A program made the position numbers and the translations under genes. Under the pieces are notes generated by a model. It was not told the DNA's origin and did not search any database. It saw nothing but the letters and a program-made list of their open reading frames with translations. Positions 1-64,000 of a stretch of DNA of 64,000 nucleotides are shown here, one piece after another. Within the stretch, counting starts at the first letter, position 1. The number at the start of each line of letters is the position of its first letter. This DNA comes from Flavobacterium aerium (GTDB lineage: Bacteria > Bacteroidota > Bacteroidia > Flavobacteriales > Flavobacteriaceae): contig NZ_JARQWR010000011.1 in the NCBI RefSeq assembly GCF_030766725.1, positions 62,001 to 126,000 of the forward strand, in the 5' to 3' direction.

Positions 1-577
1 AATATTTCAATGGATATTTCCCCACAAATACTAGCATTACAACCATAGCAAAAATCAACGCTGCCGTAGAAAAGTTGGCAGGAAGAATAAGCATTATGAT
101 AATAAAAACGGGAATCCAAAGTTCAATTACAGAAGATTTAAACGTGATTTCTTTCTCGTTAATCTTAGACAAATACCGCGCCACATATACAAGTAAAACA
201 ATAAATGCTACTGTGGACGTTTGAAATGTTATTCCTGTAAAGGGCACCTGAATCCATCGACTGGCATTTGCTCCTCCAATTGTTTTTCCTTGCACAATTG
301 TGTAGAGCAATAGAATTGCAACTACAGGCATGGCAATGATTGAAATGGCTTTAAAATAGTGGTACGGGATTTTATGTATCATATAGATAATAAAGAAACC
401 AATAGCCACATGTGAGAAATGTCTCAACAGGAAACTAATTGTATTCCCTGTACCGTTTCCACTGTATGCAAGGTTACTACTAGCGCTGTAAACAGGCATA
501 AAAGATATCAAAGCTAATAAAGCCACGAACGACCATATTACTCTGTCTCCCTTAAGATTGTTTAACATTTCTTTCAT
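1..577 (-). CDS. ftsW: Cell division protein FtsW (3' part cut by window edge)
   Basis: SEDS-family glycosyltransferase that polymerises lipid II at the septum, partnered with the FtsI transpeptidase. My translation from the ATG at 577 begins MKEMLNNLKGDRVIWSF and runs open to base 1 (192 codons), with several hydrophobic membrane segments and the family-like stretch VQGKTIGGANASRWI. It starts 18 bases after the murD stop, in the same direction, as expected in a dcw operon. The C-terminal half lies outside the window. An alternative ATG four codons in (568) is possible. The family assignment is firm; completeness cannot be judged. Confidence 0.9.
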   Translation of the reverse strand, partial: MKEMLNNLKGDRVIWSFVALLALISFMPVYSASSNLAYSGNGTGNTISFLLRHFSHVAIGFFIIYMIHKIPYHYFKAISIIAMPVVAILLLYTIVQGKTIGGANASRWIQVPFTGITFQTSTVAFIVLLVYVARYLSKINEKEITFKSSVIELWIPVFIIIMLILPANFSTAALIFAMVVMLVFVGKYPLKY

Positions 578-595
578 TTTCACTTCGTATTACTA

Positions 596-1927
596 TTATA
601 AATTTTGTACTGCTTGTTTGAATTGTCTTCCTCTATCTTCATAGCTTTCAAACAAATCAAAACTTGCGCAACATGGGGATAACAAAACTGTATCTCCTTT
701 TTCTGATAATCTTTGTGCAATTTTCACTGCATCTACCATCGTATTTGCTTCTACCATTACATCTACAACATTTGCAAAAGCATCGATAATTTTTTTATTA
801 TCTACTCCTAAACAAACGATTGCTTTTACTTTTTCTCTAACCAAAGCCATTAATTCTGTATAGTCATTTCCTTTATCAACACCTCCTACAATCCATACTG
901 TAGGTGTATTCATACTGTCTAATGCATAGAATGTAGCATTGACATTGGTAGCTTTGGAATCGTTAATGTATTGTACATTTTGAATTTTCAACACTTTTTC
1001 TAATCGGTGCTCGACTGCTTGAAAATCGGAAAGACTTTCTCTAATCGTTGACTTTCTGATACGCATTAATTGGGCAACTGTTGTTGCAGCCATTGCGTTT
1101 TTCACGTTGTGTTTTCCTTCTAAAGCTAGGTGGTCTATTGGCATAACAAATTCTTCGTTATTGATGTTGGTTATAATATTATTTTCTTTTATATAAGCTC
1201 CTTTTTCTAATGTCTTTGTCAATGAAAAAGGGATTAATTGTGCTTTCACAGTGTGATTCTCAAGCCAGTGCACTATCGCAATATCGTCTGCATCATAAAT
1301 CAGATAATCTTCTTCTGTTTGATTCATCGTAATCCTGAACTTCGAATCGATATACTGACTGTAATCATAATTATATCGATCTAAATGGTCTGGACTTAAA
1401 TTCGTAATTACAGCGATATGGGGTTTATATTCCACAATCCCATCCAACTGGAAACTACTTAATTCTAAAACATAGGAATCATAAACATTATCGGCTACTT
1501 GCCATGCAAAACTCTTTCCTACATTTCCAGCTAATCCAACATTTAATCCTCCTGTTTTCAGCAAATGATGGGTTAACAGTGTTGTTGTTGTTTTCCCATT
1601 GCTTCCTGTTATTCCTACCGTTATCGCTTTTGTAAATTTGTATGCAAATTCAATTTCCGATAGTACGGGTATTTTTGCTTCAAATAGTTTTTTTACTATT
1701 GGAGATTTCTCTGGAATCCCTGGGCTTTTCATCACTACATCGGCATTTAAAATCAGCCTTTCAGTATGTGTTTCTTCTTCCCAAACAATATCATTAATAG
1801 CAAGAACTTCTTTATAGTGATTCTTTATTTTTCCGAAATCGGATACAAATACTTCGTATCCTAATTTCTTCCCTAGAATTGCGGTACCTACACCGCTTTC
1901 ACCTCCGCCTAATATTACTAATCTCAT
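596..1927 (-). CDS. murD: UDP-N-acetylmuramoyl-L-alanine--D-glutamate ligase
   Basis: Cytoplasmic Mur ligase that adds D-glutamate to UDP-MurNAc-L-Ala using ATP. The 443-residue protein has an N-terminal Rossmann-like domain (LGGGESGVG at 6-14), the Mur ligase ATP loop GSNGKTT at about 108-114, the NLSPDHLDRY stretch of the central domain and a C-terminal ligase domain ending near LLSPCCASFDLF, typical of MurD. Length matches the family. It starts one base after the mraY stop and is followed closely by ftsW, so it is co-transcribed in the dcw cluster. Confidence 0.97.
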   Translation of the reverse strand: MRLVILGGGESGVGTAILGKKLGYEVFVSDFGKIKNHYKEVLAINDIVWEEETHTERLILNADVVMKSPGIPEKSPIVKKLFEAKIPVLSEIEFAYKFTKAITVGITGSNGKTTTTLLTHHLLKTGGLNVGLAGNVGKSFAWQVADNVYDSYVLELSSFQLDGIVEYKPHIAVITNLSPDHLDRYNYDYSQYIDSKFRITMNQTEEDYLIYDADDIAIVHWLENHTVKAQLIPFSLTKTLEKGAYIKENNIITNINNEEFVMPIDHLALEGKHNVKNAMAATTVAQLMRIRKSTIRESLSDFQAVEHRLEKVLKIQNVQYINDSKATNVNATFYALDSMNTPTVWIVGGVDKGNDYTELMALVREKVKAIVCLGVDNKKIIDAFANVVDVMVEANTMVDAVKIAQRLSEKGDTVLLSPCCASFDLFESYEDRGRQFKQAVQNL

Positions 1928-1928
1928 A

Positions 1929-3158
1929 CTATCGAAGTTTTAAGGTCACGATTGAAAAAATAGCTAACAGTATTCCTACAATCCAAAAACGTGTTACGAT
2001 TTTACTCTCATGATATCCTTTCTTCTGATAGTGATGATGTAATGGTGACATCAAAAATATTCTTCGCCCTTCTCCGTATCTCTTTTTTGTATATTTAAAA
2101 TAGCTTACTTGTAATACCACTGATAAATTTTCTGCTAAGAAAATTCCACATAATACTGGTATCAACATTTCTTTTCGTACCGCAATGGCTAATACTGCAA
2201 TTACACCTCCAATAGTCAAACTTCCTGTATCTCCCATGAAGACTGTCGCTGGATAAGTGTTATACCATAGAAATCCAATGAGCGCTCCCACAAATGCCGA
2301 AATGAATACGGTCATTTCTCCCGAATTGGGGATGTACATTATATTGAGGTAATTCGAGAATATAATATTCCCTGATACGAATGTAAATATCCCGAGTGCT
2401 ATTACGGATATGGCTGATGTTCCTGCTGCCAGTCCATCGATACCGTCTGTAAGATTGGCTCCATTTGATACTGCTGTAATAATGAATATTACAATTGGTA
2501 TGAAAATTAACCATGCATAGTCTCTATAGTTATCTCCAGTCCATGCTAATAATTCGGCATAGTCAAATTCATTATTTTTAAAGAACGGAATTGTTGTTGC
2601 TGTTGACTTCTCTTCTAATACTGCCGAAGAGATTGTGTTCTCTGTTGGTGCTTTGAAAATATCTACCTTAGAGGTATCTTGTCTTACTGTTACTCCAGGA
2701 TGGAAATACAGTACAAAGCCTACAATCAGACCTAAACCTACTTGTCCTATTACTTTAAATACTCCTTTTAATCCTTCTTTGTCTTTTTTGAAAATTTTGA
2801 TATAGTCATCAATAAAACCAATTGTCCCCATCCAAAGGGTGGTAACAATCAATAGCATAATATAAATATTATGCAGTTTGGCTAATAATATAACGGGTAC
2901 CAACGTAGAGATGATGATGATCAATCCTCCCATAGTAGGTGTTCCAGCTTTTTCTTTTTGTCCTTCCAGACCTAACTCACGAACAGTTTCTCCAATTTGT
3001 TGTCTTCTCAGAAAATTGATAATTCTTTTTCCAAATACAGTAGAGATCAGTAAAGAAAGTATAATAGCCAATCCCGACCTGAATGTAATGTACTGGAAAA
3101 CACCAGTCCCTGGTATATCTAATGTTTTGTCGAAGTATTCGAATAAATAATATAGCAT
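1929..3158 (-). CDS. mraY: Phospho-N-acetylmuramoyl-pentapeptide transferase
   Basis: Integral membrane enzyme that transfers phospho-MurNAc-pentapeptide to undecaprenyl phosphate, forming lipid I. The 409-residue protein carries the expected motifs: FIDDYIK (Mg-binding aspartates), [20 protein letters not shown] and [10 protein letters not shown] near the C terminus. It is longer than the roughly 360-residue enterobacterial enzyme because of a soluble insertion at about residues 165-215, which I recall as usual for Bacteroidota MraY. It lies 6 bases after murE and 1 base before murD in the dcw operon. Confidence 0.97.
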
Positions 3159-3164
3159 AGGTCT

Positions 3165-4631
3165 CTATTTATCTAATTGGTCTAAAATTTCTTTTACTAT
3201 TTTCATATCATCAAAATCATGACGTACACCATGAATCTCTTGATAGGTCTCATGTCCCTTGCCTGCAATTAGAATAATATCATTACCCTGTGCTAATTGG
3301 CAAGCTGTTTTTATGGCTTGTTTTCTATCGGTGATAGAAACCGTTTTCTTATAATTCTGAGGCTCTACTCCTTGTTCCATTTCACGAATTATCGTTTCTG
3401 GATCTTCTGTTCTTGGATTATCTGATGTCAATATCACTTTATCACTTAACGTCGATGCTATGTTTGCCATAATCGGACGTTTTGTTTTATCACGGTCTCC
3501 ACCACAACCCACAACGGTAATCAATTGTTCGTTTTTTGTACGAATGTCATTGATGGTTTTTAATACATTTTCTAACGCGTCTGGTGTATGTGCATAATCT
3601 ACAATTGCCGTAATTTTCAACTCTTTTGAGATTATAAACTGGAATCTTCCTGATACACTTTCCAACTCACTTAAAAGTCTTAAAACTTCCAATTTATCTA
3701 ATCCTAATTGTACTGATACACCGTATATAGCTAACAAATTATAAGCATTGAACACCCCAATTAATCGTACCCACAACTCTTGGTCGTTGATTTTTAAAAG
3801 CAGTCCACTTAATTGGTTCTCCAATATATTGGCTTTATAGTCTGCGTATGTTTTTAAGGCATACGTTAGTTTTTGTGCTTTTGTATTTTGCAACATTACC
3901 GTACCATTTTTATCATCTATATTAGATAATGCAAAAGCTGTTTTTGGCAAATTGTCAAAGAACGATTTTTTCACTTCTCTGTACTCTGCAAACGTTGGGT
4001 GATAATCTAAATGATCGTGTGAAAGATTTGTAAATACTCCCCCTGCAAACAATAATGCTTCTGTTCTCTTTTGATGAATTCCATGTGAACTCACTTCCAT
4101 AAAACAATATTCTACTCCTTCATCATTCATTGCTTTTAAATATTTATTTATCGTCAATGAATCTGGTGTTGTATGTGTCGCTTTGTATTCTGTTTCGTCT
4201 ACCAGTATTTTTACCGTAGATAATAATCCTACTTTATAGCCTGCTTTTTTAAATAATTGATATAATAATGAGGCAACGGTTGTTTTACCATTTGTCCCAG
4301 TGATACCCACCAATTTTAAATTGTGCGATGGATTTCCGTAGAAATTTGCCGCAATAAAAGCAAGAGCACTATTGGCATCTAATACTTGCACATAGGTTAC
4401 TCCTTCTACAATTTGTTCTGGAAACGTTTCACAAATAATTGCTTTCGCTCCTAAACTGATTGCTTTTTCTATATAATCGTGACCATCGGATATTGTTCCT
4501 CTTATGGCTACAAAAACGTCATTTGATTCCACTTTTCTTGAATCAAACTCAATGTTATTAATTGTTATATCGGTCGTTCCTTTTACGGCTTCGATAGCAA
4601 CTTTATATAATATGTCTTTTAGAATAATCAC
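3165..4631 (-). CDS. murE: UDP-MurNAc-tripeptide synthetase, meso-DAP adding
   Basis: Cytoplasmic ligase that adds the third stem-peptide residue. The 488-residue protein shows the ATP loop GTNGKTT at about 112-118 and the DNPR motif at 404-407, which in this family marks meso-diaminopimelate specificity, so the wall is predicted to be mDAP type. The start ATG overlaps the ftsI stop in an ATGA (4 bases), indicating translational coupling. The gene sits between ftsI and mraY in the dcw operon. Confidence 0.97.
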   Translation of the reverse strand: MIILKDILYKVAIEAVKGTTDITINNIEFDSRKVESNDVFVAIRGTISDGHDYIEKAISLGAKAIICETFPEQIVEGVTYVQVLDANSALAFIAANFYGNPSHNLKLVGITGTNGKTTVASLLYQLFKKAGYKVGLLSTVKILVDETEYKATHTTPDSLTINKYLKAMNDEGVEYCFMEVSSHGIHQKRTEALLFAGGVFTNLSHDHLDYHPTFAEYREVKKSFFDNLPKTAFALSNIDDKNGTVMLQNTKAQKLTYALKTYADYKANILENQLSGLLLKINDQELWVRLIGVFNAYNLLAIYGVSVQLGLDKLEVLRLLSELESVSGRFQFIISKELKITAIVDYAHTPDALENVLKTINDIRTKNEQLITVVGCGGDRDKTKRPIMANIASTLSDKVILTSDNPRTEDPETIIREMEQGVEPQNYKKTVSITDRKQAIKTACQLAQGNDIILIAGKGHETYQEIHGVRHDFDDMKIVKEILDQLDK

Positions 4632-6631
4632 GATAATTCTAATATTATGGTTTTGTTTTTATCTAATGGTTCTCCTGGATTCAAGGATTGTCTTTTTACT
4701 TTCCCTACTCCGTTTACTTTTACTTTTATTCCTAAATTTCCTAATAACGCTACAGCATCCATACCGGACATTCCTTGTACATTTGGAATTAAATTCCCTT
4801 TTTGCTGCGCTTGGACATAATAGTCTTCAAAGTTTTTTTCCTGAATTGGAATTTTTTTATTCAATTTCTCAATCTCATTGGTCGATGGAGAATCTGTAAA
4901 TATTTTTTGAGCAATTCTTTTAAAAACTGGCCCTGATACATCGGCTCCGTAATATCCATTTTTTGGATTATGCACAATTACAATACAAGAATACTTTGGT
5001 TGATCTGCTGGAAAATAACCCACAAAAGATGATGCGTAATACATCCCGTGTTCTTTCGTTTTTCCTTTACCATAGTTTACTTGTGCTGTTCCTGTTTTCC
5101 CAGCCATTGAAAAGTCTTTTGAATACAGTTTCTTACCGGTTCCTTTTTTCACTACGTTCTCTAAAATTTTTTGCACTTGCAAAACTGTTTCTTGTGAACA
5201 TACTTTTGGGTTGATAATTTCTGTATCAAATTTTTTAATGGTTTTGTTCCATTCTTTTATTTCTTTCACGAATAATGGTTTTACCATTACTCCATCATTT
5301 GCAATTGCATTATAAAAAGTAAGTGTTTGTAATGGTGTGATTGAAACTCCGTATCCATGTGCTAACCATGGCAATGTAATTCCCGACCATCCTTTTTTAC
5401 CCGGTTGTGGAATAAAAGGTTTTCCTTCTCCAATAAATGGTAATCCTAATTTTTTATTTAAACCGTAACTATTCAAATGATCAATCAATAGTTTTGGATT
5501 ATTCTTATAGCTATCGTTTATTGCTTGAGCAATCACAGTATTGGATGATAATTCAAATCCTCTTGCCAAGCTTACTTTTCCGTATCCTCCTCTTTTAGAA
5601 TCTCTAACTCTCCTATTATAGTAGGCTACTTCTCCTCCATGTGTATCGTACACTTTACTAGTATCTACTAATCGATCTTCTAATAAGGCAACTAATCCCA
5701 TTAATTTGAAAGTAGAACCTGGCTCATGCGATTCTGCTATTGCATAGTTTATCGTCTCATAATAGGATCCATCTGAAGCTCTTCCTAAATTTGAAATCGC
5801 TTTCACCTCACCTGTCTTGGTTTCCATTACCACTACACATCCGTGTTCTGCTTCATGGATTTCTAATTGTTTCAATAAGGCATGGTGTGCAATATCCTGA
5901 ATGTAAACATCGATCGTAGAAATAATATCATAACCATCTTGTGGCTCAATCTCATTATTATCATTAATCGGTTTCCATTGACTTTTAGCAATTTTTTGTT
6001 TAAGTACTTTTCCGTCTTTACCATTTAGGTAATCACGAAATGCGCCTTCAATACCTACAGGTGCAGCAAATGTTCCATCATCATTTTTACGGTCATACCC
6101 AATTGTTCTTTCTGCAATCTTCCCAATAGGATGTTCACGAATCGTTTTTTGCTCTGTAATAATCCCTCCTTTATAAGCTCCTAAATTGAATAATGGAAAG
6201 CTTTTGATTCGGATGTATTCGGTATAACTCAAATCACGAGCAACTAAATAGTATCTATTTTTATGAGCGCGGGCTTTTCCTAATTCTGATTGATAAAATC
6301 CACTTGATTTTCCAAACATTACCGACAATGAATCCGATAATGCTTTTACATTTTTATCAAAATCTTCTTTCTTAGGTGCAACTGCATCAAATCGTATCTT
6401 ATAATTAGGTATAGATGTAGCCAACAAACTTCCGTCTGCCGAATACACATTTCCTTTGTTTGCTGGAATTACAAAATTTCTAACGGTACGATCTTTGGCT
6501 AGCTTTCTATAGTAATCACCTTCCACCCACTGTATATTAGTAAGTTTCACAATGATTCCTATCGCCATAATTATAATAGCGAAAGCAACCAGATAGACTC
6601 TGTAGTTAATATTTTTATCCTCTACTGCCAT
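4628..6631 (-). CDS. ftsI: Septal peptidoglycan transpeptidase (class B PBP) with PASTA domain
   Basis: Division-specific penicillin-binding protein that cross-links septal peptidoglycan together with FtsW. The 667-residue protein has one N-terminal membrane anchor (about 12-31), a PBP dimerisation domain, and the transpeptidase motifs STFK (Ser306, Lys309), SSN (362-364) and KTG (512-514). The last 60 residues form a PASTA-like domain (IPNVQGMSGMDAV onward). It overlaps ftsL by 10 bases and murE by 4. Every catalytic motif is intact. Confidence 0.96.
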   Translation of the reverse strand: MAVEDKNINYRVYLVAFAIIIMAIGIIVKLTNIQWVEGDYYRKLAKDRTVRNFVIPANKGNVYSADGSLLATSIPNYKIRFDAVAPKKEDFDKNVKALSDSLSVMFGKSSGFYQSELGKARAHKNRYYLVARDLSYTEYIRIKSFPLFNLGAYKGGIITEQKTIREHPIGKIAERTIGYDRKNDDGTFAAPVGIEGAFRDYLNGKDGKVLKQKIAKSQWKPINDNNEIEPQDGYDIISTIDVYIQDIAHHALLKQLEIHEAEHGCVVVMETKTGEVKAISNLGRASDGSYYETINYAIAESHEPGSTFKLMGLVALLEDRLVDTSKVYDTHGGEVAYYNRRVRDSKRGGYGKVSLARGFELSSNTVIAQAINDSYKNNPKLLIDHLNSYGLNKKLGLPFIGEGKPFIPQPGKKGWSGITLPWLAHGYGVSITPLQTLTFYNAIANDGVMVKPLFVKEIKEWNKTIKKFDTEIINPKVCSQETVLQVQKILENVVKKGTGKKLYSKDFSMAGKTGTAQVNYGKGKTKEHGMYYASSFVGYFPADQPKYSCIVIVHNPKNGYYGADVSGPVFKRIAQKIFTDSPSTNEIEKLNKKIPIQEKNFEDYYVQAQQKGNLIPNVQGMSGMDAVALLGNLGIKVKVNGVGKVKRQSLNPGEPLDKNKTIILELS

Positions 6632-6963
6632 AATTTTTCCAAACGAGTTTTCTCTTTTTTCACCTTAATTTTCGTTGGTGGAACTGAAGAAGGAAAAATT
6701 CCTTTTTCTTCCATTTGAGTAGATATCGTAGACTCCATTTTAAGTTTCATTAATGCAGAGCGATTATCTACAAATTCAGATCTTAATTCTTTTGTCTCGT
6801 TAGTCAATTCACTTATTCTAAATATCTTTTGTTCAAAGCGGTGTGTATTTGCAATCATAATAATAGCTAGTGAAATCAAAAAAACAATGAAACGCCAGTT
6901 TTTGAACGCATCATCATCGATTAGAAATTTTGCTTTTAATATGCCATAAATACCATCTTTCAT
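6622..6963 (-). CDS. ftsL: FtsL-like division protein
   Basis: Small bitopic membrane protein of 113 residues: a short cytoplasmic N terminus, one membrane segment at about 24-40, then a predicted coiled coil (about 45-85, heptad-like SELTNETKELRSEF) and a basic tail. Sequence alone is weakly diagnostic. Its size, topology and position between rsmH and ftsI match the FtsL-like proteins of Bacteroidota dcw clusters, which scaffold FtsW/FtsI at the septum. It starts 4 bases after rsmH and overlaps ftsI by 10 bases. Confidence 0.8.
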   Translation of the reverse strand: MKDGIYGILKAKFLIDDDAFKNWRFIVFLISLAIIMIANTHRFEQKIFRISELTNETKELRSEFVDNRSALMKLKMESTISTQMEEKGIFPSSVPPTKIKVKKEKTRLEKLWQ

Positions 6964-6967
6964 CTCC

Positions 6968-7876
6968 TTATATCTTTTCCGCTATTCTCAATTTTGCACT
7001 TCGTGCTCTATTATTTATCTTAATCTCATTATTATCTGGAACAATTAGTTTTCCTATCGTTTTAAATGGCACGGAGAAATTACCATAGAAATCACGCTCT
7101 GGCTCTCCTTCAAACATTCCATTCTTTATATAGCGCTTCACTAATCGATCTTCTAATGAATGATAGGATATCACACTTAATCTTCCTCCTGGATATAACA
7201 CTTCTAATGACTGCTCTAAAAACTCTTTCAAAACATCCATTTCTTGATTTACTTCAATACGGATTGCTTGATAAATCTGTGCTAATATCTTGTGGCTTTT
7301 ATGTGCTGGTAAAAATCGACTTAAGACAAGTTTTAACTGTTCTGTATTCTTAATTGGATTTCCACTTCTTGCCGCTACAATCACACTTGCAATTGCTGGT
7401 GCATTTTTTAGTTCTCCATAATCATAAAAAACTCTTTTCAAGTCTGCTTCATCGTATTCATTTACCACCGTAAATGCATTTAAGCTGTTTTTTTGACTCA
7501 TTCTCATATCCAATCCAGCGTCGAAACGAGTTGAAAACCCTCTTTCTGCTACATCAAATTGATGAGATGAAACACCTAAATCACCCAAAATACCATCTAC
7601 TTGTTTCACTCCATTGAATCTCAAGAAGCGTTTTATATATCTGAAATTCTCATTAATCAATACAAATCGATCATCTGGTAATGCATTTGCTAATGCATCT
7701 TCATCCTGATCAAAAGCAAACAATTTCCCATCAGGACCCAATCGGCTTAAAATTTCTTTTGAATGTCCACCACCACCGAAAGTCACATCTACATACACTC
7801 CATCCGGTTTAATATTTAAACCGTCTACTGATTCTTTCAGCAAAACTGGATTATGATATTCCATTGTCGTCATCAT
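6968..7876 (-). CDS. rsmH: 16S rRNA (cytosine1402-N4)-methyltransferase
   Basis: SAM-dependent enzyme that methylates N4 of C1402 in the 16S rRNA P site. The 302-residue protein has VDVTFGGGGHS (SAM loop, about 30-40), GILGDLGVSSHQFD and the late VISYHSLEDRLVKR motif, all typical of RsmH/MraW. The start is ambiguous: ATG at 7876 gives MMTTMEYHNPVLL, while ATG at 7864 gives the more usual MEYHNPVLL. Either start overlaps the end of mraZ, implying translational coupling. Confidence 0.96.
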   Translation of the reverse strand: MMTTMEYHNPVLLKESVDGLNIKPDGVYVDVTFGGGGHSKEILSRLGPDGKLFAFDQDEDALANALPDDRFVLINENFRYIKRFLRFNGVKQVDGILGDLGVSSHQFDVAERGFSTRFDAGLDMRMSQKNSLNAFTVVNEYDEADLKRVFYDYGELKNAPAIASVIVAARSGNPIKNTEQLKLVLSRFLPAHKSHKILAQIYQAIRIEVNQEMDVLKEFLEQSLEVLYPGGRLSVISYHSLEDRLVKRYIKNGMFEGEPERDFYGNFSVPFKTIGKLIVPDNNEIKINNRARSAKLRIAEKI

Positions 7877-8324
7877 TTAAATTTCCCATTACATCTTCCG
7901 CTAAATCAGCAAAATCAACCACCGCATCGTCAATTGATTTTTCATATAAATCTTTATCCCAAATCTCCACAATATTCACCGCTGAAGACAGAACTAAGTC
8001 TTTCGAGATACTTGCAAAAACCACCAAATCTTTTGGAACTAGTAATCTTCCTGTCGCATCAATCTCTACCACTTTTACTCCTGCCGTAAATCTTCGGATG
8101 AAATCATTGTTTTTCTTCACAAAACGATTCAACTTATTGATTTTCTGCATCATCAAATTCCACTCTGCCATTGGATACAACTCCAAACAAGGTTGAAACA
8201 CAGAACGCTTTAGAACGAAACCATCTTCCAATGATGCCGTCAATTGCTTCTTCAAAGGAGCAGGTAGCATTAACCTTCCTTTAGAATCGACCTTACATTC
8301 ATATGTTCCTACAATGGCATTCAA
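7851..8324 (-). CDS. mraZ: MraZ, transcriptional regulator of the dcw cluster
   Basis: AbrB-like DNA-binding protein that, in Escherichia coli and mollicutes, binds direct repeats in front of its own operon. The 157-residue protein contains two SpoVT/AbrB-like halves, the first starting GTYECKVDSKGRLMLP (about 6-21) and the second at VEIDATGRLLVPKDL (about 86-100). It is the first gene of the dcw operon. A -7 box lies 27 bases upstream and a 10-bp-periodic repeat array just beyond it, consistent with autoregulation. Confidence 0.96.
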   Translation of the reverse strand: MNAIVGTYECKVDSKGRLMLPAPLKKQLTASLEDGFVLKRSVFQPCLELYPMAEWNLMMQKINKLNRFVKKNNDFIRRFTAGVKVVEIDATGRLLVPKDLVVFASISKDLVLSSAVNIVEIWDKDLYEKSIDDAVVDFADLAEDVMGNLNDDDNGIS

Positions 8325-8351
8325 GCAGTTACGTTTTTGATTGATTTACAG

Positions 8352-8359
8352 CAAATATA
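8352..8359 (-). promoter_or_regulatory. -7 box of the mraZ/dcw promoter
   Basis: Reads TATATTTG on the minus strand, an exact match to the Bacteroidota TAnnTTTG box. It would start transcription near 8345, about 20 bases before the mraZ ATG. The -33 region would fall inside the adjacent GTGG repeats. Confidence 0.75.
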
Positions 8360-8370
8360 AAGAATATTTT

Positions 8371-8416
8371 ACCACAATTTACCACAAAACCCCACTTTGT
8401 TGATAAGTTTTACCAC
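8371..8416 (-). promoter_or_regulatory. Putative MraZ operator: GTGGT/G direct repeats at 10-bp period
   Basis: On the minus strand GTGGG (8395-8391), GTGGT (8385-8381) and GTGGT (8375-8371) recur at exactly 10-base spacing, with a further GTGGT at 8416-8412. E. coli MraZ binds TGGGN repeats separated by 5 bases, the same 10-base period. The array covers the expected -33 region of the dcw promoter, so binding should repress. The repeat is seen directly; the assignment to MraZ is inference. Confidence 0.7.
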
Positions 8417-8729
8417 TGCCATAAAAAAAACTTAATCACAAGCTCATCAATACTTTATAAATCATTAATGAATATTTAGGATTACTTTAATTCGTTAAAG
8501 GATTCTTCAAAATATATACAGAAATTAACTTTTTTTCTAACATATTTAAAATATAAAGCAAATGCTGACTTTAAAAGCCAAACTGAAAGCAAATTCATAA
8601 TGAGTTGTTTATAAAACCATTATGACAAAATATTTTTGGCAGAAAATTCAACCTGAGTTGATTTACAATTAATTAATATTGATTTTCTTAAAAAAAAAAA
8701 GCAACCCCCCATTTTAATCTATAAAATCA
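8417..8729. other. Non-coding divergent spacer
   Basis: AT-rich stretch between the mraZ operator and the hydrolase promoter. It contains a run of about eleven A residues near 8690 followed by GCAACCCCCC. I see no open reading frame, tRNA or convincing hairpin in it. Confidence 0.5.
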
Positions 8730-8737
8730 TATATTTG
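8730..8737 (+). promoter_or_regulatory. -7 box of the hydrolase gene
   Basis: TATATTTG matches TAnnTTTG exactly, placing transcription start near 8744. This rules out the in-frame TTG at 8735, which lies inside the box, and supports the ATG at 8765 as the gene start. Confidence 0.7.
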
Positions 8738-8764
8738 TGGGAATTTGAAACTGTATATTCATAC

Positions 8765-9529
8765 ATGGCGCATTACTTGAAAAAAGAGGGTAAATATCAA
8801 TATTTTGAAGCTGGAGAAGGCACACCAATTATCATCTTACACGGATTGATGGGCGGATTGAGCAATTTTGATGGTGTAGCAGATTTTTTTCCTGAAAAAG
8901 GGTACAAAGTGGTCATCCCCGAATTACCACTTTATACACAGAACATATTAAAAACAAACGTTAAGAGTTTTTCTAAGTACGTAAAGGATTTCGTTAATTT
9001 TAAAGGATACGAGAAAGTTATTTTATTAGGTAATTCTTTAGGAGGACATATTGCACTTTATCATGCAAAAATGTATCCTGAAAAAGTGGCTGGTTTAGTA
9101 ATTACTGGTAGTTCTGGATTATACGAGAGTGCTATGGGTGAAAGTTATCCTAAAAGAGGTGATTACGAATACATCAAAAAGAAAGCTGAAGATGTATTTT
9201 ATGATCCTGCTGTAGCGACTAAAGAAATCGTTGACGATGTATTCAACACTGTTAACGATCGAATTAAATTAATTAAAACCTTAACTATTGCCAAAAGTGC
9301 TATTCGTCACAATATGGCAAAAGATTTACCTAAAATGCATACACCTACTTGTATCATTTGGGGTAAAAATGATAAAGTAACACCACCAGAGGTTGCTGTA
9401 GAATTCAATGAATTATTACCGAACTCTGACTTATACTGGATTGACAAATGTGGTCATGCGGCCATGATGGAACATCCAGACGAATTTAACGCTTTGCTCC
9501 TAGAATGGTTGCAAATGAGAAATCTTTAA
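8765..9529 (+). CDS. Alpha/beta-fold hydrolase
   Basis: Soluble hydrolase of 254 residues; substrate unknown. Visible landmarks are the oxyanion region ILHGLMGG (about 24-31), the nucleophile elbow GNSLGGH with Ser91, a cap region, and a late GKNDKVTPP / CGHAAMMEHP pair supplying the acid and histidine of the triad. The longer frame starting with TTG at 8735 is unlikely because that codon is inside the promoter; ATG at 8765 gives the natural start MAHYLKKEGK. It is followed by a hairpin and then engB in the same direction. Confidence 0.85.
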   Translation: MAHYLKKEGKYQYFEAGEGTPIIILHGLMGGLSNFDGVADFFPEKGYKVVIPELPLYTQNILKTNVKSFSKYVKDFVNFKGYEKVILLGNSLGGHIALYHAKMYPEKVAGLVITGSSGLYESAMGESYPKRGDYEYIKKKAEDVFYDPAVATKEIVDDVFNTVNDRIKLIKTLTIAKSAIRHNMAKDLPKMHTPTCIIWGKNDKVTPPEVAVEFNELLPNSDLYWIDKCGHAAMMEHPDEFNALLLEWLQMRNL

Positions 9530-9532
9530 AAA

Positions 9533-9563
9533 CAATACGTTCATTTTTAAAATGATTGTATTG
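9533..9563 (+). terminator. Possible terminator or attenuating hairpin between hydrolase and engB
   Basis: CAATACGTTCATTTT (9533-9547) is nearly the reverse complement of 9549-9563 with two mismatches, and is followed by CTTTTCT. The T-run is interrupted, so it may be a weak terminator. Confidence 0.4.
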
Positions 9564-9583
9564 CTTTTCTAACGATCAATGCT

Positions 9584-10210
9584 ATGAAAATTAATACTGC
9601 TGAATTTATAATTAGTAACTCTGAAGTAAGTAAATGTCCAAAAGACTTCTTACCAGAATATGCTTTTATTGGCCGATCCAATGTAGGGAAGTCCTCATTG
9701 ATTAACATGCTTACTAATCACAAGAATTTAGCGAAAACTTCTGGAAGACCTGGAAAAACGCAATTAATCAATCACTTCAAAATCAACAATAACTGGTTTC
9801 TTGTCGATTTACCTGGGTATGGTTACGCAAAGGTTTCTAAGAAAACTAAATCTATATTCCAACAATTCATTACGGACTATTTTGAAAAAAGAGAACAATT
9901 AGTTTGTGCTTTTGTTTTGATCGACATCCGTCATGAGGCTCAGAAAATCGATCTTGAATTTTTAAATTACTTAGGCGAAAGCGAAATTCCATTTTGTATC
10001 ATCTTCACCAAAGCAGATAAAATCAGTAAGGTGAAAATTGATTCTCATATTGCTGCTTATAAAAAACAGATGTATGCTAACAATTGGGCAGAGATGCCTC
10101 AATATTTTGTAACTTCATCTACAGAAGGAACTGGAAAAGAAATTGTATTGGATTATATCGAAGAAGTGAATGCCGAAGTTTTTAAAAACGGAGGCGGGTT
10201 TCAAATCTAA
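9584..10210 (+). CDS. engB: Ribosome biogenesis GTPase EngB (YihA/YsxC)
   Basis: Small GTPase needed for assembly of the 50S ribosomal subunit. The 208-residue protein has the G1 loop GRSNVGKSS (30-38), a G2 region around SGRPGKTQ, G3 DLPGYGYA, G4 TKAD and G5 SS, all intact, and the length fits the family. It follows the hydrolase by 54 bases and is closed by a strong terminator, so it is the last gene of its unit. Confidence 0.96.
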   Translation: MKINTAEFIISNSEVSKCPKDFLPEYAFIGRSNVGKSSLINMLTNHKNLAKTSGRPGKTQLINHFKINNNWFLVDLPGYGYAKVSKKTKSIFQQFITDYFEKREQLVCAFVLIDIRHEAQKIDLEFLNYLGESEIPFCIIFTKADKISKVKIDSHIAAYKKQMYANNWAEMPQYFVTSSTEGTGKEIVLDYIEEVNAEVFKNGGGFQI

Positions 10211-10239
10211 ATCAAAAACATCCTTTTTAAATGAATAAG

Positions 10240-10279
10240 AAGTCATTACTACCTATATAGTAATGACTTTTCTCTTTTA
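10240..10279 (+). terminator. Rho-independent terminator after engB
   Basis: AAGTCATTACTA (10240-10251) pairs perfectly with TAGTAATGACTT (10258-10269) around a 6-base loop and is followed by TTCTCTTTT. Confidence 0.8.
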
Positions 10280-10346
10280 CATTACTTTCCACCTCATTTC
10301 TTATAGTTTATTAGTAAACAGATTCTTACAATAAGAAAAAAATCGT

Positions 10347-10354
10347 TATATTTG
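10347..10354 (+). promoter_or_regulatory. -7 box of the MarR efflux operon
   Basis: TATATTTG, an exact TAnnTTTG match, ends directly against the 16-bp palindrome that precedes the MarR gene. Transcription should start near 10360, about 17 bases before the ATG. Confidence 0.75.
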
Positions 10355-10370
10355 AGTTGTTTAAACAACT
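10355..10370 (+). promoter_or_regulatory. Palindromic operator of the MarR operon
   Basis: AGTTGTTTAAACAACT is a perfect 16-bp palindrome lying between the -7 box and the MarR start codon, covering the expected transcription start. Its place and symmetry fit autorepression by the dimeric MarR protein encoded immediately downstream (inference). Confidence 0.75.
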
Positions 10371-10376
10371 ATTACC

Positions 10377-10814
10377 ATGCAAACTTATCTAACGGATCAG
10401 GATCTTTATCATTTACTAATCAACAGGACAACGACTGCAATGAATCGTAAGTTGCAGCATAACTTAAATCAGAATCATTTTAAGTTAACCAAAGAACAAT
10501 GGTCTATACTTGCTGTATTATGGAAAAAAGATGGTTGTTCACAACAATATCTTGCTGATGAGACTTATCGTGACAAACCCAGTATTACACGTTTACTAGA
10601 CAACATGGAAAAAGAACAACTAATTGTTCGAATTCCAGATTATACCGATCGCAGAACTAATCTTATCTATCTGACTACTAAAAGTAAAAAGATGGAAGCA
10701 GAAGTAAAAGAAACAGTCTGTAAAACAATAGACCAAGCCTTACAAAATATAGAGCCTGAAAATGTATTAATCATGAAAGATACATTAGAACGAATATTTG
10801 AAAACCTACATTAA
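10377..10814 (+). CDS. MarR-family transcriptional regulator
   Basis: Winged-helix repressor of 145 residues, probably dimeric and ligand-responsive. The helix-turn-helix and wing are visible as LTKEQWSILAVLWKKDG, QQYLADETYRDKPSITRLLDNMEK and the wing DYTDRRTNLIYLT (about residues 82-94), all typical of MarR. It is the first gene of an operon with an outer-membrane channel, an adaptor and an ABC-2 permease. It probably represses them through the adjacent palindrome and responds to a toxic compound that the pump removes (inference). Confidence 0.9.
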   Translation: MQTYLTDQDLYHLLINRTTTAMNRKLQHNLNQNHFKLTKEQWSILAVLWKKDGCSQQYLADETYRDKPSITRLLDNMEKEQLIVRIPDYTDRRTNLIYLTTKSKKMEAEVKETVCKTIDQALQNIEPENVLIMKDTLERIFENLH

Positions 10815-10834
10815 TCCCCAACATTGACAATGAC

Positions 10835-12226
10835 ATGAGAAAACAACTTTTATCTTTGATTTTAATTATTTCTCTTGGTACAGAATCTTTTGCTCAAGTA
10901 GAAATAACCCCCTCTTTGCATGATGCTATCCAAAAAGCTATCGAGAAGAGCTACACCCTGAAGAATAAAAAATTGGACATTGACAAAATCAATTTACAAA
11001 AGAAAGGGGTTTGGAACACCTACATTCCCCGGATTGAAGCGAGTGCTTCATATGTTTATTTCGATAATGAAATAACAGTAGATGTCCCCACCACTACTAT
11101 TCCGTTCCTGAATCTTCAGTTGTTTGATGGAAAACGGACTTTTGAAAGTAATGGAAATCTGTTCAACGCTAGTATTCTTGCAAAATCTGTTCTTTTTAGT
11201 GGTCTACAAATTCCAAACGCTGCTAAAGCTTTAGAACAAAAAATAATTGGTTCGAATTATTTAATGGAAGCCAATAAAGATGATATCATCAAAGAGGTCA
11301 TTACTACTTTTGATCAATTGTCATTACTCGATCAGGTAGAAAAATTAATTCTCGATAGCGAAAAAAGACTTGACGTAGAATCCCTTCGAATTAACAAAGC
11401 TATTGAACAAGGGCTTGCTGTTCCTTATGATCGGGATAAAATAAAATTAGCTTCCTTAGAATTACAATCAAAAAAAATTGAACTCCACGGAAAAAGACAA
11501 TTGGTTTATAAAAAAATCACTTATCTAACGGGATATACCAAAGAACAAACCACACAAGTTCAAGCTCCATTAGAACCTTATACTATACTCAATCCCGAGA
11601 CACTCACTACTGAACAAAAATCGGAATTAAAAGCATTAGAAGCTTTTGGTAAGGCATATGAATACTTATTAAAGAAGGAGAAAGGTTCCTATCTCCCAAA
11701 AGTAGCAGCATTTGGTGGATATACGTATACTAGTCTTTTTAATTCTACGATTACAACACCGCAGCTTCCTATTATAAATTCGCCAACCCGATTATCTTTA
11801 AACGAGGCTACTATAGCACCAAATTGGATATTGGGTGTAGGACTGAAATGGGAAATTTTCAGTGGGTTTGAAAGAGAACATAAAACAACTGAAGCCAAAA
11901 TAAATATTGAGTCCAATGCCAATCAACTGAGCGATGCTCGAGAAAAATTAGAATTACTGCTTGAGAAAAACAAAGTTGATTATTATACTTTGAATCAAAA
12001 AATTGAAGTAGGGCAGCAACAGAAAAAAGTTACCGAGAACAATTTGACTTTGGCTGTAAAACAGTATAAAGAGGGATTGATTAATATCTCTGAAAGATTG
12101 GAAGCAGAAAATGATAATTACAAAGCTGCTCTAAACTACATCAGTAATCTTATTGAACAAAGACAGGCTGCTATCGAAACCATTCAAACTACTGGACAAC
12201 TTGCTAACTACGCTATAAAAAATTAA
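10835..12226 (+). CDS. TolC-family outer-membrane channel
   Basis: Outer membrane efflux protein of 463 residues with a signal peptide ending near SFAQ (about 18-21). Long helical stretches, two repeated halves (about 25-235 and 255-455) and the late YKEGLINISERLEAENDNY-like segment are typical of the TolC/OEP fold. It should form the trans-periplasmic exit duct for the pump encoded downstream. It lies 20 bases after marR and 4 bases before the adaptor gene, so the four genes form one operon. Confidence 0.9.
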   Translation: MRKQLLSLILIISLGTESFAQVEITPSLHDAIQKAIEKSYTLKNKKLDIDKINLQKKGVWNTYIPRIEASASYVYFDNEITVDVPTTTIPFLNLQLFDGKRTFESNGNLFNASILAKSVLFSGLQIPNAAKALEQKIIGSNYLMEANKDDIIKEVITTFDQLSLLDQVEKLILDSEKRLDVESLRINKAIEQGLAVPYDRDKIKLASLELQSKKIELHGKRQLVYKKITYLTGYTKEQTTQVQAPLEPYTILNPETLTTEQKSELKALEAFGKAYEYLLKKEKGSYLPKVAAFGGYTYTSLFNSTITTPQLPIINSPTRLSLNEATIAPNWILGVGLKWEIFSGFEREHKTTEAKINIESNANQLSDAREKLELLLEKNKVDYYTLNQKIEVGQQQKKVTENNLTLAVKQYKEGLINISERLEAENDNYKAALNYISNLIEQRQAAIETIQTTGQLANYAIKN

Positions 12227-12230
12227 TATC

Positions 12231-13181
12231 ATGAAAAACAATATACTCTTCCTTTTCGTTTTACTAACAATGATTGGTTGTAAAACTCCAAACGATACTA
12301 TTATTCAGGGAAAAACTGAACGTGACATGATTAGTGTAGTCAGTAAAGTTCCTGGAAGAATTCATCAAATTAAAGTAAAAGAAGGTTCTTTTGTCAAAAA
12401 AGGAGATACACTTGCTATTCTTGATATTCCAGAAGTCGATGCAAAAGTATTGCAGGCAAAGGGCGCAGTAACCTCAGCGAAAGCCCAATATAACATGGCT
12501 GTAAAAGGAGCAACTAATGAACAATTGATCCAGTTACAAGCTAAGCATGATGCTTTAAGAGAACAATTTCTATTTGCAGAAAAATCGGTAAACAGATTGC
12601 GCAACATGCTTAAGGATTCTTTAATTTCACAACAGACATATGATGAGACTTTTGCCAAGTATCAAGGAGCCAAATCTCAATATACCGCTGTACAAGCTGA
12701 ATTAAGCGAAGCAAAAAGAGGTGCTCGTCCAGAACAACAAACAATGGCTCTAGGGCAACAAAATAGAGCTTTGGGTGCGTTACAAGAAGCTGAAACTGCT
12801 GATAAGGAACGTTATATTATTGCTCCTCAGGATATGACTATTGAAAACATTACTTTAAAAATTGGGGAACTTGCTTTGCCAGGCTATACCTTATTTAACG
12901 GTTATTTACTGGACTCTACTTATTTTCGTTTCACCTTCCCTGAGAGTAAATTAAACAAAATAAAAACGGATCAAAAAGTAACCGTGAAAGTCTTATATAA
13001 GGATGTAACTATAGAAGGCACTGTAAGCTCTATTAAGCAATTAAGCGCCTATGCTAATATTGCTACTGCTTATCCTGATTACGAATACCAAGAAGCTTTG
13101 TATGAAGTAAAAATCAATCCAACTGATCTTAAAAAGGTCGCAGATGTGTACACTAAGACAACCGTAACTTTATCGCTGTAA
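12231..13181 (+). CDS. HlyD/EmrA-type periplasmic adaptor lipoprotein
   Basis: Membrane-fusion (adaptor) subunit of 316 residues linking the inner-membrane permease to the TolC-like channel. The N terminus is a lipoprotein signal with lipobox TMIGC (Cys17). Next come a biotinyl-lipoyl-like half motif (VPGRIHQIKVKEGSFVKKGD, about 37-56), a coiled-coil hairpin (about 65-190), the second lipoyl half and a beta-barrel domain. It is packed between the channel and permease genes (4- and 2-base gaps), indicating a single tripartite machine. Confidence 0.9.
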   Translation: MKNNILFLFVLLTMIGCKTPNDTIIQGKTERDMISVVSKVPGRIHQIKVKEGSFVKKGDTLAILDIPEVDAKVLQAKGAVTSAKAQYNMAVKGATNEQLIQLQAKHDALREQFLFAEKSVNRLRNMLKDSLISQQTYDETFAKYQGAKSQYTAVQAELSEAKRGARPEQQTMALGQQNRALGALQEAETADKERYIIAPQDMTIENITLKIGELALPGYTLFNGYLLDSTYFRFTFPESKLNKIKTDQKVTVKVLYKDVTIEGTVSSIKQLSAYANIATAYPDYEYQEALYEVKINPTDLKKVADVYTKTTVTLSL

Positions 13182-13183
13182 GT

Positions 13184-14344
13184 ATGAAAAATTTTATCTT
13201 TTTAATGAAAAGGGAATTTTCGTTCTTTTGGAGCAATAAGATTTTACGATTGCTATTCATTGGAGCTCCCATTATGTATGGTATTCTTTTAGGTTACGTT
13301 TATGAAAAAGGAAAAGTAACGGATCTTTCTATTATCGTGGTCGATGAGGATCATTCTAATATGAGTAACAAAGCCATCCAGATGTTTGATGACAATGAGG
13401 TCATCAATGTTTCACAAATCAAGTATGATCCCTTAAAGGTAACAGATGCTACTATTGAAGATGGGGCTGCTTGTGTCGTTATGATTCCTAAAAATTTTGA
13501 AGCGGATATTCTGCTCAAAAAGTACCCTGAAGTAACCATTTTTGTCAATACTTCTAATATCTTAACGGCTAATTATGCCTCAAGTGCCATACAGCTTTGT
13601 TTAGGTACATTACGGGCAGGAATTGAAATCGAAACTTTAAAAAAGCAAGGTGTCCCAGAAAGTATTGCTGCCACACAGTATGAGCCTTTTCGTATGAGCT
13701 TTATCAAGAAATACAATCGTAGTACCAACTATATGTATTTCTTATGGCCTGGTGTTCTGGCTACAATTTTACAACAGGTTCTTTTGTTAGCGCTAGCCTT
13801 ATCGTTTGCTTCAGAATATGAAAACAATACCTTTAAAGATTTGGTTCAAAAAGCACCATCCACCTTTAAACTTATTGCGGTCAAGATTATTCCTTATATG
13901 ATTATGAGTTTCGGTATCTGGCTTCTGTATGCCCTTTTTGCATGGTGGTTTAGAGTTCCGCTCAATACTCATATGTGGGATCTAACCTTAGTCGCTGGCA
14001 TATTTGTTCTAGCCGTTAGTTGCATTGGTATTGTAGTAAGTATTTTGATTCCCAATCAACTTAAAGCCACAGAGGTGCTCATGGTAATTGCCACGCCTAG
14101 TTTTATCATCAGTGGATTTACTTGGCCTTTGAGCCAGATGCCGGGTTGGATTCAAACAATTGCTGATTGCATTCCACTCACACACTTCTTAAAAATATTC
14201 CGCGTATTGGTAGTAGAAGGAGGTTCCCTTTCTCAGGTAAGTGATTCTATATGGGCTATGATAATCATTGGTCTGGTTTGTGGCTTTACTGCTTATATTG
14301 CTTTGCATTTTAAAATTAAAAAGACACTCCGAACAATTAAATAA
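13184..14344 (+). CDS. ABC-2 type transporter permease
   Basis: Inner-membrane permease of 386 residues resembling the YhhJ/YbhR group (ABC2_membrane_3 type). It has one N-terminal membrane segment (about 21-41), a large extracytoplasmic domain (about 42-180) and five or so further membrane helices in the C-terminal half. No nucleotide-binding subunit is encoded in the operon, so it must borrow an ATPase from elsewhere or work in a way I cannot determine. The operon ends at a strong bidirectional terminator. The substrate is unknown; drug or toxic lipid export is the usual role of such sets. Confidence 0.88.
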   Translation: MKNFIFLMKREFSFFWSNKILRLLFIGAPIMYGILLGYVYEKGKVTDLSIIVVDEDHSNMSNKAIQMFDDNEVINVSQIKYDPLKVTDATIEDGAACVVMIPKNFEADILLKKYPEVTIFVNTSNILTANYASSAIQLCLGTLRAGIEIETLKKQGVPESIAATQYEPFRMSFIKKYNRSTNYMYFLWPGVLATILQQVLLLALALSFASEYENNTFKDLVQKAPSTFKLIAVKIIPYMIMSFGIWLLYALFAWWFRVPLNTHMWDLTLVAGIFVLAVSCIGIVVSILIPNQLKATEVLMVIATPSFIISGFTWPLSQMPGWIQTIADCIPLTHFLKIFRVLVVEGGSLSQVSDSIWAMIIIGLVCGFTAYIALHFKIKKTLRTIK

Positions 14345-14346
14345 AT

Positions 14347-14388
14347 AAAAAAATCCCTTTCAAGTTTATCTTGAAAGGGATTTTTTTT
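14347..14388. terminator. Bidirectional terminator, efflux operon versus MarR-GNAT gene
   Basis: AAATCCCTTTCAAG (14351-14364) pairs perfectly with CTTGAAAGGGATTT (14370-14383), flanked by an A-run and a run of eight T. The T-run overlaps the stop codon of the minus-strand gene. Confidence 0.9.
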
Positions 14389-15340
14389 ACTCTATCATTA
14401 ATTCCATTTGGATATTACAACGTTCATAAGGTGTAACTCGTCCAGCTATTTTTTGAAAGCCTAACTTATGGTATAAGTTTATAGCAGGTTTCAATATGGT
14501 ATTACTCTCCAAATAAATTTTTGATGCACCTAGTGATTTCGCTTTTTGTACAATTGCTTCTCCTAGCAGGAATCCAATATTTTTCCCTTGCGCTTTAGGT
14601 GAAACCGCCATTTTTGCTAATTCATAATCGTATTCATCATCTTCCATTTTTATTAAGGCGCAAACCCCTAATGGCTCACCTTCGTATAGAGCAACTAGAA
14701 TATGTCCTCCTTTATTTAAAATATATCCTTCTGGATTATCCAATGCATTATAATCTGATTGTTCCATTTTAAAGTAGGCTGAAATCCATTCTACATTTAA
14801 TTCTCTGAAAACAGTTTTATAGTCTGGGATATACTCTACTATTTGAACTTTATTGCTTTCTCTCACTTTTTTCTGTTCTTGTACTCTACGCAATAGCTTC
14901 TTTTGTTCTAATAAAAATTCCCATTCTTCAATGGCTTTCCATAAATCATTTGTCGCTTGTGATGATACTTCATCTACAGCATTACTCAGATCTAAATAGA
15001 GGTCTTCAATTGTCAGTGCTATTTGCAATCCTTTCGGAGAAAGTTCTACTACATTCCTACGACCGTCGGATGCATCTTTACTTTCTATAATATAATTTGC
15101 TTTCACCATTTCGCGCACAATTTTACTCACCGATGGATGAGAATGTCCTATTTCCTTTGCGATTGCCATAATTGATTTGGCTTCCCCTTTTGAAAGGACA
15201 TAAAAAACAGGGAACCATTTCGGTTGCATATCGATCCCATACAAACCATATATGTGTAATCCGTCTTCCGTTATTTTATCCGTTAGTAGTCTTAATCTAC
15301 TCCCCAATGCCATTTTTCCAGTTTGATTAAAAAATTCCAT
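14387..15340 (-). CDS. MarR-type HTH / GNAT acetyltransferase fusion regulator
   Basis: Two-domain protein of 317 residues. Residues about 1-145 form a MarR-like winged helix (IAKEIGHSHPSVSKIVREM and the wing SDGRRNVVELSPKG). Residues about 165-317 form a GNAT domain with the acetyl-CoA loop SPKAQGKNIG near 248-257. This fusion is a recognised architecture, but its ligand and acetylation target are unknown. It is a single gene with its own promoter and putative operator upstream, and shares a terminator with the convergent efflux operon. Confidence 0.88.
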   Translation of the reverse strand: MEFFNQTGKMALGSRLRLLTDKITEDGLHIYGLYGIDMQPKWFPVFYVLSKGEAKSIMAIAKEIGHSHPSVSKIVREMVKANYIIESKDASDGRRNVVELSPKGLQIALTIEDLYLDLSNAVDEVSSQATNDLWKAIEEWEFLLEQKKLLRRVQEQKKVRESNKVQIVEYIPDYKTVFRELNVEWISAYFKMEQSDYNALDNPEGYILNKGGHILVALYEGEPLGVCALIKMEDDEYDYELAKMAVSPKAQGKNIGFLLGEAIVQKAKSLGASKIYLESNTILKPAINLYHKLGFQKIAGRVTPYERCNIQMELMIE

Positions 15341-15350
15341 TTTAAATATA

Positions 15351-15367
15351 GTTACGTAATTAGTTAC
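15351..15367 (-). promoter_or_regulatory. Putative operator in front of the MarR-GNAT gene
   Basis: GTTACGTAATTAGTTAC contains the 8-bp palindrome TTACGTAA and a repeated AGTTAC element, and lies between the -7 box and the start codon. The position suits autoregulation, but the symmetry is imperfect. Confidence 0.45.
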
Positions 15368-15368
15368 T

Positions 15369-15376
15369 CAAATATA
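15369..15376 (-). promoter_or_regulatory. -7 box of the MarR-GNAT gene
   Basis: Reads TATATTTG on the minus strand, an exact TAnnTTTG match, 28 bases before the ATG at 15340. Confidence 0.7.
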
Positions 15377-15426
15377 AATACTATTATTTATTTCTTTAAA
15401 TAATTTTTAGTTAATTATTTAATGGC

Positions 15427-15462
15427 AAAAAAAAGCCTAACAAATTTTATTTTGTTAGGCTT
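15427..15462 (-). terminator. Terminator of the gldB-gldC operon
   Basis: AAGCCTAACAAA (15433-15444) pairs with TTTGTTAGGCTT (15451-15462). On the minus strand the stem is followed by a run of eight T (15427-15434), so it ends transcription coming from gldC. Confidence 0.88.
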
Positions 15463-15489
15463 ACTATTGTAGTATAAAAGAGTTGAATC

Positions 15490-15825
15490 TTATTTTTTCA
15501 ATTCTAATTTTTCTGCAAAATACTCACAGAAATCTTTCATTGTTGCAGACATTTTCTCATCTCCAGTTGCGCGTTCAAAAGTATCGGACATTGCTACTAA
15601 CGTTTGGTGAAAGAAAACTTTCATTTCATCAACGGGCATATCTTTCGTCCATAAATCAATTCTTAATGATTCCTGAGCTGCGCTATCCCAAATTGAAAGC
15701 ATCATTGCTTTTGCCTCATCTTTAGTTACTCCACCATCTTGAGCAGTCCAGAATAATTTTTCTGGAACGCGGTTTTCATCTAATTCTACTAGGAATTTTA
15801 TTTCAGATGTTATCTTTTTTGACAT
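15490..15825 (-). CDS. gldC: Gliding motility protein GldC
   Basis: Cytoplasmic protein of 111 residues that in Flavobacterium johnsoniae supports gliding, probably by assisting GldB. It has the recognisable family features KFLVELDENRVPEKLFWTAQD near the N terminus and LRIDLWTKDMPVDEMK in the middle. The start codon overlaps the gldB stop by one base (TAATG), the coupled arrangement known for this pair. Biochemical function is not established. Confidence 0.93.
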   Translation of the reverse strand: MSKKITSEIKFLVELDENRVPEKLFWTAQDGGVTKDEAKAMMLSIWDSAAQESLRIDLWTKDMPVDEMKVFFHQTLVAMSDTFERATGDEKMSATMKDFCEYFAEKLELKK

Positions 15826-16781
15826 TACTTCTTCGGTTTGTATTTTGACTTTTCAAATATTTCTTTTGCATCTAACTGCAATAATTCTTGCAAAGATACA
15901 TTATTATTTTTCATATAAGAACGGACAATTTGCCATCCAATCCATGTTCCTACACGACCTGGAGACTGGTTGTCGATATCCAAATAGAATCTTGAAAATG
16001 GCGCGGGATTGATGAATCGCATTGCCAATTTTGGATCTGCATCATACAAGATTTTCTCATCTATTATATAGCGCCACATTTCTTCTTGGTTTGCATCACA
16101 CCAAATTATTTGCTCTGGTGTATAGCCTATTTTATCCGCATCTGAAACTTTCGGCAGCAATACATCTTTTAGGTATAAGGAACGTCCTACATAAATCATT
16201 TGCGAAAGCAGACTACGATCTTTTGGTGTGGCAATTTTTCCTCTAGAGAAGTCTGCCACTAAATCGGATGTGATTTGAGATGGTTCAAAGGTTAGCTTTT
16301 GATAATCTGGAAATTCATAGAACTTATGGTCTTTCCCTAAGTACATATCTAACGAAATTAATACGATACTATCGGTATAAAAGGCTTTACTCTGATAGTC
16401 TACTTCAGAAATTAGTGTTACTACTTTAGGTGTTTTTTCTTCTGGAAAATAATACTGAACGTGTTGAAATAGTGATTTCAATTCTCCTTTTAACGGTTCA
16501 ATATTTGAGAATTTCTTTTGTACTTCCTGATATAATTCTCTAATTAATGGGTCTTTCATTTTATTAAACCATATCGTATCTTCATTTCCTGCTGGAAAAA
16601 AGTATGGGAATTGTTGTTTAATCTTCGGTAAATCTGCTTCATTGGACTCAAAAAATATTTTGTCAAATCGCTCAATTTGAACCGTCACAGGAATAGCTTC
16701 AATTTCATTTTCAACTTCTGCTTTTTTATCACATGAAGCGAGTAGCAAAATGAAAGCAAACAATACAAGATAATTCTTCAT
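15825..16781 (-). CDS. gldB: Gliding motility lipoprotein GldB
   Basis: Lipoprotein of 318 residues required for flavobacterial gliding and associated with the type IX secretion/motility machinery. The N terminus is a lipoprotein signal with lipobox LLASC (Cys17). The mature part resembles the GldB family, with IERFDKIFFESNEADLP near residue 35 and the late PGRVGTWIGWQIVRSYM region. It is first of two genes with gldC and divergent from nadE, an arrangement I recall from other Flavobacteriaceae. Confidence 0.93.
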   Translation of the reverse strand: MKNYLVLFAFILLLASCDKKAEVENEIEAIPVTVQIERFDKIFFESNEADLPKIKQQFPYFFPAGNEDTIWFNKMKDPLIRELYQEVQKKFSNIEPLKGELKSLFQHVQYYFPEEKTPKVVTLISEVDYQSKAFYTDSIVLISLDMYLGKDHKFYEFPDYQKLTFEPSQITSDLVADFSRGKIATPKDRSLLSQMIYVGRSLYLKDVLLPKVSDADKIGYTPEQIIWCDANQEEMWRYIIDEKILYDADPKLAMRFINPAPFSRFYLDIDNQSPGRVGTWIGWQIVRSYMKNNNVSLQELLQLDAKEIFEKSKYKPKK

Positions 16782-16869
16782 ACAGGATTTTTTTATTTTG
16801 TAAACATTAATAGGAAATATTCCTAAATTCAGATTGTTTTTATAATTTTATCGTAATCTATTTATTTTG

Positions 16870-16877
16870 CAAATATA
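16870..16877 (-). promoter_or_regulatory. Candidate -7 box for gldB-gldC
   Basis: Reads TATATTTG on the minus strand (exact consensus), giving an 80-90 base leader before the gldB ATG at 16781. It lies in the gldB-nadE divergent spacer. Confidence 0.5.
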
Positions 16878-16908
16878 CATTGCTGTTTTTTAAATTATCA
16901 AAAATACT

Positions 16909-17715
16909 ATGCCTAAAAAAAGTACGATTCAAACGGAAAAAGTAAATCTTCATATTGTCAACTGGCTTAAGGATTATGCAGTGAATGCAAAAGTCAAAGG
17001 TTTTGTAATTGGTATTTCTGGTGGAATTGATTCGGCTGTGACTTCAATTCTTTGTGCACAGACTGGTTTACCTACACTTTGTGTAGAAATGCCTATTCAT
17101 CAGGCGGAGAGCCAAGTGAGTCGTGGGAAGGAGCATATTCGTTTATTACAAGAAAAGTATAGTCATGTTACAACGGTTGTTGCTGACTTGACGGCTGTTT
17201 TTGATACTTTTAAAAATGAGGTCCCTCATTCTACTGATGAAGCGAAACTAAATTTATCTTTGGCTAATACTCGTGCTCGCTTGCGTATGACTACTTTATA
17301 TTATTTTGCCGGAATTCATAGTCTTTTGGTTGCTGGAACGGGGAATAAAGTAGAGGATTTTGGCGTAGGTTTTTACACCAAATATGGTGATGGTGGTGTC
17401 GATTTGAGCCCAATTGCGGACTTAATGAAATCTGATGTTTATGCATTAGCCGAATATTTAGGTGTTCCTACAAGCATTCGTCAAGCTGCTCCTACCGATG
17501 GTTTGTTTGGTGATGATCGTTCGGATGAAGATCAATTAGGGGCTAGTTATGATGAGCTAGAATGGGCTATGTTAGCCTATGAGGCAGGGAGTACGGAGGA
17601 AAATTTCACTGGTAGAGAAAGAGAAGTTTTTTCTATCTACAAAAGGTTAAATACCATTAATCAACACAAAATGAACCCTATACCGGTCTGTTTAATCCCA
17701 AATGAAATGAAGTAA
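16909..17715 (+). CDS. nadE: NAD+ synthase, ammonia-dependent
   Basis: Adenylates deamido-NAD and amidates it to NAD+, the last step of NAD synthesis. The 268-residue protein lacks the glutaminase domain. It has the ATP pyrophosphatase loop SGGIDSA (37-43), GTGNKVEDFGVGFYTKYGD and the late GLFGDDRSDEDQLG, all typical of NadE. It is divergent from gldB and followed after 96 bases by a response regulator gene. Confidence 0.95.
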   Translation: MPKKSTIQTEKVNLHIVNWLKDYAVNAKVKGFVIGISGGIDSAVTSILCAQTGLPTLCVEMPIHQAESQVSRGKEHIRLLQEKYSHVTTVVADLTAVFDTFKNEVPHSTDEAKLNLSLANTRARLRMTTLYYFAGIHSLLVAGTGNKVEDFGVGFYTKYGDGGVDLSPIADLMKSDVYALAEYLGVPTSIRQAAPTDGLFGDDRSDEDQLGASYDELEWAMLAYEAGSTEENFTGREREVFSIYKRLNTINQHKMNPIPVCLIPNEMK

Positions 17716-17811
17716 ATTCCTTTCATTGATTAACAGTCTTTTACATTTTATTGATTAACTTTACAATACGAAATTAAATTTTGGAAAACAAATTAATTAA
17801 AACGAATCACT

Positions 17812-18441
17812 ATGATCAAAGTTTGTTTAGCTGATAATCATCCTGTAGTAGAATATGGTGTGAAATCTTATTTTAAAGAAAATTCAGATATTAACATTGT
17901 AAGTTTTGCAAGTAGTTATGATATTCTGGTAGAGATCTTAAAGAAGAGAATTGTAGATGTTCTTGTACTTGATCTTGACTTGGAAGGACTAACTAGTATT
18001 AATCTTGTTAAGTCTCTTCTAAAGGAGCATCCAAACACTAAGATTGCAATTTACACGAATCAATCTGAACAAATTTATGCACCTAATGCATTAAAAGCCG
18101 GAGTTTCTGCATTTATTCATAAAACTGAAAAACTGGATACCCTGTATAATGCGATTGTAAAAGTATCTGAAGGTGAAATTATCTTTAGTGATACTGTGAA
18201 GAAGAATCTAGCACTAATTGGAAAACGTAACAAAAACAACCGTTTATATAGAAAACTTTCTACTCGTGAAATTGAAGTACTTCGCTATTTAAGTGATGGT
18301 AAGAAGAATAAGGAGATTGCAAAAATTTTAGATCTTAACGAAAAAACGGTCAGTACTTATAAATTGCGTTTATTAACGAAATTACATGTCACCAATTTGG
18401 TTGATTTAGTAAACAAGGCTAAAACGCTTGAAATCGTTTAA
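17812..18441 (+). CDS. NarL/FixJ-family response regulator
   Basis: Two-component regulator of 209 residues. The receiver domain (about 1-120) keeps Asp8, the phospho-acceptor Asp54 (VLDLDLEG), Thr82 and Lys104. The C-terminal LuxR-type helix-turn-helix is at about 145-209 (LSTREIEVLRYLSDGKKNKEIAKIL). No sensor kinase is encoded nearby, so it is an orphan. Its last four bases overlap the end of the convergent dnaG gene. Targets are unknown. Confidence 0.92.
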   Translation: MIKVCLADNHPVVEYGVKSYFKENSDINIVSFASSYDILVEILKKRIVDVLVLDLDLEGLTSINLVKSLLKEHPNTKIAIYTNQSEQIYAPNALKAGVSAFIHKTEKLDTLYNAIVKVSEGEIIFSDTVKKNLALIGKRNKNNRLYRKLSTREIEVLRYLSDGKKNKEIAKILDLNEKTVSTYKLRLLTKLHVTNLVDLVNKAKTLEIV

Positions 18442-20417
18442 TGATAACGCGACATTACTCGTCCTAATTTTTTTGAAAAGGAGTTAATCAATTTTTGATA
18501 GTCTTGTGCCATCATCAAAATTTCGGAATTATCCGCTGCTGGATCTGGAGTTATACTACTTTTTAACTCTTCAATGATTCTATCTACTAGATACCATCTT
18601 AATGTAAGTATGGTCTCAGATACGTATTGACCAATTGTTTGGTCTTTTTGTTTTACAATAATCTGCTGTCCTTCCCAGTTATGCAAGGATAGTTTTTCAT
18701 CTTCCATTAGAATATCTGTCACTTCCTGCGCTAAGTCTGGATTGAGCTGCATCATATACTGCTCCATGTTGAAAGTTTCGTTCTGGTGGTAGTAATTTAC
18801 CATATCGTTATAGATGTCTCTAAACAGATTGTTTGCCAGTTCTACTTCATCTTCCTGAAGACTTAAATAGATGCGTTGATATACACGATAGTTTTTAGTT
18901 TCTGTATATTCTATCGGTTCTCCTTCGTCATTCATTTTCATCAGAACATCTTCAAATTCTTCTTCGAATGTTCCATAAAGCAATAAGATCTCAATAATCT
19001 TTCTTTCCAGTTGGTATAGAATATTTATTTTAGGTCTTTGTGGTTGCTGCTCTTCATCTTTTATGACTTCAAAAGCTTTTTGATCTTGCTTTGTTTTTTT
19101 ACCAGAGTCTACAATATCTTTCTGAATCAGCTGGGCTAGTGTATTGAATAATACTTGCTCCGAGATATCCATGATTCGAGCGCATTCTTGCAAGTATATT
19201 TCGCGTTGGATACGGTCTGGTATCTTAGAAATACTGGTCACCATATCTCGAATTAATCCTGCTTTTTTCACTGGATCATTCTTCGCTTCATCCATTAATA
19301 GGGATGCTTTGAATTGTATAAAATCTTTTGAGTTGGCTTCTAAGTAGGCTACTAAAGCATCGTGAGAATTATTTTTAGCAAAACTGTCTGGATCTTCTCC
19401 GTCTGGGAATGTACATACTTTCACATTCATCCCTTCTTCCAGAATTAAATCGATTCCACGAATGGACGCTCTTAATCCGGCTGCATCTCCATCAAATAGC
19501 ACGGTAATATTTTTCGTAAGTCGATTTACCAACCGTATTTGATCGGGTGTCAGTGCTGTACCTGATGAAGCGACCACGTTTTCAATTCCTGCTTGATGAA
19601 ATTGAATCACATCAGTATATCCTTCTACTAAATAACAGTTATCTAATTTTGCTATGGATTGTTTTGCATGGTAAATTCCATACAATACTTTACTCTTATG
19701 GTAAATATCACTTTCTGGGGAATTCAGGTATTTTGCTGCTTTCTTATCATTGGTGAGTATTCTTCCTCCAAATCCTAGAACGCGTCCTGACATACTGTGA
19801 ATAGGAAACATAACACGTCCTTTAAATCGGTCAAATTGCTTGTCCTCTTTAACGATTGTTAGTCCTGTTTTATCTAAATATTCTAGCTTATATCCTTTCC
19901 CTAGTGCGTCTTTTGTAAAAGCACCCCAGGTTTCTGGCGAGTATCCTAGCCCAAATTTATAGATGGTTTCACTACTGAATCCTCGTTCTTTGAAGTACGA
20001 ATATCCAATTGCTTTTCCTTCTTCTGTATTTAGTAAGACATTATTGAAATATTTCTGAGCATATTCGGAAACGAGATACATACTTTCTCGTTCATTCGTT
20101 TGTGCTTTTTCTTCATTGGACTGTTCTGTCTCTTCAATTTCAATATTGTACTTTTTGGCTAAATAACGAATCGCCTCTGGATAGGTGAAATGTTCATGTT
20201 CCATTAAAAAGGCTACTGCGTTACCTCCTTTTCCAGAACTAAAGTCTTTCCAAATTTGTTTTACTGGCGACACCATAAACGACGGAGAGCGTTCGTCCGA
20301 GAATGGACTTAATCCCTTAAAGTTACTTCCAGCGCGTTTTAATTGAACAAAATCGCCAATTACTTCCTCTACGCGGGCCGTTTCAAATACAGTATCTATC
20401 GTGCTTTTGGTAATCAA
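18438..20417 (-). CDS. dnaG: DNA primase
   Basis: Makes RNA primers at replication forks. With the start used here it has 659 residues: an N-terminal zinc-ribbon-like domain, a TOPRIM catalytic core (VEGYTDVIQFH and FDGDAAG) and a C-terminal helicase-binding region. The four zinc ligands are absent: the Cys-His...Cys-Cys positions read Ser37, Ser40, Asp58 and Ser61. I chose TTG at 20417 because it gives MITKSTIDTVFE, close to related primases as I recall them, and because the upstream TTG at 20426 lies in a -7-like sequence (CAAATTTG). The stop shares a TTAA with the convergent response regulator. Confidence 0.93.
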   Translation of the reverse strand: MITKSTIDTVFETARVEEVIGDFVQLKRAGSNFKGLSPFSDERSPSFMVSPVKQIWKDFSSGKGGNAVAFLMEHEHFTYPEAIRYLAKKYNIEIEETEQSNEEKAQTNERESMYLVSEYAQKYFNNVLLNTEEGKAIGYSYFKERGFSSETIYKFGLGYSPETWGAFTKDALGKGYKLEYLDKTGLTIVKEDKQFDRFKGRVMFPIHSMSGRVLGFGGRILTNDKKAAKYLNSPESDIYHKSKVLYGIYHAKQSIAKLDNCYLVEGYTDVIQFHQAGIENVVASSGTALTPDQIRLVNRLTKNITVLFDGDAAGLRASIRGIDLILEEGMNVKVCTFPDGEDPDSFAKNNSHDALVAYLEANSKDFIQFKASLLMDEAKNDPVKKAGLIRDMVTSISKIPDRIQREIYLQECARIMDISEQVLFNTLAQLIQKDIVDSGKKTKQDQKAFEVIKDEEQQPQRPKINILYQLERKIIEILLLYGTFEEEFEDVLMKMNDEGEPIEYTETKNYRVYQRIYLSLQEDEVELANNLFRDIYNDMVNYYHQNETFNMEQYMMQLNPDLAQEVTDILMEDEKLSLHNWEGQQIIVKQKDQTIGQYVSETILTLRWYLVDRIIEELKSSITPDPAADNSEILMMAQDYQKLINSFSKKLGRVMSRYH

Positions 20418-20538
20418 TGTCTTCAAATTTGTAGCTTGTAAAATTACGCAATTCCAAACAAAAAAGACGTGGTCTGAAAAGTAATTTTAAGCCTTTGTCT
20501 TATTCTGATTTTACGAGCTCGTTCTCAATACATTTAAA

Positions 20539-20569
20539 ATAAAAAAGTGTTCCACTCCTGGAACACTTT
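20539..20569 (-). terminator. Terminator of the ECF sigma / outer-membrane protein operon
   Basis: AAAGTGTTCC (20544-20553) pairs perfectly with GGAACACTTT (20560-20569) across a 6-base loop. On the minus strand it is followed by a T-rich run. Confidence 0.85.
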
Positions 20570-20610
20570 GGTCATAACTAATCATAAAAAAAATAATTTA
20601 AGTGTTTCTA

Positions 20611-21675
20611 TTAGTTCAAATCAAATCGCAAGCCTAGGGATACATTGTTTTGATCTACTGTATTATTTTTAAATAATGGATTTAAGTCATACTTAACGTA
20701 TAAACTGGTGGATCCATATCCTACATAAGCACTTAATCCATATATAAAATCACTGGTATTAAAATCGGCTTTGGTTCTTTGTCTGATTGTGCTTCCATTA
20801 TCATCGTACTTCAAAACTTGTTTTGATTTTAAATTTACTCCTGCATATCCCCCAATACCTATTTTAAAACTTTCTTGTGATCTGAAATACGTTTTATCAT
20901 CGGTTACTTTTTTCTTTGTAAAATCAAATTCAAGGTGTACGGGTACTACTAAATAGACATTTCTAAAACGAGAGTCTTTGATGTTTCCATTATTTGCTAC
21001 TTGGTTTGGAGCATTACTTACTAAATCAGTTTGGTTGCCATTTGTCGCAAAGAAACGATGATCTGTAGGGCGTAAATTATTATACATTATGGACAGACCG
21101 TATTTGGCATGTAGCAAATTATTATCTTTTAATAGTCGGGTATTGTATGTAATTCCTAATTCATAGAAATGGGACCCTAAATATCTGTAATCAGAATCTT
21201 CTATGGAACCATCTGTTACTAGATTGTTTACTCCTAATGCAAAGACAAGTTGTGAGGTGGTTCTTTTTAACCCTCTGTCTACAAATCTTCTTGGTGCTCT
21301 TTTACCATCTCGACCAATTGTAATGAATGATATTCTGAATTTTGATTGTGTTGAATCAATTTTTCCATCAATTTTATCTTTGATTAACTCTCTCAATCCT
21401 TCTTCTTCTATTGCTACTCTGGTTTCTATGTTTGTAGCTCTTTTTTGAGCAGCTTCTACCTTCTTGTTTTCGGATTCCTGAAAAGTAATCGTCTTATTAT
21501 CCAACTCTACATTGATTGCTTCTACCTCTTCTTTTAATGCTTTCTTTTCTTGTTTTGTAATCTCTTCAATCTTTTCGGCAATCGTTTTGGCTCGATCTTC
21601 AAAGCTATTCTGCGCTACAGCTTTCGTTAAAAATAGGCACAACGATACCGTTAAGTAAATTATATAATTTCTCAT
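20611..21675 (-). CDS. Outer-membrane beta-barrel protein with periplasmic coiled coil
   Basis: Function unknown. The 354-residue protein has a signal peptide (cleavage near AVAQ, about 19-22), then a charged helical region rich in Lys and Glu (about 24-105) that looks like a coiled coil. The C-terminal part has alternating-residue strands (for example YVGYGSTSLYVKYDLN and a final LGLRFDLN), typical of an outer-membrane barrel. It is the third gene after an ECF sigma factor and a membrane anti-sigma-like protein, so it is probably controlled by or linked to that envelope-sensing circuit. Confidence 0.8.
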   Translation of the reverse strand: MRNYIIYLTVSLCLFLTKAVAQNSFEDRAKTIAEKIEEITKQEKKALKEEVEAINVELDNKTITFQESENKKVEAAQKRATNIETRVAIEEEGLRELIKDKIDGKIDSTQSKFRISFITIGRDGKRAPRRFVDRGLKRTTSQLVFALGVNNLVTDGSIEDSDYRYLGSHFYELGITYNTRLLKDNNLLHAKYGLSIMYNNLRPTDHRFFATNGNQTDLVSNAPNQVANNGNIKDSRFRNVYLVVPVHLEFDFTKKKVTDDKTYFRSQESFKIGIGGYAGVNLKSKQVLKYDDNGSTIRQRTKADFNTSDFIYGLSAYVGYGSTSLYVKYDLNPLFKNNTVDQNNVSLGLRFDLN

Positions 21676-21716
21676 GGTTAAAATTTTAAAATGTTAGGGG
21701 TGTTATTTAATCTGAA

Positions 21717-22421
21717 TTATTCTTGATTTCTACTGGATAATGCTGTTTTTACGGAATTGTAATTTTTCTCTACGGTATTAATTACTCTTTCACGAAAGGT
21801 TTGATTGAGTTCTTTTTCTACTGTACTTAACATTTGATCTGGACTAATTTTTACTCCATTTTGAGGTTGTTTTACTATTGGCTTTTGTACCGAAGCTAAA
21901 AGGTCATCAACACTAACATATTTCGATTTTTTAATCTCTTCTTTTGGTGTTTCTAACGCCACTGCATTGTCAGGAATTTTGATTTCTTCAATTGGACTTT
22001 GCACAGAATGGTGTTTCACTTTTTCAACCTGATTTTGATTCTTATTCTTACCTTGAATCTTTTCTACTTTGGCTATAGCTGTTTCGGACTTCAATAGATT
22101 ATTACTGGGATTATTATTATTATTCAGTTCTAATCCTTGTTCTTCAATTTGTTTTTGTGGCGTAATTTTTTCTATTTCCTTTTCTACAATAATTTCATCT
22201 TGTTTTTCCTTGACTGTGTTTTGAAAATAAAATACCGTTGTCAAAGTGATTAAGGCAATTATACTTGCCGCTATAAACATCCAATTTCTGTTGGGTTTAC
22301 TTTTCTTATTCTCAGCAACCGTCAACATCGAGTCCAATCGATCCCATGCTTGAGACGAAGGTTCAATCTCTCGTTTACTGAGCTCTTCCCTAAATTGGTT
22401 TTCTACTTTATTCGGTTCCAT
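21717..22421 (-). CDS. Anti-sigma-factor-like single-pass membrane protein
   Basis: Protein of 234 residues overlapping the sigma gene by 14 bases. It has a cytoplasmic N terminus of about 45 residues with a helical segment (ELSKREIEPSSQAWDRLDSML), one membrane helix (about 48-66), then a Lys/Glu/Asn-rich low-complexity periplasmic region. This topology and position are those of Bacteroidota proteins that partner an ECF sigma factor. It lacks the classical zinc anti-sigma motif, so its role as an anti-sigma factor is inferred from context. Confidence 0.75.
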   Translation of the reverse strand: MEPNKVENQFREELSKREIEPSSQAWDRLDSMLTVAENKKSKPNRNWMFIAASIIALITLTTVFYFQNTVKEKQDEIIVEKEIEKITPQKQIEEQGLELNNNNNPSNNLLKSETAIAKVEKIQGKNKNQNQVEKVKHHSVQSPIEEIKIPDNAVALETPKEEIKKSKYVSVDDLLASVQKPIVKQPQNGVKISPDQMLSTVEKELNQTFRERVINTVEKNYNSVKTALSSRNQE

Positions 22422-22968
22422 TTTGAAAGTTTTTTAACTTATTAATTTGCTCCTGCAACATTTTACGTGCATGGGATAGTTGTGATTTCGAAGTCCCTTC
22501 ATTAATTTTTAATAGGTCTGCAATTTCTTTGTGTTTGAATCCTTCTATTGCGTATAAGTTAAAAACCATCTTACAGCCTTCTGGTAATCCATCGATTAAA
22601 AACTGAATGTCTTCTACATTAAATAGACTTTCAGTTGTATTTAGGCTTTGTTCTTCTGCGATTTCTTCTTCCAGAAAGACCATCTTTTTGTGTACTCTTA
22701 TGTATGAAATACATTCGTTTACCATGATTCTTCTAATCCATCCTTCAAAACTACCTTTGTTTTGAAAAGTTTTTAGATTCACAAATACTTTCATAAAAGC
22801 TGTAAGCATTAAATCTTCCGCATGGTGTAGGTCTTTTATATATTGCCGGCAAACACTCAACATCTTCGGTGCGTACAAACTATAGATCTTTTGCTGTGCT
22901 TGTCGATTGTTCTCGATTGCCAGTGTGATCAATTCGGTTTGTTCTTGATGTAATACTATTACTTTCAA
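22408..22968 (-). CDS. ECF RNA polymerase sigma factor
   Basis: Extracytoplasmic-function sigma factor of 186 residues. Region 2 is visible at about 25-95 (YAPKMLSVCRQYIKDLHHAEDLMLTAF and GSFEGWIRRIMVNECI). Region 4 at about 120-175 contains LPEGCKMVFNLYAIEGFKHKEIADLL with its helix-turn-helix. It heads an operon with a single-pass membrane protein and an outer-membrane protein, suggesting it responds to an envelope signal. No standard -7 box was seen upstream, which would fit autoregulation from its own promoter type. Confidence 0.92.
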   Translation of the reverse strand: MKVIVLHQEQTELITLAIENNRQAQQKIYSLYAPKMLSVCRQYIKDLHHAEDLMLTAFMKVFVNLKTFQNKGSFEGWIRRIMVNECISYIRVHKKMVFLEEEIAEEQSLNTTESLFNVEDIQFLIDGLPEGCKMVFNLYAIEGFKHKEIADLLKINEGTSKSQLSHARKMLQEQINKLKNFQNGTE

Positions 22969-23092
22969 AGTTTAATGATTCGTTATTCAATTTACTAATT
23001 GACTTCTATTGACATAGACGAGAATGGAATCGAAATGGTTGTATGGGGTTGTATTTTTTTTTGAAATTTTTATTGCTATAAAAATAAAACAC

Positions 23093-23109
23093 TATGTATC
23101 AAATACATA
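23093..23109 (-). terminator. Weak hairpin after the polyprenyl synthase gene
   Basis: TATGTAT, loop CAA, ATACATA forms a perfect 7-bp stem 17 bases beyond the stop, with a T-rich stretch further on in the minus direction. It is AT-only apart from one G-C pair, so termination is uncertain. Confidence 0.3.
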
Positions 23110-23125
23110 ATAAATAAAATATTTT

Positions 23126-24103
23126 TTATTTTTTTCGCTCTATTACGTAATTGACCATCAAGATTAGAGCATCTTTATAGGGTGATGTTGGATAGGTTTC
23201 CAATAGTTGTAATGCATCGTGTTGAAATTGCATCATTTTTTGTTCTGCGTATTGTAATCCATTTTTATTTTTTACAAATGCAATAACTTCTTTGACTCTG
23301 TTTTTGTCTTTGTTATGGTTTTTGACAGAGTTAATGACCCATCTCTTTTCTTTATCGGTACAGTTATTCAATGCATAAATAAGAGGGAGTGTCATTTTTT
23401 GTTCTTTAATATCAATACCGGTAGGTTTTCCTATGGCATCATCAGTATAATCAAACAAATCGTCTTTAATCTGGAAGGCCATCCCGATTAGCTCTCCAAA
23501 TTTTCGCATATTCTCTACTTGCGTTTCATCAGAAACTACAGATCGAGCGCCTAATGCACAACAGGCTGCAATAAGTGTCGCTGTTTTTTGACGGATAATT
23601 TCGTAGTAAACATCTTCTGTAATATCAAGACGTCTTGCTTTTTCTATTTGAAGTAATTCGCCTTCGCTCATTTCACGAACGGCAACAGAAATAATTTTAA
23701 GGAGGTCGAAATCACCATTATCGATCGATAACAATAATCCTTTTGACAATAGATAGTCACCTACTAAAACGGCAATTTTATTTTTCCAAAGGGCATTGAT
23801 GGAAAAGAATCCGCGTCGTCGATTACTATCATCAACAACATCATCGTGTACCAAGGTAGCGGTATGAATTAATTCTATAACAGATGCTCCTCTATACGTA
23901 CGTTCGTTCACAGCGCCTTCGGAAATCATTTTGGCTGTCAAAAAAACAAACATCGGACGCATTTGTTTTCCCTTTCGGTTGACTATATAGTAGGTAATTC
24001 GATTTAATAAAACAATTTTAGAAGACATGGATTCATGAAACTTCTTTTCAAAAAGTTCCATCTCCTGAAATATGGGTTGCTTTATTTGTTCTACTATTTT
24101 CAT
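23126..24103 (-). CDS. Trans-polyprenyl diphosphate synthase
   Basis: Elongates isoprenoid diphosphates, most likely to the side chain of menaquinone. The 325-residue protein has the GKQMRP substrate loop (about 45-50), the first aspartate-rich motif in LVHDDVVDDSN (about 87-97) and the second in QIKDDLFDYTDD (about 216-227). The length class resembles octaprenyl diphosphate synthase (IspB), but the chain length cannot be read from the sequence; a hexaprenyl product would fit flavobacterial MK-6. It is a single gene with a -7 box only a few bases before its start. Confidence 0.9.
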   Translation of the reverse strand: MKIVEQIKQPIFQEMELFEKKFHESMSSKIVLLNRITYYIVNRKGKQMRPMFVFLTAKMISEGAVNERTYRGASVIELIHTATLVHDDVVDDSNRRRGFFSINALWKNKIAVLVGDYLLSKGLLLSIDNGDFDLLKIISVAVREMSEGELLQIEKARRLDITEDVYYEIIRQKTATLIAACCALGARSVVSDETQVENMRKFGELIGMAFQIKDDLFDYTDDAIGKPTGIDIKEQKMTLPLIYALNNCTDKEKRWVINSVKNHNKDKNRVKEVIAFVKNKNGLQYAEQKMMQFQHDALQLLETYPTSPYKDALILMVNYVIERKK

Positions 24104-24111
24104 TACGGATT

Positions 24112-24119
24112 CAAAGATA
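24112..24119 (-). promoter_or_regulatory. -7 box of the polyprenyl synthase gene, near-leaderless
   Basis: Reads TATCTTTG (exact consensus), with only 8 bases between the box and the ATG at 24103. The transcript should carry almost no 5' leader. Confidence 0.65.
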
Positions 24120-24215
24120 GCATTTTGCTACTAAAATACAGAAATAATTTTGTCGCTAAATTTGGACAAACTATAGCACAAGAAATAATAGAATTCTATT
24201 TATTTCAATAGCTCA

Positions 24216-25268
24216 TTATTCTACTGATTCATTCTTATTTGCTAACTGTCCGCAGGCTGCATCAATATCTTTTCCTCGACTACGGCGTACTTTTGCCACA
24301 ATACCATTTGCATCTAATGCTCTGATATAAGCATCTATTGCTTCAGGCGAGGCTTGTTGAAATTCGCCATCGTCGATCGGATTGTATTCAATCAAATTGA
24401 CTTTACAGGGTACGTATTTACAGAATTTTACTAAGGCATCAATGGCTTCTTTGGTATCGTTGATTCCATTCCAAACTACATATTCGTAAGTAATCTTACT
24501 TTTTGTTTTTGCATACCAATACTCCAAAGACGCTCTTAAATCAGCTAATGGGAAGTTTTCACTGAAAGGCATAATCTTAGCACGTACTTCATCAATGGCT
24601 GAATGTAATGATACTGCCAATTTGAATTTCACTTCATCATCGGCTAATTTTTTAATCATTTTTGGCACACCGGAAGTAGAAACTGTAATTCGTTTTGGTG
24701 ACATTCCTAATCCTTCTGGAGAAATAATCATTTCAATTGCTTTCAATACATTGTTGTAATTCATCAATGGCTCTCCCATTCCCATGAATACAATATTTGA
24801 TAGCGGATGATTGTAATACAAACGGCTTTCATTATCGATGGCTACTACCTGATCATAGATTTCATCTGGATTCAGATTTCGCATTCTTTTTAAACGTGCT
24901 GTTGCACAAAAATTACAATCTAAGCTGCATCCTACTTGACTGGAAACACAGGCCGTAGTACGGGTATTGGTTGGAATCAAAACAGATTCTACCACCAAAC
25001 CATCGTGTAATCGTACAGCATTTTTTACTGTACCATCGCTACTGCGTTGCATTTGGTCCACTTTAATATGATTAATCACAAAGTTTTCCTCTAGCATCTG
25101 ACGTGTTTTCTTAGCCACATTAGTCATGTCCTCAAAGCTATGGGCACTTTTACTCCAAAGCCACTCATATACTTGATTACCACGAAAAGCTTGATCTCCA
25201 TTCGCTATAAAAAAATCCCGCAATTGATCTTTGCTTAATGCTCTTATGTCTTTTTTTGTCGTTTGCAT
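24216..25268 (-). CDS. rlmN: Dual-specificity RNA methyltransferase RlmN
   Basis: Radical-SAM enzyme that makes 2-methyladenosine at A2503 of 23S rRNA and A37 of some tRNAs. The 350-residue protein has the radical-SAM cluster motif CSLDCNFC (Cys114, Cys118, Cys121), the conserved GMGEPLMNY and the C-terminal catalytic cysteine region DAACGQLA (about 338-345). Length and motif order match RlmN rather than the resistance homologue Cfr. It is a single gene divergent from an O-methyltransferase. Confidence 0.95.
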   Translation of the reverse strand: MQTTKKDIRALSKDQLRDFFIANGDQAFRGNQVYEWLWSKSAHSFEDMTNVAKKTRQMLEENFVINHIKVDQMQRSSDGTVKNAVRLHDGLVVESVLIPTNTRTTACVSSQVGCSLDCNFCATARLKRMRNLNPDEIYDQVVAIDNESRLYYNHPLSNIVFMGMGEPLMNYNNVLKAIEMIISPEGLGMSPKRITVSTSGVPKMIKKLADDEVKFKLAVSLHSAIDEVRAKIMPFSENFPLADLRASLEYWYAKTKSKITYEYVVWNGINDTKEAIDALVKFCKYVPCKVNLIEYNPIDDGEFQQASPEAIDAYIRALDANGIVAKVRRSRGKDIDAACGQLANKNESVE

Positions 25269-25272
25269 GGTG

Positions 25273-25280
25273 CAAATTTA
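25273..25280 (-). promoter_or_regulatory. -7 box of rlmN, predicted leaderless
   Basis: Reads TAAATTTG (exact consensus) with only CACC between the box and the ATG at 25268. Transcription would begin at or within a base or two of the start codon. Confidence 0.65.
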
Positions 25281-25365
25281 GATATTAGTATTGAGAAGTT
25301 GGTAATCTGGGGCAAAAATTCGGAAATTCTTATGTTTTGTGTATTTTTAAATCCCTTTGAAATCA

Positions 25366-25395
25366 TTTGATTCTTTCAAATTTTCAATAAATTTG
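25366..25395 (+). promoter_or_regulatory. Promoter of the O-methyltransferase gene
   Basis: TTTG at 25366-25369 and TAAATTTG at 25388-25395 are separated by 18 bases, fitting the Bacteroidota -33/-7 promoter. The ATG follows at 25408. Confidence 0.75.
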
Positions 25396-25407
25396 TAAAA
25401 AAATATT

Positions 25408-26049
25408 ATGCATTTTATCTCACAGGAATTAGAAGACTATGTGGCTTTCCATTCTGAAAATGAACCTAAATTATTAGAAGATCTCAATAAAGAAACGCAT
25501 CAAAAAATAATGCAACCTCGTATGTTGAGTGGTCATTTTCAGGGTCGTGTTCTTAGCATGTTATCCAAAATCATTAATCCAAAGAATATTTTAGAAATAG
25601 GCACCTATACCGGTTATGCCACTTTATGTTTGGCAGAAGGTATGCAAAAAGAGGGTGTACTTCATACCATCGATATTAATGAAGAGCTTGCTGATTTTCA
25701 AAAGAAGTATTTTGATTTATCACCTTGGAAAGATCAGATTGTTCAGCATTTAGGAAATGCAACAGAAATTATCCCAACTCTTGACACCAAATTTGACTTG
25801 ATATTTATTGATGCTGATAAAGATAATTATGTTACTTACTTCAATCAGATTGTTCCTATCATGAATAAAGGCGGAATCATCCTTTCTGATAATGTATTGT
25901 GGAGCGGTAAAGTATTGGATGAATTAAAACCTAATGACCTTAGTACTAAGGTACTTAAAGAATACAATTTACTATTGAAAGAGGATCCTAGAGTAGAAAC
26001 GGTTTTGTTGCCTATTCGTGATGGATTAACGGTAAGTAGAATACTTTAA
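25408..26049 (+). CDS. O-methyltransferase (class I SAM, COMT-like family)
   Basis: Small-molecule O-methyltransferase of 213 residues related to the caffeoyl-CoA/catechol O-methyltransferase family (Methyltransf_3). The SAM loop ILEIGTYTGYATLCLAEG is at about 61-78, the acidic residue pair in HTIDINEE near 88, and the metal-binding IFIDADKDNY followed by SDNVLWSG later. The physiological substrate is unknown. The gene ends in a TTAA shared with the convergent PAP2 gene. Confidence 0.88.
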   Translation: MHFISQELEDYVAFHSENEPKLLEDLNKETHQKIMQPRMLSGHFQGRVLSMLSKIINPKNILEIGTYTGYATLCLAEGMQKEGVLHTIDINEELADFQKKYFDLSPWKDQIVQHLGNATEIIPTLDTKFDLIFIDADKDNYVTYFNQIVPIMNKGGIILSDNVLWSGKVLDELKPNDLSTKVLKEYNLLLKEDPRVETVLLPIRDGLTVSRIL

Positions 26050-26621
26050 TTGAATAAACTTTCAGGAAAGTATTTCTTTCTTAGGTATTTATATAATTGA
26101 TATACTATGAATGCCGTTAATGTTCCTAATGCAAAGCCACAAAGAATATCTAATGGATAATGTAATCCTAAGTATATTCGGCTATAAGCGAATATTAATG
26201 GCCATAGGAATATCAATCCCATATAGCGCACATAGGGCTTCATAATCAAATATAGTAATATTGCCGCAGCCATCGAATTTGAGGCATGACCGGATACAAA
26301 ACTGAATGATTGTCTGGAAATTACGATTCGGATATAGTCTTTTATAGCAGGCTCATTACAAGGACGTAAACGCTGTACGCTATATTTAATTAGGTTTGTA
26401 GTTTGATCTGTCAGTGCAATTAATACGGATACAACTAATACCACCATTAGGGTATGTCTCCATCCTAATTTTTTGAAAATTATATAAAAGATTAGAAGAA
26501 ATACAGGAATCCAATTGATTTGTTTGGTAATAAAACTCCAAAGGGCATCATATTGTTCAGAACCTAATCCATTAAGGTAAACAAAGACTTTTTGATCTAA
26601 AGCTACTAATTTTTCAATCAT
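26046..26621 (-). CDS. PAP2-family membrane phosphatase
   Basis: Membrane lipid phosphatase of 191 residues with about five membrane helices. All three PAP2 signatures are intact: KYSVQRLRP (Lys-x6-Arg-Pro), SFVSGHAS and SRIYLGLHYPLD. Likely substrates are undecaprenyl diphosphate, phosphatidate or lipid A phosphates; sequence alone cannot choose. It begins one base after tatA ends, so the two are co-transcribed. Confidence 0.9.
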   Translation of the reverse strand: MIEKLVALDQKVFVYLNGLGSEQYDALWSFITKQINWIPVFLLIFYIIFKKLGWRHTLMVVLVVSVLIALTDQTTNLIKYSVQRLRPCNEPAIKDYIRIVISRQSFSFVSGHASNSMAAAILLYLIMKPYVRYMGLIFLWPLIFAYSRIYLGLHYPLDILCGFALGTLTAFIVYQLYKYLRKKYFPESLFN

Positions 26622-26622
26622 A

Positions 26623-26895
26623 TTACATTTGACGTTTTATTGGACCTGTTGCGTCCTCTAAATCTTCTTTCATTTTATTAATCTCACCTGTGATATCACT
26701 TGTAATATCTTTTCCTATTGTAGTATCAATTCCGTTTTGCTCTGCACTCTTCTGAATTTCACTTTTAATTTCATTTGTAGCATCTTTCAACTGTCTCATT
26801 CCCTTTCCTAGCATACGTGCGATCTCCGGAACTTTATCAGCTCCAAATAGCATCACGACAACAAACAAAATAAAAATTATCTCTGAACCTCCCAT
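26623..26895 (-). CDS. tatA: Sec-independent translocase subunit TatA/TatE
   Basis: Pore-forming subunit of the twin-arginine translocase, inner membrane. With ATG at 26895 it has 90 residues: a single membrane helix (about 4-20, IIFILFVVVMLFGADKVPE), the FG hinge and an amphipathic helix with GKGMRQLKDATNEI, all typical of TatA. A TTG two codons upstream is possible but less likely. No tatC is nearby. It is the first gene of a pair with the PAP2 phosphatase. Confidence 0.92.
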   Translation of the reverse strand: MGGSEIIFILFVVVMLFGADKVPEIARMLGKGMRQLKDATNEIKSEIQKSAEQNGIDTTIGKDITSDITGEINKMKEDLEDATGPIKRQM

Positions 26896-26926
26896 AAACA
26901 AAAAACTTTTATATTTTTTTCCAAAA

Positions 26927-26934
26927 CAAAGGTA
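26927..26934 (-). promoter_or_regulatory. -7 box of tatA
   Basis: Reads TACCTTTG on the minus strand (exact TAnnTTTG), about 25 bases of leader before the ATG at 26895. Confidence 0.65.
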
Positions 26935-27027
26935 GCCAAAATGTTTTTCTTAGAATCCATTTAAGCTTTAAAAAATAAGTTAAATTATAGGTAAGACCTA
27001 CGAAAGATGACTCATTACAGTATTTTA

Positions 27028-29325
27028 TTACTTCCTTTCGAACTTATCAAACTTCGATTTCACTTCTCCTTTTGGCCAAGTATTATTACTTAAATCAACA
27101 TCTGCTGTTTCTAATTTTGGATCGATTACAATCTTTTTAATTGTTTTTTCTACCGCAAATACTCTCGTCACCTCAAGGTCATTTTTTCTCCAGATTTGCG
27201 CTGGAAAAACAAAATTCTCTGTGGAATTATCATCGTAGGTTACTTCTACAAGAATTGGCATTACCAATCCTCCTGGCTTATTGAAGGTTACCTCATAGAA
27301 GTATTTTGGTTCTTTTAATTTTGCAATTTCTTCTGCACTTAATTTCTTCTGTACATACTCGCTCAGCGTTTTTATATCTTTTAACTTGAATGATTTATCT
27401 TGTTTGCCTCCAGATTTGGCATCTTCTGCAATCATATAAACCATAGGTTGTTTTGGCGCTTCTTCTTTTTTAACTTCTTCAACTTTAGTTACTTTTCCTT
27501 TTTTAGCTTTTTCTTTTTTAGTGATAAGTACTTTAGTTTCTTTATTTGGTTCATTTGCTACAACATAGCGTTTTACCTCTTTTATTCCTATGTCATTATA
27601 ATCTGTTGTATAAAACCATCCTCTCCAAAACCAATCTAAATCGACCGCAGAGGCATCTTCCATTGTTCTAAAAAAGTCCTCTGGTGTAGGGTGTTTAAAC
27701 TTCCATCTATTTGCATAGGTTTTAAAGGCATAATCGAAAAGCTCAGGCCCCATAATGGTTTGGCGTAGTATGTTTAATCCTGTTGCTGGTTTTGCATAGG
27801 CATTACTACCAAATTGCGCGATATTCTCGGAATTTGACATAATAGGTTCTAAGAAATTTTGATCGCCATTCATATACGGTACAATCTTCGCTGCCGGACC
27901 ACGAGCTGAAGGATAATTCGGCATATAATCTTGCTCTGCTAGATATTGCATAAATGTATTTAAACCTTCATCCATCCAAGTCCATTGGCGTTCATCACTG
28001 TTCACAATCATAGGAAACCAGTTATGTCCTACTTCATGGATTACAACACTGATTAATCCATTCTTCAATCGTTCGCTAACAAATCCTTTTTCGTCTGGGC
28101 GTCCAAAATTGAAACAAATCATAGGGTATTCCATCCCCTGTCTGTCTGAATTTACGGATATTGCTTTGTGGTATGGATAATCAAATGTTCGGCTGGAATA
28201 TGATTTTAAGGTACTCGCCACTACTCGCGTGGAATATTCCTCCCATAACGGATTTCCTTCTTTTGGATATAATGAAATTGCCATTACCGATTTGTCGTTC
28301 AGTTTGACTGCCATTGCATCGTAAATGAATTTTCTTGAAGTTGCAAAAGCAAAATCTCTTACGTTCTGAGCGCTAAATTTCCATGTTTTCTTTTTATCTG
28401 AAACTGTTTTCTCAGCAATCTCAGCATCCATTTGAGTTACAATTTTAATGGGCTTATCGTATGTTTTTTCAGCTAATTCATAGCGTCGTATTTGTTCTCT
28501 GGTAAAGACTTCTTTTCGATTCATTAAGAAACCTGTTGCCTCCATAATATGATCGGCAGGAACTGTAATATTTACATCAAAATTACCAAATGGTAAAGCA
28601 AATTCTCCACTTCCCCAAAATTGCATATTTTGCCATCCCTGTACATCATTATACACGGCCATTCTAGGATAAAACTGCGCAATAACATATAGATTATTAC
28701 CGTCTTTATCAAAATGTTCATAGCCTGAACGCCCTCCTTCAAGTACATGGTTATTGATATTATACCACCATTTTATTGAAAAAGACATTTTCTCCCCTCC
28801 CATTAATGGTTTTGGCAAATCAATGCGCATCATCGTTTGATTGATGGTATACTTCAATGCTTTTCCTTTCGAATCTTTTACAAATTCTATATTGAATCCA
28901 CGTTCTAAAGTTGGCTTTAAATATTCTTTTGTGAAGTCATTTGGTCGGATTGCAGGATCAATCTTTTGTTTGTCAACCAATGGTGATTTTGATGTAGGCC
29001 CTATCTGATTTTGATCGAGCTGTACCCATAGGTACTCTAAATTATCTTTGGAATTATTGTAATAGGTAATTACTTCTTCTCCTGATATTTTAGCATTTTT
29101 ATCATCCAATTCAATGTTCATTTTATAATCGGCTTGTTGCTGATAATAAGCTGGTCCTGGTGCCCCAGAAGCAGTTCTAAACATATTGGGTGTAGCAAAT
29201 TCTTGATACATCTGCCTAAACTTATTATTTTCCGTATGTCCAGGCTCTTTTTTAGCTTCTTGTGCACACAAGGTTGAGACTGCTAAAAATGAAATTGCGG
29301 TAAAAAATGAAGTACTTTTTTTCAT
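27028..29325 (-). CDS. M1-family metallo-aminopeptidase, exported
   Basis: Zinc aminopeptidase of 765 residues with a signal peptide ending near LCAQ (about 19-22). The zinc site is HEVGH (430-434) plus the distal glutamate in MDEGLNTF (Glu453). The usual GAMEN exopeptidase motif is replaced by QGMEYP at about 396-401, as I recall for Bacteroidota homologues. A Lys/Glu-rich, apparently disordered stretch (about 625-660, KKEKAKKGKVTKVEEVKKEE) precedes the C-terminal domain. It probably digests peptides in the periplasm. A DUF6702-like gene lies just upstream, 56 bases away. Confidence 0.92.
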   Translation of the reverse strand: MKKSTSFFTAISFLAVSTLCAQEAKKEPGHTENNKFRQMYQEFATPNMFRTASGAPGPAYYQQQADYKMNIELDDKNAKISGEEVITYYNNSKDNLEYLWVQLDQNQIGPTSKSPLVDKQKIDPAIRPNDFTKEYLKPTLERGFNIEFVKDSKGKALKYTINQTMMRIDLPKPLMGGEKMSFSIKWWYNINNHVLEGGRSGYEHFDKDGNNLYVIAQFYPRMAVYNDVQGWQNMQFWGSGEFALPFGNFDVNITVPADHIMEATGFLMNRKEVFTREQIRRYELAEKTYDKPIKIVTQMDAEIAEKTVSDKKKTWKFSAQNVRDFAFATSRKFIYDAMAVKLNDKSVMAISLYPKEGNPLWEEYSTRVVASTLKSYSSRTFDYPYHKAISVNSDRQGMEYPMICFNFGRPDEKGFVSERLKNGLISVVIHEVGHNWFPMIVNSDERQWTWMDEGLNTFMQYLAEQDYMPNYPSARGPAAKIVPYMNGDQNFLEPIMSNSENIAQFGSNAYAKPATGLNILRQTIMGPELFDYAFKTYANRWKFKHPTPEDFFRTMEDASAVDLDWFWRGWFYTTDYNDIGIKEVKRYVVANEPNKETKVLITKKEKAKKGKVTKVEEVKKEEAPKQPMVYMIAEDAKSGGKQDKSFKLKDIKTLSEYVQKKLSAEEIAKLKEPKYFYEVTFNKPGGLVMPILVEVTYDDNSTENFVFPAQIWRKNDLEVTRVFAVEKTIKKIVIDPKLETADVDLSNNTWPKGEVKSKFDKFERK

Positions 29326-29381
29326 CTGAATCGTTTAATGAGCGATGAAATTAATACTTTTTTATGAAATTATTATAGAAA

Positions 29382-29885
29382 TCAGAAATTTAATGTGCCG
29401 TTAATGTTATTTTCTGTCAGTAATAAACTCTTCTTTACTCCGGATATATTGGTATGAATAATATTCTGTTGTTCTGAAATATAGTCGATCAATAATGTAT
29501 TATATACATCTAAAGTGCTTATTTTACCTACTTCTTGAACATTGTAATAGCATATCAAAACATCTTCTTCTATTTCTTTTCCTAAATAATTAATGGCTTT
29601 TGTTTTTCCATTTACTTTGATTGAGAATTTCTCTAGCAAATATTTTTTCACCAGTGTTTCGGCTTCTGGAAGTTCTTTTGACGTTCCCAAATACAGTTTT
29701 TTACCATATTTTTTTTCTAAAGCATTGTCTAGGTCATCAATAAAAATTCGGGAGGTAATTTGTAATGCTTTTTTTTCTTGATTATAATTCACTTGGTATA
29801 CTGAAACATAAAATTTATGAATCCCCATTGAAGTGAATACAACAAGAAATAAACTGGCTAGAATAAAAAGTAATGATTTTCTCAT
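29382..29885 (-). CDS. DUF6702-like exported protein
   Basis: Protein of 167 residues with an N-terminal hydrophobic signal or anchor (about 4-20), then a small beta-rich domain with HKFYVSVYQVNYNQEKKALQ and a late VYNTLLIDYISEQQNIIH stretch, which I recognise as the uncharacterised DUF6702 family often next to M1 peptidases in Flavobacteriaceae. Function unknown. It precedes the M1 gene in the same direction and follows the two carboxypeptidase-regulatory-like genes with a 30-base gap, suggesting one operon. Confidence 0.75.
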   Translation of the reverse strand: MRKSLLFILASLFLVVFTSMGIHKFYVSVYQVNYNQEKKALQITSRIFIDDLDNALEKKYGKKLYLGTSKELPEAETLVKKYLLEKFSIKVNGKTKAINYLGKEIEEDVLICYYNVQEVGKISTLDVYNTLLIDYISEQQNIIHTNISGVKKSLLLTENNINGTLNF

Positions 29886-29915
29886 TTCCCAAAAATAGAA
29901 AAAAGATAGATAGTA

Positions 29916-30635
29916 TTATTTCCCATAAAGTCGAATGGCGTTAAATTTCAACGACAACCCACTTAATAAAAAGGTAACTAATGATTTATTCTTCGTTTTT
30001 AAAGCTCTTGCCAATTCTACATCTTCTACTGCAAAGTATTGGAATCCCTTAATATACTCGGCTGGGATTTTCAATTGATTGATGTAAAAATTATCTTCAT
30101 ACAAAAGGTCTAGTATTTCCAAAGACCGTTCCTTACCTTCAATAACCACTTGTTTTTTCATGATTTTTGTTCGGCCCGAAATAGCGTTTATAAGGGCATC
30201 CGTTCCGTTGGTTGCTGTATAGACTTTACGTTCTGCTGCGGTGTATTCTTTTTGATTTTGAGGAATGATCCCTAATGCTTTGGCATTAATCCGACGGTTG
30301 TCTACAATCTCAACTTCATCCAACTGATTCACCATTTCTTCCAATTTGATAAAGAAATATTCTTTCTCAAAATCGTATTGTGATAGCTGAACGCTTCTTC
30401 CGATGAGTTGTACCGCTGAAAACATCAGAACATCACCTGGCTTGGCTTCAATTTTGAAATATCCATCCTGATCGGATTGTGTTCCAGCATTATTCGTTGT
30501 GTTCATTACAATAATACCTTGTTTAGTACTATTATCTGTGATAATCTTACCGTTTAAGACTTGATATTTTGCACCTTGACCAAAAACAAAATGACTTAAA
30601 AAAATAAAAAAAACAATAATACTACTTCTTTTCAT
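29916..30635 (-). CDS. Carboxypeptidase-like regulatory domain protein (paralogue A)
   Basis: Exported protein of 239 residues with a signal peptide (about 1-19, ending VFGQ). Residues about 25-110 form a CarboxypepD_reg-like beta sandwich (LNGKIITDNSTKQGIIVMN). The C-terminal half contains GIIPQNQKEYTAAERK and YEDNFYINQLKIP, shared with the adjacent paralogue. There is no TonB receptor barrel. The first 14 bases overlap the end of the upstream paralogue. Function unknown; an envelope or surface role is inferred from the signal peptide. Confidence 0.8.
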   Translation of the reverse strand: MKRSSIIVFFIFLSHFVFGQGAKYQVLNGKIITDNSTKQGIIVMNTTNNAGTQSDQDGYFKIEAKPGDVLMFSAVQLIGRSVQLSQYDFEKEYFFIKLEEMVNQLDEVEIVDNRRINAKALGIIPQNQKEYTAAERKVYTATNGTDALINAISGRTKIMKKQVVIEGKERSLEILDLLYEDNFYINQLKIPAEYIKGFQYFAVEDVELARALKTKNKSLVTFLLSGLSLKFNAIRLYGK

Positions 30636-31401
30636 CCCACCTTTTTGAATTATATTCTACTGCCAGTTCTCCAATAACAAATTTAATCATTGTTTTATTT
30701 TTTGTTTTAACGGCGCGTACTAAACGTTCATTTTCTATAAGATAATATTGAAATCCTCGAATATGATCTTGCGGTATTTTCAAATCATTGACATAAAATT
30801 CATCTTCATATAAATCTTCAATAAACTTGAGCGTTCCTTCTTTTTTCTCTACTTCGTATTCTTTTTTAAGAATTTTTGATCGTCCAGAGAACATATTAAA
30901 CAATGGATCTAACGATAATCCTATCATAGGCTGTAATGTTGCTGCATCAAATCCCAGCTTTGTTCCAGATTCTGTACCAGATTTCAAATTTCTTTCTGCT
31001 TTTGTATATGATTTTTGTCCCTTAGGAACAATCCCTAGTGAAACGGCATTAATATTATTATACTTTCTTACATACACTTCATCCAAAAAAGTAATTTGTG
31101 CTTCTAATCGTACTAAAAGCAAATCTTCATTGAAGTCTTCTTTTTTTAATACAATATTCCTCCCTTTAAACTGTACACCTGAAAACATTAAGGTATCATT
31201 CGCTTTTGCTGAGATTGAAAAATAACCTCCTTTTTCAGTAACGATACTTTTTTCCGTGCTTAGATTAATAACATAAATCCCCTCTAGATTTGAATAATCA
31301 CTTGTTATTTTACCTTTAAGGTTTTTACGTAAAGGCTCCTGAGACCAGGATGTAAAATAACATAAAAAAATCAATAAGGAAGCTGTTAAAGTTCTTTGCA
31401 T
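30622..31401 (-). CDS. Carboxypeptidase-like regulatory domain protein (paralogue B)
   Basis: Exported protein of 259 residues with a signal peptide (about 1-20). It has the same layout as its neighbour: a CarboxypepD_reg-like sandwich (LKGKITSDYSNLEGIYVIN) then GIVPKGQKSYTKAERN and YEDEFYVNDLKIPQDHIRG. It differs by an extra segment around GTKLGFDAATLQPMIGLSLDP. The two genes are a tandem duplication, translationally coupled. This one heads the run toward the DUF6702-like and M1 genes. Function unknown. Confidence 0.8.
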   Translation of the reverse strand: MQRTLTASLLIFLCYFTSWSQEPLRKNLKGKITSDYSNLEGIYVINLSTEKSIVTEKGGYFSISAKANDTLMFSGVQFKGRNIVLKKEDFNEDLLLVRLEAQITFLDEVYVRKYNNINAVSLGIVPKGQKSYTKAERNLKSGTESGTKLGFDAATLQPMIGLSLDPLFNMFSGRSKILKKEYEVEKKEGTLKFIEDLYEDEFYVNDLKIPQDHIRGFQYYLIENERLVRAVKTKNKTMIKFVIGELAVEYNSKRWDEKK

Positions 31402-31632
31402 AAATAAAAATTAAAAGTGCTAAACAATTTATTTTATTAAACTATTCTGCTATTTTGATACATTTAATCCTAAAAAACTATTCATATACTAACAAATAAT
31501 TATTTTTTGGATGTCTTTGTAAAAGTATCAGTACTTGTTCTAAATATAGTATTAATGACTTGGTAAATTTATGTTAATACCCTTTCTCCAAAAGTTTAAA
31601 TCAATTTAAAGTTTATTCCCGTTCAAACTTTA

Positions 31633-31640
31633 TAACTTTG
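31633..31640 (+). promoter_or_regulatory. -7 box of pepE
   Basis: TAACTTTG, an exact TAnnTTTG match, about 21 bases before the start codon at 31661. Confidence 0.65.
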
Positions 31641-31660
31641 TTCTATCTAAATGGAATAAA

Positions 31661-32374
31661 ATGAAAAATCTTATTATTGCTAGTACCTCAACACTACATG
31701 ATGGTGCTTATCTTGAGTATCTTTTACCAACATTAGCCGATCATTTTAAACATGTAAAAAACCTACTCTTTATACCCTTTGCCCGTCCTGGTGGTATTTC
31801 TCATGATGAATATACTCATAAAGTAAAATCGGCTTTCGCGGCAATACATATTAATGTAACAGGATTGCATGAATATGAAAACCCAGAAGAAGCCATACTC
31901 AACGCAGAGGGAATCTTCACCGGCGGAGGAAATACTTTCTTACTGGTCACTCAACTTTATAAATTCAAACTAATGGATGCATTAGAAGAAGCGGTAAAAG
32001 AGGGAACACCATACCTTGGAACGAGTGCTGGCAGCAACATTTGTGGTCTTACGATGCAAACGACTAATGATATGCCAATTATTTACCCGCCTAGTTTCAA
32101 AACATTAGGATATATTCCATTTAATCTAAACCCACATTACTTAGATCCAGATCCAAGTTCAAAACACATGGGAGAAACTAGAGAAACCCGAATTAAAGAA
32201 TTTCACCAATTCAACACTGTTCCTGTCCTAGGACTACGCGAAGGTAGTTGGCTTGATGTAAAAGGAAACACAATAACACTAAAAGGAAACTTATCTGCTC
32301 GTCTTTTCAGAGTGCATGAAACTCCTGAAGAATTAGAAACAGGAAGTGACCTAAGTTTTCTAGGTCAACTTTAA
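31661..32374 (+). CDS. pepE: Dipeptidase E (peptidase S51)
   Basis: Cytoplasmic alpha-aspartyl dipeptidase of 237 residues with a Ser-centred active site. Key features are GIFTGGGNTFLL (about 86-97), the nucleophile elbow YLGTSAGSNI (Ser near 122), and NPHYLDPDPSSKHMGETR further on, all typical of PepE. It is a single gene with its own -7 box and terminator. Confidence 0.93.
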   Translation: MKNLIIASTSTLHDGAYLEYLLPTLADHFKHVKNLLFIPFARPGGISHDEYTHKVKSAFAAIHINVTGLHEYENPEEAILNAEGIFTGGGNTFLLVTQLYKFKLMDALEEAVKEGTPYLGTSAGSNICGLTMQTTNDMPIIYPPSFKTLGYIPFNLNPHYLDPDPSSKHMGETRETRIKEFHQFNTVPVLGLREGSWLDVKGNTITLKGNLSARLFRVHETPEELETGSDLSFLGQL

Positions 32375-32381
32375 ACTATTC

Positions 32382-32413
32382 AAAACCTTATCATACTCTG
32401 ATAAGGTTTTTTT
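32382..32413 (+). terminator. Terminator of pepE
   Basis: AAAACCTTATCA pairs perfectly with TGATAAGGTTTT across a TACTC loop, followed by further T to 32413. Confidence 0.9.
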
Positions 32414-32431
32414 ATACAAACTTCTTAAAAC

Positions 32432-32463
32432 AAAAAAATCCGAAACTTTCGTTTCGGATTTTT
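32432..32463 (-). terminator. Terminator of tRNA-Gly copy 1
   Basis: AAAATCCGAAAC, loop TTTC, GTTTCGGATTTT; the minus strand ends in a T-run (32432-32438). It lies just beyond the tRNA 3' end. Confidence 0.85.
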
Positions 32464-32471
32464 CTTCTCTG

Positions 32472-32544
<73 letters not shown>

Positions 32545-32557
32545 ATTTAATGTGGTG

Positions 32558-32565
32558 CAAATATA
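32558..32565 (-). promoter_or_regulatory. -7 box of tRNA-Gly copy 1
   Basis: Reads TATATTTG on the minus strand (exact consensus), 13 bases before the mature tRNA 5' end. Confidence 0.75.
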
Positions 32566-32650
32566 AAAAATAAAACCAATATGATGCAAATTTTATTTTC
32601 TAAAAGAATCAGGGTCAATTTTTACATTAATACCTTCCTCTATAAAAACG

Positions 32651-32679
32651 AAAAATCCGAAATTTTCATTTCGGATTTT
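32651..32679 (-). terminator. Terminator of tRNA-Gly copy 2
   Basis: AAAATCCGAAAT, loop TTTC, ATTTCGGATTTT. It is a compensated variant of the copy 1 terminator: the C-G pair next to the loop has become T-A, so the stem is conserved. Confidence 0.85.
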
Positions 32680-32687
32680 CTTCTCTG

Positions 32688-32760
<73 letters not shown>

Positions 32761-32773
32761 ATTTACTGTGGTG

Positions 32774-32781
32774 CAAATATA
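32774..32781 (-). promoter_or_regulatory. -7 box of tRNA-Gly copy 2
   Basis: Reads TATATTTG on the minus strand, at the same 13-base distance from the tRNA as in copy 1. Confidence 0.75.
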
Positions 32782-32976
32782 AAGAATATGCTTATTTATA
32801 TCCAAGCTTTTTTTGAAAAAAAAATATTTTTTTTACTCCTTATTTCCTCAACCACCTGCAACGAAAGGTTAACTTATTTACAATTAAAGGTTTATAAACG
32901 GTTAAGGATTTTTTTAACACGAGTTTTTTTTCAACTAAAGGAAAAAATATGTAACTTTAAAAAATAAGCCCCTATC

Positions 32977-33417
32977 ATGAGTCCAATTATTAAAGAAATA
33001 TCTGCTGCGGAAACATTCGTTGTCCGTCATCTTGTATTAAGAAACAATAAACCTATTGAAAGTTGTCGTTTTGATGGCGATACATTAACCACTACTAAAC
33101 ATTACGGTATTTTTATAGATAATGTACTTGTAGGTGTTGCTTCTTTATTTAAAAATAACACGAAATACCTCGATCAGAATAACCAGTTTCAATTGCGTGG
33201 GATGGCTATTTTAGATTCTCATCAAAAAAAAGGGCTTGGCGAAGCTTTACTTCAGCATATTGAGCAAGAAACAAAAAACATCCCTGAGGCCTTGATTTGG
33301 TTCAATGCTAGGGAAGTTGCCGTAGGGTTTTATAAAAAATTAGGCTATGAAGTTATCGGTAGTCCTTTTAATATTGAAGATATTGGCATACATTATGTAA
33401 TGTATAAAAAACTATAA
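32977..33417 (+). CDS. GNAT-family N-acetyltransferase
   Basis: Protein of 146 residues with a single GNAT fold: a central strand FQLRGMAILDSHQKKGLGEALLQHIEQ (about 70-96) containing the acetyl-CoA loop QKKGLG, and the late FYKKLGYEVIG motif (about 122-132). Substrate unknown. It is 51 bases upstream of an L,D-transpeptidase gene in the same direction, but nothing else ties the two functionally. Confidence 0.88.
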   Translation: MSPIIKEISAAETFVVRHLVLRNNKPIESCRFDGDTLTTTKHYGIFIDNVLVGVASLFKNNTKYLDQNNQFQLRGMAILDSHQKKGLGEALLQHIEQETKNIPEALIWFNAREVAVGFYKKLGYEVIGSPFNIEDIGIHYVMYKKL

Positions 33418-33468
33418 CCATAAGTTTATCGTATCTAAACCTATATCATTACTATAAAACTGTTATTT

Positions 33469-35061
33469 ATGAAATTATTTTACATCCTATTCATAGCAAC
33501 CCTTTTTGTTGGTTGTAAAAAAGAAAATAGTGCAGTCAAAAAAGTTGAAAAAGTAATTGAAGCCATAACACCTACTAATAGCACTACTTTGAAAAAAGTT
33601 TCGCTTGATAGTGTTCATTTATCCGAAACTAAAAATGATTCCATCATTGCTTTTTATAAATTAGAAAAGAATGAAACCGTTTGGAATGAAAAAGAAAATC
33701 GAGATGCTTTAATCAAAGAAATTAAAAATTCAGGGAAAGAAGGAATGAATCCTAATGATTATCCCTTAACAAAAATTCAATCTTATGAGAATAAAATCAA
33801 ATCCTTATCCGACGATGATATTATTCAATATGACATCTTATTAACGACAAGTTACTATAAATTCATCAACGAATTGGCTAATGGTAAGCTCAATTCCAAA
33901 AAACTATATAATGATTGGGATTTAAAAACCAATAAAGTCAATATCAACAAACCATTAGTAACCGCACTAAAAGAGAATGAAATTGAAAAGATGATTGAGG
34001 ATAACAAGCCACATCATATTGTTTATTTAAAACTAAAAGATGCACTTGCAGCTATTGATCAATACCCAAAAGATAGCCCTCCAACAATTCAACTCAAAGA
34101 AAAAAAGATTGTATTGAATGATACGAATCAATCAGTTATCAATATCAAGAAAAAATTAATGTATTGGAAGGATTTAAAAGCAAAAGACAGCTTGACTACA
34201 GTTTATGATGAGGATACACAAAAAGCGGTTAAGAAATTCCAAAAAAGACATGGTTTACAGGCCGATGGTGTAATTGGCGCAGGTACTGTTGCAGCTCTAA
34301 ACATATCGAAAGCTAAAAGAAAAGAGCAGATTATCGCCAATTTAGAACGTTGGAAATGGTATCCAAAAAACATGGGGAAAAGTTATTTAATTATCAATAT
34401 TCCCGATTATATGTTGTCTGTAGTAAAAGATAATGACACCGTAAAAACGCATCGTGTTATTGTAGGAAAAGAAAAAAGAAGAACGCCTATCTTATCGTCA
34501 AAGCTAAATTATATTGTATATAATCCTACTTGGACAGTTCCTCCTACTATCTTGAAAGAAGATGTTATCCCAGCGACTTCTAGAAACTTCGGTTACCTTG
34601 ATTCTAAAAACATAACGGTTTATGACAAAAACAATAATGTCGTTGACGAAAGAAACTGGAAATCACAGGATGCTAAAGCTTACCGATATGTACAAAGTCC
34701 TGGAGATTACAATTCATTAGGTCGTATGAAAATTATTTTCCCTAATCCTTATTTGGTATATCTACATGACACAAACAATAGATCTCTTTTCAATAATTCT
34801 TTCCGTGCGTTAAGCTCTGGATGTATTCGAGTGGAAAATCCGATGGATTTATCAGAATATTTATTAGATGATTCTAAAAACTGGACCAAAGATAAAATCA
34901 ACGAAACTTTGGCAACTAAGAAAACCAAAAACGTAAATATTAAAGACAATATCTACATTCACCAATTATATTGGACAGCATGGATGGACGGTAATGAATT
35001 ACAGTTCCGTGATGACATCTATAAATTTGATGCAGGCTTATATCAAAAATTGAGAAATTAA
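33469..35061 (+). CDS. L,D-transpeptidase lipoprotein with peptidoglycan-binding domain
   Basis: Periplasmic peptidoglycan cross-linking enzyme of 530 residues, YcbB-like in layout. It has a lipoprotein signal with lipobox LFVGC (Cys16), a helical scaffold domain, a peptidoglycan-binding domain (about 225-280, FQKRHGLQADGVIGAGTV) and a YkuD catalytic domain with HDTNNRSLF and the nucleophile SSGCIRVENP (Cys452). It makes 3-3 cross-links between mDAP residues. Its end shares a TTAA with another, convergent L,D-transpeptidase-like gene. Confidence 0.92.
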   Translation: MKLFYILFIATLFVGCKKENSAVKKVEKVIEAITPTNSTTLKKVSLDSVHLSETKNDSIIAFYKLEKNETVWNEKENRDALIKEIKNSGKEGMNPNDYPLTKIQSYENKIKSLSDDDIIQYDILLTTSYYKFINELANGKLNSKKLYNDWDLKTNKVNINKPLVTALKENEIEKMIEDNKPHHIVYLKLKDALAAIDQYPKDSPPTIQLKEKKIVLNDTNQSVINIKKKLMYWKDLKAKDSLTTVYDEDTQKAVKKFQKRHGLQADGVIGAGTVAALNISKAKRKEQIIANLERWKWYPKNMGKSYLIINIPDYMLSVVKDNDTVKTHRVIVGKEKRRTPILSSKLNYIVYNPTWTVPPTILKEDVIPATSRNFGYLDSKNITVYDKNNNVVDERNWKSQDAKAYRYVQSPGDYNSLGRMKIIFPNPYLVYLHDTNNRSLFNNSFRALSSGCIRVENPMDLSEYLLDDSKNWTKDKINETLATKKTKNVNIKDNIYIHQLYWTAWMDGNELQFRDDIYKFDAGLYQKLRN

Positions 35062-35768
35062 ATCAATTTAGTTTTTGATTCGTAGCTTTTTGATGGGTGA
35101 TAAATAAAAAGACATGATTTTCCTTTTATTGCTTCAATGATTTCATCTCTTAATTCCATTGGAATTGCTGGACAACCTAGGCTTCTTCCTAGTCTACCAT
35201 TGTGTCTGATGAAATTTTCATTCGCATAGTCAGCACCATGCATTACAATAGCTCTTTCTCTTGCTTTATCATTGATTCCTTTTTCAAGACCATCTAATTG
35301 TAAAGACAATCCATGTTTTCCTAAATAAGTATCTCCTGTAGAATAGAATCCTAAACTACTTTTGAATGAATTAGGACTGTTTGAAAAAGCATTCGCAAAC
35401 TCGTCTCCCGTATTTTTTCCGTGAGCAACAAGCGATTGATATAATATTGTATTTGTTGTTAAATCAATAACCCACAGTCTTTTCTTATTAGCCGATAAAC
35501 TAAAATCTACTAAAGTCAAAATATCTTTTTGAATTAGTCCTTTATCTTTTAATATATAGAAACCTTGAAGGGCTTTTGAAAAGCTTTCTAATTTTGGTAA
35601 GGCAAAACTATTGGCTTGTAAATTATTATATATTGTTTCAACTTTTAATGTGAAACTGTTTGTTTTTGTTGTTGAGACTATTTTAGCACTCTCTCTATTT
35701 GTTTTTGTCACATTCGAGGAAAACGACATGAAAAAAAACATCACCACCGGCATAATCTTATAAATCAT
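35058..35768 (-). CDS. Murein L,D-transpeptidase catalytic-domain family protein (YkuD_2)
   Basis: Exported protein of 236 residues with a signal peptide (about 1-18). The catalytic domain has the conserved VMHGADYANENFI and the nucleophile region GRSLGCPAIP (Cys199), as in the YkuD_2 family, which is distinct from the classical YkuD domain of the convergent neighbour. It probably modifies peptidoglycan. It has a clear -7 box upstream, and its stop overlaps that of the neighbouring gene. Confidence 0.88.
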   Translation of the reverse strand: MIYKIMPVVMFFFMSFSSNVTKTNRESAKIVSTTKTNSFTLKVETIYNNLQANSFALPKLESFSKALQGFYILKDKGLIQKDILTLVDFSLSANKKRLWVIDLTTNTILYQSLVAHGKNTGDEFANAFSNSPNSFKSSLGFYSTGDTYLGKHGLSLQLDGLEKGINDKARERAIVMHGADYANENFIRHNGRLGRSLGCPAIPMELRDEIIEAIKGKSCLFIYHPSKSYESKTKLI

Positions 35769-35804
35769 TGTAAATGTTTGTGTTGCAATTAGTAATCAGG
35801 TTGC

Positions 35805-35812
35805 CAAAAATA
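35805..35812 (-). promoter_or_regulatory. -7 box of the YkuD_2 gene
   Basis: Reads TATTTTTG on the minus strand (exact consensus), about 30 bases of leader before the ATG at 35768. Confidence 0.6.
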
Positions 35813-35971
35813 TAAAAATATTGTTATAAACAAAACTTAGCCATAACAATTAGTTGTTTTTTAACAAAACAGCATTTTAACATTTAACTCCCTGCTAGTC
35901 TTTGTTTTACAAAAACGTAACACTTTATATAATATTGTCACATTTACTATAAAAATTATTTTTTTTATGAT

Positions 35972-35979
35972 TATTTTTG
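35972..35979 (+). promoter_or_regulatory. Candidate -7 box of gpmI
   Basis: TATTTTTG (exact consensus), leaving a leader of roughly 87 bases that contains the small hairpin at 36009-36026. Confidence 0.55.
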
Positions 35980-36072
35980 CTAGACACATCGGATTTAAAA
36001 AATCAAATACTAGGGATACTCCCAGTCATTCCATCCTTTGTTACTGAATAAATACTATAAAACTTCCATACA

Positions 36073-37590
36073 ATGCATAAAAAAGTAATCTTAATGATTC
36101 TTGATGGTTGGGGAAAATCTCCAAATCCAAAAGTTTCTGCAATTGACAATGCCAACACTCCTTTTATTGATAGTTTGTACACAAAATACCCTAATGCATC
36201 ATTGCGTACCGATGGATTAAATGTAGGTTTACCTGAGGGTCAAATGGGAAATAGCGAAGTGGGCCACATGAATTTAGGAGCGGGTCGAATTATTTACCAA
36301 GATTTAGCAAAAATAAATTTAGCTGTACAGAACAAGACATTAAACCAAGAGAAAACGCTTTTGGATGCTTTCAAATACGCAAAAGAAAATCATAAAAATG
36401 TACACTTCTTAGGATTAGTATCAAATGGAGGTGTTCATTCTCACATTGATCATTTAAAAGGCTTAGTAGATGCCACACAAGAATATGGTCTAGACAATGT
36501 ATTCATTCATGCTTTTACAGATGGCCGAGATGTTGATCCAAAATCAGGTAAATCTTTTATCACAGATTTGGACCATTATATCAAAAACACGACTGTAAAA
36601 TTAGCGTCAATCATTGGTCGTTATTATGCAATGGATCGTGACCGCCGTTGGGAACGAATCAAGCTTGCTTACGACCTTATCGTTAATGGAATAGGAACGC
36701 ATTCTAAAAATGCAAAGCAAAGTATTCAGGAGGATTATGATAAATCCATTACCGATGAGTTTATTAATCCTATCGTGATGGTCGATGCAAATGATAAACC
36801 TATCGCTACAATAAAAGAAGATGATGTTGTAATCTTTTTCAATTTCAGAACTGATCGTGGACGTCAATTAACAGAGGTATTAACTCAGGTGGATTGCCAT
36901 GAAGAGAATATGCATAAAATGAATTTATACTTTGTCACGTTGACTAATTATGATGACTCTTTCAAGGGTATTCATGTCGTTTATGACAAGGACAACATCA
37001 CTGAAACATTGGGTGAAGTTTTAGAGAAAAATCACAAGAAACAGATTCGTATCGCGGAAACAGAAAAATATCCTCATGTTACCTTTTTCTTTTCTGGTGG
37101 TAGAGAAATTCCTTTTGAGGGTGAAAGTAGACTTTTATGTCCTTCCCCAAAAGTAGCAACTTATGACTTAAAACCAGAAATGAGTGCTTATGACTTAAAA
37201 GATGCATTGATTCCCGAGTTAAACAAGAGGGATGTAGATTTCGTTTGTTTAAATTTTGCCAATGGCGATATGGTGGGACATACAGGTGTTATGTCTGCTG
37301 CTATTAAAGCTTGTGAAGCGGTTGATATTTGTGTGAAAGAAGTTATTGAAACGGCTTTAGCTAATGATTACACAACTATAGTGATTGCTGATCACGGAAA
37401 CTGTGAAACAATGATTAATCCTGATGGTAGTCCAAATACGGCTCACACCACGAACCCTGTTCCAATTATCCTTGTAGACAAAGAGCTAAAAACAATTCAC
37501 GATGGCGTATTAGGTGACATCGCTCCTACTATTTTAAAATTAATGGGAATTGAAAAACCTGCAGTAATGACGCGTCATTCTTTACTATAA
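36073..37590 (+). CDS. gpmI: 2,3-bisphosphoglycerate-independent phosphoglycerate mutase
   Basis: Glycolytic and gluconeogenic enzyme interconverting 3- and 2-phosphoglycerate using Mn2+. The 505-residue protein has the N-terminal metal aspartate in MILDGWGKSP, the phospho-serine motif GQMGNSEVGHMNLGAGRI (about 56-73), HAFTDGRDVDP and the C-terminal metal motifs NFANGDMVGHTG and IADHGNCE. Length is normal. It is a single gene with a bidirectional terminator shared with the convergent CoA-transferase gene. Confidence 0.97.
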   Translation: MHKKVILMILDGWGKSPNPKVSAIDNANTPFIDSLYTKYPNASLRTDGLNVGLPEGQMGNSEVGHMNLGAGRIIYQDLAKINLAVQNKTLNQEKTLLDAFKYAKENHKNVHFLGLVSNGGVHSHIDHLKGLVDATQEYGLDNVFIHAFTDGRDVDPKSGKSFITDLDHYIKNTTVKLASIIGRYYAMDRDRRWERIKLAYDLIVNGIGTHSKNAKQSIQEDYDKSITDEFINPIVMVDANDKPIATIKEDDVVIFFNFRTDRGRQLTEVLTQVDCHEENMHKMNLYFVTLTNYDDSFKGIHVVYDKDNITETLGEVLEKNHKKQIRIAETEKYPHVTFFFSGGREIPFEGESRLLCPSPKVATYDLKPEMSAYDLKDALIPELNKRDVDFVCLNFANGDMVGHTGVMSAAIKACEAVDICVKEVIETALANDYTTIVIADHGNCETMINPDGSPNTAHTTNPVPIILVDKELKTIHDGVLGDIAPTILKLMGIEKPAVMTRHSLL

Positions 37591-37608
37591 TTGGTTTCTG
37601 AATTCAAT

Positions 37609-37645
37609 AAAAAAAGAGGTATTTCAAATGAAGTACCTCTTTTTT
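37609..37645. terminator. Bidirectional terminator, gpmI versus CoA-transferase
   Basis: AAAAAAAGAGGTA pairs with TACCTCTTTTTT, with an inner TTTC/GAAG continuation around AAAT. A-run and T-run at both ends serve both strands. Confidence 0.9.
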
Positions 37646-37647
37646 AT

Positions 37648-38922
37648 TTATAGCTTACTGATCATATCAAAGTAAGCCTTTTCTATTTGCTCCTGATGAT
37701 CTGGATGCGCAATTTTAATCATTTCTTTTGCCCGTTCTTTCAAAGTCTTTGCATACATATTCGCAATCCCATATTCGGTTACAATATACTGTACATGTGA
37801 ACGTGTTGTAACAACTCCTGCTCCTTGTTTCAAATAAGGCACAATCCTACTCTCTCCTCTTTTCGTTACAGAAGGCAATGCAATAATTGCTTTTCCTCCA
37901 TTGCTTAGGGATGCTCCTCTTATGAAATCCATTTGTCCACCTACACCTGAATACATTTTCCCACCAATGGAATCTGCACAAACTTGCCCCGTAATATCAA
38001 CCTCGATTGCCGAGTTTATCGCAATCATTTTAGGATTACGTCGAATTACTGATGTATCGTTCACATAGGATGACTCTCGCATTTCAATAAATGGGTTATC
38101 ATCTACAAAATCATATAATCTCTGGGATCCTATCAGAAAAGTAGCTAATGCTCTTCCTCTGTTTACTCCTTTATAATTGCAATTAATGATGTCTTTTTCA
38201 ATCAAATCGATCACACCATCGGAAAACATTTCGGTATGCAATCCTAAGTTTTTATGATTGGTTAATTGTGTCAGAACTGCATTGGGTATGGATCCAATTC
38301 CCATTTGTAAGGTGCTCTCATCTTCAATTAATGAGGCTACATATCGCCCAATTGTTGCTTCTTGTTCCGAAATAGAAGCCATTTCGTGACATGCCATTGG
38401 AACATCAACCTCAACTAAATAATCTATTTCGGAAACATGCAATAATCCATCACCAAATGTTCGAGGCATTCGAGGATTTACTTGTGCTATTACTACTTTC
38501 GAATTTTCAATCGCTGCCAAGGAAGCTTCAACCGAAACACCTAATGAACAATATCCATGTCTGTCTGGAGGGGAAACTTGTACAAAAACAACATCTAGTG
38601 GCACTACTTTTTTGCGAAATAATAAAGGTAATTCACTGAGAAAAACTGGGGTGTAAGAGCCATTTCCTTCTTTTAATGTATGTCTTACATTTTTACCAAT
38701 AAAAAAGGAGTTTACATGGAAGCTTTCATGCAAAGCTGGATCAGCATAAGGCGCTTCTCCTTCGGTATGCAAATGGCAAACTTCTACGTTTCTTAATTCA
38801 GATGCTCTTTCTGCCAAGGCTTTCGTTAATACTGTAGGCGTTGCTGCTGCTGCCTGTACATATACCCTATCATTCGATTTTACAACTTTGACAGCATCTG
38901 CTGCCGAAATATATTGACTCAT
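37648..38922 (-). CDS. Acetyl-CoA hydrolase/transferase family protein (4-hydroxybutyrate CoA-transferase-like)
   Basis: Class I CoA-transferase of 424 residues. It shows VQVSPPDRHGYCSLG (about 113-127), MGIGSIPNAV (about 208-217) and GLHTEMFSDG (about 230-239), whose glutamate is the catalytic residue that forms the acyl-CoA thioester. It most resembles 4-hydroxybutyrate/acetate CoA-transferases, but no butyrate genes are nearby and the acyl group is not certain. Single gene, -7 box upstream, shared terminator downstream. Confidence 0.88.
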   Translation of the reverse strand: MSQYISAADAVKVVKSNDRVYVQAAAATPTVLTKALAERASELRNVEVCHLHTEGEAPYADPALHESFHVNSFFIGKNVRHTLKEGNGSYTPVFLSELPLLFRKKVVPLDVVFVQVSPPDRHGYCSLGVSVEASLAAIENSKVVIAQVNPRMPRTFGDGLLHVSEIDYLVEVDVPMACHEMASISEQEATIGRYVASLIEDESTLQMGIGSIPNAVLTQLTNHKNLGLHTEMFSDGVIDLIEKDIINCNYKGVNRGRALATFLIGSQRLYDFVDDNPFIEMRESSYVNDTSVIRRNPKMIAINSAIEVDITGQVCADSIGGKMYSGVGGQMDFIRGASLSNGGKAIIALPSVTKRGESRIVPYLKQGAGVVTTRSHVQYIVTEYGIANMYAKTLKERAKEMIKIAHPDHQEQIEKAYFDMISKL

Positions 38923-38938
38923 ACCTGATAATTTTATT

Positions 38939-38946
38939 CAAAAATA
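38939..38946 (-). promoter_or_regulatory. -7 box of the CoA-transferase gene
   Basis: Reads TATTTTTG on the minus strand, about 10 bases of leader before the ATG at 38922. Confidence 0.6.
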
Positions 38947-39021
38947 CATCCCTTTAAATTACGAAAAAATGATAAACCTCATGTATTAATTTCAAATAAA
39001 AAATTAATCAACGAAATGTTG

Positions 39022-39029
39022 TACTTTTG
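39022..39029 (+). promoter_or_regulatory. -7 box of map
   Basis: TACTTTTG (exact consensus). It lies downstream of the in-frame ATG at 39016, so that codon cannot be transcribed from this promoter and the ATG at 39049 is the likely start. Confidence 0.7.
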
Positions 39030-39048
39030 CACCTTTAAAATTAGTGTT

Positions 39049-39870
39049 ATGATTATTATTAAAACTCGTGAAGAAATTGAATTAATGCGTGAAAGTGCAT
39101 TAATCGTGTCCAAAACATTAGGAATGCTCGCTACAGAGATTAAACCTGGTGTAACGACTCTTCAACTTGATAAATTAGCAGAAACTTACATTAGAGATCA
39201 TGGTGCTGTACCTGGATTCTTAGGATTATATGGTTGCCCTTCTACATTATTAACCAGTGTAAATGAGCAAATTGTTCATGGTTTACCAACGAATAGACCT
39301 ATTGAAGAAGGTGATATCGTTTCTATAGATTGTGGTACAATCAAAAATGAATATTATGGTGATCATGCCTATACTTTTGAAGTAGGTGATGTGAAACCAG
39401 AAACTAAAAAATTATTACAAATTACCAAAGAATCACTTTACGTTGGTATCCGTGAATTACGTTTAGGTAATCGCGTAGAAGATGTAGGAAATGCTATTCA
39501 GCGTTATACTGAAGCACATGGTTATGGTGTTGTAAGAGAGCTTGTAGGTCATGGTTTAGGTAAAAAAATGCACGAGGATCCTGAAATGCCTAACTACGGT
39601 AAACGTGGTAGAGGTAAACTTTTTGTAGAAGGAATGGTTGTTGCAATCGAGCCTATGATTAACATGAAGTCTAAAAACATCAAACAATTAAAAGATGGTT
39701 GGACAATTGTAACTGCAGATGGTAAACCTAGTGCTCACTTTGAACATGATGTAGCTATTGTAGATGGTAAACCAGAATTGTTATCCACATTTGCTTATAT
39801 CTATAAAGCTTTAGGTATTGTATCGAATGAGGAAGATGAATTCAGACAAAAACCTTTGGTTATTTCTTAA
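39049..39870 (+). CDS. map: Type I methionine aminopeptidase
   Basis: Removes the initiator methionine from new proteins. With ATG at 39049 it has 273 residues and starts MIIIKTREEIELMRES. The pita-bread fold residues are visible: CPSTLLTSVNEQIVHG, SIDCGTIKNEYYGDHAYTF with the first metal aspartates, ELVGHGLGKKMHEDPEMPN with the metal histidine, and AIEPM. An upstream in-frame ATG at 39016 precedes the -7 box and is rejected. The stop overlaps the next start by one base (TAATG). Confidence 0.96.
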   Translation: MIIIKTREEIELMRESALIVSKTLGMLATEIKPGVTTLQLDKLAETYIRDHGAVPGFLGLYGCPSTLLTSVNEQIVHGLPTNRPIEEGDIVSIDCGTIKNEYYGDHAYTFEVGDVKPETKKLLQITKESLYVGIRELRLGNRVEDVGNAIQRYTEAHGYGVVRELVGHGLGKKMHEDPEMPNYGKRGRGKLFVEGMVVAIEPMINMKSKNIKQLKDGWTIVTADGKPSAHFEHDVAIVDGKPELLSTFAYIYKALGIVSNEEDEFRQKPLVIS

Positions 39871-40637
39871 TGAAAAAGGCGTTTAAATTTATTCTGAATA
39901 CTATACCAAGGCCTCTATTAATTCGATTGAGTTATGTTGCCAGACCTGTATTGGCCTTATTTTTAAAGGGTGATACTTATACGGATCCTATTGACGGAAA
40001 AAGTTTTAAAAATTTCCTTCCTTATGGTTATGGTACTCAACGTAATAATGTCTTATCCCCAAGCACTCTTTCACTAGAAAGACACCGCTTATTGTGGTTG
40101 TATCTGAAAAATGAAACTAATTTTTTCACCCAACCCAAAAAGATTTTACATTTTGCACCTGAGCAGGCTTTTTACAAGCGTTTCAGAAAACAAAAAAACT
40201 TAGAGTATACTACAACTGATTTATATTCTCCTTTGGCGGATGTAAAAGCAGATATTTGTAATCTACCATTTCAAGACAATAGTTTTGACCTTATTCTTTG
40301 TAATCATGTCTTGGAGCATATTCCGGATGATACTAAAGCAATGGAAGAATTATACCGCATTCTGAAACCTGGAGGTATGGGAATTTTCCAGATTCCACAG
40401 GATTTGAATCGCGCTACAACTTTTGAAGATAATAGTATTACTGATCCCAAAAAACGCGCTGAAATATTTGGTCAATATGATCATGTTCGCGTGTATGGTC
40501 GTGATTATTTTAACAAACTTAGATCCATTGGATTCACCGTTGTAGAAGAAGATTATACTACCAAAATAGGACCTGAATTAGTCGAACGTTATTGTTTGGC
40601 AAAAGGAGAAATCATTCCTATTTGTTATAAAAAATAA
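39870..40637 (+). CDS. Class I SAM-dependent methyltransferase
   Basis: Methyltransferase of 255 residues. The middle domain matches Methyltransf_11: ILHFAPEQAFYKRF (about 91-104), DLYSPLADVKADICNLPF, SFDLILCNHVLEHIPDD (about 140-156) and LKPGGMGIFQIP. The N-terminal 80 residues are less conserved and may be family-specific. Substrate unknown. Its start overlaps the map stop by one base, so the two are coupled. Confidence 0.88.
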   Translation: MKKAFKFILNTIPRPLLIRLSYVARPVLALFLKGDTYTDPIDGKSFKNFLPYGYGTQRNNVLSPSTLSLERHRLLWLYLKNETNFFTQPKKILHFAPEQAFYKRFRKQKNLEYTTTDLYSPLADVKADICNLPFQDNSFDLILCNHVLEHIPDDTKAMEELYRILKPGGMGIFQIPQDLNRATTFEDNSITDPKKRAEIFGQYDHVRVYGRDYFNKLRSIGFTVVEEDYTTKIGPELVERYCLAKGEIIPICYKK

Positions 40638-40669
40638 AACCCCTGTAAGAATTACTCACAGGGGTTTTT
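40636..40669. terminator. Bidirectional terminator, methyltransferase versus M16 peptidase
   Basis: AAAACCCCTGT (40636-40646) pairs perfectly with ACAGGGGTTTT (40658-40668) across an 11-base loop, with T and A runs at the ends. The stem begins inside the methyltransferase stop codon. Confidence 0.88.
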
Positions 40670-40694
40670 CATTGTATGTCAATACTCTTAGCTC

Positions 40695-43505
40695 TTAGTT
40701 CATTTCTGGCATCAGCATTCCGATAATTTTATCCTTTGTTAAATACTTTTTAGCAACAGCTTGAATTTCTTTTGCCGTTACAGCATTTACTTTCTGCTCA
40801 TACCCTACAACATCGTTTACATCTGTTCCATCAACATAGGCCGACTTTAATGATCCTAACCAGAATCTGTTTTCTTTCAAATCCTTCTTATAATCTAAAA
40901 TTTCCCCTTCTTTATATTTCACTACATCTTTTTGATCTGGCCCATTGTCCACTATTTTTTGCAATTCGCGCAATGCCGAAGCAGTTAATTTTTCTGCATT
41001 TTCTGGTCCGCATGGAAAACTAATCGAAAAACTGTACGATCCATAAGGTACTTTATTCAAAGATCCTCTCGCTCCAACACCATAAACTCCACTTTCATTT
41101 TCTCTTAATTCCTCTACTAACTTAATAGACAGCACTTCCCCTAAAGCTTGCATAGCCATATCTTCTTTTGGATCATATTTACAATCTCCCTGATACATAA
41201 TTGTCACAGAACTTTTAGGGTCTGTTCCTTTATTGACTACTTTTTTATGATCTCCTTTGATATAACGGTATCCCAAATCTATCATCTTCTCTCTTTCCAT
41301 AGTTGAGGGTAACGAAGCAAGATATTGTTCTGAATATTTCTCCATGGCTGCATCGTCAATATTCCCTACAAAATAGAAAACAAAATCTCCTGCATTAGCA
41401 AAACGTTCTTTATACTTCTTATAGGCTAAATCATAATCCGCAACTTCCAATGCTTTTTCGTCTGGAAAGATCCCTGTGAACCTTGGATTCTCAGCATAGA
41501 TATATCTGTAGAATTGATCTTGAAAGTAATAACTTGGTGTTGACAATAGATTTTTAAACACAGCGGTCTGTTTTTGTTTATAACCTGCAAATGCCTCATC
41601 ATCTTGATTTAAATCTGTAAAATAAGCATGGGTCATTTGAAACAAATATTCTAAATCTTTTGGTGTTGAACTACCACGGACTCCTTCTGTAATTGCAGAT
41701 ATATAAGGAGAAGCTTTTGCTATTTTACCCGTCATGAATTTATTGATATCGTTTATTTTTAGTCCTGAAACACCTGCCTCTGTCAAACCATTGTTTGCCC
41801 ATTGTGTCTTGTTCATTTCTTCATTAGAATACAAGTTTGTTCCGCCAAAGCTTACAGCATCCATCAAAACTTCATCATTCTTAAAATCTGTTTTTTTGTA
41901 AACAACCTTCGCACCATTTGAAAGTGTCAATGTCGTTGTACCGATTTTATCATTTGTTTCCTTCTTTATAACTTTACCTGGCTTCACTTCTTTACGCAAT
42001 AAACTTTGTACCATTTCTGAATCTTGGTACGCTGTTAATGCCGCTGAATTCACTTTCAAAACTTCCAAAACTTCTTTTTCAGTTACTTTTTTCAGTCCTT
42101 CTTTTTCTGGTCCAGTAATAACCACAACTCGATTATCCTCCTTGATGTAATTAGTAATCAATTTATTCACTTCCTCCACCTTTATTGTAGGAAATAAGTT
42201 TTTTATCGTTTCATATTCCCAAGCAATACCAGGAACAGGTTCATTTTTCAAGAAATTACCTTGGTACTCTCCCACAAAATTGACAGAATTTGTTTTATCA
42301 CGATCATTGTATGTTTTTTCATAACTAGCTAAATACTCTGCTTTTGCTCGCTCTAATTCATTTTGAGTAAATCCAAATTTACGTACCCTCTCATTTTCTT
42401 CAACAACAACTTTCAATCCTTGTAAAGATTTATCTTCTTGTGTCATTGCAGATGCTTGATAAGCATCTTTGGTTCTTGCCCATGTACTTCCATAGTATGC
42501 ATAAGCATAGTTAAATGGCGGATTAGCAGTATTTACTAATTCATCTAATCTATTATTCAACATGCTTGAGAATAATCCTTTTAAAAGATCATTTCTATAA
42601 TCATTTACAGTCACAGTGGTTTTTGGAGCATCGTAATCTTTATAAACAAGATTTACTCTCGTAAAAGAAGCTTCTTTATCTGATTCTACAGCTACAAAAG
42701 TTTCTTTGTGATTCGGCACATCGTAAGTCTTTCTTGGTCGTTCATTTTTTGGATTTTTATAGCCTGAAAAATGTTCTATAATTTTCTTCTCCATCGCTAC
42801 TGGATCTATATCACCAACCACAATTACACTCATCAGATTAGGTCTATACCAATCTTTATAGAATCGAATTAATGCTTCATGCTTGAACTTTTCTAAAATC
42901 TCTTTTTTACCAATTGGCAAACGATCTGCATAATGCGATTTATATAACATTTTAGAAATATACTTTCCTAACATTCTTTTATCAGCACCTAATCCTAAAC
43001 GATATTCTTCTAAGACTACTCCTCTTTCTTTATCAATTTCCTCTGGTGTCAAAACGGTATTAAAAGCCCAATCTTCTATAATCTGAAATCCTTTCTCTAA
43101 CTTTTCCGGGTCGTCAGATGGTATTGGTAGGAAATATGCTGTTTCATCAAAACTGGTATAGGCATTTAAATGCTGTCCAAATTTCACTCCAATACTTTGA
43201 AGATAATCTACTAATTGATTTTTAGGAAAACGTTTGGTTCCATTAAAACACATATGTTCCATAAAATGCGCTAATCCGCGTTGATCATCGTCTTCCAAAA
43301 TAGAACCTGCATTCACTACTAATCTTAAATCAACCTTATTTTCTGGTTTTGAGTTTTTCTTAATGTAATATGTTAATCCATTTTTTAATTTTCCTTTTTT
43401 AACGGTTGCATCAAATGGAATTGGCGAATCCGATTTAAATTCCTGCGCAAAAATAAATCCTGGAACGGTCATCAGGAGGAATAACAATACGTTCAATTGC
43501 TTCAT
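40695..43505 (-). CDS. M16-family zinc peptidase (insulinase/pitrilysin type), exported
   Basis: Large exported metallopeptidase of 936 residues with a signal peptide ending near IFAQ (about 18-21). The inverted zinc motif is HFMEH in RGLAHFMEHMCFNGT (about 77-91), with a distal glutamate in the EYRLG region. The protein holds two M16 halves in tandem, the second without a zinc motif, as usual for this class. It probably degrades peptides in the periplasm. Confidence 0.92.
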   Translation of the reverse strand: MKQLNVLLFLLMTVPGFIFAQEFKSDSPIPFDATVKKGKLKNGLTYYIKKNSKPENKVDLRLVVNAGSILEDDDQRGLAHFMEHMCFNGTKRFPKNQLVDYLQSIGVKFGQHLNAYTSFDETAYFLPIPSDDPEKLEKGFQIIEDWAFNTVLTPEEIDKERGVVLEEYRLGLGADKRMLGKYISKMLYKSHYADRLPIGKKEILEKFKHEALIRFYKDWYRPNLMSVIVVGDIDPVAMEKKIIEHFSGYKNPKNERPRKTYDVPNHKETFVAVESDKEASFTRVNLVYKDYDAPKTTVTVNDYRNDLLKGLFSSMLNNRLDELVNTANPPFNYAYAYYGSTWARTKDAYQASAMTQEDKSLQGLKVVVEENERVRKFGFTQNELERAKAEYLASYEKTYNDRDKTNSVNFVGEYQGNFLKNEPVPGIAWEYETIKNLFPTIKVEEVNKLITNYIKEDNRVVVITGPEKEGLKKVTEKEVLEVLKVNSAALTAYQDSEMVQSLLRKEVKPGKVIKKETNDKIGTTTLTLSNGAKVVYKKTDFKNDEVLMDAVSFGGTNLYSNEEMNKTQWANNGLTEAGVSGLKINDINKFMTGKIAKASPYISAITEGVRGSSTPKDLEYLFQMTHAYFTDLNQDDEAFAGYKQKQTAVFKNLLSTPSYYFQDQFYRYIYAENPRFTGIFPDEKALEVADYDLAYKKYKERFANAGDFVFYFVGNIDDAAMEKYSEQYLASLPSTMEREKMIDLGYRYIKGDHKKVVNKGTDPKSSVTIMYQGDCKYDPKEDMAMQALGEVLSIKLVEELRENESGVYGVGARGSLNKVPYGSYSFSISFPCGPENAEKLTASALRELQKIVDNGPDQKDVVKYKEGEILDYKKDLKENRFWLGSLKSAYVDGTDVNDVVGYEQKVNAVTAKEIQAVAKKYLTKDKIIGMLMPEMN

Positions 43506-43781
43506 AAAATTATATGTTATTTAGTTATAGTTGCAGGTAAAACTAGTTACATAATGCTATTCAAGAAATTCAATTATACTAATTTTAACTAAATCACATG
43601 AATATATTAACTTTATCTCACACAATATTAAACAATTACACATTAATACTCGATTATTATAAAAATACCATTCTTTGGTCCTTTTCGGAGAAAACTTCTT
43701 CTAATTCAAGTTTTTAAACCCATGCAATCGGTGAGAATTACTATATTTACATTTTATACGTATAATTTAGACGCTCGAAAG

Positions 43782-45038
43782 ATGGTTTTGAAAAAGTTTA
43801 ATTATTTTCTTTGTTGGTTACTTCTTACGAATGTAATGATCAGTTTTGCACAGGTACAAAATGAAGTAGCGCCTCCCTATAACATAAAAACAGTCAGTTT
43901 TGTTCAAAACCAACAAAACATGATTCCTATATTCCGAAAAGGAGATACTTTTCAACTTCAATTTGACGATTTGTTTGGTGATGAGTCCAACTATTATTAT
44001 ACTATCACACATTGTAATTACGACTGGACGCCTTCACAATTAGCGAAGAGCGAATACTTAGAGGGCTTTGATAATCAAAGAATCCGTGATTATGAGAATT
44101 CATTCAATACCTTACAAATTTATTCACACTATCGATTATCGATTCCAAACGTTCAGACGAATCTAAGAGTGACTGGAAACTATATCATCAATATCCTTAA
44201 TGAAGATCAAAACATTGTTTTTTCAAGAAAATTTGTCTTGTATGATGATTTAGTAAGCGTGCCTTTGCAGATGAAAAGATCTCGTGACTTAAGTACTATC
44301 GAACAGAAACAGAATTTAGATTTTGCTATAAAATCACCTAATTTATTATTCCAAAGTCCTTTGCAAAATGTAAAAGTATTATTGATGCAAAATGGTCAAT
44401 GGAACAATGCCATTTACAATATCAAACCACAATACACCATTGGGAATGATTTGATTTATAAATACAATACTGAAACTCAATTTTGGGGTGGAAATGAATT
44501 TTTAAATTTTGATAATAAAGAAATTCGAACGGTGAATAATACTGTTTTATATGTAGATGCAAAAGACATTTACAACAGTCACTTATACACTAACGAAGCA
44601 CGTGCTAACAAAATCTATACGTACTACCCTGATATTAACGGTAACTTTGTATTGCGTAATATGAATGCTGCAAATAACGAAGTCGAAGCTGATTATGCTT
44701 GGGTATATTTTAGTTTAAGTGCTCCTGAATACTTTGGTAAAAAAGATATTTATGTTTCTGGAATGTTCAATAATTATTTATTGACTGATGAAAACAAAAT
44801 GAAGTATAATCAAGAAAAAGGGCTTTATGAAAAAGCAATTATGATTAAACAAGGTTTCACGAATTTCAAATATGTAATTTCTGACGGTAAAAAAGTAGAC
44901 GATGAAAATGCTATTGATGGTAATTATTATCAAACTGAAAACGAATATTTCGTTGTTGTATATTACCGTGAAAATGGAGAACGATATGATCGTGTAATTG
45001 GTAAAGGAGTAGCAAGTTCACAGAACATTACGAATTAA
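43782..45038 (+). CDS. Type IX secretion system plug protein (DUF5103)
   Basis: Exported protein of 418 residues. I recognise the DUF5103 family, which includes the Plug protein seen closing the SprA translocon in Flavobacterium johnsoniae. With ATG at 43782 it begins MVLKKFNYFLCWLLL and has a signal peptide ending near SFAQ. A longer frame from 43722 would put 20 residues before the signal and is unlikely. Motifs include FDDLFGDESNYYYTITHCNYDW and YVSGMFNNYLLTDENKM. It should act at the outer membrane in T9SS export. Confidence 0.87.
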   Translation: MVLKKFNYFLCWLLLTNVMISFAQVQNEVAPPYNIKTVSFVQNQQNMIPIFRKGDTFQLQFDDLFGDESNYYYTITHCNYDWTPSQLAKSEYLEGFDNQRIRDYENSFNTLQIYSHYRLSIPNVQTNLRVTGNYIINILNEDQNIVFSRKFVLYDDLVSVPLQMKRSRDLSTIEQKQNLDFAIKSPNLLFQSPLQNVKVLLMQNGQWNNAIYNIKPQYTIGNDLIYKYNTETQFWGGNEFLNFDNKEIRTVNNTVLYVDAKDIYNSHLYTNEARANKIYTYYPDINGNFVLRNMNAANNEVEADYAWVYFSLSAPEYFGKKDIYVSGMFNNYLLTDENKMKYNQEKGLYEKAIMIKQGFTNFKYVISDGKKVDDENAIDGNYYQTENEYFVVVYYRENGERYDRVIGKGVASSQNITN

Positions 45039-45149
45039 TTTTAAAGATAATTTAACTAAACTTAATCCCTTGCTTTTCTAGAGATCTAATATTTTTTTTA
45101 TCTTTACACAACATTTTTAAAGAATCTTTCAGAAAATATTTACAACCCT

Positions 45150-45536
45150 ATGGTTTCTCAGATTACAAGAGGTATAAAAATTTCAGTTTTGACTAGTTTT
45201 GAAGGTACATACTTCAAGAACTACAAAATTCATTTTGCCTTTAGTTATGAGGTTACTATTGAAAATCAAAGTAAAGATTCTGTCCAATTAACTTCACGCC
45301 ACTGGGAAATTTACGATTCCCTTAATGACATTGAAATTGTAGATGGCGAAGGTGTAATAGGAAAAAAACCTGTTTTAAAACCAGGAGAAAAGCACACCTA
45401 TAGTTCTGGTTGTTTACTTTCTTCTCCGTTTGGTGCGATGAGAGGATATTTTAGCATGGTGAATTTCACCTCTACCAAAATGTTTCGCGTTATCATTCCT
45501 ACATTTCGTTTAAGCACACCTTTTGCTTTAAACTAA
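45150..45536 (+). CDS. apaG: ApaG-domain protein
   Basis: Small beta-sandwich protein of 128 residues of the ApaG (DUF525) family, with YEVTIENQSKDSVQLTSRHWEIYDS (about 31-55), EGVIGKKPVLKPGEKHTYSSGC (about 67-88) and MRGYFSMVN, all highly typical. ApaG binds nucleotides in some species; the cellular role is still unclear. A near-consensus -7 box (TATCTTTA, 45099-45106) is 43 bases upstream. Confidence 0.94.
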   Translation: MVSQITRGIKISVLTSFEGTYFKNYKIHFAFSYEVTIENQSKDSVQLTSRHWEIYDSLNDIEIVDGEGVIGKKPVLKPGEKHTYSSGCLLSSPFGAMRGYFSMVNFTSTKMFRVIIPTFRLSTPFALN

Positions 45537-45677
45537 TTTAAAAATTACATTTCCTTCTTACTCTTTAAATTTCATCGAGGATAATCATTCTATTTTACTC
45601 CTTTTTGGAAGAATAAATTGAATCTCCTAAAAGCTTCAGAATAAGATATTGTTAATAATTCCCAATTTCTAGTATTT

Positions 45678-45696
45678 TGATATTTTAAAAATATCA
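45678..45696 (+). promoter_or_regulatory. Perfect palindrome at the pruA promoter, putative operator
   Basis: TGATATTTTAAAAATATCA is a perfect 19-base palindrome centred on 45687. It covers the -33 region of the promoter whose -7 box starts at 45702. A regulator of proline catabolism is the natural candidate, but none is encoded adjacent. Confidence 0.55.
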
Positions 45697-45701
45697 TTTC
45701 G

Positions 45702-45709
45702 TATCTTTG
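45702..45709 (+). promoter_or_regulatory. -7 box of pruA
   Basis: TATCTTTG (exact consensus), giving a leader of about 35 bases before the ATG at 45750. Confidence 0.75.
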
Positions 45710-45749
45710 TGTTGCAAATAATTAATTATTCATAAAAATCTTAGTTGCC

Positions 45750-47375
45750 ATGCCAAAAGGAATTTTTAATGTACCTAAAGCGATCAATGAAACTGTAAAA
45801 TCATACGCTCCTGGTTCACCAGAAAGAGAAGAAGTACTTGCTACTTTCAAAAAAATGTACAATTCAACAGTGGATATTCCATTATACATTGGAGGTAAAG
45901 AAATTAGAACCGGTAATACAAAAAATATAAACCCTCCTTTTGATCACCAACACGTTGTTGGTAAATATCATCAGGCAGATAAAATCCATATTGAACAAGC
46001 GATCGAAACGGCTTTGGAAGCACGTAAAAAATGGGCTAATTTATCTTGGGAACACAGAGCTTCAATTTTCTTAAAAGCTGCAGAATTATTAGCGGGACCA
46101 TACCGTGCAAAAATCAATGCTGCAACAATGATTGCTCAAGCAAAAACTGTTCACCAAGCAGAAATTGATTCTGCTTGCGAATTCATTGACTTTTTACGTT
46201 TCAACGTACAATTCATGACTCAAATTTATCATGAACAACCAATTTCTTCTGAAGGAATATGGAATCGCATGGAACACAGACCTCTAGAAGGTTTTGTTTA
46301 TGCAATTACTCCTTTTAACTTTACAGCTATTGCTGGTAACCTTCCTGCTTCTCCAGCATTAATGGGGAATGTAGTAGTATGGAAACCTAGTGCTACTCAG
46401 ATTTATTCTGCTGCTGTAATCGTTGAAGTTTTCAAAGAAGCGGGATTACCAGACGGTGTAATCAACGTGGTTTACGGAAATTCAAGCATGATTAGTGATA
46501 CTCTTTTAGAAAACCCACATTTTGCTGGAATCCATTTTACAGGATCAACAGGTGTTTTCAATGATATCTGGGCAAAAATTGGAAGTAACATTCATAAATA
46601 CAAAACATACCCAAGAATCGTTGGAGAAACTGGTGGAAAAGATTTCGTGATTGCTCACCCTTCTTCACACCCAGCACAAGTTGCTACAGCATTATCAAGA
46701 GGTGCTTTTGAATATCAAGGACAAAAATGTTCTGCGGCATCTAGAGCTTATTTACCAAGTTCTATCTGGCCAGCTATTAAAGAACAATTGGTTGGAGATT
46801 TGAAAAGCATGAAAATGGGTTCTCCAGAAGATACATCAAACTTCGTATCTGCTGTTATTAGTGAGAGTTCATTTGATAAATTAGCAAAATTCATCGATCA
46901 GGCGAAAAAAGATTCTGATGCTGAAATCATTGTAGGTGGTAATTACGACAAAACAAAAGGATACTTTATTGAGCCTACAGTTATTGTAACAACCAACCCA
47001 AAATATGAAACAATGAGTACTGAGTTATTCGGTCCTGTATTGACTATTTATGTTTATGAAGATGCTAAATGGGAAGAAACACTACACTTAGTAGATGAAA
47101 CTTCAGAGTACGCGTTAACGGGTGCTGTTTTCAGTCAAGATCGTTATGCTATCGAACAAGCTACTAAAATATTAGTAAATAGTGCTGGTAACTTCTATAT
47201 CAATGACAAACCAACTGGAGCTGTTGTAGGTCAACAACCATTTGGTGGTGCTAGAGGATCTGGAACAAATGACAAAGCTGGTTCTATCTTGAACTTATTG
47301 CGTTGGGTTTCTCCTAGAACAATCAAAGAGACATTCGTAACTCCTACAAATTACAGATATCCATTTTTAGGATAA
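45750..47375 (+). CDS. pruA: 1-pyrroline-5-carboxylate dehydrogenase
   Basis: Oxidises pyrroline-5-carboxylate (glutamate semialdehyde) to glutamate with NAD+, second step of proline use. The 541-residue ALDH-fold protein has the catalytic base in VGETGGKDFV (Glu293), the nucleophile in EYQGQKCSAASR (Cys327) and the late EIIVGG / ELFGPVLTIYVYED segments. It is the stand-alone enzyme, not fused to proline dehydrogenase. It is a single gene with a strong promoter and a palindrome upstream, suggesting substrate-dependent regulation. Confidence 0.96.
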   Translation: MPKGIFNVPKAINETVKSYAPGSPEREEVLATFKKMYNSTVDIPLYIGGKEIRTGNTKNINPPFDHQHVVGKYHQADKIHIEQAIETALEARKKWANLSWEHRASIFLKAAELLAGPYRAKINAATMIAQAKTVHQAEIDSACEFIDFLRFNVQFMTQIYHEQPISSEGIWNRMEHRPLEGFVYAITPFNFTAIAGNLPASPALMGNVVVWKPSATQIYSAAVIVEVFKEAGLPDGVINVVYGNSSMISDTLLENPHFAGIHFTGSTGVFNDIWAKIGSNIHKYKTYPRIVGETGGKDFVIAHPSSHPAQVATALSRGAFEYQGQKCSAASRAYLPSSIWPAIKEQLVGDLKSMKMGSPEDTSNFVSAVISESSFDKLAKFIDQAKKDSDAEIIVGGNYDKTKGYFIEPTVIVTTNPKYETMSTELFGPVLTIYVYEDAKWEETLHLVDETSEYALTGAVFSQDRYAIEQATKILVNSAGNFYINDKPTGAVVGQQPFGGARGSGTNDKAGSILNLLRWVSPRTIKETFVTPTNYRYPFLG

Positions 47376-47394
47376 TCTAATTTGATATATAAAT

Positions 47395-47430
47395 AAAAAA
47401 AGCCCATTTCAATTGAAATGGGCTTTTTTT
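47395..47430. terminator. Bidirectional terminator, pruA versus rsmG
   Basis: AGCCCATTTCAA pairs with TTGAAATGGGCT (47401-47424) in a perfect stem flanked by A- and T-runs. Confidence 0.92.
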
Positions 47431-48058
47431 ATACTTTAAATTTTATCGGTAAATGAACTACTTTTTTTGTTTCAAAAAATTCATTTTCAAAAATTGAAGC
47501 CAATTCATATTGTGTGGCCTTTGGAAAATCCTGAAGTTCTTCTGTCAAATCTCCCCCTTTTAAATAAAGGATTCCATTTTTCAATTCGTGCTTTTGTTGT
47601 TTTTTAATTTTGTTCTTTATCCAAAGCACAAAATCTGGCATATTAGTTACTGCTCTACTCACCACAAAATCAAATTCACCTTTTACTAATTCTGCGCGAA
47701 TTTGTTCTGCTTTTACATTTTTCAATCCTAAAGCATCAGCCACTGCCTGAACAACTTTTATTTTCTTTGCAATAACATCAATTAAATAAAAATGTGTTTC
47801 AGGAAATAGAATCGCTAATGGAATTCCCGGAAAGCCTCCTCCTGTACCAACATCTAAAATTTTTGTTCCCGCCTTAAAACCCTGTATTTTAGCAATCCCA
47901 AGAGAATGCAAAACATGTTTCGTATATAATTCGTCAATATCTTTACGAGAAATTACATTTATTTTCGAATTCCAATCTTGGTATAAACTTTCCAACATTT
48001 GAAACTGCTCTTTCTGAACATCAGTTAAATCAGGGAAATATTTGATAATTTCTTCCAT
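47429..48058 (-). CDS. rsmG: 16S rRNA (guanine527-N7)-methyltransferase
   Basis: SAM-dependent methyltransferase acting on G527 in the 530 loop of 16S rRNA. The 209-residue protein has NVISRKDIDELYTKHVLHSL (about 34-53), the SAM loop LDVGTGGGFPGIPLAI (about 68-83) and DFVVSRAVTNMP (about 127-138), all typical of RsmG/GidB. It is a single gene with its own -7 box. Confidence 0.95.
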   Translation of the reverse strand: MEEIIKYFPDLTDVQKEQFQMLESLYQDWNSKINVISRKDIDELYTKHVLHSLGIAKIQGFKAGTKILDVGTGGGFPGIPLAILFPETHFYLIDVIAKKIKVVQAVADALGLKNVKAEQIRAELVKGEFDFVVSRAVTNMPDFVLWIKNKIKKQQKHELKNGILYLKGGDLTEELQDFPKATQYELASIFENEFFETKKVVHLPIKFKV

Positions 48059-48073
48059 TCTAAAAATTTTTCA

Positions 48074-48081
48074 CAAAAGTA
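48074..48081 (-). promoter_or_regulatory. -7 box of rsmG
   Basis: Reads TACTTTTG on the minus strand (exact consensus), about 9 bases of leader before the ATG at 48058. Confidence 0.6.
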
Positions 48082-48139
48082 ATGATTTTCATGCTGAAAT
48101 TTTTAACTGTTTTTTACATACAAAAAACATTATAATAAT

Positions 48140-48147
48140 TACCTTTG
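48140..48147 (+). promoter_or_regulatory. -7 box of the desaturase gene
   Basis: TACCTTTG (exact consensus), about 24 bases of leader before the ATG at 48178. Confidence 0.65.
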
Positions 48148-48177
48148 AAACTATTATTTATTTAGAATGATTATAAT

Positions 48178-49272
48178 ATGAGTAACGCTCCAACTTTTTC
48201 AAGACATGATTCTTTAAAGTTTTTTAAAACACTGAACAAGCGTGTAAATGACTACTTTAAGGATAATAACATAAAAAAAACAGGAAACTGGAAATTACAT
48301 TTGAAAACGATTATTATGTTTTCAATTTTCCTTACCCCTTACTTTTTACTCTTAACTTTAGACATGTCCGCATGGATTCAATTACTATTAACTATAGTTA
48401 TTGGTATTGGTATGGCAGGTGTCGGTATGAATGTAATGCATGATGGTAATCACGGTTCTTATTCTTCTAAGCCTTGGCTAAACAAAATCATGGGATCCAG
48501 CATTTATATATTAGCTGGAAATGTATACAACTGGCAAGTACAACACAATGTTCTACACCACACTTATACGAATATCCCGGGTCATGACGAAGATTTAGAA
48601 GCAGGTCGAATTATCCGTTTTACTAAAAATGCAGAATGGCATAGCTTCCATAGATTTCAACATTATTACTCTCTTTTCTTATATGGTTTATTAACTTTCA
48701 ACTGGGCGATTACAACCGATTTCAAACAGATGAGAAGCTATGTAAAACGAAAATTATCTTATGGAGAATTCCCAAATCCAGTACGTCTTTGGACTGTATT
48801 GGTTATCACTAAAATCATATACATCTCCATTTGGATCGTCGTTCCTATCGTTCTAGGAATTACTTGGTGGAAAGTATTAATTGGTTTTTCTGTAATGCAT
48901 TATACTGCTGGTTTAATCCTAAGTATTGTATTCCAATTGGCTCACGTTGTTGATGAGACAGATAATCCTTCTCCAAATGAATTAGGAGAAATGGAAAATA
49001 CATGGGCAATTCATCAATTGTACACTACTGCAAATTTTGCTCGTAAAAATTGGATTATTAATTGGTTTACAGGTGGTTTAAATCATCAAATTGAACACCA
49101 TATTTTCCCAAACATTAGCCATGTTCACTATGGTAAAATTTCAAAAATTGTAAAGCAGACTGCTCAAGAGCATGATTTACCATACCACGAATTCAAGACA
49201 ACGAGAGAAGCAATTATTGCACATTTCAAGCATTTGAAAGAATTAGGAATGAAACCTGCAATGACAATCTAA
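48178..49272 (+). CDS. Membrane fatty-acid (acyl-CoA/acyl-lipid) desaturase
   Basis: Di-iron membrane desaturase of 364 residues that introduces a double bond into acyl chains. Three histidine boxes are intact: HDGNH (about 93-97), HNVLHH (about 123-128) and NHQIEHH (about 304-310). Hydrophobic pairs surround them. The QIEHH third box resembles front-end/linoleoyl-type desaturases, but regiospecificity cannot be read here. It is followed by an aminotransferase gene after 35 bases. Adjustment of membrane fluidity is the likely role. Confidence 0.92.
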   Translation: MSNAPTFSRHDSLKFFKTLNKRVNDYFKDNNIKKTGNWKLHLKTIIMFSIFLTPYFLLLTLDMSAWIQLLLTIVIGIGMAGVGMNVMHDGNHGSYSSKPWLNKIMGSSIYILAGNVYNWQVQHNVLHHTYTNIPGHDEDLEAGRIIRFTKNAEWHSFHRFQHYYSLFLYGLLTFNWAITTDFKQMRSYVKRKLSYGEFPNPVRLWTVLVITKIIYISIWIVVPIVLGITWWKVLIGFSVMHYTAGLILSIVFQLAHVVDETDNPSPNELGEMENTWAIHQLYTTANFARKNWIINWFTGGLNHQIEHHIFPNISHVHYGKISKIVKQTAQEHDLPYHEFKTTREAIIAHFKHLKELGMKPAMTI

Positions 49273-49307
49273 CAACACAAACAACTAATCACAATAAGAC
49301 CTATAAA

Positions 49308-50492
49308 ATGAATCAGCTTTCAGATAGAATTAATAAATTATCTACTTCTCAAACTTTGGCAATGGCCGCAAAAGCTAGAGAATTAAAATTACAAGGAAAA
49401 GACATCATCAGTTTAAGTTTAGGTGAACCTGATTTTAACACTCCTGACTTTATTAAAGAAGCTGCAATCCAAGCGATTCACGACAATTACAGCACATACA
49501 CACCCGTTGATGGTTATGTTGATTTGAAAGAAGCAGTATGCCGAAAATTCAAAAGAGACAATAATCTTGATTATACTCCATCACAAATTGTAGTATCTAC
49601 AGGAGCAAAACAATCTTTGTTCAATGTAGCGCAAGTATTAATCAATCCAGGAGACGAATGTATATTACCTGCACCGTTTTGGGTAAGTTACGCTGAGATC
49701 ATTAAAATGTCTGAAGGTGTTCCAGTAGAAGTTCCTACTTCTATCGAAAGTGATTTCAAAATCACTCCAGAACAACTAGAAGCAGCTATTACACCAAAAA
49801 CAAAAATGATTATGTTCAGCTCTCCTTGTAATCCAAGTGGTTCTGTATATAATGTTACTGAGTTAACAGCGATTGCTAAAGTATTGGAAAAATACCCAAA
49901 CATATTTATCGTTTCAGATGAAATCTACGAGCACATCAATTTCACAGGGAACTTTTGCAGTATTGCAACTATTCCTGGAATGTATGAGCGTACAATCACG
50001 GTAAATGGCGTATCAAAGGCATTCGCAATGACAGGATGGAGAATTGGTTATATCGGTGCTCCAGAATTTATTGCAAAAGCTTGTACTAAAATGCAAGGCC
50101 AAATTACGAGTGGAGCAAATAGTATTGCGCAACGTGCTACTATTGCAGCCTTAGATGCTTCTCCAGACAAAATTAAATTCATGGTTACTGAATTCCACAA
50201 AAGAAGGGATTTAGTTGTAGGCCTAATCAAAGATATTCCTGGAATGAAGATTAATGTTCCCGAAGGAGCTTTCTATGTATTCCCAGATGTTTCTTCTTTC
50301 TTTGGAAAAACATTAAAAGGAACCAAAATTAATAATGCAGATGATTTTTCTATGTATCTACTTTCTGAAGCTAATGTTGCTACAGTAACAGGGGATGCTT
50401 TTGGAAACCCTAACTGTATTCGCTTTTCGTATGCAACAAGTGAGACTTTATTAACTGAAGCGCTCAGACGTATTAAAGAAGCTGTATCATAA
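49308..50492 (+). CDS. Class I/II pyridoxal-phosphate aminotransferase (aspartate aminotransferase-like)
   Basis: Aminotransferase of 394 residues, fold type I. It has SLGEPDFNTPDF (about 36-47), the PLP-stacking GAKQSLFN region (about 98-105), SPCNPSGSVY, SDEIYEHI and the Schiff-base lysine in VNGVSKAFAMTGWRIG (about 228-243). It most resembles the AspC subgroup Ib that uses aspartate, glutamate or prephenate; the exact amino acid is not certain. It is co-directional with the desaturase and ends at a terminator. Confidence 0.93.
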   Translation: MNQLSDRINKLSTSQTLAMAAKARELKLQGKDIISLSLGEPDFNTPDFIKEAAIQAIHDNYSTYTPVDGYVDLKEAVCRKFKRDNNLDYTPSQIVVSTGAKQSLFNVAQVLINPGDECILPAPFWVSYAEIIKMSEGVPVEVPTSIESDFKITPEQLEAAITPKTKMIMFSSPCNPSGSVYNVTELTAIAKVLEKYPNIFIVSDEIYEHINFTGNFCSIATIPGMYERTITVNGVSKAFAMTGWRIGYIGAPEFIAKACTKMQGQITSGANSIAQRATIAALDASPDKIKFMVTEFHKRRDLVVGLIKDIPGMKINVPEGAFYVFPDVSSFFGKTLKGTKINNADDFSMYLLSEANVATVTGDAFGNPNCIRFSYATSETLLTEALRRIKEAVS

Positions 50493-50498
50493 TATCCT

Positions 50499-50522
50499 GC
50501 CCCATTTTTATGGGGCTTTTTT
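50499..50522 (+). terminator. Terminator after the aminotransferase gene
   Basis: GCCCCA pairs with TGGGGC across a TTTTTA loop and is followed by TTTTTT. Confidence 0.88.
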
Positions 50523-50563
50523 ATTGCTAAAAAAACTATAGACCCTTATTATATTACTCTATC

Positions 50564-51727
50564 ATGTCAAAAATATTACTTTTAGGATCAGGAGAATTAG
50601 GTAAAGAATTTGTGATTGCTGCACAACGCATCGGGCAAACTGTAATTGCAGTTGATAATTATGAAAATGCCCCAGCTATGCAAGTTGCAAATGGATTTGA
50701 AGTCATCAATATGCTCGACGGAGATGCGTTGGATGCAATTGTAGCCAAACATCAACCTGACTTTATTGTACCTGAAATAGAAGCTATTCGTACAGAACGT
50801 TTTTATGATTATGAAAAACAGGGATTCACGGTTGTTCCTTCTGCAAAGGCAGCAAATTTCACCATGAACAGAAAAGCCATTCGTGATCTTGCAGCAAAAG
50901 ACCTTGGACTTCGTACGGCAAATTATCGATATGCAACATCGTCCGAAGAACTTCGTAAAGGTGTATTGGAAGTAGGTATACCTTGTGTTGTTAAACCATT
51001 AATGTCTTCTTCGGGTAAAGGTCAATCAACAATTAAAACAGAATCGGATATTGAGAAAGCTTGGCAGTATGCTGTTGAAGGCTCTCGCGGTGATGTTGTT
51101 GAAGTTATTGTTGAAGCTTTTGTAAAGTTCAATTCAGAAATCACGTTATTAACCGTTACTCAAAACAATAATCCTACGCTATTTTGTGCCCCGATTGGTC
51201 ATCGTCAAGAAAGAGGTGATTACCAAGAAAGTTGGCAACCTGCAAAAATATCTGATGCTCCATTATTTGAAGCACAGGACATGGCAGAAAAAGTTACTGA
51301 AGCTTTAGGTGGTGCAGGGCTTTTTGGAGTAGAATTTTTCCTTACAGACGAAGGTGTTTATTTTTCCGAATTATCCCCTCGCCCACATGATACAGGTATG
51401 GTCACATTGGCCAATACTCAAAATTTCAATGAATTTGAATTGCATTTGAGAGCAATATTAAGCTTGCCTATTCATGAAATAACATTAGAAAAAACTGGCG
51501 CTAGCGCTGTTATTGCTGCACAATTTGACAGTATTTCTCCTAGCTATATGGGTCTAGAAAAAATTGCTGCTTTACCAAAAACTGATTTCAGAATCTTTGG
51601 AAAACCAACTTCAAGACCGTATCGCAGAATGGGGGTTGCATTAGTTAATGACACTTTAGAAACTCCTATTGAAACATTAATAGAAAAAGCAAAAGTTGCT
51701 GCTGCATTAGTAGAAGTGAAAGCATAA
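50564..51727 (+). CDS. purT: Formate-dependent phosphoribosylglycinamide formyltransferase 2
   Basis: ATP-grasp enzyme of 387 residues that makes formyl-GAR from GAR, formate and ATP in purine synthesis. It has the N-terminal [12 protein letters not shown] (about 4-15), the ATP-grasp core [14 protein letters not shown] (about 145-158) and the metal-binding [26 protein letters not shown] (split around 262-287), all typical of PurT. A Crp-like gene starts 11 bases downstream, possibly on the same transcript. Confidence 0.96.
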
Positions 51728-51738
51728 TACCGAATCGT

Positions 51739-52317
51739 TTGGAATTGATATTACAAAATATAGCGCGATATATTCAATTAAGCTCCACAGAAGAAAAACA
51801 TTTTCTTTCTTTATTAGAGCAAAAAAACTATAAAGCAAAAACGATAGTACTCCATAGTGGGGACATTTGTGAATACTCCTATTTTGTTTCTAAAGGAATA
51901 TTACGCAGTTATACCATAGACACCAATTGTTCTGAACATGTAATGAGTTTTGCTTGTAATAATTGGTGGATTGCCGACATGTATAGTTTACTATCTCAGC
52001 AACCAGGCACCTTAACTATTGAAGTAAATGATGACGCAGATGTATTGTTGCTTTCCAAGATCAAACAGGAACAACTATACATTGATATTCCTCAATTTGA
52101 ACGTTTCTTTCGAATCATTACAGAGAATGCTTTAGTGAGTAATCAGCAAAGAATCATGGACAATCTTAGTCTTACAGCGGAAGCACGATATGATAAATTC
52201 TGTACAAAATACCCCGAACTTATTCTCAATCTTCCTCAAAAACAAATTGCATCCTACATTGGTGTCACACCAGAGTTTTTTAGTCGAATGCGAACCAAAA
52301 TGCTTAAAAACAAATAA
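51739..52317 (+). CDS. Crp/Fnr-family transcriptional regulator
   Basis: Cyclic-nucleotide-binding-like sensor domain (about 20-125) plus a C-terminal helix-turn-helix (QKQIASYIGVTPEFFSRMRTKM, about 168-189) in 192 residues. The residues that bind cAMP in E. coli Crp are not evident, so the ligand is unknown. The start is uncertain: no ATG is close, and TTG at 51739 gives MELILQNIARYIQLS, while a second TTG is two codons later. It lies between purT and a pirin gene. Confidence 0.83.
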   Translation: MELILQNIARYIQLSSTEEKHFLSLLEQKNYKAKTIVLHSGDICEYSYFVSKGILRSYTIDTNCSEHVMSFACNNWWIADMYSLLSQQPGTLTIEVNDDADVLLLSKIKQEQLYIDIPQFERFFRIITENALVSNQQRIMDNLSLTAEARYDKFCTKYPELILNLPQKQIASYIGVTPEFFSRMRTKMLKNK

Positions 52318-52433
52318 TTTATTTCTATCCCATACTACCTGATTGTAATTGTAAAAAATTCAATCCGGTATTTTCATTTTAAGAGCTATTCATTTCTTAA
52401 TCTAGGTCAAGTGTTCTTCTTTCTTAAGAGTTG

Positions 52434-52441
52434 TAAATTTG
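52434..52441 (+). promoter_or_regulatory. -7 box of the pirin gene
   Basis: TAAATTTG (exact consensus), giving a leader of about 50 bases before the ATG at 52497. Confidence 0.65.
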
Positions 52442-52464
52442 TATCATAATTAAGTTAGTAACCG

Positions 52465-52483
52465 ATTATTACAGTATAATAAT
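52465..52483 (+). repeat. AT-rich palindrome in the pirin leader
   Basis: ATTATTA, spacer CAGTA, TAATAAT forms perfect 7-bp arms between the promoter and the start codon. It may be a binding site, possibly for the adjacent Crp-like regulator, or simply an AT-rich coincidence. Confidence 0.35.
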
Positions 52484-52496
52484 AAAAAATCAAATT

Positions 52497-53222
52497 ATGG
52501 AAAATTCAGTTTTACACAAAGCAGATACCCGTGGCCTAGCAAATCATGGTTGGTTAAAAAGTTTTCACACTTTTAGTTTCGCTAATTATCATAATCCTGA
52601 ACGAATGAATTTTGGTGTGTTACGTGTATTAAACGATGATACAGTATCACAAGGTATGGGATTTGGCACACATCCTCATGAAAATATGGAAATCATTAGT
52701 ATTCCATTGGAAGGAGATTTAGAACACCAAGACAGTATGGGAAACACCACTGTTATCAGAAAAGGAGATATTCAAATCATGAGTGCTGGTACTGGCGTAA
52801 AGCATAGTGAATACAATAAAAACAAAGACGAAGAAGTAAAATTTCTTCAAATATGGGTAATCCCTAATAAACGAAATGTAACTCCTCGATATGATCAAAT
52901 TACATTAAACAGTGAGGATCGTCATAATAAATTACAACAAATTGTATCTCCAAATCCAGAAGGAAGTGGTGTATGGATTCATCAAGATGCTTGGTTTCAT
53001 TTAAGTTCATTCACTGCAAATCACAAAGAGACTTATACAATTAATAAAAAAGGAAATGGTCTTTATGTTTTTGTATTGAAAGGAGACATCCAAGTAGGTG
53101 ACCAACTATTGAATACTCGTGATGGTTTTGGAATTTGGGATTTTGAAACTTTGGACATCACGGCACAATCGGATGCTGAATTTTTATTAATGGAAGTACC
53201 CATGTTATTACAGCAATCTTAA
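52497..53222 (+). CDS. Pirin-family bicupin protein
   Basis: Cupin protein of 241 residues in the pirin/YhhW group. The N-terminal cupin has the metal-binding set HPHENMEIISIPLEG (about 59-73), including His59, His61 and a glutamate, plus GTGVKHSEYN (His near 105). The C-terminal cupin domain lacks these ligands, as usual. YhhW has quercetin 2,3-dioxygenase activity in vitro; the physiological role is uncertain. It has its own promoter and terminator and sits beside a Crp-like regulator. Confidence 0.92.
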   Translation: MENSVLHKADTRGLANHGWLKSFHTFSFANYHNPERMNFGVLRVLNDDTVSQGMGFGTHPHENMEIISIPLEGDLEHQDSMGNTTVIRKGDIQIMSAGTGVKHSEYNKNKDEEVKFLQIWVIPNKRNVTPRYDQITLNSEDRHNKLQQIVSPNPEGSGVWIHQDAWFHLSSFTANHKETYTINKKGNGLYVFVLKGDIQVGDQLLNTRDGFGIWDFETLDITAQSDAEFLLMEVPMLLQQS

Positions 53223-53251
53223 AAAGCTAGCTTTAAAAATTATTTTTCATC

Positions 53252-53284
53252 AAAATGCTCAAGGATTATCTTGGGCATTTTTTT
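53252..53284 (+). terminator. Terminator after the pirin gene
   Basis: AAAATGCTCAAG (53252-53263) pairs with CTTGGGCATTTT (53270-53281), one G-T pair, followed by T to 53284. Confidence 0.8.
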
Positions 53285-53300
53285 ATATCCAGAAAAAATT

Positions 53301-53327
53301 AACTTTCATCTGAATCGATGAAAAGTT
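53301..53327 (+). promoter_or_regulatory. Inverted repeat overlapping the fabD -33 element
   Basis: AACTTTCATC (53301-53310) and GATGAAAAGTT (53317-53327) are inverted copies with one extra A. The right arm runs into the TTG -33 element, so a bound protein would block polymerase. Regulator unknown. Confidence 0.5.
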
Positions 53328-53355
53328 GATTCTCCTAAAAAAAAGATTATTTTTG
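53326..53355 (+). promoter_or_regulatory. Promoter of fabD
   Basis: TTG at 53326-53328 and TATTTTTG at 53348-53355 are separated by 19 bases, an ideal Bacteroidota -33/-7 arrangement. The ATG follows at 53405. Confidence 0.75.
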
Positions 53356-53404
53356 CCTTCGGATTGAATTGTATTATTCAATCTCTAAATTTTAAATGTA
53401 ACAC

Positions 53405-54280
53405 ATGAAAGCATATGTATTTCCTGGTCAAGGTGCCCAATTTACAGGAATGGGAAAAGACTTATATGAGCAATCGCCACTAGCCAAAGAGCTTTTTGAA
53501 AAAGCAAATGAAATTTTAGGTTTTAGAATCACAGACATTATGTTTGAAGGTACTGCCGAAGAGCTTAAAGAAACTAAGGTTACACAACCAGCTGTTTTTT
53601 TACATTCTGTAATTTTAGCCAAAACATTAGGGGATAGCTTCAAGCCAGAAATGGTGGCAGGTCACTCTTTAGGAGAGTTTTCTGCTCTAGTAACAAATGG
53701 TACATTATCTTTTGAAGATGGGTTACGTTTAGTTTCTCAACGTGCTTTAGCCATGCAAAAAGCATGCGAAATAACACCTTCAACAATGGCAGCTGTATTA
53801 GGATTAGAAGATTCTATCGTAGAAGAAGTATGTGCTAGTATTGATGGCATTGTAGTCGCTGCAAATTATAACTGTCCAGGTCAATTAGTGATCTCTGGAG
53901 AAATTGAAGCCGTTAATAAGGCTTGTGAAGTGATGAAAGAAAGAGGTGCAAAACGTGCTTTATTACTACCTGTAGGTGGTGCTTTCCACTCTCCAATGAT
54001 GGAGCCTGCTAGGGAAGAACTTGCAGCAGCAATTGAAAACACTATTTTCTCTCAACCTATTTGTCCAGTATATCAAAATGTAACGGCAAGTGCGGTATCT
54101 GATCCAAACGAAATCAAGAAAAACCTAATCATCCAATTAACCGCTCCAGTACGTTGGACACAATCTGTACAACAAATGATTGCAGATGGCGCTACACTAT
54201 TTACTGAGGTTGGTCCTGGAAATGTATTACAAGGTTTGATCAAAAAAATTGATAAAAATGCAGAAGTCGCTTCTGCGTAA
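53405..54280 (+). CDS. fabD: Malonyl-CoA:ACP transacylase
   Basis: Loads malonate from CoA onto acyl carrier protein for fatty-acid synthesis. The 291-residue protein has FPGQGAQFTGMG (about 6-17), the nucleophile motif GHSLGE (Ser88), QRALAMQ with the substrate arginine and GGAFHSPMM with the catalytic histidine (about 197-205). All active-site residues are present. It is a single gene with a promoter carrying an inverted repeat and a bidirectional terminator shared with galE. Confidence 0.96.
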   Translation: MKAYVFPGQGAQFTGMGKDLYEQSPLAKELFEKANEILGFRITDIMFEGTAEELKETKVTQPAVFLHSVILAKTLGDSFKPEMVAGHSLGEFSALVTNGTLSFEDGLRLVSQRALAMQKACEITPSTMAAVLGLEDSIVEEVCASIDGIVVAANYNCPGQLVISGEIEAVNKACEVMKERGAKRALLLPVGGAFHSPMMEPAREELAAAIENTIFSQPICPVYQNVTASAVSDPNEIKKNLIIQLTAPVRWTQSVQQMIADGATLFTEVGPGNVLQGLIKKIDKNAEVASA

Positions 54281-54298
54281 CTATTATCATTAAACATC

Positions 54299-54333
54299 AA
54301 AAAAGCCCGATATGAAATTCATATCGGGCTTTT
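54299..54333. terminator. Bidirectional terminator, fabD versus galE
   Basis: GCCCGATATGAA pairs with TTCATATCGGGC (54305-54329) around a tight loop, flanked by A- and T-runs for both directions. Confidence 0.92.
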
Positions 54334-54351
54334 TATTTATTGTAAAAACAA

Positions 54352-55365
54352 TTATTTTCTAATTTTTTGTTCCCATTTCCAAGCACTTTCTAAGGCTTCG
54401 TTTAGTGATTGTTTTGCTTTCCATCCTAAAACTGTATTTGCTTTTTGCGTATCCGCATAGGCTTCAACAATATCACCTGCTCTCCTGTCCACAAACTTAT
54501 AAGGGATTTTTTGTCCGCTAACTTGCTCAAAAGATTCTATAACTTGTAAAACAGTGCTTCCTGCTCCGGTACCAATATTGAACGTTTCGACTTTTGTATC
54601 GTTTTTATTGCCAATTAATCTTTGCAGCGCCACAACATGGGCTTTTGCCAAATCAACTACATGGATATAATCTCGGATACAAGTTCCGTCAATCGTTGGG
54701 TAATCCGACCCGAAAACAGATAATTCTTTGCGTAAACCTATTCCTGTTTGTGTGATAAACGGCACTAAATTCTGCGGAACACCAATTGGTAATTCTCCAA
54801 TTTCTGCTGAAGAGTGTGCTCCAATTGGATTGAAATAACGAAGAAGAATTGCCGTGAAATCTGAAATTTTAGCAACATCTTCAATTATTTCTTCTGCAAT
54901 TTGCTTTGTATTACCATAAGGTGACGAAGCGGGTTGAATCGGTGCATTTTCAGTAATTGGCATTACATCTACCTGCCCATATACGGTGCATGAAGAACTA
55001 AAAATAAATTTAGCCTCTTTTCTATTTTGTAATTCTTGTAAAAGGTAAACTAATGAATTAATATTATTTTCATAATACATCAAAGGATTTTGAACACTTT
55101 CTCCAACAGCTTTTGATGCTGCAAAATGAATGACATTAGAAATATCTTCATATTTCTTGAAAAACTCCTGAACTTCTGATTTATTACGTAAATCTAATTT
55201 TTCAAAAATTGGAGATTTTCCTGTGATTCTAGTAATCCCATCCAAAACCTCTTCTGAAGCATTCGAAAGATTATCAATAATTACAACTTCATAGCCTTCA
55301 TTCTGTAATTCAACTACTGTATGCGAGCCAATAAATCCTAAACCTCCAGTTACAAGAATTTTCAT
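54352..55365 (-). CDS. galE: UDP-glucose 4-epimerase
   Basis: Short-chain dehydrogenase-fold enzyme of 337 residues interconverting UDP-glucose and UDP-galactose (and possibly the N-acetyl forms). It has the NAD loop GGLGFIGSH (about 7-15), the catalytic serine region SSSCTVYG (about 122-129), the Tyr-x3-Lys pair in SPYGNTK (about 148-154) and IRDYIHVVDLA. It follows a DegT-family aminotransferase by 14 bases, so both probably supply sugars for surface polysaccharide. Confidence 0.94.
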   Translation of the reverse strand: MKILVTGGLGFIGSHTVVELQNEGYEVVIIDNLSNASEEVLDGITRITGKSPIFEKLDLRNKSEVQEFFKKYEDISNVIHFAASKAVGESVQNPLMYYENNINSLVYLLQELQNRKEAKFIFSSSCTVYGQVDVMPITENAPIQPASSPYGNTKQIAEEIIEDVAKISDFTAILLRYFNPIGAHSSAEIGELPIGVPQNLVPFITQTGIGLRKELSVFGSDYPTIDGTCIRDYIHVVDLAKAHVVALQRLIGNKNDTKVETFNIGTGAGSTVLQVIESFEQVSGQKIPYKFVDRRAGDIVEAYADTQKANTVLGWKAKQSLNEALESAWKWEQKIRK

Positions 55366-55379
55366 TTAATTTTTTTTTA

Positions 55380-56513
55380 TTATTTATTTAAAAATTCTAA
55401 AATTGAATCCGTAATAAATTTAATTTGATCATCTTCTAATTCAGTATGCATTGGTAATGCAATAACTTCTTGTACTAACTGATTTGTAACGGGGAAGTCT
55501 TCTTCTTTATAACGAGAATCTAAATATGCTTTTTGACTGTGTAATGGAATTGGATAATAGATTGCACATGGAATTCCTTTGTCTAATAAATGTTGCATTA
55601 AACCATCACGATTAGAGTTTACAATTCTTAACGTATATTGGTGAAATACATGAGAATCCGCATCACCTGTAACCACTGGTGTTACAATATTTTTATGGTT
55701 TGCTAATGCTTTGCTATATTTTGTTGCAGCGGCTATTCTTGCTTCATTATAGGTATCAAGATTTGGCAATTTTGCATTCAATACTGCCGCTTGAATTGAA
55801 TCTAATCTAGAATTCACTCCTACCACATCATGGTGATAACGTACATACATTCCATGGTTTACAATTCCTCTCAACTGATGTGCTAATGCATCATCATTCG
55901 TAAAAATTGCTCCACCGTCACCATAACAACCTAAGTTTTTTGATGGGAAAAATGAAGTAGAAGCTACATGTCCAATGACACCTGCTTTTTTCTTCGTTCC
56001 ATCTGCAAACTTATAATTTGCTCCAATAGCTTGAGCATTATCTTCAATAACATATAGATTATGTTTTTTTGCCGAAGCCATGATAGCTTCCATATTAGCC
56101 GTTTGTCCAAATAAATGCACAGGAACAATTGCTTTTGTTTTTGGCGTAATTGCTTTTTCTATCGCTTCAACGGAAATATTATAAGTATCCATTTCAACAT
56201 CTACTAATACCGGTGTTAATTGCAATAAAGCAATTACCTCTACTGTTGCAGCAAATGTAAAATCGGCTGTAATAACTTCATCTCCTGGCTTTAAGTCCAA
56301 AGCCATCATAGCAATTTGCAATGCATCAGTACCATTCGCACAAGGAATGACATGCTTTGCTTCTAAATATTGCTCTAAGTCTTTTTGGAATTGGTGAACC
56401 TGAGGTCCGTTGATATAAGCATTAGTATCTAAAACCTCTTGAATTGAGTTATTTACTTTTTCTTTAATATTTTCATATTGACCTTTAAGATCAACCATTT
56501 GAATTTTTTTCAT
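55380..56513 (-). CDS. DegT/DnrJ/EryC1/StrS-family sugar aminotransferase
   Basis: PLP-dependent nucleotide-sugar aminotransferase of 377 residues. It has NGTDALQIAMMAL (about 60-72), VHLFGQTANM, IEDNAQAIGA (about 153-162) and the Schiff-base lysine in FFPSKNLGCYGDGGA (about 188-202). The family makes amino sugars for O-antigen, capsule or secondary metabolites; the particular sugar cannot be told. The nearby galE supports a polysaccharide role. Confidence 0.9.
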   Translation of the reverse strand: MKKIQMVDLKGQYENIKEKVNNSIQEVLDTNAYINGPQVHQFQKDLEQYLEAKHVIPCANGTDALQIAMMALDLKPGDEVITADFTFAATVEVIALLQLTPVLVDVEMDTYNISVEAIEKAITPKTKAIVPVHLFGQTANMEAIMASAKKHNLYVIEDNAQAIGANYKFADGTKKKAGVIGHVASTSFFPSKNLGCYGDGGAIFTNDDALAHQLRGIVNHGMYVRYHHDVVGVNSRLDSIQAAVLNAKLPNLDTYNEARIAAATKYSKALANHKNIVTPVVTGDADSHVFHQYTLRIVNSNRDGLMQHLLDKGIPCAIYYPIPLHSQKAYLDSRYKEEDFPVTNQLVQEVIALPMHTELEDDQIKFITDSILEFLNK

Positions 56514-56535
56514 CTAAAATAAAATTTAAAACAAG

Positions 56536-56543
56536 CAAAATTA
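56536..56543 (-). promoter_or_regulatory. -7 box of the DegT-galE unit
   Basis: Reads TAATTTTG on the minus strand (exact consensus), about 16 bases of leader before the ATG at 56513. Confidence 0.6.
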
Positions 56544-56613
56544 CTAATTTAATGACTGCCTACCAATGAAATTAATGCAAAGTGATGTAATTTAGCCACA
56601 CAATATATCGCTT

Positions 56614-57864
56614 ATGTTTATAATCTACAATTTACTGACCTATGTAGCGCAACAATTACTTCAATTGATTGCTCTTTTTAACCCCAAAATAAAACTTTTT
56701 GTGGATGGTCGGAAAACAGTTTTCCCTACTTTAAATCAAAAAATAAATCCCACAGATAAGACTATTTGGTTTCACGCTGCTTCTTTAGGTGAGTATGAAC
56801 AAGGTCTTCCTGTAATAGAACAAATCAAAAAGCATTTTCCACAGCATAAAATTGTCATTACATTTTTCTCTCCTTCTGGCTATGAAGTCCGAAAAAATGC
56901 TACTGTTGCTGATGTAATTTGTTATCTTCCTTTGGACACTCCTTCGAATGCTAAAAAATTCATTACCGCGATTCATCCAGAAATGGTGTTTTTTATCAAA
57001 TATGAGTATTGGCCTAACTATTTGAAAGAATTAAAGAATAAAGAAATCCCTACTTATCTTATATCAGGGATTTTCAGAGAAAATCAGATGTTTTTCAAAT
57101 GGTATGGCGGATTTTATCGCAATGCATTAAACACATTTAATCATTTTTTTGTACAGAATGGAACCTCAAAAGAATTATTAAATCGCTTGGGAAAAACCAA
57201 TGTTACCGTAAGTGGAGACACTCGATTTGATCGTGTGGCTGAAATCATGGAAAAAGATAATTCTCTTGAGTTTATCCGTGAATTTAAAAATGATATTACT
57301 ACCGTTGTCGTGGGGAGTTCTTGGCCAAAAGATGAGAATCTACTCATCGAATTAATCAATAATAATAGTTGGGATACTAAATTTATTATTGCGCCACATA
57401 ATATAAAACCGGATCAAATTGCTCAATTGAAAAATAGCCTATCGAAAAAGGTAATTTTATTTTCTGAAAAAGAAGGAAAAAACCTAGCCGATTACGACGT
57501 TTTTATCATTGATACAATTGGTATTTTGACTAAAATATACAGTTATGCTGACATCGCTTATATAGGTGGTGGATTTGGTAACCCTGGTGTGCATAACATA
57601 TTAGAACCTGCTGCTTTTGGAATCCCAATAATCATTGGTCCAAATTATTCTCACTTTGCGGAAGCTACTGCTTTGGTTAATATGGGAGGTTGCATTTCAA
57701 TTCAAACCCGGGAAGAATTAAAAGACACTTTTGAAGATTTAATTTTCAATATTGACGTACGATATGAAAAAGGACACATTTGCAGCACATTTGTGCAAAT
57801 GAATAAAAACGCTACAACAATTATTTTAAAACAAATTTTAAATGAAAACGGAAATCGAATTTAA
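56614..57864 (+). CDS. waaA: 3-deoxy-D-manno-octulosonic acid (Kdo) transferase
   Basis: Inner-membrane-associated GT30 glycosyltransferase that adds Kdo to lipid A precursor. The 416-residue protein has an N-terminal hydrophobic segment (about 1-22), the catalytic glutamate region FHAASLGEYEQGLP (about 52-65), VSGDTRFDR (about 200-208) and the C-terminal IGGGFGNPGVHNILEPAAFG with PIIIGPNYSHF, the donor-binding part. It shows that the organism makes Kdo-containing LPS. The end overlaps a GNAT gene by 23 bases. Confidence 0.95.
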   Translation: MFIIYNLLTYVAQQLLQLIALFNPKIKLFVDGRKTVFPTLNQKINPTDKTIWFHAASLGEYEQGLPVIEQIKKHFPQHKIVITFFSPSGYEVRKNATVADVICYLPLDTPSNAKKFITAIHPEMVFFIKYEYWPNYLKELKNKEIPTYLISGIFRENQMFFKWYGGFYRNALNTFNHFFVQNGTSKELLNRLGKTNVTVSGDTRFDRVAEIMEKDNSLEFIREFKNDITTVVVGSSWPKDENLLIELINNNSWDTKFIIAPHNIKPDQIAQLKNSLSKKVILFSEKEGKNLADYDVFIIDTIGILTKIYSYADIAYIGGGFGNPGVHNILEPAAFGIPIIIGPNYSHFAEATALVNMGGCISIQTREELKDTFEDLIFNIDVRYEKGHICSTFVQMNKNATTIILKQILNENGNRI

Positions 57865-58297
57865 GGCTATCGACCATTCAGACATCGATATCTTAGCCGA
57901 TATGATGCAGGATTTTTATGCCATTGACAATTATCCAATTGAAAAGGAAAATTCCAAAAAATTACTTCATGAATTCATCAGTAATGAAAACTTAGGGAGA
58001 GGTTGGTTAATCCTTGATAACAACACTCCTATTGGATATAGTATTATCACGTTTGTTTTTAGCTTCGAATACAATGGCCGCATTGCTTTCTTGGATGAAT
58101 TATATTTAGCCGAGACTGCCAGAGGTAAAGGTGCCGGAAAAAAGGCAATGACTTTCTTACGAGAAGAATTTCTTAAACTATCACTAAAAATAGTCTATTT
58201 AGAAGTAGAAAACCACAACAAAAACGCCCAAAAATTGTATATTGCCAACGATTTCACAATGCACAATAGAGATTTAATGAAATACATTGTTCGTTAA
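57842..58297 (+). CDS. GNAT-family N-acetyltransferase
   Basis: Protein of 151 residues with a full GNAT fold. The acetyl-CoA loop is ARGKGAGKKAM (about 94-104) after the strand AFLDELYLAE, and the C-terminal strand-helix is YLEVENHNKNAQKLYIANDF (about 119-138). Substrate unknown. The 23-base overlap with waaA suggests translational coupling, but a function in LPS synthesis would be speculative. Confidence 0.88.
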   Translation: MKTEIEFKAIDHSDIDILADMMQDFYAIDNYPIEKENSKKLLHEFISNENLGRGWLILDNNTPIGYSIITFVFSFEYNGRIAFLDELYLAETARGKGAGKKAMTFLREEFLKLSLKIVYLEVENHNKNAQKLYIANDFTMHNRDLMKYIVR

Positions 58298-58336
58298 ACA
58301 TTGCCATTGTAAACACACCCAATTAAATTTTTAACT

Positions 58337-60478
58337 ATGAGATTTTTAAAATTATTTGTTCTACTGATTGCTCTGCCAATTTATTCGCAGCAAGGTGGAA
58401 TGTGGATTCCCTCTTTATTAAAAGGGATGAATGAAACAGAAATGAAAAGTTTAGGTATGAAAATGTCTGCTTCAGATATTTATGACACAAACAATTCTAG
58501 CTTAAAAGATGCTGTACCACACTTTAATGGTGGTTGTACCTCTGAAGTTATCTCTCCAAAAGGTTTATTATTAACGAATCACCACTGTGGTTTTGGAGAA
58601 ATTCAATCGCACTCTACAATTGACCATGATTATCTTACAGATGGTTTTTGGGCAATGAAACAAGAGGATGAATTACCAAATCCAGATTTAGTAGCTACTT
58701 TTATCGTTAAGATTGAAGATGTAACTTCACAAGTATTGAGCGGTGTCTTGTTATTGCCTACTGAACAGGAAAAACAACAAAAAATTCAAGAAAACATTGC
58801 TAAAGTTACAGCTTCATTCAAAAAAGAAGCTTGGCAGGAAAATAAAATCCGTACGTTCTATGAAGGCAATCAGTACTTATTATTTGTTACTGAAACATTC
58901 AAAGATGTTCGTTTAGTAGGTGCTCCACCTTCCTCTATTGGAAAATTCGGATCTGATACAGACAACTGGGTATGGCCAAGACATACAGGGGATTTTAGTC
59001 TATTCAGAATATATGCTGACAAAAACAATCGTCCAGCTTCTTATTCTAAAGACAATGTACCTTATACACCAAAACATTTCTTACCAATTTCTTTAGATGG
59101 TATCGAAGAAGATGATTTCACTTTAGTATTTGGATATCCAGGTAGAACAACAGAGTATTTACCTTCTATCGCTATTGAGCAAATCGTAAATGAGTTAAAC
59201 CCTGCAAAAATTGAAGTGCGTGATGCGGCTTTAAAAATAGCAGATGGTTTCATGCGAAAAGACAATGCTATCAAAATTCAATATGCTTCAAAATATGCTA
59301 GCATTGCAAACTATTGGAAAAAATGGATTGGAGAAACACAAGGAATTAAAAAATCGAATGCAATTGCAATAAAAAGAACTGCTGAAAAAGAATTCCAACA
59401 AAAAGTAACTAAAGCGGGTAAAGAGTCTGAATATGGTACTCTGTTAGCTGATTTTGAAACAAACTATAAAGAGATTGCTCCTTATGCCTTAAGTAGAGAT
59501 TACTTTACTGAAGTTGTATTGCGTAATACTGAGCTTTTAAGCGCTGGATTTAAACTTTATCAATTAGAGCAAGTTTACCTTAATAAAGGAGAACAATCTT
59601 TTAATGATCGTAAAGCAAACCTAATTAAGGGACAAGAGGAATTCTATAAGGATTTCAATAAAAATGTAGATGAAAAAGTTTTTGAACAATTGGTTCAATT
59701 ATACGGAACAAAATCACCTAAACAATTTTTACCAGCTACTTTGCAGAATGCTAATTACAAAAAATTAACGGCTGAAATATATGGTAAATCTCAATTGACG
59801 GACTACAATGGATTCCAGAATCTATTAAAAGGAGACGCAAAAGAAGTGATCAAAAAAATAAATAAAGACAAAGGCTTTTTATTCGTAAAATCATTAGCGG
59901 ATAATTACTTTAAAAACGTTAGCCCTAAATATGATGAGATCAACTTAAAAATTACAGCTTTACAACGTACCTATATGAAAGCATTATTAGAGTTGAATAC
60001 AAATTCTCGTATTTTCCCTGATGCAAATAGTACTTTAAGAGTAACCTATGGTAAAGTTGATGGATATGAGCCTAAAGATGCGGTACACTACGAACCTGTA
60101 ACGTATTTAGAAGGTGTAATGGAAAAATATATTCCAGGAGATTATGAATTTAATGTTCCAGAGAAATTAATTCAACTCTACAACGCAAAAGATTTTGGTC
60201 AATATGGTGTAAATGGGAAAATGCCTGTAAACTTTATTGGAACAAATCATACTACTGGAGGTAATTCTGGTAGCCCAGCAATTGATGCTTCAGGAAATTT
60301 AATTGGTTTAAATTTTGACCGTGTATGGGAAGGAACCATGAGTGATATCTATTATGATCCTGCAATTTGTAGAAACATTATGGTAGACATGAGATATGTC
60401 TTATTTATTATTGATAAATATGCGGGTGCAAAGCACTTAATTGACGAAATGAAACTCGTTCACCCAAAGAAAAAATAG
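58337..60478 (+). CDS. S46-family dipeptidyl-peptidase, DPP11 type
   Basis: Exported serine dipeptidyl-peptidase of 713 residues with a signal peptide ending near YSQ (about 16-18). The chymotrypsin-like triad is visible: His83 in TNHHCGF, Asp219 in RHTGDFSLF and Ser644 in TTGGNSGSPAID. The residue 18 after the serine is Arg662 (IGLNFDRVWEG), the position that is Arg in acidic-residue-specific DPP11 and Gly in DPP7. It should cleave dipeptides with Asp or Glu in second position in the periplasm, supporting growth on proteins. Confidence 0.92.
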   Translation: MRFLKLFVLLIALPIYSQQGGMWIPSLLKGMNETEMKSLGMKMSASDIYDTNNSSLKDAVPHFNGGCTSEVISPKGLLLTNHHCGFGEIQSHSTIDHDYLTDGFWAMKQEDELPNPDLVATFIVKIEDVTSQVLSGVLLLPTEQEKQQKIQENIAKVTASFKKEAWQENKIRTFYEGNQYLLFVTETFKDVRLVGAPPSSIGKFGSDTDNWVWPRHTGDFSLFRIYADKNNRPASYSKDNVPYTPKHFLPISLDGIEEDDFTLVFGYPGRTTEYLPSIAIEQIVNELNPAKIEVRDAALKIADGFMRKDNAIKIQYASKYASIANYWKKWIGETQGIKKSNAIAIKRTAEKEFQQKVTKAGKESEYGTLLADFETNYKEIAPYALSRDYFTEVVLRNTELLSAGFKLYQLEQVYLNKGEQSFNDRKANLIKGQEEFYKDFNKNVDEKVFEQLVQLYGTKSPKQFLPATLQNANYKKLTAEIYGKSQLTDYNGFQNLLKGDAKEVIKKINKDKGFLFVKSLADNYFKNVSPKYDEINLKITALQRTYMKALLELNTNSRIFPDANSTLRVTYGKVDGYEPKDAVHYEPVTYLEGVMEKYIPGDYEFNVPEKLIQLYNAKDFGQYGVNGKMPVNFIGTNHTTGGNSGSPAIDASGNLIGLNFDRVWEGTMSDIYYDPAICRNIMVDMRYVLFIIDKYAGAKHLIDEMKLVHPKKK

Positions 60479-60684
60479 GTCGAAAATAATTAAAAAAGGT
60501 GTTGTAAGAATTAATCCGAATGTATTTTAACTGAGAATAACTAATTTTCAACGATATTTTTGTCAAATTCTTAAAAAAAACACCTCAAAATCGGCGTTAA
60601 AGCATTGAAAAACAGCATATTTATTTATTTTCAAAAACTTTAAAAAAATTTTATTAGAATTATTTTATCGTATTAAAAAATTTA

Positions 60685-60692
60685 TATCTTTG
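60685..60692 (+). promoter_or_regulatory. -7 box of the small lipoprotein gene
   Basis: TATCTTTG (exact consensus), about 29 bases of leader before the ATG at 60729. Confidence 0.75.
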
Positions 60693-60728
60693 CCTCGAAT
60701 TAATAATTAACCTTTATAATTTAGTAAG

Positions 60729-60962
60729 ATGAAAAAAGTTGTATTAAGCTTAGCATTAGTTGCTATGATGACAGTAGTTTCTTGTAAAGATGCTGCTACA
60801 GAAGCTCCAGTAGAAGAAACTCCAGCTGTTGAGGCTGTTGAAACAGTTGAACAAACTGCAGTTGAGGCTACTCAAGCTGTTGATTCTGCTGCTACTCAAG
60901 CTGTAGATGCTACTAAAGCTGCTGCTGACAAAGCTGTAGAAGAAGTTAAAGCTGCTCACTAA
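60729..60962 (+). CDS. Small Ala/Val/Glu-rich lipoprotein
   Basis: Protein of 77 residues: a lipoprotein signal with lipobox VVSC (Cys19), then about 58 residues almost entirely of Ala, Val, Glu, Thr, Lys and Asp (EAVETVEQTAVEATQAV and so on). The C-terminal 25 residues form a likely amphipathic helix (KAAADKAVEEVKAA). Codons are strongly biased to GCT and GTT, and the gene has a consensus promoter and its own terminator, so it may be abundant. No family function known to me. Confidence 0.88.
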   Translation: MKKVVLSLALVAMMTVVSCKDAATEAPVEETPAVEAVETVEQTAVEATQAVDSAATQAVDATKAAADKAVEEVKAAH

Positions 60963-60984
60963 TATTTAATTAGTCAAAGCATTT

Positions 60985-61010
60985 AAAGCCACGCCTAGCG
61001 TGGCTTTTTT
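60985..61010 (+). terminator. Terminator of the small lipoprotein gene
   Basis: GCCACGC and GCGTGGC form a perfect stem across CTA, preceded by AAA and followed by TTTTTT. Confidence 0.92.
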
Positions 61011-61056
61011 ATTTTATATACTTTTCAAAACCTATTCTTTCGCTAGCTTATTCCAT

Positions 61057-61090
61057 AAAAAAAAGGTTCAACTTCAAAAAGTCAAACCTT
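61057..61090 (-). terminator. Probable terminator of the YegP-like gene
   Basis: AAGGTTCAACTT (61063-61074) pairs imperfectly (10 of 12) with AAGTCAAACCTT (61079-61090). The minus strand then has a T-run at 61057-61064. Confidence 0.55.
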
Positions 61091-61114
61091 ATATATCTTA
61101 ATCATCACAAAGCC

Positions 61115-61498
61115 CTAAGCCACTTTCTCTTCCTGCTCTTCCTCTGTAAAGAAGAAATCATTTTCAGAAAAATCTAAAGTCTCTGCTTTTGAGGCATATA
61201 ATTTAATTTCATCAATCCCTTTTGCTATTCTCAATTCAGTATTAAATTTTCTGCTGGTTGCCAAAACCTGTCCGTTTAATATTATCCTGAAAAAGAATTT
61301 ACCGTTTGATGCCTTAAAGCGTACATAATAACAATATTCTGTATTTGCTTTAATCGTTTCAATATCTTCTTCGCATTCTACCTTCGTAGCATACTTTGCA
61401 CTGGTTAAAGTTGTATTTCCTCTTCTATTGGTATAAACAAACTTATATTCCCCATTTTCTCTTTTGCTTATAACAAACGCTCCCATAACTAATATCAT
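61115..61498 (-). CDS. YegP-like protein with two DUF1508 repeats
   Basis: Protein of 127 residues (123 if the ATG at 61486 is used, giving MGAFVISKRENGEY). It contains two tandem copies of the small DUF1508 beta-hairpin module: FVISKRENGEYKFVYTNRRG (about 8-27) and YVRFKASNGKFFFRIILNGQ (about 58-77). The C-terminal tail is acidic. Molecular function unknown; family members are small, often stress-related proteins. It has a candidate promoter with repeated TTACAAATT elements upstream. Confidence 0.85.
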   Translation of the reverse strand: MILVMGAFVISKRENGEYKFVYTNRRGNTTLTSAKYATKVECEEDIETIKANTEYCYYVRFKASNGKFFFRIILNGQVLATSRKFNTELRIAKGIDEIKLYASKAETLDFSENDFFFTEEEQEEKVA

Positions 61499-61927
61499 TC
61501 AAATTACACTCTATCGACACACCTCACAATATAGTCGATTTTTACAAAAATACTTACAAATTTTACAAATTAAAAACATGCTTATAAAGTTTATAACGCA
61601 CAAAAAGGGAAAACACACAGCCTTAACCTCTTAAGTTTATCATAATTTTCAACATCGATCACAGCTTCCTATTGTTTTAAAATTTAAAAAATCAATCCAT
61701 CCATTTCGTATTTTTCCTTAAATTTGACTTCTAAGCCATTATTCCAAATACCTATAACCACTAACCGCATCGAGCCAATTAAAAGCCAACATAAGCTTAA
61801 AATCTATCTGAAAAAGCATTCTACTGTTTGTTCCACAGCACAAAATCTTACAAAAATGATTTTCGAACATAAACACAAACCCCTAGTACTTAAAAAAGTC
61901 TAATCTATCTACCCTGAGAACGCCACT
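61499..61927. other. Non-coding divergent spacer with repeats and a palindrome
   Basis: Holds the YegP promoter, two tandem TTACAAATT repeats (61554-61571), a perfect palindrome TTATAAA-G-TTTATAA (61582-61596) and a TAAATTTG box (61719-61726) that could start a long leader for the Crp-like gene. No further open reading frame or RNA gene seen. Confidence 0.5.
61545..61552 (-). promoter_or_regulatory. -7 box of the YegP-like gene
   Basis: Reads TATTTTTG on the minus strand (exact consensus), about 40-50 bases before either candidate start codon. Confidence 0.55.
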
Positions 61928-62506
61928 ATGAAAACTATTTTCGAACAAATGGATTCTTACTATCCTCTTTCCGAGGCTTGCAAAAAAGATCTCGCAACAT
62001 CTTTCATCAAAAGAAACATCTCAAAAGGTGATTTTTTACTGAAAGCAGGAGAGATTCCTAAAGAGTATTACTTCGTTAATAAAGGACTATTTTCCTATTA
62101 TTATCTTGCAGAAAATGGTGATATGGTCATCAAAATCTTTTTTGCAGAAAATTCTTTTGTCGCATCAACCTCAGCACTTATACAACAACAGCCGAGTTTA
62201 TTCTCTATTTATGCTTTAGAAGATTCTGAAGTCATACAATTTAGCGCTTCTGAATTTAGACGATTACTTGAAGTACATCATGACCTAGCGCTGTACCACA
62301 TCCGATATATTGAAAAGAACTGGATTGTAGCCAAAGAAAATTCAGAAATTACATTAAAATACGAAACTGCCAAAAAACGGTATCTTCAATTTCAACAGGA
62401 TTACCACACTATAGAACATCGTCTTAAACAACATCATATTGCTTCTTTTCTAGGCATTACTCCTACTCAATTAAGTCGAATTCGCAAGGATTTAGATTTA
62501 TCTTAA
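61928..62506 (+). CDS. Crp/Fnr-family transcriptional regulator
   Basis: Regulator of 192 residues with a cyclic-nucleotide-binding-like domain (about 15-115, including NISKGDFLLKAGEIPKEYYFVNKG) and a C-terminal helix-turn-helix (HHIASFLGITPTQLSRIRKDLDL, about 170-192). Ligand residues of true cAMP receptors are not evident. It is followed by a near-perfect 26-bp palindrome, an exported RidA-like protein and an esterase in the same direction, which are its most likely targets (inference). Confidence 0.88.
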   Translation: MKTIFEQMDSYYPLSEACKKDLATSFIKRNISKGDFLLKAGEIPKEYYFVNKGLFSYYYLAENGDMVIKIFFAENSFVASTSALIQQQPSLFSIYALEDSEVIQFSASEFRRLLEVHHDLALYHIRYIEKNWIVAKENSEITLKYETAKKRYLQFQQDYHTIEHRLKQHHIASFLGITPTQLSRIRKDLDLS

Positions 62507-62530
62507 AACATCAACATATGTAAATGTTTT
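62505..62530 (+). promoter_or_regulatory. 26-bp near-perfect palindrome upstream of the RidA-like gene
   Basis: The blocks AAAACAT, CAA, CATATG, TAA, ATGTTTT form a palindrome with 11 of 13 base pairs matched, centred between 62517 and 62518. It begins inside the stop codon of the Crp-like gene and lies 50 bases before the RidA-like start. The symmetry suits a Crp/Fnr dimer; a weak hairpin is the alternative. Confidence 0.6.
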
Positions 62531-62580
62531 CCATTTTTTAATGTCAGAATTTTGTCCTATAAAATTTAAACATTAAAATT

Positions 62581-63039
62581 ATGAAACGCATATTATCCTT
62601 AGGATTATTATTTTGTGGGTACTTTAGTCAGGCTCAAAATTTCAAAAATCCAGCAGAATTATTCGATCCGACTCCTTACGGATTCAATCACTCCGTCTCA
62701 GTTCCTTTGCAAGGCGAATTAATTTTCATCTCTGGACAAAGTGGAGGCCAAGGAAAATCCCACATCTTAAGTTCTGATTTTAGAACGCAGGTTCAAGTTG
62801 CTTTAAAAAATCTTGTTATCGTACTGGATTCTCATGGACTCAAACCACAAAACACTACAAAAATCACAATCTTAATCGTAGATCATTCTCCTGAGAAATT
62901 AAAAATCTGGTCGGAAGAAATGAACAAGGTATGGGAACCGAAAAATTTTCCCGCAAGCACACTTATTCCAGTTCCCCGTTTGGCTATTGACGGCATGCAA
63001 ATCGAAGTTGATGCTATCGCCTACAAAAAAAGTAAATAA
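62581..63039 (+). CDS. Exported RidA/YjgF-family protein lacking the catalytic arginine
   Basis: Protein of 152 residues with a signal peptide ending near SQAQ (about 16-19), followed by a RidA/UK114 fold (ELIFISGQSGG, VALKNLVIVLDSHGL, the late GMQIEVDAIA). The arginine needed for enamine/imine deamination in E. coli RidA (Arg105, in FPARS) is replaced: the equivalent reads FPAST with Ser126. It is therefore probably not an imine deaminase; role unknown. It lies 16 bases before an exported esterase gene. Confidence 0.85.
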   Translation: MKRILSLGLLFCGYFSQAQNFKNPAELFDPTPYGFNHSVSVPLQGELIFISGQSGGQGKSHILSSDFRTQVQVALKNLVIVLDSHGLKPQNTTKITILIVDHSPEKLKIWSEEMNKVWEPKNFPASTLIPVPRLAIDGMQIEVDAIAYKKSK

Positions 63040-63055
63040 TCTTAATTCCAAAATC

Positions 63056-63871
63056 ATGAAACACATTCCACATACTTGGGTTATTTTATTTTTATGCATC
63101 AGCACCTTCTGTCAATCGGCAAACACAAAAACTATAAGCGTTTTTAGCACCGCTATGAACAAAAGTATTCCTGTTATAGTAATTACACCCGATTATACTA
63201 AAAACCAAAAATTAAACAGCGTATACATCCTTCATGGGTATAGCGGCAACCCAACCCGCACTTTAGAACAGGACATTCCAACGTTATCGAAACGCGCTGA
63301 TATTGATCATACCATTTTTATTCTTCCCGATGGTAACTTTAGCAGCTGGTATGTAAATAGCCCTATTGAATCTTCTTCCCAATACGAGACTTTTATTGGA
63401 CAAGAATTGGTAGACTACATCGACAATCACTTCCCAACTCATAATGATAAAAACAAAAGAGGATTACTAGGATGGAGTATGGGTGGCTATGGTACATTGT
63501 TAATTGGAAGCGAATATCAAAATACCTTTGGCATTATCGGGAGTATGTGTGGCGCCTTAGATTTCAGACCTTTTATCAAGGATTATCAAGTAGACAAAGT
63601 GCTAGGTCAAGATGGTTTTGTCTGGGAACAATATGTTATTGCTAATCGTATTTCCTTTTTCAAAAATACACAGCAAAAAATTATTATTGATTGCGGAACG
63701 GAAGACCCATTGATTGATCAAAATCGGCAATTTCATCAATCTTTGCTAAATAATAAGATTCCACACGAGTATATCGAGCGTCCCGGAGGACATACTGCAG
63801 CCTATTGGTCCAATGCCGCAATCACCCAATTAAATTATTTTATAGAATTTTTCAATAAAAAATGGCCATAA
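63056..63871 (+). CDS. Exported alpha/beta-hydrolase esterase
   Basis: Secreted esterase of the esterase D/XynZ-like family, 271 residues from the ATG at 63056, with a signal peptide (about 1-22). It has VYILHGYSGNPTR (oxyanion region, about 57-69), the nucleophile elbow GWSMGGYGT and the late GGHTAAYW histidine. An upstream in-frame TTG at 62987 lies inside the preceding gene and would bury the signal, so it is rejected. Substrate unknown; acyl or feruloyl esters are typical for the family. It ends at a strong terminator. Confidence 0.88.
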   Translation: MKHIPHTWVILFLCISTFCQSANTKTISVFSTAMNKSIPVIVITPDYTKNQKLNSVYILHGYSGNPTRTLEQDIPTLSKRADIDHTIFILPDGNFSSWYVNSPIESSSQYETFIGQELVDYIDNHFPTHNDKNKRGLLGWSMGGYGTLLIGSEYQNTFGIIGSMCGALDFRPFIKDYQVDKVLGQDGFVWEQYVIANRISFFKNTQQKIIIDCGTEDPLIDQNRQFHQSLLNNKIPHEYIERPGGHTAAYWSNAAITQLNYFIEFFNKKWP

Positions 63872-63872
63872 A

Positions 63873-63905
63873 AAAAAGCTCCTAATTTCTTAGGAGCTTT
63901 TTTTT
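63873..63905 (+). terminator. Terminator of the esterase gene
   Basis: AGCTCCTAA, loop TTTC, TTAGGAGCT forms a perfect stem between an A-run and a T-run. Confidence 0.92.
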
Positions 63906-63945
63906 ATCTAATTTAAATCTATAAATACGTAATGGGTATAAATAG

Positions 63946-63972
63946 AAAAAGCCCGTATAAATACGGGCTTTC
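63946..63972 (-). terminator. Terminator downstream of the partial tRNA
   Basis: GCCCGTAT and ATACGGGC form a perfect stem (63951-63968). The minus strand then runs into T, so it ends transcription from the tRNA at the window edge. Confidence 0.85.
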
Positions 63973-63976
63973 TGAG

Positions 63977-64000
63977 TACTCAGAGCGGGACTTGAACCCG
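63977..64000 (-). tRNA. 3' end of a tRNA, cut by the window edge
   Basis: On the minus strand the T-arm GCGGG/TTCAAGT/CCCGC is nearly complete, followed by the acceptor strand TCTGAGT and discriminator A; CCA is not encoded. The anticodon lies outside the window. The terminal sequence looks like a tRNA-Leu, but this cannot be confirmed here. Confidence 0.8.

Follow-up and report, generated by a model that had tools for sequence, protein, structure and literature searches.

A DnaG primase of Flavobacterium aerium without its four zinc ligands, and the recurrence of a probably metal-free ribbon domain in Bacteroidota

The CHC2 DnaG primases of Aquifex aeolicus (2AU3) and G. stearothermophilus (1D0Q) served as references for this analysis. 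The DnaG described here is like them in domain order, predicted fold and catalytic residues, and unlike them in having none of the four zinc ligands, with DFSSG in place of CFGCG. Excerpts of PMC10557236 describe template choice in the T7 and plant organellar primases as carried by the ribbon. For C. difficile DnaG, passages of PMC5204125 report that a Lys adjoining the zinc motif affects which trinucleotide is preferred; at this position A. aeolicus also has Lys, and G. stearothermophilus has His. Primase is also named, in parts of one review and one research paper (PMC7873864, PMC8531726), among the proteins needing zinc released from ribosomes.

The nearest precedents for a zinc-less DnaG are zinc-free ribosomal protein S4, with its history of transfer, the DUF164 ribbon and metazoan Twinkle. 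As with the zinc-free (C-) forms of S4, L31, L36 and DksA2, we are dealing with what is probably a metal-free version of a zinc protein with a patchy distribution, and transfer between lineages, described for S4 in portions of PMC3087516, would be a further likeness. Unlike the case of these zinc-free ribosomal proteins and DksA2, the one DnaG of the genome studied here is of the zinc-free kind, and the search gave no paralogue with zinc ligands. For DUF164/FlgZ of Flavobacteria generally, an extract of PMC3372290 describes both CXXC motifs as replaced, by SXXS and DXXS; the exchange of CxxCG to DxxSG is the same as in DnaG, but the protein is unrelated and has another function, and dnaG is named in that extract only as a neighbouring gene. 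In metazoan Twinkle, the zinc cysteines of a Toprim-kind primase are known to be lost, but in the human protein other primase motifs are missing too, as is primase activity (sections of PMC3610141), unlike the DnaG studied here, in which the active site is intact. Among the matches listed in a search of the open-licence PMC literature on primase and DnaG (titles, starts of abstracts and passages), no description of a zinc-less DnaG was found.

The dnaG gene and its replaced ligands

The window, which is the whole 64,000-nucleotide stretch analysed, carries dnaG at 18438..20417 on the minus strand, encoding a DNA primase of 659 aa identified by its TIGR01391 match and Pfam domains. The start was placed by homology at the TTG at 20417, which matches homologues, and a further in-frame TTG lies at 20426 (open reading frame 18438-20426, minus strand). 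The TIGR01391 equivalog score of 430 bits, against a cut-off of 283.6 and over residues 1-414, identifies the protein as a full-length bacterial DnaG, and its Pfam domains follow the order usual for DnaG: Zn_ribbon_DnaG, DNAG_N, Toprim and DnaB_bind. The RNA-polymerase (Toprim-type) catalytic domain, placed by the PF08275 and Toprim matches, covers residues 112-361 (19335..20084, minus strand) and includes E265, D309 and D311. It is followed by a DnaB-binding helical region at residues 380-421 (19155..19280, minus strand; PF10410, 36.1 bits). The nearest catalytic domain among 80 named loci is that of Flavobacterium beibuense, at 87%, which marks the genome as Flavobacterium-like.

The N-terminal zinc-ribbon-type template-recognition domain spans residues 1-97 (20127..20417, minus strand) and was delimited by PF01807 and by the match of an AlphaFold2 model to 1d0q_A. 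It scores 92.8 bits against the PF01807 (CHC2 zinc-binding domain) profile, where the cut-off is 24.9, and it lacks the three cysteines and one histidine that serve as ligands in that family. When the protein is aligned to Aquifex 2au3 and G. stearothermophilus 1d0q, the ligands Cys, His, Cys and Cys are replaced by Ser37, Ser40, Asp58 and Ser61. The first knuckle (residues 37-40, 20298..20309, minus strand) reads SPFS instead of CPFH, and the second (residues 58-62, 20232..20246, minus strand) reads DFSSG instead of CFGCG, with Ser60 beside Asp58 and Ser61. The codons of both were re-read, and a preliminary description of this DNA, which had claimed that all four ligands are replaced, is confirmed by the alignment. 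Just before the third ligand position, as in A. aeolicus DnaG, is Lys57 (20247..20249, minus strand). It is the counterpart of the C. difficile lysine affecting the initiation trinucleotide, as judged from the alignment to 2au3 and 1d0q and the partial description in PMC5204125, C. difficile itself lying outside the alignment.

The same replacement class was found in 6/6 same-genus sequences, that of the window among them, and in 80/80 named loci, cultured strains included. The named loci, from Flavobacterium, Polaribacter, Tenacibaculum, Myroides, Aquimarina, Moheibacter and others, were retrieved with peptide patterns favouring the zinc-less class and so indicate breadth, not frequency. Because the class recurs in both sets, chance, sequencing or assembly error and frameshift are ruled out.

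Distribution and switching of the ligand state

PF01807 searches covered 247 genomes at the level of the phylum, 109 of the order and 109 of the class, in overlapping sets. The comparison uses 206 DnaG rows of chromosomal type, spread over 81 families coded by f-number, all Bacteroidota in the GTDB sense. These rows are non-random and were partly picked by low PF01807 score, and many families have one or two rows, so that the counts below are not frequencies. The 206 exclude L001 and L032, which are the window; L033, in which there is no primase; L159-L163 and L382-L387, whose primases are of another or a mobile kind; the CHCC fragments L007, L054, L069 and L381; L273, L360 and L375, which repeat loci already included; a further 17 loci of L002-L031 that stayed unused, every one CHCC; and the 80 named loci.

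All four ligands (CHCC) are present in 105/206 rows, and 101/206 lack both Cys37 and Cys61; no row among the 206 has just one of the two. Within the zinc-less rows, position 37 is always Ser (101/101), position 61 is Ser in 72 and Thr in 29, and position 58 is Asp in 74 and Cys in 27, while position 40 is variable, with His in 11/101. The second knuckle is CFGCG in 87/105 zinc-bearing rows; the zinc-less rows have DFSSG (56), DFSTG (16), CFSTG (13), CFSSG (12) and four single variants. By family, 22 are wholly zinc-less, 53 wholly zinc-bearing and 6 mixed (f3, f8, f52, f68, f84, f90), and in the mixed families the zinc-free form replaces the zinc form among related genomes, as in C+/C- pairs. 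An FMO protein, which we take to be a mark of green sulfur bacteria and therefore to identify these families, was present in 11/11 genomes tested of f15, f17 and f28, and 16/16 DnaG rows of these families are zinc-less with Cys58 retained.

The zinc-less form thus occurs in 28/81 families read, green sulfur bacteria among them, which rules out a restriction to Flavobacteriaceae. The preliminary description had suggested a trait of that family, which was not borne out, and had called the ligands nearly invariant, which fails within Bacteroidota given 101/206 zinc-less rows. It had also proposed mapping the ligand state on a tree. That mapping yielded no single-family trait, the state having switched several times.

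The minimum number of state changes on catalytic-domain trees was 17 with 165 rows, 20 with 184 rows (L181 and L092 left out) and 19 with 89 representatives; changes forced by well-supported branches alone numbered 9, 7 and 4, respectively. The 89-representative tree, the AU tests and the ribbon tree left out L181, L092, L178, L087, L037 and rows <400 residues. A single zinc-less clade was rejected on the catalytic domain (p-AU 0.00206). As part of an explanation that we judge likely as a whole, the ligand state switched several times in Bacteroidota sensu lato, and the switch counts are compatible with loss or regain.

That the zinc-less gene arose once, long ago, and then either travelled between lineages as a whole gene or persisted as an ancestral polymorphism is an unlikely account with several observations on its side. 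The zinc-less rows have accompanying substitutions in common at positions 29, 34, 48 and 60, they group more by ribbon than by catalytic part, the form extends to green sulfur bacteria, and the zinc and non-zinc forms of ribosomal protein S4, for which such a history has been argued, offer a precedent (PMC3087516, in part). The mixed families divide on this question. The catalytic part of the zinc-less form is nearest to a zinc-bearing sibling in f8 (0.67-0.71, vs <=0.62 to any other family), f3 (0.65-0.75 vs <=0.67) and f52 (0.80 vs 0.55), all of which speaks against a single origin. In f90, sibling and other family tie at 0.63. In f68 (sibling 0.61-0.62, other family up to 0.66) and f84 (0.70 and 0.73), another family is nearer, and because of this whole-gene transfer is possible there, as far as these identities go. 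The clade rejection also counts against one origin and extends to the ribbon tree (p 0.0225), as do the two classes of Ser37 codon, AGY in 69 zinc-less rows and TCN in 32, uniform in every family but f48 and f61. Each class is one step from TGY, and the pair is therefore compatible with more than one origin.

Several switches, then, remain the reading we prefer; in part they would reflect substitutions that recurred, and in part, probably, recombination confined to the short ribbon segment, phages included. When columns 37, 40, 58, 60 and 61 were removed, the ribbon tree required only 7 state changes, with 95 columns and little resolution. Between-family identity over residues 28-75 without ligand columns was 0.706 for zinc-less pairs, 0.593 for mixed and 0.574 for zinc pairs, and in the catalytic part 0.494, 0.473 and 0.466. 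One row, L122 (genome G284, f52), resembles its zinc-bearing sister L053 except at codons ~33-95, which match the zinc-less form of f47; over residues 28-75 without ligand columns it has 93% identity to that form vs 77% to its f52 siblings. It looks like a recombinant at the ribbon segment, which is a lead and no proof: the source is one metagenome genome, in which the gene has ambiguous bases and a frameshift. The zinc form is found in G337, the sole other genome of its genus examined. Phage primases can also be zinc-less, with S-V-C-S in Cellulophaga phage Ingeline_1 and S-V-D-S in Flavobacterium phage laban6-1; a Porphyromonas phage primase is CHCC, and in IMG/VR 9/80 loci are zinc-less and 71/80 CHCC.

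A bolder reading, which we offer tentatively, is that the metal-free ribbon may be a mobile module of ~60 residues, with a [D/C]-F-S-[S/T]-G knuckle, that recombines among Bacteroidota and phages and replaces the zinc form in one step. It would be one case among information-processing proteins selectively stripped of zinc through a single rule, CxxCG to DxxSG, and the start sites of Okazaki primers might be affected. Replacement of the segment in one step would account for the absence of rows with Cys37 alone or Cys61 alone; the clade rejection on the ribbon tree tempers this module reading.

Constraint, predicted fold and function

Catalytic residues are nearly complete in the zinc-less rows (E265 101/101, D309 101/101, D311 100/101). 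For the six same-genus rows, window included, pN/pS was 0.120 over residues 2-95, 0.135 over the catalytic part and 0.255 over residues 361-639. Conservation was also compared within Bacteroidia, between 80 zinc-less rows of 23 families and 76 zinc-bearing rows of 37 families. In the ligand half (residues 28-75), column entropy weighted by family was 0.78 in the zinc-less vs 0.94 in the zinc-bearing set. Closer kinship of the zinc-less families may explain part of this, because the catalytic part is also lower (1.46 vs 1.52). Position 60 also differs, with Ser at 0.05 in the zinc-bearing and 0.96 in the zinc-less set. An AlphaFold2 model built with 43 sequences had a mean pLDDT of 85.8, with residues 40-42, at the first knuckle, <50. 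Among Foldseek's best 1000 chains, the zinc-binding domain 1d0q_A matched residues 1-99 of the model with Z 15.2 and rmsd 2.0 over 99 residues, and the zinc-ribbon fold is thus predicted to be kept. Judged from these sequence comparisons, the altered ribbon domain is not decaying and is under purifying selection. The preliminary view of an evolutionary replacement and no lesion stands, given this selection, the intact active site and the preserved predicted fold.

We consider it likely that template recognition in this DnaG is served by a functional domain that is probably free of metal and has Ser/Asp knuckles. The ribbon domain would keep its predicted fold and, judging from the ligand loss, no longer hold the canonical zinc. 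The knuckles would have changed from C-P-F-H to S-P-F-x and from C-F-G-C-G to [D/C]-F-S-[S/T]-G, with the Ser and Asp side chains probably making the contacts to the backbone that the zinc-thiolate site once provided. In turns, Asp-x-x-Ser/Thr-Gly and a serine such as Ser37 can form hydrogen bonds from side chain to backbone, and we propose such bonds here. The metal-free ribbon would then read the template and feed the Toprim active site, as its conservation suggests. Lys57 is Lys in 101/101 zinc-less rows, and a changed specificity is therefore no necessary consequence; template recognition may be unchanged in zinc-less DnaG. The window protein would, on the same explanation and with the same confidence, be the working replicative primase of its bacterium.

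Improbable to us, given the residues available, is that a metal is still bound through Asp58 or Cys58 with Ser, with His74 or His76, or in a shared site. Every zinc-less row has Asp58 or Cys58 (101/101), His74 occurs in 53/101 and His76 in 32/101, and the rows with Cys58 (27/101) or His40 (11/101) leave room for a weak or shared site; but at every position of the domain other than 58, Cys or His occurs in at most 53/101 zinc-less rows, and V, A, G and K, which are found at position 40, would be unusual ligands. We find it still harder to believe that the N-terminal domain is a vestige and that priming proceeds without sequence-specific template recognition, on the model of the primase part of human Twinkle. 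The loss of zinc cysteines in that family is its precedent, but other primase motifs are absent from Twinkle as well, and here the ribbon domain is no less conserved than that of zinc-bearing relatives, with pN/pS of 0.12, invariant Lys57 and intact catalytic residues. That a different, zinc-bearing primase does the essential job and the window dnaG is an extra can be dismissed almost outright: some relatives do have a second PF01807 protein, probably of a mobile element, but searches of the 4.0 Mb, 99.57% complete window genome for DnaG-type proteins found one PF01807 and one DNAG_N match above cut-off.

These profile searches of the window genome thus found no second DnaG-type primase, zinc-bearing or otherwise; an essential zinc-bearing one had been named in the preliminary description among the findings that would overturn its reading. 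No coexistence of zinc and zinc-free DnaG forms was seen, the PF01807 gene being single. A further, weak DNAG_N match scored 15.8 bits, below the cut-off.

Selective zinc economy and meaning

The window genome also encodes DUF164 (PF02591), an unrelated zinc ribbon, with S, S, D and S at its ligand positions, and thus with the CxxCG to DxxSG change of DnaG. In 30 chosen genomes, DUF164 ligands were lost in 10/18 with zinc-less DnaG vs 0/12 with zinc DnaG (Fisher p 0.0016, kinship ignored), mostly through that same change; G109 (C-DS, with a gap) was scored among the losses, and the four positions are A,C,D,S in both G049 and G146. DnaG and DUF164 switch together in f8 (2 vs 2 genomes), and the DUF164 cysteines are retained in 8/18 zinc-less-DnaG genomes. 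PriA has eight Cys in 15/15 genomes with a match, and RecR four Cys in 13/13 read out of 14 matches (G012 unread), so that a genome-wide disappearance of zinc ribbons is ruled out. L36 was of the zinc-free type (<=1 Cys) in 15/15 read out of 16 (G020 unread), independent of DnaG state. A table in PMC3087516, seen as an excerpt, gives Bacteroidetes ribosomal proteins as largely of the zinc-free kind and lists Chlorobi with zinc forms of L31, L32 and L36. Green sulfur bacteria combine a zinc-less DnaG in our rows with zinc forms of these three ribosomal proteins in that table.

Perhaps zinc economy favoured the metal-free DnaG ribbon, a fit that rests on the like change of the unrelated DUF164 ribbon in many of the same genomes. 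If it was the cause, the economy is selective and not uniform, because PriA and RecR keep their cysteines and Chlorobi keep zinc L31, L32 and L36.

Since the same swap recurs across much of Bacteroidota, green sulfur bacteria and some phages, our results suggest that metal can be dispensable to a domain commonly regarded as zinc-dependent. Primase, which starts DNA copying, is cited as zinc-requiring, and reading of the start trinucleotide is ascribed to its ribbon; here many bacteria have the same fold without the ligands. The zinc-less DnaG set therefore offers a natural test of whether zinc serves fold or recognition, of how a metal site disappears from an essential enzyme, and of whether CxxCG to DxxSG is a general route to a metal-free ribbon. 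It also calls for caution with drug designs aimed at primase zinc in Bacteroidota.

The DUF164 ribbon and DnaG state

In the genome that carries the window's zinc-less DnaG, the four cysteine positions of another, unrelated zinc ribbon, that of DUF164/COG1579 (locus L477, contig C54, 266839-266931), were observed to read S,S,D,S. Across 30 chosen genomes, loss of the DUF164 ligands was confined to those with a zinc-less DnaG (10 of 18, vs none of the 12 others). In the 0.6 Mb genome G293, of family f57, both dnaG and DUF164 are present and both are zinc-less, while neither a PriA ribbon nor a RecR zinc-finger match was found there.

The neighbour of dnaG

A LuxR-type response regulator, identified by eye, lies at 17812-18441 (+) of the window, convergent with dnaG, and the two genes overlap by four bases (18438-18441) at the stop end of dnaG.

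Unusual and secondary PF01807 proteins

From its sequence, the zinc-less dnaG L122 of genome G284 looks like a mosaic, in which a zinc-less ribbon patch of ~60 codons would come from another family and the remainder is f52-type; the gene also contains ambiguous bases and a frameshift. No match to PF01807, the DnaG zinc-ribbon profile, was obtained at E 0.001 in G056, G153, or G376, each rated 99% complete. Small second PF01807 proteins were observed in G025 (L161) and G146 (L387), likewise without zinc ligands but by a different pattern, with SRDL and SRDS at the ligand positions, together with W[YF]DHG. These two proteins probably belong to mobile elements.
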